32,419 bases of DNA, from positions 1 to 32,419 of the IMG/VR virus record IMGVR_UViG_3300043464_001543, one strand, 5' to 3'. Position numbers and translations under genes: made by a program. Below the pieces are notes generated by a model. That model made no database searches and was not told where the DNA came from. It saw only the letters and a program-made list of their open reading frames with translations. The DNA comes from a virus. Below, piece by piece: positions 1-32,419 of this stretch. How positions within the stretch are numbered: position 1 is the stretch's first letter; the number at the start of each line of letters is the position of its first letter.

Positions 1-64
1 TATTTGTCTTAACAGGTTTATTAAGATTCCTTAAAGCATCAATTATAACTTGTTTATTATACAT
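1..64 (-). CDS. N-terminal fragment of the next late gene, cut by the window edge
   Basis: An ATG at 64-62 overlaps the TAA stop of the 1818-aa tail gene (TAATG overlap) and opens a frame that stays open for 21 codons to the window edge, starting MYNKQVIIDALRNLNK. The overlap argues for translational coupling, so I take it as a real gene. In crAss-like phages, large virion or cargo proteins commonly follow the tail (muzzle) gene, so this may be the start of such a protein. That is inference from position only; 21 residues are too few to identify it. Confidence 0.65.
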   Translation of the reverse strand, partial: MYNKQVIIDALRNLNKPVKTN

Positions 65-3000
65 TATCTAGCAGAATATTGATTTTTTAAATTACTAAAT
101 TTCAGAATCATATTGACATCATTACATTGTTCACGTCTTAAATTTAAGAAATTAAGATAGTGTCTGAACTTTTTTCTCTGTAATTCTGGTTTATCATAAT
201 CCATGTTAAGTGGATTAAGAACTCTTGTGTAACCATTTTGAGCTGTTACCCAAGTATTTTCTGAAGAGTAGTTACCTTGTAAGATAGTTGTACCAGGAAT
301 AACCGGTCCCGTTGGAGGATAATTAGAACCTATTGGGAATTCATCTCTGTTTTTAGTTATATCCCAGAATTGGTTGAACCTGTATTTTTGTTCTTCTTTA
401 GAGAAAAGGATGTCATACGAAGCTAAGTTCCCGTTTAGTTTTGGAAACTGTAATGAAAGATTGATATCGTTCTTTGGATAAAGATTTAAATTCAAGTATC
501 CAGAAACTTGTTCTGTATTATAAACAACAGCCTGATCAAAGTTATAATCAAGAACATGATGTTGATCTATACAACTACCAGCATTTCTTCTATAACATTC
601 TAATGCATATTCTACAGATCGTGTAGTCATTACAGTTTGTCCTGATACAATTGGAAATTCAATTTCCCAACCGTACTGTTGATTATAATAATTACAGAAA
701 CTATTACACACATAATTATGTTTCCAAAATGTATTTTCTTTTGTTGATAAGAATATGTCTTTAGTAGGTATAACTAAATCAGGATGCCAATCATGGAAAC
801 TAATCCAAAACTGTTGTTTAGGATCATAGCTTATTGTCCAAGAAGAATCTTCAAATAAATAAGGATCACCCAAATTATATTTTAAATTTTGATTATCATC
901 TAATATAAAGTCGTCACCAATTCCTTCAGAATCCATTGGACGGTAAACAACTCTTCCTTTAAATTCATCTTTTAAATAGTAATCTTTCTTACAAAAGTAA
1001 AGTACAGTACTTGAGCTGTCATAAGTTGCTTGACATCCAATACCAGCTACAGGATTATCTTGCCATGGGTAATCAGGAAAGTCTTCCGTTAATCTATATG
1101 GCATGTATAATATATACCACCATTTCATACCAGCTGCAGATATTTCTTGTAGACCACCACTATATGAAAATACACGACCCTGATTTTGGGACATATAATA
1201 TATTCCTACTGGAGTAGATATAACTGATAATCTATTTTGAGATGATCCATACTCATATGCTTTATCTGCATTAGACACAGCTTGCTGAGGTTGAGAAAAT
1301 AATCCACCATCACCAATTGTAATCTTAGTATTTAAATCTGTTTCAAGAGTATCAACACCTTGATACATCTGTGGACTTTCATTTTTAAAAGTAATAAATA
1401 AACCACTTTTGTTTATAGCTTTAACTCCAGATATTTGACCTTTAAATTCTTTGTAATTATTAACTAAATAAATAAACCAGCTGTCTTTAATAGCTTCAAA
1501 TTGTTGAGGTAATGAATAGATTATTCTATCTGGATAGTATGTGTAACATAACTTAGCTACATTAGGATTATAGTATTTAGATTGTACATTACCTGCAGAA
1601 AAATATTGAGAGTATAATTTAGAAACACTTAATGAATAATCATAAATGTATTCACTTAGTTTACCCATTACACCAGGATTCATATCAAACATTGCAATGT
1701 AGTCTGTATATCTATACGGATCATAATGTTTTCCTCCCTCTCTAGTACTTTGTTTTCTAAAGTCTACTATAACATCCGATTCTACAAAGAAGTCTCTTAT
1801 ACCTGAATTTGCTAAATAAAAGTATGCATTCCTTACAGACCACAATCCTTCATATTTATCACCTAAAAAATTACCTTCTTCAACATCTGTTGCATAGTTA
1901 TAAAATCTACTAGAACTTACATAATAATCCATATTATAAAATGCACTAGGTAAACCTCCTGTACCTGGAACAGATGGAGATGTAAAATTTATTAGTTCTG
2001 ATAAAAAACCAGCATCATATCTTATACTATTTACAGCAAATCTAGCTTGAGGAATCATACTACGTAAATAGTAATTATACTCAAATCCATCAGGTTGACC
2101 GTATAACCAGTCATAGTAGAACATCATATTGTTCTTCTCTGTATATCTATTTATATAAGTATCACCTCCAAATATAATTGGTGTTCTTACAATTTTACTA
2201 ATTATATATTCTTTATTATCTTTAGGACATGTATAGTTGGTTACAGCTACTGTATAATTAGATAACTTTTGCTCACATGGTGTGACTACAACTTGAAACT
2301 CACTACCTAATTGACCATATTGATTTCTTACCCTTGCTTTAATAGCTCCATAGTGACTTGCAATAGGTAAACTAAAAGGTATGTTTTTATCATCTTCATT
2401 AAAAGCAGGAAGATCTGAACTTATAAATGCAGGGTCTGAACTATTTTGAACTATGGTTCCAACTGTAACAAGTGATTTATCTGCAAAACCTGATGTGATC
2501 AAATTAGGTCCTATATTAACTCCACTTGCATATGCCGGATTATAATATGGTCCACTTTTAGTTCTTATAGTAACAGCATCTGATCTTTTAAGATTGTTGA
2601 TCATATATGAATTATAAGCACCTGATACAACATCTTGATATCTTGGAACATCCTGAAGGTTATCTCTTAAATAAAAACCTTCATCCATTTTAAATCTTTT
2701 AAGCTCACTTGTAGGTATAGTCGTCATATTACTATAGAATCCATAACTAAGACACTGCATTGCATATTGTCTGTATGGAGTAAGTGCATAAAATATTTGT
2801 AATGTAACATCAGCACCTTCAGAAAAGTAAAATGCAATCTGATTCAAAGCACCAAGTGATCTTGTTATTGGATCTAAGTATGCCCATTTAGGAAATTCAA
2901 CAGTACCATTAATTACAATAGGTACATTGGAACCCAATCCTGCTGCAACATTTCCTGCTTGTGCATATAACTGATCGGCATTTGCAACTGATGTTGCAGA

Positions 3001-5520
3001 ATAACCACCAGTTACTGATAAACCTGCATCAAGTAATGGTCCAAATCCTGTCCAATAAGTACTAATAAAAGTATTATAAAATGCTGCAGCACCAGCTAGT
3101 AATGCAGCACCAGCTAATGATGTAGCTCCTGAAACACCCGGTGAATCTGATGCACCTGAACCACCCATTGCTTGTGGTTGATTGATAGTTCTTTTCCCTA
3201 TTAAAGATATAATAGCTTCAGCAATACCACCTATAATCATTGCTGCTACAACACCACTTGCAAGTAACTTCCATTTAGGATGATCACTAGGTTCCTGGAA
3301 ATTAGTATTTGAATAACCATTTAGTGTTCCATATAACTTGAATTCAGTAGTATTCAAATATGGAGTTCTAAACATTGTATCCGGAGAATGGAATGTAAAG
3401 ATGTCTGTTGGAATGTTTTGATTTATGGAATTTTTATTTTTATCCTGATTAAATATATAAGGATCATTGTATAAATAATTATGATCAGATGATGTTGAAG
3501 AAGAACCAATTGGTATAATTGTATTAAAAGGATAATTTGGATATAACCCTATTTTATTTTGAGCAACAGCCCCTCTTGGTTGATATGTACGGAAATTATT
3601 AACCATACCTTTTGCAACAATAGTTTTGTTCCCCTCACGGGAACCACGTAAAATTTCATAACCTGCAATACCAGGAATATCCACACCATCTTGATCTTTT
3701 GGTAATGTGATATTATCAAACACAGCAGTCATCAATCTTATATTAAGAGTGCTACTAATTGTTGCAGGACTTGTATTTGGTTGAAAATGAACTGCATCTG
3801 TAGTACTATTATTAGCAATAAAATTTTCTGGAAATTTATGATGTCTTATTTTTTTACCACACAAATCAAATGGACCTTCTGTTTGTCCAGTAGGTGTTTG
3901 AGCTTCAGGACCTGTCCAACAATAGTAACTTGGATTCCATATATCAGGTCTGTCATTTGGATAGTTTTCAGTTGATTCCCAATATCCCATATCACCTGTT
4001 GCAAGAACAACACCTCCATCATCTAAAACCCATTTATTAAGAGTTGTGTTAAATGTAGCACCTGGTAAAAAAGATAAGTTAGAGGAATCTCTACTAGCTG
4101 TATTATATATTTCAAATACTCTATCATCTGTTGCTAATGCATCTTTATCATTAATGTCTTCTGTTTCAAATCTTACTCCTAAATTAGGTACATTAAAGTC
4201 TCGTGGTGCTCTACCAGGAATATGATACGAAGCTGATTTGTCTCCTGTATTATATACCCATCTAATATAAAAAGTATAAACTTCATCTCTTAGGTAATTT
4301 GTTTTATTACCTCCTTTCATATAGTAATCAGCAGGATACTGAACACTAGCCCATCTTGTTTGAATTAAATTTGCAAGTGGTTGATAGTTAAAATCAAATT
4401 TAGATTTAGGACCTACACGAAGTAAATAATCATTTACATCTGCCATTTGATCAGATGTTTCAAATACAGGAGTAACTAGTGGTAATTGTTCTAAGGGAAC
4501 TTTAACAAGACTTGGATTTATCTGATCAATTGAAATACGTGTTGTTGTAGTTGGATAAAAACCAAATTGATTTGCTACAGTTCCTTGATTTATATTTTGA
4601 ACTATTACTAATACAAATTCATCAAAATTTACTGTATCAGCATTAATCTCTAATGTCAATGAACCATCAAGATCATTCACACTAAATATAAATTGATTAT
4701 TACTTTGTGAAAAATAGTCAGTAACTTTTTGACCTTTAATAGTATAAGCAATAGTAGCAAAATAAGTACCATTAGATAATGTACCACCTAATTGTCCTAA
4801 AGTTAAATTAAGACATGGTGTTGTCATCAATCGTGCTAATCTTGTATTGTCACATACTAAAGTATTTTTTAATACAACAAACTCACAATCATTTACTAGA
4901 ATTTCTTTTTCAACCCAAGCAACACCTGGCCATAAGAATTCAGTATTGACTCCATTTGAATAATAGTTCATAGTAAGAGCTCCACCTCCTACCCAAGCAT
5001 AATCTAATGTTGGCCAAGTTTTTGGATCTCCCACATTAAGATATCTATCTGGATTAAATCCATCAGACCAATATACTTGCCAAGAACAATCTTCTTTTTC
5101 TCGTGATGCTCCGGATATCAAATATCTTTTATCAAAGTTTAAACATTTACTTTGTACAATGGGTCTGTATCTACATACATCTTCTTCAAGTAATCCTATT
5201 TCAGACGTGATTCTTTTACCATTACTGGCATGACCTGCTGTAAATACAATCCATTTATCTGAATATAAATAAACAGCACCAATGATATATTTTTTAGTTG
5301 CCGTTACAGGCATTGTTGCACCAGTAACTCCACATAAAAAATTTGATATCTCATTAGACAATGTACCTATGTCACCTTCAATACTATTATTAACTGCATT
5401 GATAGCATGAGTCCACATTCCTTCAGAAACAAATGAAGGATCAGAATCTTTATTAAGCCCTTTTGTAAAAGAGCTTGTTATCATTTTTGATGTATCTTGT
5501 AAACCTTGCTTTTTTGCCAT
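64..5520 (-). CDS. Giant tail protein, crAss muzzle/stabilisation-like (1818 aa)
   Basis: This is the largest protein of the window and the last complete gene. Its N-terminus (SSFTKGLNKDSDPSF, then a WTHAINAVNN and GDIGTLSNE stretch at about 15-58) is typical of the large crAss-like 'stabilisation protein'. In the crAss001 virion the equivalent protein forms the tail muzzle at the distal end of the short tail. The sequence is rich in Tyr, Asn, Asp and aromatics and looks beta-rich throughout, as expected for a large tail barrel. Residues about 752-774 and 801-819 are strongly hydrophobic with a Gly/Ser-rich linker between them, which is unusual for such a protein. It starts 3 bases downstream of the 347-aa ring-like gene, and its stop overlaps the next ATG. 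The family assignment is fairly secure. The precise role (muzzle against another distal tail part) is inferred from size and gene order. Confidence 0.85.
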   Translation of the reverse strand: MAKKQGLQDTSKMITSSFTKGLNKDSDPSFVSEGMWTHAINAVNNSIEGDIGTLSNEISNFLCGVTGATMPVTATKKYIIGAVYLYSDKWIVFTAGHASNGKRITSEIGLLEEDVCRYRPIVQSKCLNFDKRYLISGASREKEDCSWQVYWSDGFNPDRYLNVGDPKTWPTLDYAWVGGGALTMNYYSNGVNTEFLWPGVAWVEKEILVNDCEFVVLKNTLVCDNTRLARLMTTPCLNLTLGQLGGTLSNGTYFATIAYTIKGQKVTDYFSQSNNQFIFSVNDLDGSLTLEINADTVNFDEFVLVIVQNINQGTVANQFGFYPTTTTRISIDQINPSLVKVPLEQLPLVTPVFETSDQMADVNDYLLRVGPKSKFDFNYQPLANLIQTRWASVQYPADYYMKGGNKTNYLRDEVYTFYIRWVYNTGDKSASYHIPGRAPRDFNVPNLGVRFETEDINDKDALATDDRVFEIYNTASRDSSNLSFLPGATFNTTLNKWVLDDGGVVLATGDMGYWESTENYPNDRPDIWNPSYYCWTGPEAQTPTGQTEGPFDLCGKKIRHHKFPENFIANNSTTDAVHFQPNTSPATISSTLNIRLMTAVFDNITLPKDQDGVDIPGIAGYEILRGSREGNKTIVAKGMVNNFRTYQPRGAVAQNKIGLYPNYPFNTIIPIGSSSTSSDHNYLYNDPYIFNQDKNKNSINQNIPTDIFTFHSPDTMFRTPYLNTTEFKLYGTLNGYSNTNFQEPSDHPKWKLLASGVVAAMIIGGIAEAIISLIGKRTINQPQAMGGSGASDSPGVSGATSLAGAALLAGAAAFYNTFISTYWTGFGPLLDAGLSVTGGYSATSVANADQLYAQAGNVAAGLGSNVPIVINGTVEFPKWAYLDPITRSLGALNQIAFYFSEGADVTLQIFYALTPYRQYAMQCLSYGFYSNMTTIPTSELKRFKMDEGFYLRDNLQDVPRYQDVVSGAYNSYMINNLKRSDAVTIRTKSGPYYNPAYASGVNIGPNLITSGFADKSLVTVGTIVQNSSDPAFISSDLPAFNEDDKNIPFSLPIASHYGAIKARVRNQYGQLGSEFQVVVTPCEQKLSNYTVAVTNYTCPKDNKEYIISKIVRTPIIFGGDTYINRYTEKNNMMFYYDWLYGQPDGFEYNYYLRSMIPQARFAVNSIRYDAGFLSELINFTSPSVPGTGGLPSAFYNMDYYVSSSRFYNYATDVEEGNFLGDKYEGLWSVRNAYFYLANSGIRDFFVESDVIVDFRKQSTREGGKHYDPYRYTDYIAMFDMNPGVMGKLSEYIYDYSLSVSKLYSQYFSAGNVQSKYYNPNVAKLCYTYYPDRIIYSLPQQFEAIKDSWFIYLVNNYKEFKGQISGVKAINKSGLFITFKNESPQMYQGVDTLETDLNTKITIGDGGLFSQPQQAVSNADKAYEYGSSQNRLSVISTPVGIYYMSQNQGRVFSYSGGLQEISAAGMKWWYILYMPYRLTEDFPDYPWQDNPVAGIGCQATYDSSSTVLYFCKKDYYLKDEFKGRVVYRPMDSEGIGDDFILDDNQNLKYNLGDPYLFEDSSWTISYDPKQQFWISFHDWHPDLVIPTKDIFLSTKENTFWKHNYVCNSFCNYYNQQYGWEIEFPIVSGQTVMTTRSVEYALECYRRNAGSCIDQHHVLDYNFDQAVVYNTEQVSGYLNLNLYPKNDINLSLQFPKLNGNLASYDILFSKEEQKYRFNQFWDITKNRDEFPIGSNYPPTGPVIPGTTILQGNYSSENTWVTAQNGYTRVLNPLNMDYDKPELQRKKFRHYLNFLNLRREQCNDVNMILKFSNLKNQYSAR

Positions 5521-5522
5521 GA

Positions 5523-6566
5523 CTAGATAACTCTGTTATTTGTATTTCCTCTACGATATGGGTCATTTGGTGAATAACTCATGAACATGCTATAGTATTT
5601 ACCATACTGAGCTCTTCTATTAGTCCACCAAAGTTTTTCCATTTCTTTAAAGTTTGGTGTATTAACTAGACTTAATGCATTGTTTCTTGCTTCTCTAAGT
5701 TTAGCATCCATCAACTGCATTCTTTGAACAACATCTTCTCCATTTAAAAATAAATTTTCAAAGATTCTTTGCTTCAGTGCATATTCATAATAGTCATTTA
5801 ATAACTCATGATCAGGGACCATTAAGTTATTGTTTTCATCAGACAGGTCTCCTTGATAATTTAAGTATACTTTACCTGATTCAAATGTTGTATTTAAAAA
5901 ACCATCTTTAATCCATCCTTGATCAGGTGTATTATAATAAAGATTTGGACATTCACAATCAATGTTCTGACTTGTCTTCATTCTTAATGGTTTAAGATAT
6001 CTGAATCTTCTTGTAGTACTTGCATTAACAACCTGAATCAATTCATACTCCTCACCTTTACAATTTAAAAAAACTCTTGGTGCAATGCATGTATTACCGT
6101 AAGGATTATTTGGATCATATGCAGTTGGTATAGGATCTACTATAGGGTGATTAAGATCACAAGCTGCGGTTTTGTTACATGGATTTGAATTACACGTTCT
6201 ACAGTTAACTGTTTCACATGCACAATTATTAACAGGTCCAGGATATTCTCTATAGGGTACTTCTTGAATATTAGTTCCTCCGGCCATACCATCATAACCA
6301 ACTACTTCTTGAAAATCTCCACAAATAAGAGCATAATTAAATACATAGAAATCATCAGGAAGTTTTACCTTATGATGACAAACATCTAGTATAACTTCTT
6401 TAGTTTGATTTATTCTTAGACCTAATTGGTAATTAACCTTACGAACAAGTTTAATTAACTGTTGAGGCTCTATCATATTTTCTAGAGCAAACGTGTTAAG
6501 GTCAATAGTAACATCTTCCAGCAACTGGTCAAATGTTCTATATTTGAGTGTGTAATTAAAATCCAT
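5523..6566 (-). CDS. Ring/adaptor-like tail protein (347 aa)
   Basis: This is a virion protein of the crAss structural block, placed between a smaller ring-like protein and the giant tail protein. The N-terminal 75 residues are helical and resemble the adaptor fold seen in podovirus connector proteins (P22 gp4-like). A beta-rich middle with a Cys-rich insert follows at about residues 115-135 (several CxxC-type pairs, possibly metal-binding or disulfide-bonded). The C-terminal 100 residues are helical again. In crAss001, proteins at this position form the stacked rings between portal and muzzle. Its ATG overlaps the stop of the upstream gene (TAATG at 6568-6564), so the two are probably translated together. 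The ring number cannot be fixed from sequence alone. Confidence 0.7.
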   Translation of the reverse strand: MDFNYTLKYRTFDQLLEDVTIDLNTFALENMIEPQQLIKLVRKVNYQLGLRINQTKEVILDVCHHKVKLPDDFYVFNYALICGDFQEVVGYDGMAGGTNIQEVPYREYPGPVNNCACETVNCRTCNSNPCNKTAACDLNHPIVDPIPTAYDPNNPYGNTCIAPRVFLNCKGEEYELIQVVNASTTRRFRYLKPLRMKTSQNIDCECPNLYYNTPDQGWIKDGFLNTTFESGKVYLNYQGDLSDENNNLMVPDHELLNDYYEYALKQRIFENLFLNGEDVVQRMQLMDAKLREARNNALSLVNTPNFKEMEKLWWTNRRAQYGKYYSMFMSYSPNDPYRRGNTNNRVI

Positions 6567-7228
6567 TATCTAAGTGCATTTTGACCATCATCAGGTCCAT
6601 CAGTTGGAACTTGAATAGCCGTAGTTAATTCTTTAATAGCAAATTGCTCTATTTCAGAAAATAAATATTCTGGAAATGGTAATGGATCATCTTGTCTTAT
6701 TGAACAAGGATCATTATCACAAGAATCAATTTTACCTTGAAAAATAGCTTCCATTCTAATTGCATCCCAATCAACATTAGGTACATAGACATAACCATTC
6801 AGGTACCAGAAGTATGGTCTCTTATTATACTTAAATGTAGTTGACTTAGTTATAGAAACCCAAGTACCAGGATCTGTTCTATTCATTTCTATAGATCCAT
6901 CTATAGAAGATACTGTACGTATAATAGGACCCATAGCTCCATCAAATATTGTTGGGAGTTTATCTTTTGATCTTTTAAAATAACATCCTGAGTATACTCC
7001 TATACAACCTGCTTCTACTTTATCTACATCAATGAGCTCAATATAGGGCAGCACTTTAAATATAGAACTGATCTTCATCAATCTAAATTGATTATCCTCT
7101 CTCTTCAAAAGAGTTTGACCATACTTTGTAATTACATAGTATATGTTTCTATCAGTAAGAAAAGGATCCTCCTTTACTGCTTTTAATGCATTTCTTACTC
7201 TTGATACTGCTTCACCAATTGTTGTCAT
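6566..7228 (-). CDS. Ring/connector-like structural protein (220 aa)
   Basis: A conserved crAss-like structural protein. The first 60 residues are helical (TIGEAVSRVRNALKAVKED, then TDRNIYYVITKYGQTLLKRE). The middle is a beta domain with the phrase KRPYFWYLNGYVYVP, and the C-terminal helix (FSEIEQFAIKELTTAI) is of the kind found at the end of head-tail adaptor proteins. I infer a role as one of the rings joining portal and tail. It begins 4 bases inside the end of the IHF-like gene and overlaps the 347-aa gene downstream, so three to four tail-assembly genes form one coupled run. No enzymatic motif is visible. Confidence 0.68.
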   Translation of the reverse strand: MTTIGEAVSRVRNALKAVKEDPFLTDRNIYYVITKYGQTLLKREDNQFRLMKISSIFKVLPYIELIDVDKVEAGCIGVYSGCYFKRSKDKLPTIFDGAMGPIIRTVSSIDGSIEMNRTDPGTWVSITKSTTFKYNKRPYFWYLNGYVYVPNVDWDAIRMEAIFQGKIDSCDNDPCSIRQDDPLPFPEYLFSEIEQFAIKELTTAIQVPTDGPDDGQNALR

Positions 7229-7806
7229 ATATCAAATTCATTATAGCTTTTTAAAGCTGTTGTGTTAACTTTATTTAGGTAGTCTTTGTATAGTGCACTA
7301 TTATATACTTTGTCTATTTTTGATTTTGGTAAAACCTCTACATACATATTCCAGTTTTCTGGATATGATTTTGCAACTGTTCTTTTAAATTCTCTACATG
7401 CTGTAAAACCCCAAAACTCTCTATTCTTCATTTTGTGTTTAGGTGCATAATTTGTAAAAAATATTTTTGCTAGTTTACCATCAGATTCCCAATTATTGTT
7501 TGTTACTTTGACACCATATTTATTTGACTTTGCAAAATCAATATTGTCTTTTTTACTTCTCTGACATGTGCCTATAAATAACCAACCAATTTGCTCAGGT
7601 AGCTGTACACCATCTCTAGTATCAATAACTGCTTGATATACAACTTGATTGAATTTTTTAATTATCTTTCTAAGCATTTTATCATCTAAGTTTTTATACT
7701 TGGGATGTGTTTTTTTAAAATTATCAAAGAACTCTTTGTTCAAAATAGTGCTTACTTCAGGTCTGTACCTCGAAGCTTTTACATCAGGTTTCCTAAATTC
7801 CTTCAT
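7225..7806 (-). CDS. IHF/HU-like protein of the crAss tail-gene cluster (193 aa)
   Basis: Residues about 24-80 match the HU/IHF layout: a helix (KEFFDNFKKTH), a second long helix (LDDKMLRKIIKKFNQVVYQAVID), then a turn and beta strand (VQLPEQIGWLFIGT) at the place of the HU 'GFGTF' strand. The rest is basic and unlike HU. A protein annotated as an IHF subunit lies at this position, next to the ring and stabilisation genes, in many crAss-like genomes. It may bind DNA or have been recruited into the virion; the sequence does not decide this. It is the first gene after a strong terminator (7846-7880), and a promoter-like element lies between the two. The -10-like box ends only about 3 bases before the ATG, which leaves almost no leader if that promoter is used. 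Confidence 0.75.
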   Translation of the reverse strand: MKEFRKPDVKASRYRPEVSTILNKEFFDNFKKTHPKYKNLDDKMLRKIIKKFNQVVYQAVIDTRDGVQLPEQIGWLFIGTCQRSKKDNIDFAKSNKYGVKVTNNNWESDGKLAKIFFTNYAPKHKMKNREFWGFTACREFKRTVAKSYPENWNMYVEVLPKSKIDKVYNSALYKDYLNKVNTTALKSYNEFDI

Positions 7807-7809
7807 ATT

Positions 7810-7838
7810 AATATACTAAAAATATTTGACATTAACAA
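7810..7838 (-). promoter_or_regulatory. Promoter-like element upstream of the IHF-like gene
   Basis: Read on the minus strand: TTGTTA (7838-7833), 17 bases, TATATT (7815-7810). It lies between the terminator at 7846-7880 and the start at 7806, as expected if a new transcript begins here. The TATATT box is 3 bases from the ATG, so a start 7 bases downstream would fall inside the gene. Either initiation is unusually close or the true promoter lies further upstream. The same hexamer pair recurs at other unit borders. Confidence 0.45.
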
Positions 7839-7845
7839 ATGTAAC

Positions 7846-7880
7846 TAAAAAACAAAACCCCCACAAGTGTGAGGGCTTTG
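7846..7880 (-). terminator. Intrinsic terminator after the 316-aa fibre gene
   Basis: On the minus strand CCCTCAC (7875-7869) pairs with GTGGGGG (7864-7858, one T-G wobble) around a 4-base loop. The stem can extend by CAAAG/TTTTG. A T-run, TTTTGTTTTTT (7857-7847), follows. This is a textbook rho-independent terminator. It closes the unit that carries the structural and fibre genes and separates it from the tail-ring unit. A weaker inverted repeat (TTTGTTG/CAACAAA, 7883-7906) sits just before it. Confidence 0.88.
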
Positions 7881-7917
7881 CCTTTGTTGTTACAGAAACC
7901 AACAAACCGTAACTTCT

Positions 7918-8868
7918 TTATATACTGAATTTTCTTATTGCACGCACTCTCAAACTTCCTGTTTTCATAGAAGCACCTGCTCCTGTATATGTACCAGCTA
8001 TACCAAAATTAAATATTAAAGCTTCTGTTTGATTTTTTTCAGTACTACTCCAATAATTTTCGTTAATTATTTCAGTAGCACCAGATATTGAACCAAAACT
8101 AGAATTACCAGACAAAGTTCTATTTACATTAAACCTATTATTGTAAAGTAAATTAAGTTCATCAATAGCTGGTAAGTACCAACCTGAAATAAGTACTACA
8201 CTATTATAAATACTAACCGCATAAGCAGCACTTGTAAATTGACTACCTGTTGAACCTGATAATATTAAATAATTAGAAGCACCATTCCAAGATGAAGTAT
8301 TCATTAACATTGGTGGTTGCCCTGGTCCTATTCTATTATCCCAAGAAGCACTGGTAGCAGCATCAGATTTAGCAACTACTAAATAATGTTCTGTTGTACC
8401 ATCTTTATATCTATGAAATATTACACCTCCTTGTGATTCAACATATTCTCCTATTTCATAAGTATATCCTGGAGCTGGAGTATTATTACAAAAATAATCT
8501 ACTATATCAACAAGGGCATCAGTAACTGTAGTTCCACTTTCAACTACAACATCAGTATCACATTCAATATCTGTAGATACAATGGTTTCTGTACAGATGT
8601 AATCAACTATACTTTCTAAAGCTTCAGCTACTGTATCATTAGTATTTACAATAGGTCCTGTAGGTGCAGGATTAGGATTAGGTGAAGCATTAAATGTTTG
8701 AGCTACTGTACATGATAAAGGTAATCCTGTATATCTTACACACTGTGCATCAAATACTTCAGAGCATGGTTGTGGAGTTGGACATCCTACTGGAGTTGGA
8801 CATGGAGCAGGACTAACCATAAAGCTATCCTGATATCCACATTTTTTACATGTATTTGTTGTTGACAT
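7918..8868 (-). CDS. Fibre-like protein with C-terminal DUF1566/lectin-like domain (316 aa)
   Basis: This is probably a host-binding or decoration fibre on the virion. Residues 1-55 are Cys- and Pro-rich. Two copies of a short helical module follow: DTVAEALESIVDYIC at 78-92 and TTVTDALVDIVDYFC at 113-127. The C-terminal 180 residues look like the DUF1566 / Lcl C-terminal (C-type-lectin-related) fold: GWYLPAIDEL at 229-238, NYWSSTE at 271-277 and a closing LRVRAIRKFS at 306-315. Such domains are common at the tips of adhesins and of diversity-generating retroelement targets. The N-terminal module is shared in style with the 564-aa gene directly upstream (10 bases apart), so the two probably act together. 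Transcription ends just downstream in a strong terminator. Confidence 0.72.
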   Translation of the reverse strand: MSTTNTCKKCGYQDSFMVSPAPCPTPVGCPTPQPCSEVFDAQCVRYTGLPLSCTVAQTFNASPNPNPAPTGPIVNTNDTVAEALESIVDYICTETIVSTDIECDTDVVVESGTTVTDALVDIVDYFCNNTPAPGYTYEIGEYVESQGGVIFHRYKDGTTEHYLVVAKSDAATSASWDNRIGPGQPPMLMNTSSWNGASNYLILSGSTGSQFTSAAYAVSIYNSVVLISGWYLPAIDELNLLYNNRFNVNRTLSGNSSFGSISGATEIINENYWSSTEKNQTEALIFNFGIAGTYTGAGASMKTGSLRVRAIRKFSI

Positions 8869-8878
8869 AATATTTTAT

Positions 8879-10573
8879 TTAAGGACAATTATAATTTTTA
8901 ATATCAGTTGTACATGGATTAATATAAGCCATCATGCCATCTATTGATAACCAACCAAAACCTCCTGTATTATTTGGATCACCTGCATTACAAGTAAATG
9001 GATATGTTTCAGAAGCTGGTGAACCTGCATAATATGTAGCTGTTAATGGTTGTTGACCAGCTGTAGTATTACCTGCTATTTCACTTCCTGCTCTTGCAAA
9101 TTGTGGAAGTCTATCACCTAAATTTACTCTAGAAACTAAAGTATTTAAAACACTTGTACCTGTTATGTTAGCAGCTTTACCACCTGCTGAATATTCATTA
9201 TCTTTTAAATACTGTAGTACTAATGTTTTGTCAGATTTAATCCAAATTCTTACAACTGTAGTTAACATAGCTGAATCATTACTTGGAAGTTTTATAAATC
9301 TAGATGCTACAACATAATTACTTTGAACAATTGAATCAAATGTTGTTCCTGCATTCATTACTGTTAAAGGTATAACAGGTAATGATGTTGTACCGTTTGA
9401 GTTAAAAGTTAATGAACCATTATTATCAAATGTTACACCACCGTTTCCTGTAAAAGGAGCAACTGTTGTATTTGATACATAAGTATCAATTGCACCATAT
9501 TCCCAAGGTAAAGCAGATCCACCACCTGTACCATTAGAAGATAAAGGAATCATTAACATTCCTCTAAAATGAACAACATTACCTATTCTTCTACATTTAG
9601 GTTTATAAGCTGTAATTGAATTACCAGAATAAAAATCAAAACCTAATAAGTCTACCCAACCTGTATCTTGAATATTTGCACTTAAAGTTCCTCCTGTATA
9701 ATTTAAATTTACTGAGTTAGTATTTTGTACATTGATTGCAAAATTTGATACATAATCATAGATATCACAAATTGTGATCCATAAATTTGTAATAGTATCA
9801 GCTACTGTTATAGGAGTGTTTACCCAAGAACCATTGTACACAGTTCCAAATGGAGTAGGTTTTTGTGATACGGTAGGAGTAGATGATGTTATACATGCAC
9901 CTTGTACTGCAGATGATATGTCTGCTGGAAAACCAGTTGAACCTAATAAAGCACAATATCCATTTGTGCTGTTATTTACCAATGCATTTAATATTGTATC
10001 AATTGGATATGAGTTACCTCCAATTACAACTCCTGGAGATAAAGTACAATTAACAACAAAACTTGGTAATGTAAATACTGGAGGAGGAGTATTCTCTAAA
10101 ACAGTTACTCTATTATCTATGTTTGTGATCTGATTATTTATAACACTGATTTGATCTAAAATAGAACAAACTCTGTTTGCAATCATTTGAACATAGTCCA
10201 CTAATTGCATAGTAGTTTGATTACCCTGAACAAAACATGGAGCTACACTTACTACACAATCAGGACAAGTACCTGTACTTTTTGTATCTGTTTGAGGTGT
10301 ATTATTTAAGTCACATACTTTAGATATTAATAATTCTATAAGAGTTTTAATATCAGAAGGAGGACATCCAGCAATACCTATACATTCTAAATCATAATTG
10401 CTTATGTTTAGTTGATCCATAATTGTACACAACTCTTGACCTAAACTAGCAATTACATCAGAAACTGTATCACCTGCACATAATTTAATACATGGAATAT
10501 CTGGTCCTTGCCAAATAACACAGTTACTTGATATTGGGCTGCACGGTCTGTTATCTAAATTTAAAGGCTTCAT
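8879..10573 (-). CDS. Fibre-like virion protein (564 aa)
   Basis: This is a likely trimeric fibre or adhesin. The N-terminus (CSPISSNCVIWQGPDIPCI, 11-29, then LCAGDTVSDVIASLG) is a Cys-rich anchoring module that I recognise as recurring in fibre genes of environmental Bacteroidota phages. The motif repeats weakly along the chain (DTITNLWITICDIYDYV). Residues about 130-160 (SILDQISVINNQITNIDNRV) form a short heptad coiled coil, typical of a trimerisation stalk. The C-terminal half is Gly/Ser/Asn/Thr-rich and beta-like, including the phrase RIGNVVHFRGMLMIP found in phage fibre heads. No enzymatic motif is seen. A promoter-like element lies just upstream. Whether this is a head or tail fibre is open. 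Confidence 0.65.
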   Translation of the reverse strand: MKPLNLDNRPCSPISSNCVIWQGPDIPCIKLCAGDTVSDVIASLGQELCTIMDQLNISNYDLECIGIAGCPPSDIKTLIELLISKVCDLNNTPQTDTKSTGTCPDCVVSVAPCFVQGNQTTMQLVDYVQMIANRVCSILDQISVINNQITNIDNRVTVLENTPPPVFTLPSFVVNCTLSPGVVIGGNSYPIDTILNALVNNSTNGYCALLGSTGFPADISSAVQGACITSSTPTVSQKPTPFGTVYNGSWVNTPITVADTITNLWITICDIYDYVSNFAINVQNTNSVNLNYTGGTLSANIQDTGWVDLLGFDFYSGNSITAYKPKCRRIGNVVHFRGMLMIPLSSNGTGGGSALPWEYGAIDTYVSNTTVAPFTGNGGVTFDNNGSLTFNSNGTTSLPVIPLTVMNAGTTFDSIVQSNYVVASRFIKLPSNDSAMLTTVVRIWIKSDKTLVLQYLKDNEYSAGGKAANITGTSVLNTLVSRVNLGDRLPQFARAGSEIAGNTTAGQQPLTATYYAGSPASETYPFTCNAGDPNNTGGFGWLSIDGMMAYINPCTTDIKNYNCP

Positions 10574-10589
10574 ACTTTTATCTATTTAT

Positions 10590-10618
10590 AATATACAAAT
10601 TATTAATGAGAATTGCAA
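10590..10618 (-). promoter_or_regulatory. Promoter-like element upstream of the 564-aa fibre gene
   Basis: Minus strand: TTGCAA (10618-10613), 17 bases, TATATT (10595-10590), in the extended form TTTGTATATTA. It overlaps the end of the 957-aa gene and lies about 17 bases before the fibre ATG, which leaves a short leader. It belongs to the family of similar elements at 7810, 15790, 22677, 30384 and 31992. Confidence 0.5.
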
Positions 10619-13476
10619 GATTTTAATGTACTATTACATCCACATCCACATGTAGGTGTATTATTACAACAAGATTGAACTGGTGTACAAATGTAATTTG
10701 GATCACGTGCTCCTTGTAAATCTGCTAATTCTTTTTTAATTATCCATCTTTGTCCAAGGTCTGTATCTGGACAACAATTACTTATTCCATATCTTCTTTC
10801 AAGTACTGTCTTATATAATATCTCTGCAGAGTTACAAGCAAATTTCTCATATTTATCAGGATCACATGAAGGAACAAAGTAACCAGGTCTTATTGCTCTC
10901 TTTGGATATACAGGAGCTGGACAAGCTCCATTAATACAGTCTCCATATTCTTTAATATCATCTGTAGCAGAAGGAATAAAAGGTTCATACCCTACTGAAC
11001 AATCTACTGTTGTAAGTTGACATAAGCCTTTAATTTCAACGTAGAATGCTGTTGGTTCAACATTTGTGTAAACACCATTTAAACAAGTACAGTTTGCTGG
11101 AAATGCTGCTACTTCTGTCCAAACAGGTTCTGGTAAGTCAGTATTAAAATATTCTAAATACCATACACCATTGCAATTATTAAAATAAAATACACGTAAT
11201 CTAAATTCATAAACAGTGCCTTCAACTTCAATATCTCCAGTATACAAATTTAATGTATAATCATAAACTAATACTCCTTGTAATACCAATGTACCATTAT
11301 CTAAAAAAACTGCTATATCAATAGCAGGATTAGTGTTAATAATCCATTCTCCAACAGGACATGCTATACTTGGACTACCTAATGTAGCTACAGGATTGGG
11401 TGCTGTTGAATTTGTAATTTTCCAACCAATTATTGCATCATATACAATATTGAAAGTTAATGTATTATATACAAAAGTCCAAGCTGGTTTTCCGTTTACA
11501 AGATTTGGTTGAAGTACTGCGGTAACTGATTGTCCGCTAATAGTAAGTGTAATACAATTACAAAGTTTATCTCCAACAAAATTTCTTATACATTCTTTTT
11601 CACTTTCTTGATTAGAAGTTAATGTGATTGTTTGTGCAATACCATTGCAGTCTATGTAAGTATAGGTATGCGGTAAAGTATCATAATTTTTAAATGTTTC
11701 TGTTACTATCCAACAACCTGGACATTCTTTAATACTTACAACAAAACCTTCACAATTACAAGCAATAGTTGATACAGTATTAAAAGGAGTTCCTTCTACA
11801 AAAGACCAACTTGTTGAAATAGGAATATCAATATTAGAATTTAATTGATATTGAGTAGCTTCAATACCTATATTTAAATACCAAGTATCTGGATTAAATA
11901 CTAAAATTATTACTTCAAATGTATCAAAACCAACAGTATTTGCATAAAAATAAACACTTTTACCATCCTCTTCTCCTGTACTTTGTAATGTATATTCAAT
12001 ACCATCTAAAACTACTGTTATGCAAGGATTTGATAAAGTAATTAAATTAACTGAAACATTTGTATAACCATTCTCACCTGTCCAATTTATAAAATCTGGA
12101 CTTGTGGCAACTATGGCTGTTTCGTCATCTTCAAAAAAAATAGTCCATAAATTTGTATCTGATAGATATCTTAAAAAAAATATATTATTATCTAAATTAT
12201 TTATATAAACATATATATTTTCATTATTTATATTACCCACATCAGATAAATCTTTTACATATGTAATACCTTTATAAGTATAGGTAACTCTTGCAAATTC
12301 ATTAGAACAATCATTATTAACAGTAGGGCTTGTATCAAATGTAGATATTTGAGGTTCTAATAAATTTAATGCTGAGTCTGTATAAATTACTTGAGTATCA
12401 TCTAAACAATTAGTTAACTTATAATAAGTCTTAGCACATGCTACACATGAATCAAAAGTAAATGTGATATTAATAGTTTGTGTACTTGGTGGATTATAAT
12501 TTATTTCAGATACAAACCAACACTCACCACATTCTAACTTTACTGTTTTTCCTACATAAGCTGAGTAGTCTTCAGTACTATATCTTATAATAGATTGATT
12601 ATTACAATTAGTAAACTTATAATTTACAATTGGTAAACAAGCAGGACAACTGGCATATGCTGTCAGTATAGTAACACTAACCGGACATTCACAAACTTCT
12701 GTAATATCTATACTCCAACAACCTTCATAACCTTGTAAGGTAACTATTTGATCTTGAGCATAATAAGGAATTACACTAGGTGTATTAGATACTGCTAATA
12801 CTTCTTCTGTTTGACAATTAGTAAATTCAAAACATATTTCAGGACATTCTCCATCTACACATAATCCTAATTCTACAACAAATCCCGAACCGGCTCCAGT
12901 AACAATAGGTATAATATATGAACATACTCTAGTAGCACCAATTACTGTAATGATATCATAGTCAGCATTCATGTATGTTACTGTAGCAGGATTACCTGTA
13001 ACTTGATAACATTTTAATACACAAGGTGTTTTAACACTAACTGTATCTAACACAACATCTATAGCATCATCACAAGTTGTTTTAGTTGGATCTTCTATTA
13101 CATACCATGTTTTAGGATCATCTTCAATTCTGATGTAAGTTCCTACATTAGCAGAAAGATCTGTAGTAGTATTAAATGTACTACCATCACAAGCATATAA
13201 AGTATAACATGGTGTATCACAAACACATTTATCATCATCACAACCTGTTCTAACTGTAAAATCTACAGCATCAACGTCAGGTAATCCTATAACAAAACCA
13301 ATAGTTCCTGTTTTTGTACTTATACTATAACAACTATCATTTACTAAGCCATTTTCTGATACTCCTGAATATTGATAAAAATCAGGTGCTTCATTAAATC
13401 CGCTAGGTAATTTAAAGTTTAATATAATTAAACCATCACAACAAGAGATTACTTCTATGTATTTAGCTACAGCCAT
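10603..13476 (-). CDS. Large Cys-rich beta-repeat structural/adhesin protein (957 aa)
   Basis: This long extracellular-style virion protein is built from degenerate repeats of about 65-75 residues. Each has a core like 'YKLTNC...', a polar strand, 'YVGKTVKL', a CW pair and a closing CxxC. Visible copies begin near residues 89, 214, 283 and 350 (for example YKFTNC at 286-291, YKLTNC at 352-357, GYEGCW at 249-254, CGECW at 316-320). Later parts are more diverged. The last 100 residues form a separate module (RPGYFVPSCDPDKY, NSAEILYKTVLERRYG, WIIKKELADLQ), ending in a Cys-dense tail (CGCGCNST). I recognise this C-terminal type from similar phage proteins but know no function. The repeats suggest disulfide- or metal-stabilised Ig-like strands in a fibre. 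It follows the 79-aa zinc-ribbon-like gene by 6 bases. Confidence 0.6.
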   Translation of the reverse strand: MAVAKYIEVISCCDGLIILNFKLPSGFNEAPDFYQYSGVSENGLVNDSCYSISTKTGTIGFVIGLPDVDAVDFTVRTGCDDDKCVCDTPCYTLYACDGSTFNTTTDLSANVGTYIRIEDDPKTWYVIEDPTKTTCDDAIDVVLDTVSVKTPCVLKCYQVTGNPATVTYMNADYDIITVIGATRVCSYIIPIVTGAGSGFVVELGLCVDGECPEICFEFTNCQTEEVLAVSNTPSVIPYYAQDQIVTLQGYEGCWSIDITEVCECPVSVTILTAYASCPACLPIVNYKFTNCNNQSIIRYSTEDYSAYVGKTVKLECGECWFVSEINYNPPSTQTINITFTFDSCVACAKTYYKLTNCLDDTQVIYTDSALNLLEPQISTFDTSPTVNNDCSNEFARVTYTYKGITYVKDLSDVGNINNENIYVYINNLDNNIFFLRYLSDTNLWTIFFEDDETAIVATSPDFINWTGENGYTNVSVNLITLSNPCITVVLDGIEYTLQSTGEEDGKSVYFYANTVGFDTFEVIILVFNPDTWYLNIGIEATQYQLNSNIDIPISTSWSFVEGTPFNTVSTIACNCEGFVVSIKECPGCWIVTETFKNYDTLPHTYTYIDCNGIAQTITLTSNQESEKECIRNFVGDKLCNCITLTISGQSVTAVLQPNLVNGKPAWTFVYNTLTFNIVYDAIIGWKITNSTAPNPVATLGSPSIACPVGEWIINTNPAIDIAVFLDNGTLVLQGVLVYDYTLNLYTGDIEVEGTVYEFRLRVFYFNNCNGVWYLEYFNTDLPEPVWTEVAAFPANCTCLNGVYTNVEPTAFYVEIKGLCQLTTVDCSVGYEPFIPSATDDIKEYGDCINGACPAPVYPKRAIRPGYFVPSCDPDKYEKFACNSAEILYKTVLERRYGISNCCPDTDLGQRWIIKKELADLQGARDPNYICTPVQSCCNNTPTCGCGCNSTLKSCNSH

Positions 13477-13482
13477 TAGTTT

Positions 13483-13722
13483 TTATTTTGTAAACTTATC
13501 TAAGTTTCTATATCTTTCTTTACCCCAAACACTTAATGGGGCAGGTGCTTTTCCTTCATTTGTTACTGTAGCTTTCCTTACCGGATTAGCTGTAGGTGTT
13601 GGACCTTTTGTTGCTCCTGGTGTTTTCCCTAAGCAACTAGTACAACCTTGAGATCCATTTGGTAATGTTCTCTTCTGACATGAACATGTCATTGTACTAT
13701 TACAGTTTGGACATTTTGCCAT
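13483..13722 (-). CDS. Small zinc-ribbon-like protein (79 aa)
   Basis: The N-terminal 30 residues carry six cysteines in a metal-binding pattern: C4-x2-C7, C13-x-C15 and C27-x2-C30. The remainder is basic, Pro/Thr-rich and probably flexible, ending in WGKERYRNLDKF. It is most likely a small virion or assembly protein with one structural zinc site. Similar short Cys-rich peptides occur next to fibre genes in environmental phages. The leader just upstream contains AAAAACCAAC, shared with two other genes here. Function unknown. Confidence 0.6.
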   Translation of the reverse strand: MAKCPNCNSTMTCSCQKRTLPNGSQGCTSCLGKTPGATKGPTPTANPVRKATVTNEGKAPAPLSVWGKERYRNLDKFTK

Positions 13723-13743
13723 AATTAGTTGGTTTTTAATTAG

Positions 13744-14310
13744 TTAACAATGTGTACAAGTCATTTTGTTCAAAAGCTTAAGAGCAAAATTATATAAGCT
13801 CATTCCCTTCTGAGGTTCATGACAAAATTCTACTTTAGATATTGCTGCATCAAGATACATTTTTATGAAACGCAATTCTTCAAGTCTTTGTTTAATTTTA
13901 AATGGTGGTTCACATGCATTTGCATCAACATCACAAAGTACATTGTAATATTTATTCATTGCTTGTGTAATTCTCATATGATTATACTCTACATATACTT
14001 GATCATTAGGAGATACACTATATTTAATTATGTAAATCCCATCTGGGATATCTACATACTGTGTACCGCAGTCATTTGTTTGTAGTTGTAAATCACATGC
14101 TGTTAGTGTGATATGTCCAGTATTAACAAAATCAGTCATTACAGCTCCCTCAATTTGATTAGAATAGTTGAAGCCCGGCACCGTAATGTTAAGTGTAGGA
14201 CAAGTAACTGGAAGTAATGGGTTAACTGTATAAACACTTGTATCAAATATTTTTAAGATACATGAGTTCATTACAAAGGGAACCTCTAAACTTAATACAT
14301 GATTTGCCAT
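13744..14310 (-). CDS. Conserved structural protein of the tail/fibre region (188 aa)
   Basis: A beta-rich N-terminal half (TCPTLNITVPGFNYSN at about 36-51, then ITLTACDLQLQT) leads to DIPDGIYIIKYSVSP and a helical C-terminal half (IKQRLEELRFIKMYLDAAISKV) ending in CTHC. I recognise this layout as a conserved protein that accompanies crAss-like and related Bacteroidota phage structural genes, but I cannot name its role. Candidates are an adaptor that anchors the following Cys-rich fibre proteins or a tail-hub part. The ATG lies only 13 bases beyond a hairpin terminator (14324-14360), with no room for a promoter in between. It is therefore probably expressed by read-through from the 458-aa gene. 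Confidence 0.55.
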   Translation of the reverse strand: MANHVLSLEVPFVMNSCILKIFDTSVYTVNPLLPVTCPTLNITVPGFNYSNQIEGAVMTDFVNTGHITLTACDLQLQTNDCGTQYVDIPDGIYIIKYSVSPNDQVYVEYNHMRITQAMNKYYNVLCDVDANACEPPFKIKQRLEELRFIKMYLDAAISKVEFCHEPQKGMSLYNFALKLLNKMTCTHC

Positions 14311-14320
14311 AATATTATAA

Positions 14321-14360
14321 TAAAAAAGGAGAGGAGAAATTATTATCTCACTCTCCTTTT
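14321..14360 (-). terminator. Hairpin terminator/attenuator after the 458-aa gene
   Basis: AAAAGGAGAG (14360-14351) pairs perfectly with CTCTCCTTTT (14333-14324). The loop can continue as GAGA/TCTC with a one-base bulge. The descending arm runs into TTTTTTA on the minus strand. The next gene starts at 14310, 13 bases from the stem, so this is either a partial terminator or a hairpin that stabilises the 3' end of the upstream message. Confidence 0.82.
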
Positions 14361-14380
14361 GAGTTGTTTATAATTTAATA

Positions 14381-15757
14381 TTAATCTAGTACTACGATAT
14401 CACCTGGGAAAGGTACAATTGGATTTTTACAGTTATCACCTGAAATAGTTGGTTTTGCAGTACATGTAGTACATGAATCTAACCAAGTATTTATTGCAGC
14501 CCATACACCAGTCACATTATTAATATCACCTTGGTTAACAATAATTTCTACTAAGTATTGATCATTGTCAAATGTTCCAGATGGATTGTAAAAACGTGGT
14601 ACATTATGTAGTAAATAAATTCTATCATAAAGTGCATTTCTGTCAATAAAACCATTACATCCTACAATTGCATCTCCTTGAGTAATTTCACGAATCCTGA
14701 AATCAGTTGCAAAGAAGTTTTGTCTGTAAGATTCTGACAAGATAAAATCTCTTGCTACAGTTTCTCCAACTCCATTAGCTTGAAGACCATAACATTCAAC
14801 ACCTACACAAAGTGTTTGGAACTCACATGGAGAACCTGTATAATCTACTTCAGAAGCATAGATTCTTACTGGCTCTAACTCATAGAAATCAGAAACTTGG
14901 AATGTACAATTACCAAATTTAGTATCTTCATAAGCACCAGTTAAAGTAAACCCTGCACACATATCTGCTGTATAAGCTTCTTCTGACCAATCAGAATAGT
15001 TTTCATATGTTACATCCGGACCTGGTAACGGTAATGTTGTTGTATCAACAGTATCTGGATAATAGTATGTCCAAGTAGTACCATTGTCATCAGAGAATGT
15101 TACAATTGGATATACAAAAGGATTGATAATTGGAGAATTCAAAATTTGATTAGCCCAAGCAAAATATACTTTACGTGGATCTACTGGAGTTGGTACAATT
15201 GCATCATCAGCACAACATCCTGTATAACCCTCAAGAGTTAAGTAAGCATTGTGATCTAATAATCTTAATGCAGGAGAACCTTTTACATCTAAACGTAAAT
15301 AGTAAGTTTCACCACATAAAAATTCTTTACAACAAGTACCACCAGTTTCTCCTGGATTAGAACTTGAAGGTGGATTGTCAACATTCCAAGGAGTGTATCC
15401 AACATTAGTTACATACTTAGAAGGTGCATTAGCCTCAACATACCAATACTTACTCACATACTGAGGTTTAATAGTTTTAGTTTTGTTAGACTCTTGGTAT
15501 CCTCCATGAAATTTACCAATTTTATCATTTGGATAAATTGAACCTGATGCAACAATAACTGCACAACATGGGTCAGTAGCTGCCTCTGGTGAAACTTCAA
15601 AGTTGTCAGGATTAATAAAAGTAATTTCAGCTGGTGCCAACTGATTGTAAGTAAAAGCTCCTGGTGCAGTTGGAGTACCTAACTGAACACCGCTCAATGT
15701 AGAAACCCCTTCTGTTGCCAAAAGGACTTTTCTAAAAGCGTGATTAAAATAAGCCAT
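14381..15757 (-). CDS. Putative abundant virion structural protein (458 aa)
   Basis: The N-terminus (MAYFNHAFRKVLLATEG) is a phrase I recognise from conserved structural proteins of Bacteroidota phages. The body is beta-rich and aromatic, with scattered CC pairs (PCCAVIV, GTCCKEF, GCCADD) and a C-terminal CTTC. There is no enzymatic motif. It has its own promoter-like element (15790-15818), an A-rich leader (AAAACAAAAAACA before ATG) and its own terminator directly after the stop. Of the structural genes, only the capsid gene has a comparable arrangement, which suggests high expression. Candidates are an auxiliary capsid/decoration protein or a major tail component. The position, after the connector-like gene and before the fibres, fits either. 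Confidence 0.58.
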   Translation of the reverse strand: MAYFNHAFRKVLLATEGVSTLSGVQLGTPTAPGAFTYNQLAPAEITFINPDNFEVSPEAATDPCCAVIVASGSIYPNDKIGKFHGGYQESNKTKTIKPQYVSKYWYVEANAPSKYVTNVGYTPWNVDNPPSSSNPGETGGTCCKEFLCGETYYLRLDVKGSPALRLLDHNAYLTLEGYTGCCADDAIVPTPVDPRKVYFAWANQILNSPIINPFVYPIVTFSDDNGTTWTYYYPDTVDTTTLPLPGPDVTYENYSDWSEEAYTADMCAGFTLTGAYEDTKFGNCTFQVSDFYELEPVRIYASEVDYTGSPCEFQTLCVGVECYGLQANGVGETVARDFILSESYRQNFFATDFRIREITQGDAIVGCNGFIDRNALYDRIYLLHNVPRFYNPSGTFDNDQYLVEIIVNQGDINNVTGVWAAINTWLDSCTTCTAKPTISGDNCKNPIVPFPGDIVVLD

Positions 15758-15789
15758 TGTTTTTTGTTTTAGTTAATAAATATATATAT

Positions 15790-15818
15790 AATATAATCAA
15801 AAGTTTTTAAATATCCAA
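15790..15818 (-). promoter_or_regulatory. Promoter-like element upstream of the 458-aa structural gene
   Basis: Minus strand: TTGGAT (15818-15813), 17 bases, TATATT (15795-15790), then an AT-only run and an A-rich leader to the ATG at 15757. It lies in the 62-base gap after the Dps-like gene. Together with the terminator at 14321-14360 it would produce a single-gene transcript. Confidence 0.5.
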
Positions 15819-15819
15819 A

Positions 15820-16338
15820 TTATTTTAAGAAAAGTAATTTATATTTAGTAGAATTGATAGAATCCTTAACTAAATCTAAGTTGTTTACTATTTCTGAGTA
15901 AGGTAGCATTCCCTGTAGTTTGTTAATCATTGCATAGATGTCTCTCAAGTAAGCAACACCATCAGCTACTGTATCTAAAGTTCTACATGCTAGATCTTTG
16001 CACTCAAGTATTTTCTCAGATACTCCTTGATAACCTTCTACTAAGGTATCAGCATGTCCTGGTAAACCATCATAAAAATCTCCAATTGCTATATGTGCAG
16101 CATAAGATCCTTCTCCAGTAACTTTTAAATGAAGCTTGTGAAAACTATTTCTAGCATTCATAAGTTCCATTGCACATGCAGCAACCATTGTATCTAATGA
16201 ACTTCCACCAACTCCAGTACTTGGAGTAGGTTGTGGTTTAGCCGGCTCACTCTTAGGTTGAGTAACAACTACTTCTGGTCTACTTACTGTTTTTGTAGAT
16301 TCAGGATTTCTTTTTAACATTCTAGGTTTTGCTTCCAT
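15820..16338 (-). CDS. Dps/ferritin-like protein (172 aa)
   Basis: After a disordered Pro/Lys/Ser N-terminus (1-46), residues about 48-172 look like a four-helix ferritin-type bundle. The segment FHKLHLKV...AAHIAIGDFYDGL...HADTLVEGYQG lines up with Dps. H70, H82, D97 and E101 reproduce the spacing of E. coli Dps H51, H63, D78 and E82 exactly (12, 15 and 4 residues). The place of Dps D67 is Gly86, with Asp87 beside it. Dps proteins oxidise iron at the dimer interface and bind or protect DNA. Here the gene sits between a connector-like gene and a structural gene, so the product may be virion-associated. From memory this type may fall in a DUF family (DUF5856) of Bacteroidota phages; I could not check. 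The fold is likely, and iron binding is inferred from the retained ligands. Confidence 0.68.
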   Translation of the reverse strand: MEAKPRMLKRNPESTKTVSRPEVVVTQPKSEPAKPQPTPSTGVGGSSLDTMVAACAMELMNARNSFHKLHLKVTGEGSYAAHIAIGDFYDGLPGHADTLVEGYQGVSEKILECKDLACRTLDTVADGVAYLRDIYAMINKLQGMLPYSEIVNNLDLVKDSINSTKYKLLFLK

Positions 16339-16340
16339 AA

Positions 16341-17039
16341 TTAGTTACTTCTTTCAGCAGATTCTTGTGTTCTAGAGAACTGGTTTCCTGACTCTATGTC
16401 TCCAGCTAATATACTCACTGCTTCATCAATTATTAATTCTATGATATCATCCTTAAACTCACATTCTACTTCAGTAGCAGAAGTGATTCCTGTATAAGGG
16501 TCAGAACATCCTGTGATCTGAATTTTTCTCGGTTGTCTATAGTAAGTAAGGTATGCCTCTTCTATATCAAAATCATTATTTGTAAAAAGATGTACTCTAT
16601 CATCAATAAGAGTTGCAAATGTTTCTCCCCATTCAAAACTAGGTTGTTTAAATTTATCTCTTAATAAGACATTTAAGTTACCCTCTTCTGCAAGATACAC
16701 ATTCATTCTTCTTTTGTCACAGCATTCTTGTTTGGCAAAGATATCTACTCTTTTCCATTGAAGATAATCACCTGGAATTAATCCTGCATAATAGTCTTCT
16801 TTTTTTGCTGTAGCTAATGGTTCTTTAATAAGTAATTTTTGAAGATCATCTTTTCTTCTAGTAGATTGCTCATCACCTTCTTTTACTATATTAATACCAT
16901 GCAATTGTCTTCTTACCCATTCTACCTGAGCTTTATTAAAAGATTCAACAACTTGCCAGCAGGTTATGTTATCATAATCCTGACTGTCAAGTTTATTGAT
17001 CCTTTGTTTCATCTTTATGGTAATAGTACTATTCAGCAT
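16341..17039 (-). CDS. Connector/ring-like head-tail protein (232 aa)
   Basis: The N-terminal 60 residues are helical and basic (ITCWQVVESFNKAQVEWVRRQL). The central beta part (LIPGDYLQWKRVDIFAKQECC, TYYRQPRKIQITG) is of the kind found in crAss-like adaptor proteins. The C-terminal helix (DDIIELIIDEAVSILAGDIES) ends in a short polar tail. A terminal 'deiidlAv..la.DiES' helix is characteristic of the connector/ring family that binds the portal. The gene lies between the small basic genes and the Dps-like gene, 2 bases before the latter. I infer a ring or adaptor role; the exact ring is unknown. Confidence 0.65.
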   Translation of the reverse strand: MLNSTITIKMKQRINKLDSQDYDNITCWQVVESFNKAQVEWVRRQLHGINIVKEGDEQSTRRKDDLQKLLIKEPLATAKKEDYYAGLIPGDYLQWKRVDIFAKQECCDKRRMNVYLAEEGNLNVLLRDKFKQPSFEWGETFATLIDDRVHLFTNNDFDIEEAYLTYYRQPRKIQITGCSDPYTGITSATEVECEFKDDIIELIIDEAVSILAGDIESGNQFSRTQESAERSN

Positions 17040-17041
17040 TA

Positions 17042-17188
17042 TTATTTATTTTTTGCCATTTTTTTAAAAGTTCTAGCCAGTGCTTTTCTCTTTGGAGTAC
17101 ATGTAGGTTTAGACATTGGAGTACAGAAACCTTTATGTTTAGGGTTAACTGCTTTTTGTATCCAGTTCTTATCCTTCTTTTCAGCCAT
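17042..17188 (-). CDS. Small Lys-rich protein (48 aa)
   Basis: This short frame starts at the ATG 2 bases after the stop of the 186-aa gene and ends 2 bases before the start of the 232-aa connector-like gene, so it fills the gap exactly. The product begins MAEKKDKNWIQKAVNPKHKG and continues with two Cys-Thr-Pro phrases (FCTPMSKPTCTP). About a third of its residues are Lys or Arg. 'MA.K.WIQKA..' openings are common in tiny basic peptides of tailed phages. Function unknown; DNA binding or scaffolding of neighbouring structural proteins is possible. Confidence 0.72.
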   Translation of the reverse strand: MAEKKDKNWIQKAVNPKHKGFCTPMSKPTCTPKRKALARTFKKMAKNK

Positions 17189-17190
17189 GA

Positions 17191-17751
17191 CTATTTCTTT
17201 TTAGTAGTTTTTTTAATAACACCTCTACCAATTAGAATATCTTTTTTTGTAATCTTTCCATCTCCTGATAAGTCTTTAAAACCACCTGATTTAAATTTTC
17301 TATTACCACAACTTCCATCAGGCATTCTTACTAAACCACCTCTACAAACAGGAAGTGAAGTAGTACCACCCATTTTCATGGTATCAGTACGTGCATTATA
17401 TCCTGGAAATGCAACAATAGTTTGTTTTGCAATACCACCAGTTTTATATTTTGTACCACCATTTTTCATAATAGAACTTTTTTTAGCAGTACTAACTGCA
17501 TTATCAACTGATTTTTTAATTTCTTTTTTAGCTTGTCTTTTAGCTTGTCCTTTTTTAATAGCAGAACCAATCATTTTTGATCCTACAGCTAATGCACCTG
17601 TTACAGCACCAATTGTACCATATGTACTTGATGGACAAGGGTTACATACCTCATTTATGTCATCCCAACATTGTCCAAAAGGGCATTTACCTTTAGCACC
17701 ACCAGTTTTCATTTTTTTTGTGGCTCCACCACATTGCATACATTTTGCCAT
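17191..17751 (-). CDS. Gly/Lys-rich protein with EF-hand-like loop (186 aa)
   Basis: Four features are visible. First, an N-terminal Cys pattern (C4-x2-C7, C23, C28, C36, C39). Second, a Gly/Ala-rich hydrophobic segment at 45-65 (GTIGAVTGALAVGSKMIG), which could pass a membrane or pack in a helical bundle, followed by a very basic helix. Third, repeated K(T/N/S/M)GG units (KTGG, KNGG, KMGG, KSGG). Fourth, a 12-residue loop at 160-171 (DLSGDGKITKKD) with the EF-hand calcium ligands at positions 1, 3, 5 and 12, Gly at 6 and Ile at 8, followed by ILIGRGV. Peptides with 'DLSGDGKiTk.D' near the C-terminus recur in phage virion gene clusters. Calcium binding is plausible; function is unknown. Confidence 0.65.
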   Translation of the reverse strand: MAKCMQCGGATKKMKTGGAKGKCPFGQCWDDINEVCNPCPSSTYGTIGAVTGALAVGSKMIGSAIKKGQAKRQAKKEIKKSVDNAVSTAKKSSIMKNGGTKYKTGGIAKQTIVAFPGYNARTDTMKMGGTTSLPVCRGGLVRMPDGSCGNRKFKSGGFKDLSGDGKITKKDILIGRGVIKKTTKKK

Positions 17752-17766
17752 GATATATATATATTT

Positions 17767-18048
17767 TTAACAGTTCCATTTTCTTAAAGACTTATTGATC
17801 CTTGAGTCAGGATCATTAGCTGTCTTAGAGCTTGTTAGTTTTTTCTTCATTCCTGACATTCTAGCACAAAAGCTTTTTCTTCTCTTAGCATCTTTGCTAT
17901 CTGGATCAAGTTTAGAAGGTTTTGTAGTTACAGCTGTCTTGAGTTTACTACCAGGATTTTCTCTCCTATAGGAAGCAACCCCTTTAGAGTTTAATCCTCC
18001 AGAGGGGTTCTTACCTTCTTTTCTTTGCCATGCCGGAGACTTTGCCAT
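17767..18048 (-). CDS. DUF6321-like small basic phage protein (93 aa)
   Basis: The sequence is a close match to a widespread small phage protein family that I know as DUF6321. The opening is SPAWQRKEGKNPSGGLNSKG, followed by RRKSFCARMSGMKKKLTSSK and the closing phrase DPDSRINKSLRKWNC. The family occurs in many unrelated tailed phages, notably aquatic ones, and its function is not established. The high Lys/Arg content and conserved Cys residues suggest nucleic-acid contact or packing within the virion. It is preceded by a 2-base gap and followed by an 18-base AT-only spacer. Length is complete. Confidence 0.8.
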   Translation of the reverse strand: MAKSPAWQRKEGKNPSGGLNSKGVASYRRENPGSKLKTAVTTKPSKLDPDSKDAKRRKSFCARMSGMKKKLTSSKTANDPDSRINKSLRKWNC

Positions 18049-18050
18049 GA

Positions 18051-18278
18051 TTACTTACTAAATGTTTTAAGAACACTCATTTGTTCCTGAGCTAGTTTCT
18101 TAACATCATTCATCATCTTAGTATCCTTACGGATCTCATCTGCTCTCTTTAAAGTACTTAGTGCAGATTCAATTTCCCATTTTCTCATCTCTGCTTTTGG
18201 AGTTGCAGAAATAGTCATACCTGTTGATGCTTTCTTAATAGGTGTTTTCTTAACAGTTGTTGTTTTCTTAGTTGCCAT
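18051..18278 (-). CDS. Small basic helical protein (75 aa)
   Basis: The N-terminal 20 residues are a Lys/Thr tract (MATKKTTTVKKTPIKK). The rest is predicted helical (KAEMRKWEIESALSTLKRAD, then MMNDVKKLAQEQMSVLKTF), possibly a short coiled coil. It starts 2 bases after the preceding 50-aa gene and ends 2 bases before the DUF6321-like gene. I do not recognise the family. A DNA-binding or assembly role is inferred only from charge and position. Confidence 0.62.
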   Translation of the reverse strand: MATKKTTTVKKTPIKKASTGMTISATPKAEMRKWEIESALSTLKRADEIRKDTKMMNDVKKLAQEQMSVLKTFSK

Positions 18279-18280
18279 TA

Positions 18281-18433
18281 CTATTTCTTTTTAGAAGTTG
18301 CTTTAATTTTCTTTTCCTGTTTTAACATCTCCTTAGTAGGTTTCTTACCAGAACCTTTAGCAGCACGGATGTTATCCCAGAGACCTCTCTGGGAATAACT
18401 TCCATCCTTTCTTTTTATAAGTTCTTTGCTCAT
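18281..18433 (-). CDS. Small basic phage peptide (50 aa)
   Basis: A complete short frame starting MSKELIKRKDGSYSQRGLWD, then NIRAAKGSGKKPTKEMLKQE and a Lys-rich end. The phrase 'YSqRGLWDNIr..KgsGkkPT.emL' is one I recognise as a recurrent tiny protein in phages and metagenomic contigs. It lies 9 bases downstream of the 56-aa gene and 2 bases before the 75-aa gene. The recurrence of the motif and the exact tiling support a real gene. Function unknown. Confidence 0.75.
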   Translation of the reverse strand: MSKELIKRKDGSYSQRGLWDNIRAAKGSGKKPTKEMLKQEKKIKATSKKK

Positions 18434-18442
18434 AAAACTAAA

Positions 18443-18613
18443 CTAACAAGAAGGACTTGCCTTCTTAGGAGCTTTTGTGGTACCACCAACTCTTCCTTTA
18501 GGAACAGTTTGTTTTTTAAGTGGAGCATTAGTTCCACCTGTTTTTCCACTGGGTGTTTTATCAGCACCTGTAATTTTCTTTGACTTTGTTTTAGTCACAT
18601 TAGCAGCTTTCAT
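18443..18613 (-). CDS. Small Lys/Thr-rich protein (56 aa)
   Basis: A frame filling the space between the 340-aa gene and the 50-aa gene: MKAANVTKTKSKKITGADKT, then Gly/Thr/Lys-rich low-complexity sequence ending in KASPSC. It is probably disordered and strongly basic. Support comes from tight packing with both neighbours and a composition like the adjacent small proteins. No family recognised. Confidence 0.6.
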   Translation of the reverse strand: MKAANVTKTKSKKITGADKTPSGKTGGTNAPLKKQTVPKGRVGGTTKAPKKASPSC

Positions 18614-18624
18614 TTTATTTTAGT

Positions 18625-19647
18625 TTAAGAGTTCCAATACTTTTCACAAGACATAATTAAATCTTTAAGAACATCCTCATTTAAAGGATTCTTCAAGTGT
18701 TCAATTACATCAGATACATTTCTTCCAAGTAAAGCATTTAACTTAGTATGGTAAATATATCCATCTGGTTTACTAACAATATACTTAAAAAAACTGGAAT
18801 CACGTACAATTGATTTAATTTTTAATGTTTCCATGTCTAAATTAACTGCATCAATAAATGCTTTTGCTGCTCTTTCTTTGTTGGCTTCAGCACCATCTCC
18901 AGAAATATATCTATCCATATTTTCATAGATAAGATCCAGTGGTGTTGATTTTCTATATTGTGTACTGTTTGCATCTACCACTTTAGCAATGTAGAATAAC
19001 TTAGTACTGTTTTTGTCAAATAATTTTTGAAGTTCTGAGTAAGCTTTGTTTCTAAGTTTTTTGTACTCAGTTCTTACCATTACAGTTTCTTCTTCTTTGT
19101 CTAAGTAAAACTTAGGTGGAACTGCTTTAGATCTTGCATCATCAAAACTTTTTGCAATCATTGCAAATCCTCCTGCTTCTATAGCATGAAGTTTAATTCT
19201 GTCAAAAGGTTTAATTGGATCTAGATATACTGGATCATTACCACATGCCATATCTATTTTATTCCAGAACTCTTTATTGTTTGGTTGAAGCAATGTTACT
19301 TTATTCCAGAAGTCTTTATCTTCAGGATCAATAATATTTGCAGCAAGTTCTTTCTCTAATTCAGAGACAGAATATCTGATTTCTTTAACTCTTGCATCTC
19401 TTTCTTCCATGGTTAGTAATTTAATCTCAGGTGCAAATTCATTTAAGCCTGTGATGTATCTTATTACACCATTAAGTTCTAAACATGCAAGTTGTTCAGT
19501 ATGTGTTACTCCATCAAAGAGACTCATACCATATTCTTCTAATCCTAGATTAGATGCTTGTTTGTCAAAGTAAGGTCTAACGGCAATAGATGTTTTTTTA
19601 ATACTACCTACTCCTACTTCTACCATTGTAAAATCTGTTGTTTCCAT
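18625..19647 (-). CDS. Conserved protein downstream of the capsid gene (340 aa)
   Basis: A mostly helical, acidic-to-mixed protein with an internal duplicated phrase (KDFWNKVTLLQPN and KEFWNKIDMACGN, near 106-136), a charged helical middle (KEEETVMVRTEYKKLRNKAY) and a compact C-terminus (KLNALLGRNVSDVIEHLKN). A protein of this size directly after the major capsid gene is a regular feature of crAss-like phages. It may be a virion-internal or capsid-associated protein, but I know no defined function. It is separated from the capsid gene by a terminator and has a 30-base A-rich leader (AAAAAAACCAACAACAAA before ATG), suggesting efficient translation of read-through message. Confidence 0.6.
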   Translation of the reverse strand: METTDFTMVEVGVGSIKKTSIAVRPYFDKQASNLGLEEYGMSLFDGVTHTEQLACLELNGVIRYITGLNEFAPEIKLLTMEERDARVKEIRYSVSELEKELAANIIDPEDKDFWNKVTLLQPNNKEFWNKIDMACGNDPVYLDPIKPFDRIKLHAIEAGGFAMIAKSFDDARSKAVPPKFYLDKEEETVMVRTEYKKLRNKAYSELQKLFDKNSTKLFYIAKVVDANSTQYRKSTPLDLIYENMDRYISGDGAEANKERAAKAFIDAVNLDMETLKIKSIVRDSSFFKYIVSKPDGYIYHTKLNALLGRNVSDVIEHLKNPLNEDVLKDLIMSCEKYWNS

Positions 19648-19680
19648 TTTGTTGTTGGTTTTTTTGTTGTTTTTTAATTT

Positions 19681-19712
19681 AAAAAATAGGGAGGAGTTTC
19701 CCCCTCCCTTAT
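19681..19712 (-). terminator. Intrinsic terminator after the major capsid gene
   Basis: Minus strand AGGGAGG (19709-19703) pairs with CCTCCCT (19694-19688) around an 8-base loop, followed by ATTTTTT (19687-19681). This is a clear rho-independent terminator 13 bases after the capsid stop. The next gene begins at 19647 with only an A-rich leader in between, so downstream genes appear to depend on read-through. Confidence 0.87.
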
Positions 19713-19723
19713 TTCATCTATGA

Positions 19724-21343
19724 TTAGAATGATCCACCTGTAACTGGGTTTCTCATAACAATTTTCAAGACTTTAGTTGGATCTTTAACCCAAATAGCTG
19801 GCATTGTTTGAGACATCATTACACGGTATCCATTGAATTGTCCAGAAGACTGGAATCCTTGAGTACGACCCATATAATCCATAGTACCATTTTGATACCA
19901 CCATTTCAATTGATTATCCCAAGACAATTTCAACAAGAAGATGTTGTCATTTGTATTGTCAGTGATATCAAAGATAATGAATGAGTATGAGCTCAATGGG
20001 AAACCATCAATGATTGGGTTCTCAATATCATTTGTATGAATGTTGTCAAATGCTGGGTTCAATACAAACTTAACATTTGCCAAGAAAGGAATCACATATG
20101 AAGTATAAGCAAATCCAAAGTTCAAGTCCATACCTTTACCAGTGATTGCACCAATATCAGCAGCCTGAATCAAAAGACCAGAAGCAACTGCTTCTCTCTT
20201 AATAGCTTCATTAACCATTCTCATTCCACCCATACCAGTTTGAACTACTAGAGATCTTTTTGGATCTGGACCTTGGAACTCAACCTTACCATTGAAGAAG
20301 TTGTAGATTTCTCCACGGAACAAATCCAATGTAAAGTTATTTTTGTTGTATATTCTTTTGAAAGAGTTATCCAACTGTCTCCATAGACCGACAGATAATC
20401 TGATATCATCTGGACCATCTTGACGAACTCTACCTCCTTGTCCCCACATTAAGTAAGTCTCAATGTCAGTTGCAACTTTAGAAAGGTGAGCTGCTTCCAT
20501 TTGAGTTAAGAATGTACGTGACAAATCACCATTGTCAAATGCACGTTTAACTTTATCTTTACCAAGAACCTTAATCATATCCTCTAATGAAGATACAGAA
20601 GGATCTAAGTTTTTAGAATCAAATGTTCTCCAGATCTCAGTTACAGGAACTGTACCATCTGCATTCATACCACCTTTGATCATCAAGTCAGCACGAGAAG
20701 ATACTGAATAATGTACGTGAGCTTCAGCACCACCAACAAAGTTGTAGAATTCACGGAATCCTGTTCTTGTTGTGATGTCAGAGAATCTCTCACCATATTC
20801 TCCACGAGCAGAACCTTTACGGAAAACTTTAGTACCATTTGTTAAGTACTTGTTATCCAAGAATTTAAAGTTGTCGTTGTTTACCAACTGTACAGTGTAG
20901 ACAAAACCGTCTCCTACAGGTAGGATATCTTCATCTGTAATGTACATCTCAACACCGTTGTATTTGTCATAAGTGATGATATCACCATGTCCAAACTCAC
21001 GTCTGTTTAATTTGATACGGAAAGTAGAACCATCTGTACCTTTGAAGGTAACATTAGGTTCGATGTCTTCAACAATGTAAGGAAGATCTACAGAAACAGG
21101 AGTCTGCCATCTGTACTCTCCACGAGCATTGTCAACCATAATTACATTCTTACCACCAAATGAAGACATTTGATAAAGTGGCATTTCAACTTTCTGAGCC
21201 ATAGCCCATAAGTCAACAGGACCTAAATCCATAGGTTCTGCATCTTTTAGCATGTTCACCAGGTGGTAAGAATCCACATGGGAACTTGCGTTGTAAGCGG
21301 TATCTCTGAGGAATATACCATTGTTTAAAACTGGAGTTGCCAT
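19724..21343 (-). CDS. Major capsid protein, HK97-fold crAss type (539 aa)
   Basis: This protein forms the icosahedral shell. The sequence has the crAss-like capsid signature: an N-terminal arm (NNGIFLRDTAYNASSHVDSY), an early WAMAQKVEMPLYQMSSFGGK phrase, and a long middle with aromatic beta strands (GFREFYNFVGGAEAHVHYSV). It ends in a C-terminal strand-rich part (QFNGYRVMMSQTMPAIWVKD). The length is close to other crAss-like capsid proteins. Position between a scaffold-like gene and a strong terminator fits. Promoter-like sequence lies not here but before the scaffold-like gene, so both probably share one transcript. The capsid leader is A-rich (CAAAAACAAATAAAA before ATG). Confidence 0.9.
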   Translation of the reverse strand: MATPVLNNGIFLRDTAYNASSHVDSYHLVNMLKDAEPMDLGPVDLWAMAQKVEMPLYQMSSFGGKNVIMVDNARGEYRWQTPVSVDLPYIVEDIEPNVTFKGTDGSTFRIKLNRREFGHGDIITYDKYNGVEMYITDEDILPVGDGFVYTVQLVNNDNFKFLDNKYLTNGTKVFRKGSARGEYGERFSDITTRTGFREFYNFVGGAEAHVHYSVSSRADLMIKGGMNADGTVPVTEIWRTFDSKNLDPSVSSLEDMIKVLGKDKVKRAFDNGDLSRTFLTQMEAAHLSKVATDIETYLMWGQGGRVRQDGPDDIRLSVGLWRQLDNSFKRIYNKNNFTLDLFRGEIYNFFNGKVEFQGPDPKRSLVVQTGMGGMRMVNEAIKREAVASGLLIQAADIGAITGKGMDLNFGFAYTSYVIPFLANVKFVLNPAFDNIHTNDIENPIIDGFPLSSYSFIIFDITDNTNDNIFLLKLSWDNQLKWWYQNGTMDYMGRTQGFQSSGQFNGYRVMMSQTMPAIWVKDPTKVLKIVMRNPVTGGSF

Positions 21344-21376
21344 TTTTATTTGTTTTTGAATTGTTACTATTTATTA

Positions 21377-22651
21377 TTAAAATCTTCTAAACATATTTCC
21401 CTTAGAAATTTTTCTAGGTTGTGGATTTGAAGAAGGTCTTCGTTGTTGATCATCATATTGTTCATTTATAGAAGAAGTAAGTTTTCTTGATTGTTCTGTT
21501 TTCAATTGTCTTACTACTTTTTCTGTAGCTGCTTTACCACCTTGTTCTTTAATTCTACTTTTATATCCATTTGGATCTGCAAGTAACCAAAGTGCCTCAG
21601 CAATTAAATCATGTCTTGGTTCTACAAACTGATACTTCTCAAGTAAGTGACCAAGTAAGTTAGTTGGTTTTCCTGAAATAGAAGGATAATTAGGTTGAAC
21701 TAGTCCGGAGAATAATAATCCTTGAACTTTTTTATCAAGTCTAATACCACCAATTGTACCTGTTGCAAGAGTATTATAAACATTTTCTTGGTAAGCTCTT
21801 GCTTGAGTAGCTTGTTGTTTTTTCTTCTCTTCTTGTTCTGCAAGTTCTCTTTCAATAATTTCTTCTTGCATTGCATCCAACTTTGGTTTAAACTGATTAG
21901 CTTTTTGTTCTAATCTATTTAAATCTTTCCAATCTTGGATTTCAGATTCAATTTCTTCTGGTGTACCAAATCCTGTAGCATAAAGATACTGTCTTGCAAT
22001 TTCTGCTTGATCATGATCATCTGTAGGATCAAGTTGTCTCATTTCCTCTACATGAGCAAGTGTTCTAAACAATCCTTTAAGATCTTGTCCACCATCTGCT
22101 ACATACTTAGCAGCAATTTGAAGTTCTTCTGGTAATGCTTCAAAGAATTCTCTTGGAGTATTTCTTCTAATTTCATCTTCCCTTTCTGCAAAGTTTGCTT
22201 CAAATAACTCTCTGAAATCTTTAGTAGTATATTCTTCAAGAGGTTTATCATCTTCAAAGGCCATTAAACTACCTTCTTCAATCATTTTTTGTGCTAGTTC
22301 ATAAAGACCAGATTTATCAACCTTTGGTCTTCCTTTATTACCAGCATCTTCTTCTTGAGTAATTAATTCATTGAGTTCATTAATTGTTTCCTCAATTTCA
22401 ACTACTTTATCTTCATCAGCAGCAGTGTTGTTTTCTTTTGCAGACTTTGATGGGTTGTCAAAGAACGATGTGTCTACTTTTTCTCCTTTAGAAAACATAG
22501 ACTTTGGTTTATCTTCTTCTTTACCATCTGATGGAAGCATTACATTTTCTGCTCCCGGCATTCCAAAGATATCATCAATATTTACATCTACCTGTTCTAC
22601 CGTTGTAGAATCTTGTACCTGATCATCAGGCTTGTTGTTGGTTGTTTCCAT
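21377..22651 (-). CDS. Scaffold-like protein preceding the capsid gene (424 aa)
   Basis: It lies between portal and capsid genes, where tailed phages usually encode scaffold. The N-terminal third is very acidic and disordered (long Glu/Asp runs, 1-110). A helical core follows (TKDFRELFEANFAERE, LFRTLAHVEEMRQ). Then comes a Gln/Glu/Lys coiled coil at about 245-285 (ELAEQEEKKKQQATQ) and a basic C-terminal tail (PQPRKISKGNMFRRF). An acidic helical protein with a basic C-terminal end that could contact the shell is the classic scaffold layout. No protease motif is seen. It starts after a promoter-like element and a leader containing AAAAACCAACAACA. Function is inferred. Confidence 0.65.
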   Translation of the reverse strand: METTNNKPDDQVQDSTTVEQVDVNIDDIFGMPGAENVMLPSDGKEEDKPKSMFSKGEKVDTSFFDNPSKSAKENNTAADEDKVVEIEETINELNELITQEEDAGNKGRPKVDKSGLYELAQKMIEEGSLMAFEDDKPLEEYTTKDFRELFEANFAEREDEIRRNTPREFFEALPEELQIAAKYVADGGQDLKGLFRTLAHVEEMRQLDPTDDHDQAEIARQYLYATGFGTPEEIESEIQDWKDLNRLEQKANQFKPKLDAMQEEIIERELAEQEEKKKQQATQARAYQENVYNTLATGTIGGIRLDKKVQGLLFSGLVQPNYPSISGKPTNLLGHLLEKYQFVEPRHDLIAEALWLLADPNGYKSRIKEQGGKAATEKVVRQLKTEQSRKLTSSINEQYDDQQRRPSSNPQPRKISKGNMFRRF

Positions 22652-22676
22652 TGTTGTTGGTTTTTGTTTATATATT

Positions 22677-22705
22677 AATATACAAAATAAATTTTAAAAA
22701 TTTAA
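22677..22705 (-). promoter_or_regulatory. Promoter-like element upstream of the scaffold/capsid genes
   Basis: Minus strand TATATT (22682-22677) sits within TTTTGTATATTAATATA, and a weak TTAAAT lies 17 bases upstream (22705-22700). The -10-like part matches the other elements of this window; the -35-like part is poor. It is in the 90-base gap after the portal gene, well placed to boost capsid expression. Confidence 0.45.
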
Positions 22706-22741
22706 TGGTTCCCTGAAAAAAAATTGTAATATATAGCTAAC

Positions 22742-25486
22742 TTACTTTTCTTTATTTGGTTTAACATCATATTTATTTTTGTTTTCTTGTGCAATTTGTA
22801 ATTGTTTCTCAGCAATTTCTTTATCAGTCTGTAATTTCTCACGTTCTAATTGATTCTTTTGATTCTCAATTACCATTCTATTTGTTTCTTTTTCTCTTTG
22901 TAATCCAGTTTGTTCTTGATACTGCTCAGTTTCACGGATGTCTTTCATGGCATCTCTATAGTCTGATTCTTGATTTTGATTAACATCACCCATTGCACCA
23001 TAACCAGCAGCTCTAATTTCAGCAACCAAGATATCTCTTTGTCTATCTTTATCTTTTTCAGCAGCAGTAGCATCAATCTTCATTTGTTCAATCTCTTGTT
23101 GTTTCTGAAGTTGTTCTTGTTGCATTTGTTGTTGCTGTTGCATTTCTGCTTGTTTCTGAGCTTGAACTTTTTGTTCAGAATCTTTAAGAGCACTATTAAG
23201 AGATGCAATAGATTCTGATTGTACAACTTTTCCTAAATCATAAATACTAGCACCTGTAGTATTATTTTGTAATGCCATTTGTTTTAACTGCTCTAGGACA
23301 GCTCTATGATTTGCATTTGTACTTATAGAAATATTAAGATCTCTAAGTAATAGGTCTGTTCCATTTATTTCAAAGTTTACTTTTTCATCTGCTGATGTAA
23401 GATAAGTTAATCTTGAAGATGGTTTCGTAGAATGATAGTACTGTGCTAAGTCAGTTCTCATTTGATGAACTCTTGGCATTAAGTAATCACAGTGTTGGAT
23501 AAAGAATATTTCTGTTTGTGCATAAGAAGCAGCAACAGCTTGTTCAACTCCAGTAGCAGTTTGTTGAGATATTTGTTGTCCCATTCTTTGTGGATTCACA
23601 CCAATTACTTCATATGCTTGTTGTTTAAAGTAATTAGCAAGTTGAATCCTTGACATCAATCTATTTGTTTGTTCTAGATCAAGTTTTTGGAAATGTTGGA
23701 AGTTTAATGCATTCTCTGTGTTTGTAATAGAAGTATCCAATGGTAACATCTGGAAGTTCTTCATTGCTACATATGCTTTAGCTAAGTTACCTTTCCCCCA
23801 GTCTTCTCCTAATGAGTGTCTTGGTAATGCATTTTGATCAAGTAATATTACAGTACCAAGTTCATCTACTAGTATATCTGCAATCTGATTGTTGACAATA
23901 TTATATCCAATCTGGTATGGTTTCATTAAGTCAATAAGTGCAGTAGATTTAGTATTTCTATCAGAGAATACTGAACCTTCTACAGGAAGTTTACAACCAT
24001 ATAATGTGTTGTCTCCTTTGAATTGAAACTTAAGAGGTCCAATATGGTTTCTATCTATACCAATATAAATTGGAGAGAATCCTCCCGGGTTATTCATACC
24101 CCAGAATGAAGGAATGTTTGGTCCAATTTTTACACCACCCCATGTTTCATTAATCCAAATCCAATCAATGTGTTCTCCAAAAAGTAAATTGTCTTTGTTT
24201 TTATTTTTAAAGAGTCTTGTATCGTATATTGGTTTATCTGTAATTTGATAATCCTCAGTTACAATATCATTAGTTACTTCACCTTCTTCAGTAATTTTAG
24301 TAAGATGCCCTACTTTTCTTTGAGACTTCCAATAACATGTACTTACTCTAAGTAAGTATGCAGTACCTTGATCATAATAATCTTCACCTTCAGCAATGAT
24401 CTGAGTAATTACATCTGAACCATCTGTTACATTACCTGACATGAATGAAGTATACTGTCTGTATGCAAGTGATGGCATATTAGTATTCCATTCATGTGAC
24501 TTAGTACCATCATAGAAAGTACCATCATTTTGAATACCTCCAATGTTGTATCCAGCTGATCTGATAGGATACACTGATTCTAATGCCTCATGTTGTTCTT
24601 GTGTAAGTACGTGACCAAACTTATCTATAACATCTGAGACAGTATACATGTCAGTTTTACCTACCCAGTTACCTTGTGATGTGTATCTGATATCAGGAGA
24701 TTTGTGATAAAAAGTAAGTACTGGATTCCATAACTCTACTTCATAATCATCTTCCATCATTTTAAAATGCCAGAATTCTCTATCTGTACAGAGCATGTCT
24801 TTAAAACCTCTTTCTTCAAGTTCATCCATACGGAACCTTTCAACATCTACTTTATGTTGGTGTTCGGCCCATTGTTCAACCATCCCTCTATAATCCTTTT
24901 TAAAGAATTGTTCAATTTCAGGTAATGACTTTAAACTCTCAGGTTGTAGTTGCTGTTTTGCTTCTTCAGAGTTAGGATCTAAACCTTGTTCTAACATTGC
25001 TGCTAACATTTTTGTTGCAGCATCTGCCATTAAAGTTTGTTCTACCATTCCTCTTTTCTGTTCCATCATCTCATTATATGATGTATCATCAACAGCACGG
25101 TAAGATAACTTACTTGATCTTTTAGCAAATTCAGCTACTAGAACATTAACAACATTAGGTATAATTGGATAAAACTTAAGTTCTAATGCAGATACATCTT
25201 CTTTAGTTAAAATTTCTACAACATCTCTATACTCATTATCTTCTTCAATAATGTAATCTGATTTGTCAATTACTCCCTTAGCAAGTTTGTAATTTTTCAT
25301 CAGTCTTCTAGCATTTCTACGGATTTGTTTTAATCCCTGCCACTCTAACCAGTCAAGATTCCATGCAGCCCATTCTTCATCTTTATTTTTTTCAGATATA
25401 AACTGAAGAGGTTGTGTAATACTACCTAGTCTATTGTGTTCTGTCTTAGCACCCTTTTTAGCCTGTAATGCGTTAATTATTTGCAT
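22742..25486 (-). CDS. Portal protein (914 aa)
   Basis: This is the dodecameric ring through which DNA is packaged and ejected, and the platform for head-tail rings. The N-terminal 140 residues and the central stem/wing region have the crAss portal character (WLEWQGLKQIRRNARRLMKN; YPIIPNVVNVLVAEFAKRSS; CYWKSQRKVGHLTK; VGVNPQRMGQQ). The region MGQQISQQTATGVEQAVAA is typical of the portal barrel/crown transition. Residues about 769-799 are Gln-rich, followed by a long charged coiled coil to the C-terminus, longer than in most portals but usual in crAss-like phages. It follows TerL by 6 bases, the normal packaging order. Confidence 0.92.
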   Translation of the reverse strand: MQIINALQAKKGAKTEHNRLGSITQPLQFISEKNKDEEWAAWNLDWLEWQGLKQIRRNARRLMKNYKLAKGVIDKSDYIIEEDNEYRDVVEILTKEDVSALELKFYPIIPNVVNVLVAEFAKRSSKLSYRAVDDTSYNEMMEQKRGMVEQTLMADAATKMLAAMLEQGLDPNSEEAKQQLQPESLKSLPEIEQFFKKDYRGMVEQWAEHQHKVDVERFRMDELEERGFKDMLCTDREFWHFKMMEDDYEVELWNPVLTFYHKSPDIRYTSQGNWVGKTDMYTVSDVIDKFGHVLTQEQHEALESVYPIRSAGYNIGGIQNDGTFYDGTKSHEWNTNMPSLAYRQYTSFMSGNVTDGSDVITQIIAEGEDYYDQGTAYLLRVSTCYWKSQRKVGHLTKITEEGEVTNDIVTEDYQITDKPIYDTRLFKNKNKDNLLFGEHIDWIWINETWGGVKIGPNIPSFWGMNNPGGFSPIYIGIDRNHIGPLKFQFKGDNTLYGCKLPVEGSVFSDRNTKSTALIDLMKPYQIGYNIVNNQIADILVDELGTVILLDQNALPRHSLGEDWGKGNLAKAYVAMKNFQMLPLDTSITNTENALNFQHFQKLDLEQTNRLMSRIQLANYFKQQAYEVIGVNPQRMGQQISQQTATGVEQAVAASYAQTEIFFIQHCDYLMPRVHQMRTDLAQYYHSTKPSSRLTYLTSADEKVNFEINGTDLLLRDLNISISTNANHRAVLEQLKQMALQNNTTGASIYDLGKVVQSESIASLNSALKDSEQKVQAQKQAEMQQQQQMQQEQLQKQQEIEQMKIDATAAEKDKDRQRDILVAEIRAAGYGAMGDVNQNQESDYRDAMKDIRETEQYQEQTGLQREKETNRMVIENQKNQLEREKLQTDKEIAEKQLQIAQENKNKYDVKPNKEK

Positions 25487-25492
25487 AACTTA

Positions 25493-27700
25493 TTATTTAA
25501 TATTTTTAAATGCAGATCTCTTTAATCCACCATTCACATTTGAAGTTTTATGCCCCATATGCTTAAACATACTCTTATTTAATTTAAACAAATTTTCTGA
25601 CTTTTGCAAGTTTTTAGCTGCTTCATCCATAATTGTTCTTTTAGAATATCCTCTATTAGACTCTTGGATCCTCATAAATGCTACTAATGCAGCAAAGGAA
25701 ACTAATCTATCCACGTTAACTCCATCTGAGTATTCTCTCATTTCTTTAATCAACATTGGATCAGGAATACGTTCTATTCCATAAGTTGTTCTTACAACTG
25801 TACCATCTGGCTTAAGTTCTTGATCTAATTCCTCCTTAGTATATTCTATGGCATAACTAAGAAGATGTGCTTTGAAAAGTGTACCTGTATTCTTCCAACC
25901 GTATTCCTGAAATACATTATTATTAGAACCAAGATCTTTTAAGAACATAATCTGACTCTTAGGTACTAGGTATCTTTGTTTCTTTCTGGAGATCATGTAT
26001 TGAATAAATAATGAAATGTTATTCTCAACTAGGGCCCAGGCATTATACCATTCAATAATTAACTCTAGCATTTGATGAGTTTTATTGATATCATCATATC
26101 TACCACACCAAGCAGCTACAATTTTACCTTGCTCTATATATGTTTCTGTTTCTACACCGGTAACTTTAGTAACTTGAACTGGTGCCTTCATTACATAAAT
26201 AGAACATAATGATTCTGATGTGGTAGTTTTTCCTTCCCCTACGGGGTCAATAGAAGCATAGTATGTACCAAATGAAGGATCAGCAACAGGTCTTTCCCAT
26301 ACTACAACACAACCTGTTTTATCTTCAGTCTTTTTATTTACAGGAAATTCCATTATGGGTCTCTTGTTACTCTTAGTAACTGTTGGTTTTCCATCTACAT
26401 CAGTAGTAATATCTAGGTATTCATACCCATAGTCTTTATCTTCTATTCTTCTCTCTTGTGCAGCAAGAAGATGTGGAGGAAATACAGATACTGTTCTATG
26501 AGCAAATGCTTCTTTAATATTTCTAGGATGCTGAGATATACGGAGCTGGTAGTCTTCTGGAGCAAGTTCATCTTTCCATTTCTTAAACTGTTCCTCTAAT
26601 GCTTCTATTGCTTCTTCTACAAGTGAATTACCATATTGATCAATATGTGGTGGCATAGACCATTGCTCTGGAATAAATAAACCTGATAAACCTACAGTAC
26701 CTTTATCATCTATTAAATCTGTCTCTACTGCATAGATATCTTTAGATGTAGGATTTAAAATCATATCTTTCAATGGGTTACATTGTGATAAGTCACCCAC
26801 AGAACCTGCAGCAATAAACATCCCTGTAGTAATTAAACCAGATCTCATTGCTGGTCTCATGTACTCATATGTCTGATCCATCTTAGGAGCAATCCCAGCC
26901 TCCTCATGAAAGAAGTATTTTACCGGACCCCCTACACCATTTGTTGGATCTTTTTCAAATGACATACCTTGTATAGTTCCTTTGAGACCAACTTCATTTT
27001 TTCTATCTCCTTTTCTTACTTCAATCTTCTGTTGCCACATCATTACTTTGTCTGGTGACATAGGACGATACCATGCAGTATGTTCATTTAAGAATGCTGC
27101 ATATTCCTGTAAAAATTTCCAGGAACCTTTCTCATTGATATAATCTTTAAGACTTGCTCCCATCTTAAGAGTAACCCCAGCTTCAAACCATTGTTGATTT
27201 ATAAACTTACCCATATGGTAATAAGAAGATGCAATCTGACGTTTCTTTAAAATTGCGGCATGTTTATAGTTTAACTCAGCTAATAATTCATAGAGTGCTA
27301 AATGATACTGAGCATCTCTAATTTTAGCAAAACCAAAGTTCTGTTCTTCTTTATCAAAGATTGGTAGAAAGTTTAACCACATGTAGTATTCTCTACATAC
27401 AAACCAAGTTAAGTCACCATCTTTAACTATTATTCCTTTTCGACACTTAGTCTTTTGATCATCCCAATAGTTTATAAAGTCTTTTGACTTGAAGGGAGCT
27501 GTACAATATACTCTATCTTTTTTGAATCTGGCTGACTCAGAAATGAATATATTGTTTGTAGTTTCATTGAATTGATACTTTCCAGGTTCTTTAAATATGT
27601 CATTAAAGATGAAGTGTTTGAAGTCTTCTCTGGATTCAAAACTTGTGGTTGTCCAGTTTCCATTTTCATAAGTTGGTATATCTTGATAAATTTCACTCAT
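25493..27700 (-). CDS. terL: Terminase large subunit (735 aa)
   Basis: This is the ATPase-nuclease motor that cuts and packages phage DNA into the prohead. The ATPase half shows an adenine-binding/P-loop region at about 150-159 (ILKKRQIASS), a Walker B with catalytic acids (KYFFHEEAG, 261-269) and a coupling motif (AAGSVGD, about 297-303). The nuclease half shows D485 (YYASIDPVGEG), E559 (ALVENNIS) and D664 (NVDRLVSFAAL), the RNase H-like metal ligands. The P-loop lacks the usual Gly-Lys-Ser/Thr and reads RQIASS, a degenerate form. Its ATG overlaps the stop of the preceding 172-aa gene by one base. The assignment is secure. Confidence 0.95.
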   Translation of the reverse strand: MSEIYQDIPTYENGNWTTTSFESREDFKHFIFNDIFKEPGKYQFNETTNNIFISESARFKKDRVYCTAPFKSKDFINYWDDQKTKCRKGIIVKDGDLTWFVCREYYMWLNFLPIFDKEEQNFGFAKIRDAQYHLALYELLAELNYKHAAILKKRQIASSYYHMGKFINQQWFEAGVTLKMGASLKDYINEKGSWKFLQEYAAFLNEHTAWYRPMSPDKVMMWQQKIEVRKGDRKNEVGLKGTIQGMSFEKDPTNGVGGPVKYFFHEEAGIAPKMDQTYEYMRPAMRSGLITTGMFIAAGSVGDLSQCNPLKDMILNPTSKDIYAVETDLIDDKGTVGLSGLFIPEQWSMPPHIDQYGNSLVEEAIEALEEQFKKWKDELAPEDYQLRISQHPRNIKEAFAHRTVSVFPPHLLAAQERRIEDKDYGYEYLDITTDVDGKPTVTKSNKRPIMEFPVNKKTEDKTGCVVVWERPVADPSFGTYYASIDPVGEGKTTTSESLCSIYVMKAPVQVTKVTGVETETYIEQGKIVAAWCGRYDDINKTHQMLELIIEWYNAWALVENNISLFIQYMISRKKQRYLVPKSQIMFLKDLGSNNNVFQEYGWKNTGTLFKAHLLSYAIEYTKEELDQELKPDGTVVRTTYGIERIPDPMLIKEMREYSDGVNVDRLVSFAALVAFMRIQESNRGYSKRTIMDEAAKNLQKSENLFKLNKSMFKHMGHKTSNVNGGLKRSAFKNIK

Positions 27701-28218
27701 TACATGTCATATGCTAATCCTTGTCCACCACGTACTTTACTTTGTTGTTCTTCTTGAAGATCTTTATAAGCACCTTTAAAAGACTGTCTAATTGCTTCAT
27801 AGTTTTTAGCTGCAGCAAGTAAAGAGTTAAAGTTTCCGTCTCTACCGTGTGTAATTGGTGTATTCTCCATATATCTTCCTAATCTATCTAACATAGATGC
27901 AATACCTTTATATGCTCTAGATGTAGGAGTCTCATACATTCTTTGACAAAATTGTAATGCTACATGTATTGTGTCATCTTCAGTAGAGAATTCTGCACCA
28001 ATTTGATCAATAATTAAATGTTCTTTATCTACATCTGGTGTAAAGAAAAATGGATTTAAATCAGGATTAGGACATGACATGTAAAACAAATACAAATAGA
28101 TCTTAAGATATTCATCTGGATATTCATCCATTACATCTTTCAAAGCCTTTAATGTAAAACAATGTTCAGTAGGAATAACTACTCCATTCTGAACATCAAA
28201 TAATTTAGTTAGTATCAT
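27700..28218 (-). CDS. Conserved helical protein upstream of TerL (172 aa), possible packaging partner
   Basis: An all-helical protein with an N-terminal beta/helix part (MILTKLFDVQNGVVIP), a Phe-rich stretch (NPFFFTPDVDKEH), a helical middle (ALQFCQRMYETPTSRAYKGI) and a C-terminal helix (NYEAIRQSFKGAYKDLQEEQ) followed by a basic tail (KVRGGQGLAYDM). It is coupled to TerL (its stop shares a base with the TerL start) and overlaps the nuclease gene by 4 bases. A protein of this kind precedes TerL in related phages. It is a candidate small terminase or packaging co-factor, but I see no HTH and cannot confirm this. Confidence 0.55.
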   Translation of the reverse strand: MILTKLFDVQNGVVIPTEHCFTLKALKDVMDEYPDEYLKIYLYLFYMSCPNPDLNPFFFTPDVDKEHLIIDQIGAEFSTEDDTIHVALQFCQRMYETPTSRAYKGIASMLDRLGRYMENTPITHGRDGNFNSLLAAAKNYEAIRQSFKGAYKDLQEEQQSKVRGGQGLAYDM

Positions 28219-29045
28219 TTCTTTTTAAGTTTGTGTCTGTTATCACTAAGGTAATGAATAATTGCTAATACTTCATCTACTAAATAAGGTATTGCAATTG
28301 GCTTAACTTCTTTTAATACAGGTTCTCCATTCTCATCTTTTTTAGTTACAGGATATCCCCAGTCATCTTCTCTTTCTACTTCAAAAGTAACATGATGAAC
28401 AAATATTTTTCCTGGTTTTAATTTAGGATTATGCTTTAGTATAATATACATATAAATACTCAACTGTAATGCATAATGATAAAAATTACAATCATCTAAT
28501 GTATCTACAGGAAATCCCATTTTATCAGATTTACCTTCCCAATCTACATATGACTCTATATCAATTTTCTTATTAGTCTTGTAGTCAATGATATTTACTT
28601 TACCATTGACTACCTCAACTAAATCTGATTGTCCACAGATACCCGCTGATCTTAAATAGACCATATGTTCTGGATAAACTCCGGGTTCAAGTTTTTGTGA
28701 TGGAGCAATTTTAACTCCTTCCTTAATTTCTGATGGTTTAAATACAGGTACAGTAACACCTTCTCTTTCCATAGATGCTAATGCACATAAGTCAGTTTCT
28801 CTTTGATTATGATACCAAGTACCAAGAGTAGTAGATCTATCTCCTTCATTAGTCCAGATCTGCTGTATTAATACAGGATCAATACCAAACCATTTTGAGT
28901 TTTTATTTTTAGTAACCTTCTCTGCTATTTTCTTAGCATCAAATGGTTTTTTAAAATGAGAAACAAGTGTTGTCACACTTATCCAATCAATGTTACTGTC
29001 ATCGAGACTTCTGTAACTATGATCATCTGCATTAAATACAATCAT
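28215..29045 (-). CDS. PD-(D/E)XK nuclease, RecB/Cas4-like (276 aa)
   Basis: This is a predicted metal-dependent DNA nuclease. The motifs appear in the order of the RecB/Cas4-like exonuclease fold: GTWYH at 75-79, Glu126 (PEHMVY), Asp141 (GICGQSDLVEV), Asp154-Tyr-Lys156 (NIIDYKTNK) and the Q-motif Gln194-x3-Tyr198 (ALQLSIYMY). No Fe-S cysteine quartet is evident, unlike typical Cas4. crAss-like genomes carry a PD-(D/E)XK nuclease near terminase. It could process replication or packaging intermediates or degrade host DNA. It lies 4 bases after the zinc-binding 99-aa gene and overlaps the following gene by 4 bases. Confidence 0.85.
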   Translation of the reverse strand: MIVFNADDHSYRSLDDSNIDWISVTTLVSHFKKPFDAKKIAEKVTKNKNSKWFGIDPVLIQQIWTNEGDRSTTLGTWYHNQRETDLCALASMEREGVTVPVFKPSEIKEGVKIAPSQKLEPGVYPEHMVYLRSAGICGQSDLVEVVNGKVNIIDYKTNKKIDIESYVDWEGKSDKMGFPVDTLDDCNFYHYALQLSIYMYIILKHNPKLKPGKIFVHHVTFEVEREDDWGYPVTKKDENGEPVLKEVKPIAIPYLVDEVLAIIHYLSDNRHKLKKK

Positions 29046-29049
29046 ATTA

Positions 29050-29349
29050 TTAATCTTTAAGGTTATCTAATTCATCTTCTTCTTCTACAGTAGAAAGAGC
29101 ATCCCATTTTCCCAATGGGCATTCTGATGATAAGGATCTAGTTTTAAAATTTAAAGAACATCCACATTCATTACAACAAGGAGCTGTACCTTTTACAGCA
29201 CAATCTTTACCTTTACTAGGGCATTCATCACAAATAGAATATCTTAGTCTTGCAATTTCTTCTACTGTTTCATCACGAATAACTGTATTAGTTATTCCCT
29301 CCAGAATCTGCTTCCGGTTCTGCCAAATTATTTTCAGGGTATTTTTCAT
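29050..29349 (-). CDS. Cys-rich zinc-binding protein (99 aa)
   Basis: Eight cysteines lie within residues 40-77: C40-x2-C43, C50, C58-C59, C62-x-C64 and C77. This suggests one or two metal sites, like a ferredoxin-like or zinc-ribbon fold. The N-terminal helix (NTLKIIWQNRKQILEGI) and acidic tail (VEEEDELDNLKD) flank it. The frame starts 62 bases inside the end of the IHF-like gene; the upstream part reads well as protein in both frames, and there is no later ATG before the Cys cluster. It lies directly before the PD-(D/E)XK nuclease and might partner it. Function unknown. Confidence 0.68.
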   Translation of the reverse strand: MKNTLKIIWQNRKQILEGITNTVIRDETVEEIARLRYSICDECPSKGKDCAVKGTAPCCNECGCSLNFKTRSLSSECPLGKWDALSTVEEEDELDNLKD

Positions 29350-29695
29350 CTTTAAAGGTTTTTCTTTTTAATAATTCTTCTTCAGCTTTTATATGAATCT
29401 GATTTAAAAGTTCTAGTTTTTCTTCCACACTCTTTTTGTTATGATAAGCACCGAATGTTGAGGTGTCATGATTTTGTAGAACTTTTTGATAATGAGGTAT
29501 TGCTTTCTTTACCTTTTGTATTTTAATGACAAAGTGACCTAGTCCATCTACATTTATTCTTAGGTCACTTAAATCAGTCATTTTTTTTCTTAATGCTTTG
29601 TAGTAGGATTCAACTAAACTTTCTACTAAATCTTCAGAGACATCAAACTCTTCTGTTATTTCTTTGTATAATTTATTTGCTTTCTTCGGTATCAT
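29288..29695 (-). CDS. HU/IHF-like DNA-binding protein (135 aa)
   Basis: Residues about 3-62 follow the HU/IHF pattern: helix 1 (KKANKLYKEITEEF), a 'vs.d.ve' turn, helix 2 (DLVESLVESYYKALRKKM) and the strand with the HU-like GLGHFVIK at the position of GFGTFEVR. The arm that grips DNA in HU is replaced by a basic segment (IQKVKKAIPHYQKVL), and a Lys/Glu helix plus an acidic tail follow. It probably binds or bends DNA, and its neighbours (winged-helix protein upstream, nuclease and terminase downstream) suggest a role in packaging-site recognition or late regulation. It overlaps the upstream gene by 23 bases and the downstream gene by 62 bases. Confidence 0.65.
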   Translation of the reverse strand: MIPKKANKLYKEITEEFDVSEDLVESLVESYYKALRKKMTDLSDLRINVDGLGHFVIKIQKVKKAIPHYQKVLQNHDTSTFGAYHNKKSVEEKLELLNQIHIKAEEELLKRKTFKDEKYPENNLAEPEADSGGNN

Positions 29696-30053
29696 TTCCT
29701 AAAAATTTATAGTCTAGCAAAATGGTACCATTAGTTTGAACTTTTAAATTTGGATTAAGCATGATAAGTTTTTTATTATCAGTATCTTTTACAATCAGTC
29801 CATTTTTCTCAGCTTTGTTTATACTATTTCTAACAGTTTGAGGGGATTTAAAAATCCAGTCTTCTTCTGAAGATGCATCAAGACAAAAGTTACTCAGCTC
29901 AATTGGTTGATTAAAGCTAAGTAATGTAAGACAATCCAGATCAGACTCACTCATTGTTATACGATTAATATAACAATGAGTTAAGACCTGAAATTTAACA
30001 ACGTCCCATTTGGGCATTTTAACCCTTTTCTGTACTTGATTTACAAGTGCCAT
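29673..30053 (-). CDS. Winged-helix DNA-binding-like protein (126 aa)
   Basis: The core at about 35-100 reads as a winged helix: helices around SESDLDCLTLLS and IELSNFCLDA, the recognition helix SPQTVRNSINKAEKNGLI (70-87), then a beta wing (IVKDTDNKKLIMLNPN). The 'sp.tvrn.i.kl.k.gli' pattern is characteristic of wHTH proteins found in Bacteroidota phages. Possible roles are late transcription control or DNA recognition at packaging. It is coupled to its neighbours: its start shares a base with the previous stop, and its end overlaps the IHF-like gene. Confidence 0.68.
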   Translation of the reverse strand: MALVNQVQKRVKMPKWDVVKFQVLTHCYINRITMSESDLDCLTLLSFNQPIELSNFCLDASSEEDWIFKSPQTVRNSINKAEKNGLIVKDTDNKKLIMLNPNLKVQTNGTILLDYKFLGNDTEESK

Positions 30054-30361
30054 TACCCTTTTCTTAATTTTTTACCTCCAGCTGGTGCTTGTGCTGCAGA
30101 TTGTTGTGGTGAATTACTAGGAAGATCATCATCCTCATCTTCTTGTTCAGAACGTCCCTGAGCTGCAGCCATCATGGTTGCATACTGGATTTGCATAGTA
30201 GCTCTTTTATACCTTGCCTCTTCTACTTCAGTAAGTAATTTTTCATACTTAGACTGTGCTTCTAAATAAGGAATAGAACTCTCATAAAAAGATTTCATTT
30301 CTTCTCTTCTTGCTTCCAATTGTTCTGGTGACAATTGTTCTTCTTGTTGTTGGTTTTCCAT
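30053..30361 (-). CDS. Small helical Glu/Gln-rich protein (102 aa)
   Basis: A helical, probably coiled-coil protein with a Gln/Glu N-terminus (ENQQQEEQLSPEQLEARREE), a central amphipathic helix (YLEAQSKYEKLLTEVEEARY), an acidic linker (EQEDEDDDLPSN) and a basic end (GGKKLRKG). It is the first gene after the lysis-cassette terminator and is preceded by a TATATTTG box. No family recognised; an assembly or regulatory helper is possible. Confidence 0.58.
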   Translation of the reverse strand: MENQQQEEQLSPEQLEARREEMKSFYESSIPYLEAQSKYEKLLTEVEEARYKRATMQIQYATMMAAAQGRSEQEDEDDDLPSNSPQQSAAQAPAGGKKLRKG

Positions 30362-30383
30362 GATATATTAATTAAAGTTTATA

Positions 30384-30391
30384 CAAATATA
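30384..30391 (-). promoter_or_regulatory. TATATTTG promoter -7-like box
   Basis: On the minus strand TATATTTG (30391-30384) fits the Bacteroidota -7 consensus TAnnTTTG exactly. It stands 22 bases before the ATG of the 102-aa gene and just after the terminator at 30424-30454. No good TTG-type upstream element is visible at the usual distance, so confidence is moderate. Confidence 0.5.
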
Positions 30392-30423
30392 CAATAAAAG
30401 TTTAAACAGAAATAGTTTAAATG

Positions 30424-30454
30424 AAAAAATCCAGGCATACTATATACCTGGATT
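30424..30454 (-). terminator. Intrinsic terminator closing the lysis unit
   Basis: Minus strand AATCCAGG (30454-30447) pairs with CCTGGATT (30435-30428). The stem can continue inward by TAT/ATG-type pairs to a small loop, and TTTTTT (30429-30424) follows. It lies 19 bases after the stop of the 52-aa gene and separates the lysis genes from the packaging genes. Confidence 0.9.
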
Positions 30455-30472
30455 ACTAAGAGTTATTTAAAA

Positions 30473-30631
30473 CTATCTATTCTTTAAAGTAAAGTTTAAT
30501 ACAGTAATCATATAAAATGATCTTGGTACATCTATTTCTAGAGTAAATACATCAAGAGAAGATACTCTTAAACTTAATCTAAATTGCTTTAAGTTCTTCT
30601 TCCAGTTTTTCCAATTGTTTCTAGACTTCAT
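30473..30631 (-). CDS. Small basic protein after the endolysin (52 aa)
   Basis: The ATG at 30631-30629 overlaps the endolysin TAA stop (TAATG). The frame gives 52 residues starting MKSRNNWKNWKKNLKQFRLS and ending SFYMITVLNFTLKNR, followed after 18 bases by a terminator. Coupled start and terminator support a real gene. The N-terminal half is a Lys/Trp/Asn-rich amphipathic stretch, the C-terminal half hydrophobic with strand-like alternation. Its place in the lysis unit suggests a helper in lysis, but no known lysis family is recognised. Confidence 0.6.
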   Translation of the reverse strand: MKSRNNWKNWKKNLKQFRLSLRVSSLDVFTLEIDVPRSFYMITVLNFTLKNR

Positions 30632-31149
30632 TATGCTTCATTTATGCTTATAGTTCCTTTTGCTTCAAGATATACTTTTCTAACACTTGCTGGTTGTGCT
30701 ACTTTCCAAGCTGTTCTTCTTGCTTGTGTTAATCTAGACTTAGCAAGTCTCATTACATTTACCTGGTTATTTTGGTTCCCACCAAGAACATGGTAATGTG
30801 TTTTGTCTTCACCAACATAGATTCCAACATGTCCACCACCATTTCTTTTAAAAGTAAGTATGTCACCTAACATAGGTTCAGTTACTTGAGTTCCGTACTT
30901 ATTCCAGTTAAGAGCCCATAAAGGTCTTTCAACTACTTGTACTCCTGCCTTATGTGCACAGTAAGCAATAAACAATCCACACCAAGGAATCTCATCATTA
31001 GTATAAATAGTACTTAAACTAAGTTCTTTAGCCCAATTAAGTATTACGGGATTATGTGCTTTACCTACTATTTCTTTAGTACCAATAAGTTTAACAGCTT
31101 CTACTAATATTTTAGGAGCTGTTTCTTGAGTTAAATATCCGTAACTCAT
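30631..31149 (-). CDS. Endolysin, NlpC/P60-CHAP-like cysteine amidase/peptidase (172 aa)
   Basis: It cleaves peptidoglycan cross-links or side chains at lysis. It matches the TIGR02594-type C40 family: an N-terminal helix, then catalytic Cys57 in PWCGLFIAYC, His107 in GGGHVGIYVG and a likely third residue Asn125 in LGGNQNNQ. The substrate-groove phrase GDILTFKRNGGGHVG is typical. The domain spans residues about 8-152; a short tail (SVRKVYLEAKGTISINEA) follows. There is no signal peptide, so it needs a holin or other route to the cell wall. The gene overlaps its upstream neighbour by 4 bases and lies behind a holin-like gene. Confidence 0.9.
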   Translation of the reverse strand: MSYGYLTQETAPKILVEAVKLIGTKEIVGKAHNPVILNWAKELSLSTIYTNDEIPWCGLFIAYCAHKAGVQVVERPLWALNWNKYGTQVTEPMLGDILTFKRNGGGHVGIYVGEDKTHYHVLGGNQNNQVNVMRLAKSRLTQARRTAWKVAQPASVRKVYLEAKGTISINEA

Positions 31150-31457
31150 TTCTTAGGTTTCTTGTTCAGTTTTTTACTGATCATGTGTGCTACCCATAAT
31201 CCTGTTTTCTTAAGGACTTTAGATTTAGCATCTACATTAATAGTAGTTCCTTCTGCAGTTTTTTCTACAGTAATATCTAAGTTTTTAGTATCTACTGTAA
31301 CAGACTTATTGTCTGCATCTGTGTGGACTTCTACATCAACTTTTTTTGTATCTACTACAACATCCAAAGTTTCTGGAGTCTTATCAATGCTTACTGTAGT
31401 TTCTCCTACTTTTACTTCAGCATCAATACTTACTGGTTTTTTTGGTTTCTTACTCAT
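31146..31457 (-). CDS. Beta-repeat, Val/Asp/Thr-rich protein in the lysis cassette (103 aa)
   Basis: Residues 8-80 alternate strongly between hydrophobic and charged/polar residues (AEVKVGETTVSID, LDVVVDTKKVDVEVH, KSVTVDTKNLDITVE, TTINVDAKSK). This is a run of beta strands about 8-10 residues apart, each ending near a 'VDTK/VDAK' phrase. A basic amphipathic helix (VLKKTGLWVAHMISKKLNKK) closes the chain. It lies between a holin-like gene and the endolysin, tightly packed (3-base gap upstream, 4-base overlap downstream). I do not recognise it. It could be a membrane-surface or spanin-like part, but no signal peptide or lipobox is present. Confidence 0.6.
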   Translation of the reverse strand: MSKKPKKPVSIDAEVKVGETTVSIDKTPETLDVVVDTKKVDVEVHTDADNKSVTVDTKNLDITVEKTAEGTTINVDAKSKVLKKTGLWVAHMISKKLNKKPKK

Positions 31458-31460
31458 AGT

Positions 31461-31694
31461 TTATTCATTTATTAATTCTTCTACTTTAGAGTCATCAACT
31501 GTTAATTGTGATAATGTTGCTGCTACTGTTCCTGCTGTAGCTAAATAACCTGCTGCTGTAACTACTGCTGCTGGTAATGATATTGGAGCTGTTAGAATTA
31601 CTCCTGCCACTGCACCTATTGTAATTGCAATGTTTCTTACTTGCTTCCAAAACTTTGGAGTTTTACCACTCCATCTTCTTTTTAACTCTTTCAT
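31461..31694 (-). CDS. Holin-like membrane protein (77 aa)
   Basis: A basic N-terminus (KELKRRWSGKTPKFWKQVRN) precedes one long or two short hydrophobic helices (residues about 22-63: IAITIGAVAGVILTAPISLP and AAVVTAAGYLATAGTVAATL). A short acidic tail (VDDSKVEELINE) follows. Size, topology and position before the endolysin fit a phage holin that permeabilises the inner membrane. The ATG overlaps the stop of the preceding gene by 4 bases. No family was identified by sequence, so the call rests on topology and context. Confidence 0.68.
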   Translation of the reverse strand: MKELKRRWSGKTPKFWKQVRNIAITIGAVAGVILTAPISLPAAVVTAAGYLATAGTVAATLSQLTVDDSKVEELINE

Positions 31695-31963
31695 TTTTCT
31701 TTATTTAATACAAACATCTTAACTGCATCTGATAATTCACCTACATTTTTAGCTAGATTTTTTATCTCAAGTTGAGTAAGTTCTTGCAATGCTTGATACT
31801 TTATCTGTGTCTCTTGTTGTACAAGTTCTATTTTACCTTTCAGTCTTCCTTGCTCTTCAGTATTTTTTCTGACATCTCCGTGAATCATTTTTAAAAAGTA
31901 TCCAAATATAGCAAAAACAATACTTGTTATAAAAAGACCTACGCTTAGTGTTTGTGTATCCAT
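31691..31963 (-). CDS. Membrane-anchored coiled-coil protein of the lysis cassette (90 aa)
   Basis: One N-terminal transmembrane helix (residues about 6-27, SVGLFITSIVFAIFGYFLKM) is followed by a long charged, heptad-like helix (VRKNTEEQGRLKGKIELVQQ to VGELSDAVKMF). This resembles XhlA-type haemolysin-enhancing or i-spanin-like phage lysis proteins. It is the first gene of the lysis cassette and follows a promoter-like element. The function is inferred from topology and neighbours. Confidence 0.65.
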   Translation of the reverse strand: MDTQTLSVGLFITSIVFAIFGYFLKMIHGDVRKNTEEQGRLKGKIELVQQETQIKYQALQELTQLEIKNLAKNVGELSDAVKMFVLNKEK

Positions 31964-31991
31964 GATTAAAAGTTATAAATATATATACTAT

Positions 31992-32019
31992 AATATACTA
32001 AAATTTTTTTAATTATCAA
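31992..32019 (-). promoter_or_regulatory. Promoter-like element upstream of the lysis cassette
   Basis: Minus strand TTGATA (32019-32014), 16 bases, TATATT (31997-31992) in the context TTTTAGTATATTA. The -35-like part overlaps the stop of the 62-aa gene. The ATG of the first lysis gene is 28 bases downstream. This is one of the best-formed members of the recurring element. Confidence 0.52.
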
Positions 32020-32204
32020 GGATTTATAATAGTTATTTCTGGGTCTGCTGGTTTTTCATCATACCAATTCCATCCTTCAACAGGATATTCATAAGTATCT
32101 TTAAGATGAACCTCTAAAGTAATAACTCCATAAACTCCGTTTGGACCATACATCCACTCATTACCAATATCATTCCATTTATAAAATCCACTTGTATCTT
32201 CCAT
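32016..32204 (-). CDS. Small Trp/Tyr-rich protein (62 aa)
   Basis: A short acidic protein (MEDTSGFYKWNDIGNEWMYG, then ITLEVHLKDTYEYPVEGW and NWYDEKPADPE). Similar small 'FYKy.......LKDTY.YP..GW.W' proteins follow fibre-like genes in other phages, so it may be a fibre accessory or chaperone. It lies 15 bases after the stop of the cut gene at the window edge. Function unknown. Confidence 0.6.
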   Translation of the reverse strand: MEDTSGFYKWNDIGNEWMYGPNGVYGVITLEVHLKDTYEYPVEGWNWYDEKPADPEITIINP

Positions 32205-32219
32205 ATCTATTTTATTTTT

Positions 32220-32419
32220 TTAAGGGGTATAAGTCCAGTTTTTCGGAACTAATATAGCATTTATTTCTGCTGCTGTTAAATTATCTAATCCTGGATTACC
32301 TGTCAATGTAACATTTTGTATTGTTGATGCTGTTCCTAAACTAGTTAATAATTCAAGAATAGCATCTCTTTGTAAACTTCCAACAGGAGTTACAACACTA
32401 AATCTTAAACCAGGTAAAA
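32220..32419 (-). CDS. C-terminal end of a fibre- or repeat-like protein, cut by the window edge
   Basis: An open frame enters from the right edge and stops at TAA (32222-32220). The visible 65 or so residues include VTPVGSLQRDAILELLTSLG, then TIQNVTLTGNPGLDNLTAAE and the end AILVPKNWTYTP. The ending 'L..NP.l..Lt..e...a..k.Wt.tp' resembles the closing part of leucine-rich-repeat (BspA-type) or fibre proteins of Bacteroidota phages. The real length and function lie outside the window. Confidence 0.6.
   Translation of the reverse strand, partial: LPGLRFSVVTPVGSLQRDAILELLTSLGTASTIQNVTLTGNPGLDNLTAAEINAILVPKNWTYTP

Follow-up and report, generated by a model that had tools for sequence, protein, structure and literature searches.

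A Dps-like protein in a late-gene slot of a freshwater crAss-like phage and its exchange for bacterial-type ferritins in sister phages

Dps proteins, ferritins, and their relatives in phages

Dps proteins are dodecameric cages with the iron site between two subunits; they have ferroxidase activity with peroxide, and many bind DNA. Of the two iron sites seen in Dps structures, the tighter is made by residues H51, D78', and E82', and the other by H63 and D67. The bacterial representatives (Escherichia coli Dps, Helicobacter pylori NapA, Bacillus subtilis MrgA, and Listeria innocua Dps) share the fold, the order of the ligands, and the spacing of H51, H63, D78, and E82 with the phage protein described here, which is encoded by a 32,419-base virus record of IMG/VR (the window) from a freshwater crAss-like phage. 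The phage protein differs from them in lacking D67 and Trp52, in being missed by the general Ferritin model, in its tagged N terminus, and in being the product of a late phage gene. The bacterial nonheme ferritin FtnA (PF00210) belongs to another branch of the ferritin superfamily, with its metal center inside the helix bundle and no family-level homology to the window protein; in sister phages, it fills the slot of the window gene and bears the same tag.

Dps-like proteins have been described from phages before (PMC8008677; crAss001 gp7). The closest group is the DUF5856/phrog_858 family, to which T4 rI.-1 and ORF078 of the Dickeya phage LIMEstone1 belong by the curated cutoff, with the same four ligands as the window protein; only the crAss-like branch combines an LKR tag, a long linker, and a slot adjacent to a tail-ring gene. 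T4 rI.-1 (NC_000866, L408:18820-19206, 128 aa, beside rI) matches DUF5856 at 5e-33, has all five Dps ligand positions, including the Asp at the D67 position, and provides a laboratory model for the family. Within Crassvirales, crAss001 gp7 ("putative DpsA") and the gut crAss DpsA proteins are distantly Dps-like (phrog_858, 4e-7; DUF5856, 3.4e-5, below the cutoff). The gp7 protein (L168:4551-5000) is 16% identical to the window protein, has its gene among tRNA genes and apart from the structural block, and retains the canonical Asp of the D67 position. The gut crAss DpsA proteins represent a second, differently placed Dps-like lineage in this order.

A ferritin-like protein tied to iron, as proposed here, has also been reported from the mass spectrometry (MS) data of the Vi01-like phage Sajous1, where gp217 was modelled as a ferritin by Phyre2 and a "ferrojan horse" mode of entry was proposed; Salmonella TonB and FeoB mutants were infected by Sajous1 equally well (PMC10892097). 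Sajous1 is a myovirus, and its protein is assigned by the Phyre2 model only. The literature searched, which covered few subscription papers, yielded no biochemistry of any DUF5856 protein, no paper naming DUF5856, none linking Crassvirales with Dps, and none linking prohead protease, Dps, and ferritin-like proteins.

Predicted fold and candidate metal ligands of the window protein

Family searches of the window retrieved the crAss hallmark genes for capsid (PF23898, 4.4e-31) and muzzle (PF25731, 1.7e-25), ring 1 (PF24228, 5.1e-8) and ring 2 (PF25702, 2.5e-21) genes besides a ring 3/4-like gene, and the crAss portal and terminase PHROGs (phrog_6547, 9.8e-94; phrog_6681, 1.6e-56). The Dps-like open reading frame has 172 codons and an ATG start located 2 nt past the stop of the upstream gene (Table 1). 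Its product matches DUF5856 with 49 bits against a curated cutoff of 34.6, and the matching PHROG is annotated as "starvation-inducible transcriptional regulator." The Ferritin family PF00210 gave no match to the window protein at E values up to 1 (one relative reached 0.026, below the cutoff), and a PDB search with the single sequence returned no match. A profile built from 32 close homologues (alignment A1) retrieved Dps-family structures for all of its best 16 matches, with a best E value of 0.007. The profile of nine diverse phage homologues (A3) placed H. pylori NapA at the top (9.2e-8), followed almost only by Dps proteins, and a third alignment (A4) gave weaker matches of the same kind (E value of 0.0017).

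Table 1. Coordinates of the features discussed in the text (all on the minus strand of the window)
Feature	Position	Strand	Observation
Dps-like slot gene, 172 aa	15820..16338	-	PF19174 1.3e-12; phrog_858 8.6e-17; PDB profile matches to Dps
N-terminal tag, residues 1-12, MEAKPRMLKRNP	16303..16338	-	Common to ferritins in same slot of sister phages; silent codon variation at L8, K9, R10
Pro-rich linker, residues 13-46, predicted disordered	16201..16302	-	pLDDT below 50 for residues 1-44
Four-helix bundle domain, residues 47-172	15823..16200	-	AlphaFold helices; Foldseek mostly Dps
H67 codon	16138-16140	-	Invariant
H70 codon (E. coli Dps H51), helix A	16129..16131	-	Invariant; register to E. coli Dps
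H82 codon (Dps H63), helix B	16093..16095	-	Invariant
G86 codon, lost D67 position	16081..16083	-	Q/G/N in 66/68 rows
D97 to E101 codons (Dps D78, E82), helix B	16036..16050	-	D97 and E101 invariant
Upstream slot border, ring 3/4-like tail protein, 232 aa	16341..17039	-	PF25710 4.9e-4 (below cutoff); phrog_29507, virion structural protein, 1.4e-13; adjoins slot in sister loci
Downstream slot border, 458-aa protein, family without name	14381..15757	-	Syntenic in sister phages; 16 Cys
188-aa protein	13744-14310	-	9 Cys
957-aa protein	10603-13476	-	56 Cys
48-aa protein	17042-17188	-	Small, basic
DUF6321 protein	17767-18048	-	Small, basic
Hairpin	19688-19709	-	G+C rich, then T run; directly 3' of capsid gene

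The AlphaFold prediction for the single chain shows four helices (residues 47 to 72, 78 to 107, 124 to 142, and 148 to 170) arranged as a four-helix bundle, with most of the core at pLDDT values above 80. The four ligands fall on its helices A (H70) and B (H82, D97, and E101). Foldseek comparison of this model retrieved mostly Dps structures, with E values of about 0.006 and TM scores up to about 0.6. In the crossover between helices B and C, where Dps proteins have a short helix, one model shows a helix at residues 106 to 112, which in the other model is merged into helix B. The model from a deeper alignment gave Foldseek E values that were no better, and hhalign gave a weaker result with this deeper alignment than it did with A3. 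Taken with the profile matches, the predicted bundle makes it very likely that the window protein is a Dps-like member of the ferritin superfamily, as an earlier note made from the sequence alone had proposed. Several large uncultured-phage proteins in BFVD (A0A6J7WPK9, A0A6J7XDU5, A0A6J7WIS1, and A0A6J5N5R9, named prohead protease or Ferritin/DPS domain protein) also have a region similar to the predicted fold, which may point to fusions between a Dps-like domain and the head protease.

Among the window's 32 predicted proteins (10,312 aa), there is a single match to H-x11-H-x14-D-x3-E, where 0.0055 matches are expected from shuffled proteins. With A3, hhalign sets H70, H82, D97, and E101 in register with H51, H63, D78, and E82 of E. 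coli Dps, and the gaps of 12, 15, and 4 residues given in the earlier note are correct. None of the four residues varies in 55 distinct close homologues or in a diverse alignment of 68 rows (67 distinct, since the window was entered twice) that spans crAss-like phages, small podophages, P19250A-like phages, Ackermannviridae, and a 635-kb phage. Neither of the two observations that would have refuted the earlier note, a predicted fold lacking the four-helix bundle or variable His, Asp, and Glu residues among the homologues, was thus made. Residues H67, S78, Y89, and G105 are the other invariant positions of the diverse set. The bridging or second-site carboxylate D67 is replaced by Gly86 in the window protein, and the Trp that follows the first His in Dps is missing. 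The earlier note had described the D67 position as shifted, with Asp87 next to Gly86, and the ligand set as nearly intact. Both residues are where it placed them, but Asp87 can be ruled out as a displaced ligand because its position varies among the homologues (D, E, K, G, or S). Since D67 is lost in most of the family, the four retained ligands belong to a variant center and not to a slightly shifted one. T4 rI.-1 keeps this Asp, so the loss is a trait of some branches. With the ligand geometry judged from the alignment and the helix positions, DUF5856 proteins would keep the first Dps iron site and weaken the second. A classical intrabundle ferritin center was also considered for the window protein and ruled out, as the invariant set is the interface set of Dps on helices A and B, and helix D provides only D155 in the diverse alignment.

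A structural slot with exchangeable content

The Dps-like gene lies in the late block of the window, where the genes relevant to the slot are all on the minus strand, between the ring 3/4-like gene and the gene for the 458-aa protein; its placement among structural genes was thus rightly called. In the sister phages, whose slot loci are all metagenomic, the order of ring gene, slot gene, and genes for the 458-, 188-, and 957-aa proteins is kept in nearly all loci fetched. The latter three proteins are Cys rich, and Pfam and PHROGs searches with the 957-aa protein found no known family. Two small basic late proteins are encoded 5' of the ring gene, and their presence differs from locus to locus; in other phages, the DUF6321 protein is the C terminus of much longer proteins (phrog_727 and phrog_3477). 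The hairpin downstream of the capsid gene is likely a terminator that parts this gene from the later structural genes.

Of 41 capsid-anchored loci that include both flanks, 40 have a Dps-like gene in the slot. The exception (L283) has a 204-aa open reading frame that begins with MEAKPRSLKRP, compared with MEAKPRMLKRN in the window protein, whereas the remainder is a ferritin of bacterial type (PF00210, 1.6e-24), to which ferritin 3qz3 is the closest relative of solved structure (1.7e-22). A search with this ferritin yielded 57 loci, and 39 loci are linked to the ring gene when L283 is included. Four of these 39 have a ferritin gene followed by a Dps gene in tandem, so that both cages in one phage are the exception. 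Likewise, no PF00210 ferritin was found in six long genomes and one shorter genome with a Dps slot, and no phrog_858 protein was found in six long genomes with a ferritin slot.

A tree of 106 ring proteins (slot content of Dps in 79, ferritin in 25, and both in 2) needs 15 changes of content, 12 to 13 of which are forced by well-supported branches, and the nearest relatives of the window in it are ferritin loci. A smaller capsid tree needs six changes. As neighbors of the slot may recombine, these counts describe changes of slot content relative to the neighboring gene and not species events. In seven sister pairs, identity amounts to 69 to 92% in the ring gene and 60 to 88% in the first 36 nt of the slot gene and is about 45%, the level of unrelated sequences, in the rest. 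Contig chimeras could mimic single swaps, yet the ferritin form is present in many contigs from independent samples. Within the literature searched, a fixed structural slot in which Dps-like and ferritin genes appear to replace each other behind one lineage-specific tag seems to be new.

The exchange bears on what the protein does. Candidate ferroxidase residues are kept in 40 of 40 slot ferritins and relatives, and the repeated replacement by bona fide ferritins supports a ferroxidase-like function, as suggested in the earlier note, more strongly than the invariance of the ligands. The window protein thus probably oxidizes or stores iron. A purely structural role, in which the ferritin fold now serves as part of the neck, tail, or head and its metal center is vestigial, would agree with the slot adjoining a tail-ring gene, with the loss of D67, and with the Dps-like domains predicted in BFVD proteins named prohead protease. 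It is nonetheless quite unlikely, given that the four ligands are invariant over very distant phages, that the replacing ferritins retain their candidate ferroxidase residues, and that a specific structural interface would hardly allow a swap to another fold family.

The N-terminal tag and a possible place in the particle

The 46-residue tail that precedes the bundle contains 8 Pro, 5 Lys, 3 Arg, and 4 Glu, with a net charge of +4; the homologues have a median of +3 (range, +1 to +4). The conserved part of the tail is a short N-terminal LKR motif. Among the 55 close Dps homologues, L8 and R10 are invariant and K9 is present in 54. An LK[RK] motif occurs within the first 18 residues of 74 of 75 slot Dps proteins, 19 of 24 ring-linked ferritins, and none of 16 ferritins without ring linkage (Fisher P of 3e-7), and in 11 of 79 Dps-like proteins of other phages. 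Silent codon changes are found at all three LKR positions, indicating that the constraint acts on the protein. The near invariance of the tag in the Dps set favors selection on it, although the tail as a whole evolves faster than the core (median dN/dS of 0.28 for residues 1 to 46 and 0.125 for the core). Variants of the tag follow the phage lineage and not the payload, as illustrated by a Dps protein (L051) and a ferritin (L373) that both start with MAEQPRNLLKR.

The role favored in the earlier note, condensation or shielding of the packaged genome through a basic DNA-binding tail, has in its favor the homology to Dps and the net positive charge. The tail is indeed Pro and Lys containing, as that note described, but only mildly basic, and what is conserved in it is the tag that ferritins, which are not known to condense DNA, carry as well. 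LIMEstone1 ORF078 and several other family members have almost no tail. Condensation of DNA by the tail is therefore very unlikely, and "docking linker" seems a better description of this segment than "DNA-binding arm."

A tag bound to the lineage is what a docking address for a coevolving particle protein would look like. A recombination joint just 3' of the tag would give a similar picture, and both may hold. The joint is central to a possible, less probable reading, according to which the slot gene encodes a soluble enzyme of the infected cell without a place in the virion. A late Dps or ferritin would clear free iron and peroxide and protect phage DNA and the dying host, and the tag would be a leftover near the 5' end of the gene. 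The same interpretation has been given for gut phages that encode Dps and catalase (PMC8008677). Family members in small phages often adjoin lysis genes, T4 rI.-1 adjoins the lysis-inhibition gene rI, the DpsA gene of crAss001 lies apart from the structural genes, and the drop of identity directly after the tag in sister pairs is expected of a joint. Against this reading stand the conservation of the tag among Dps proteins that have not been swapped, with silent changes in its codons, and the late structural slot, which is fixed in the sister phages.

Virion proteomics of a distant family member also argues against a soluble enzyme. LIMEstone1 ORF078 is a DUF5856 protein (8.8e-29) labelled "confirmed structural protein"; it was identified in virion MS with 3 unique peptides and 28.21% coverage (PMC3296691, Table 2), and the unknown structural proteins of this phage all have structural counterparts in ViI (PMC3296691). 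The suggestion that the protein is packaged gains partial support from this member, which comes from a myovirus unrelated to the window phage and has no LKR tag. Small proteins can contaminate virion preparations, and the crAss001 literature examined does not name DpsA as a virion protein. Attachment of the slot protein to the particle through its tag is, on balance, somewhat favored.

The following explanation would account for these observations. The slot gene would encode a phage mini-ferritin of the Dps type, from the DUF5856 branch, whose subunits pair, probably inside a larger cage. Iron would be bound where two subunits meet, by H70, together with H82, on one side and by D97 and E101 on the other, and Fe(II) would be oxidized and stored as a harmless mineral, with the main Dps iron site kept and the second-site carboxylate lost. 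The short tag (M-E-x-K-x-R-x-L-K-R) on its flexible linker would dock the cage to a lineage-specific late particle component. The slot would be modular. Since the function required is the handling of iron and the tag supplies the address, sister phages could exchange the Dps domain for a ferritin of bacterial type and leave the tag in place. The refilling of the slot in sister viruses points to the retention of an iron-storing protein, perhaps one that is attached to the virus particle. An iron-oxidizing cage docked in this way, taken as a whole, has about an even chance of being correct, with iron oxidation, cage formation, docking, and the place in this virion being inferred. The broader proposal, that environmental crAss-like phages have a dedicated particle slot through which any tagged ferritin-superfamily cage joins the virion, as mineral iron or as an iron-oxidizing shield and with the type of cage freely exchanged, is more tentative. 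As the narrow crAss tail offers no exit for a mineral-filled cage, such a cage would not be injected intact if it were inside the head.

The slot would make the question of whether phage particles carry iron, raised as the "Ferrojan Horse" idea for Vi01-like phages (PMC10892097), directly testable in an abundant phage group. If this reading of the slot is true, it would give a likely function to DUF5856 (about 1,440 phage records, including T4 rI.-1) and provide a natural tag for docking cargo or decoration.

T4-type capsid-targeting sequences were considered as the source of the tag and rejected for want of any resemblance to it. The Dps-like proteins of other phages (L173-L268 and L158) bear conserved N-terminal leaders that are particular to each lineage, namely, MKK(V/I)(Y/F)SIxEA in P19250A-like phages, KGTLLYG in small podophages, and a basic helix ending in xEQ in L208-L252. 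The leader of the P19250A-like phages resembles MKTYQEFIAEA, the leader of T4 internal proteins II and III.
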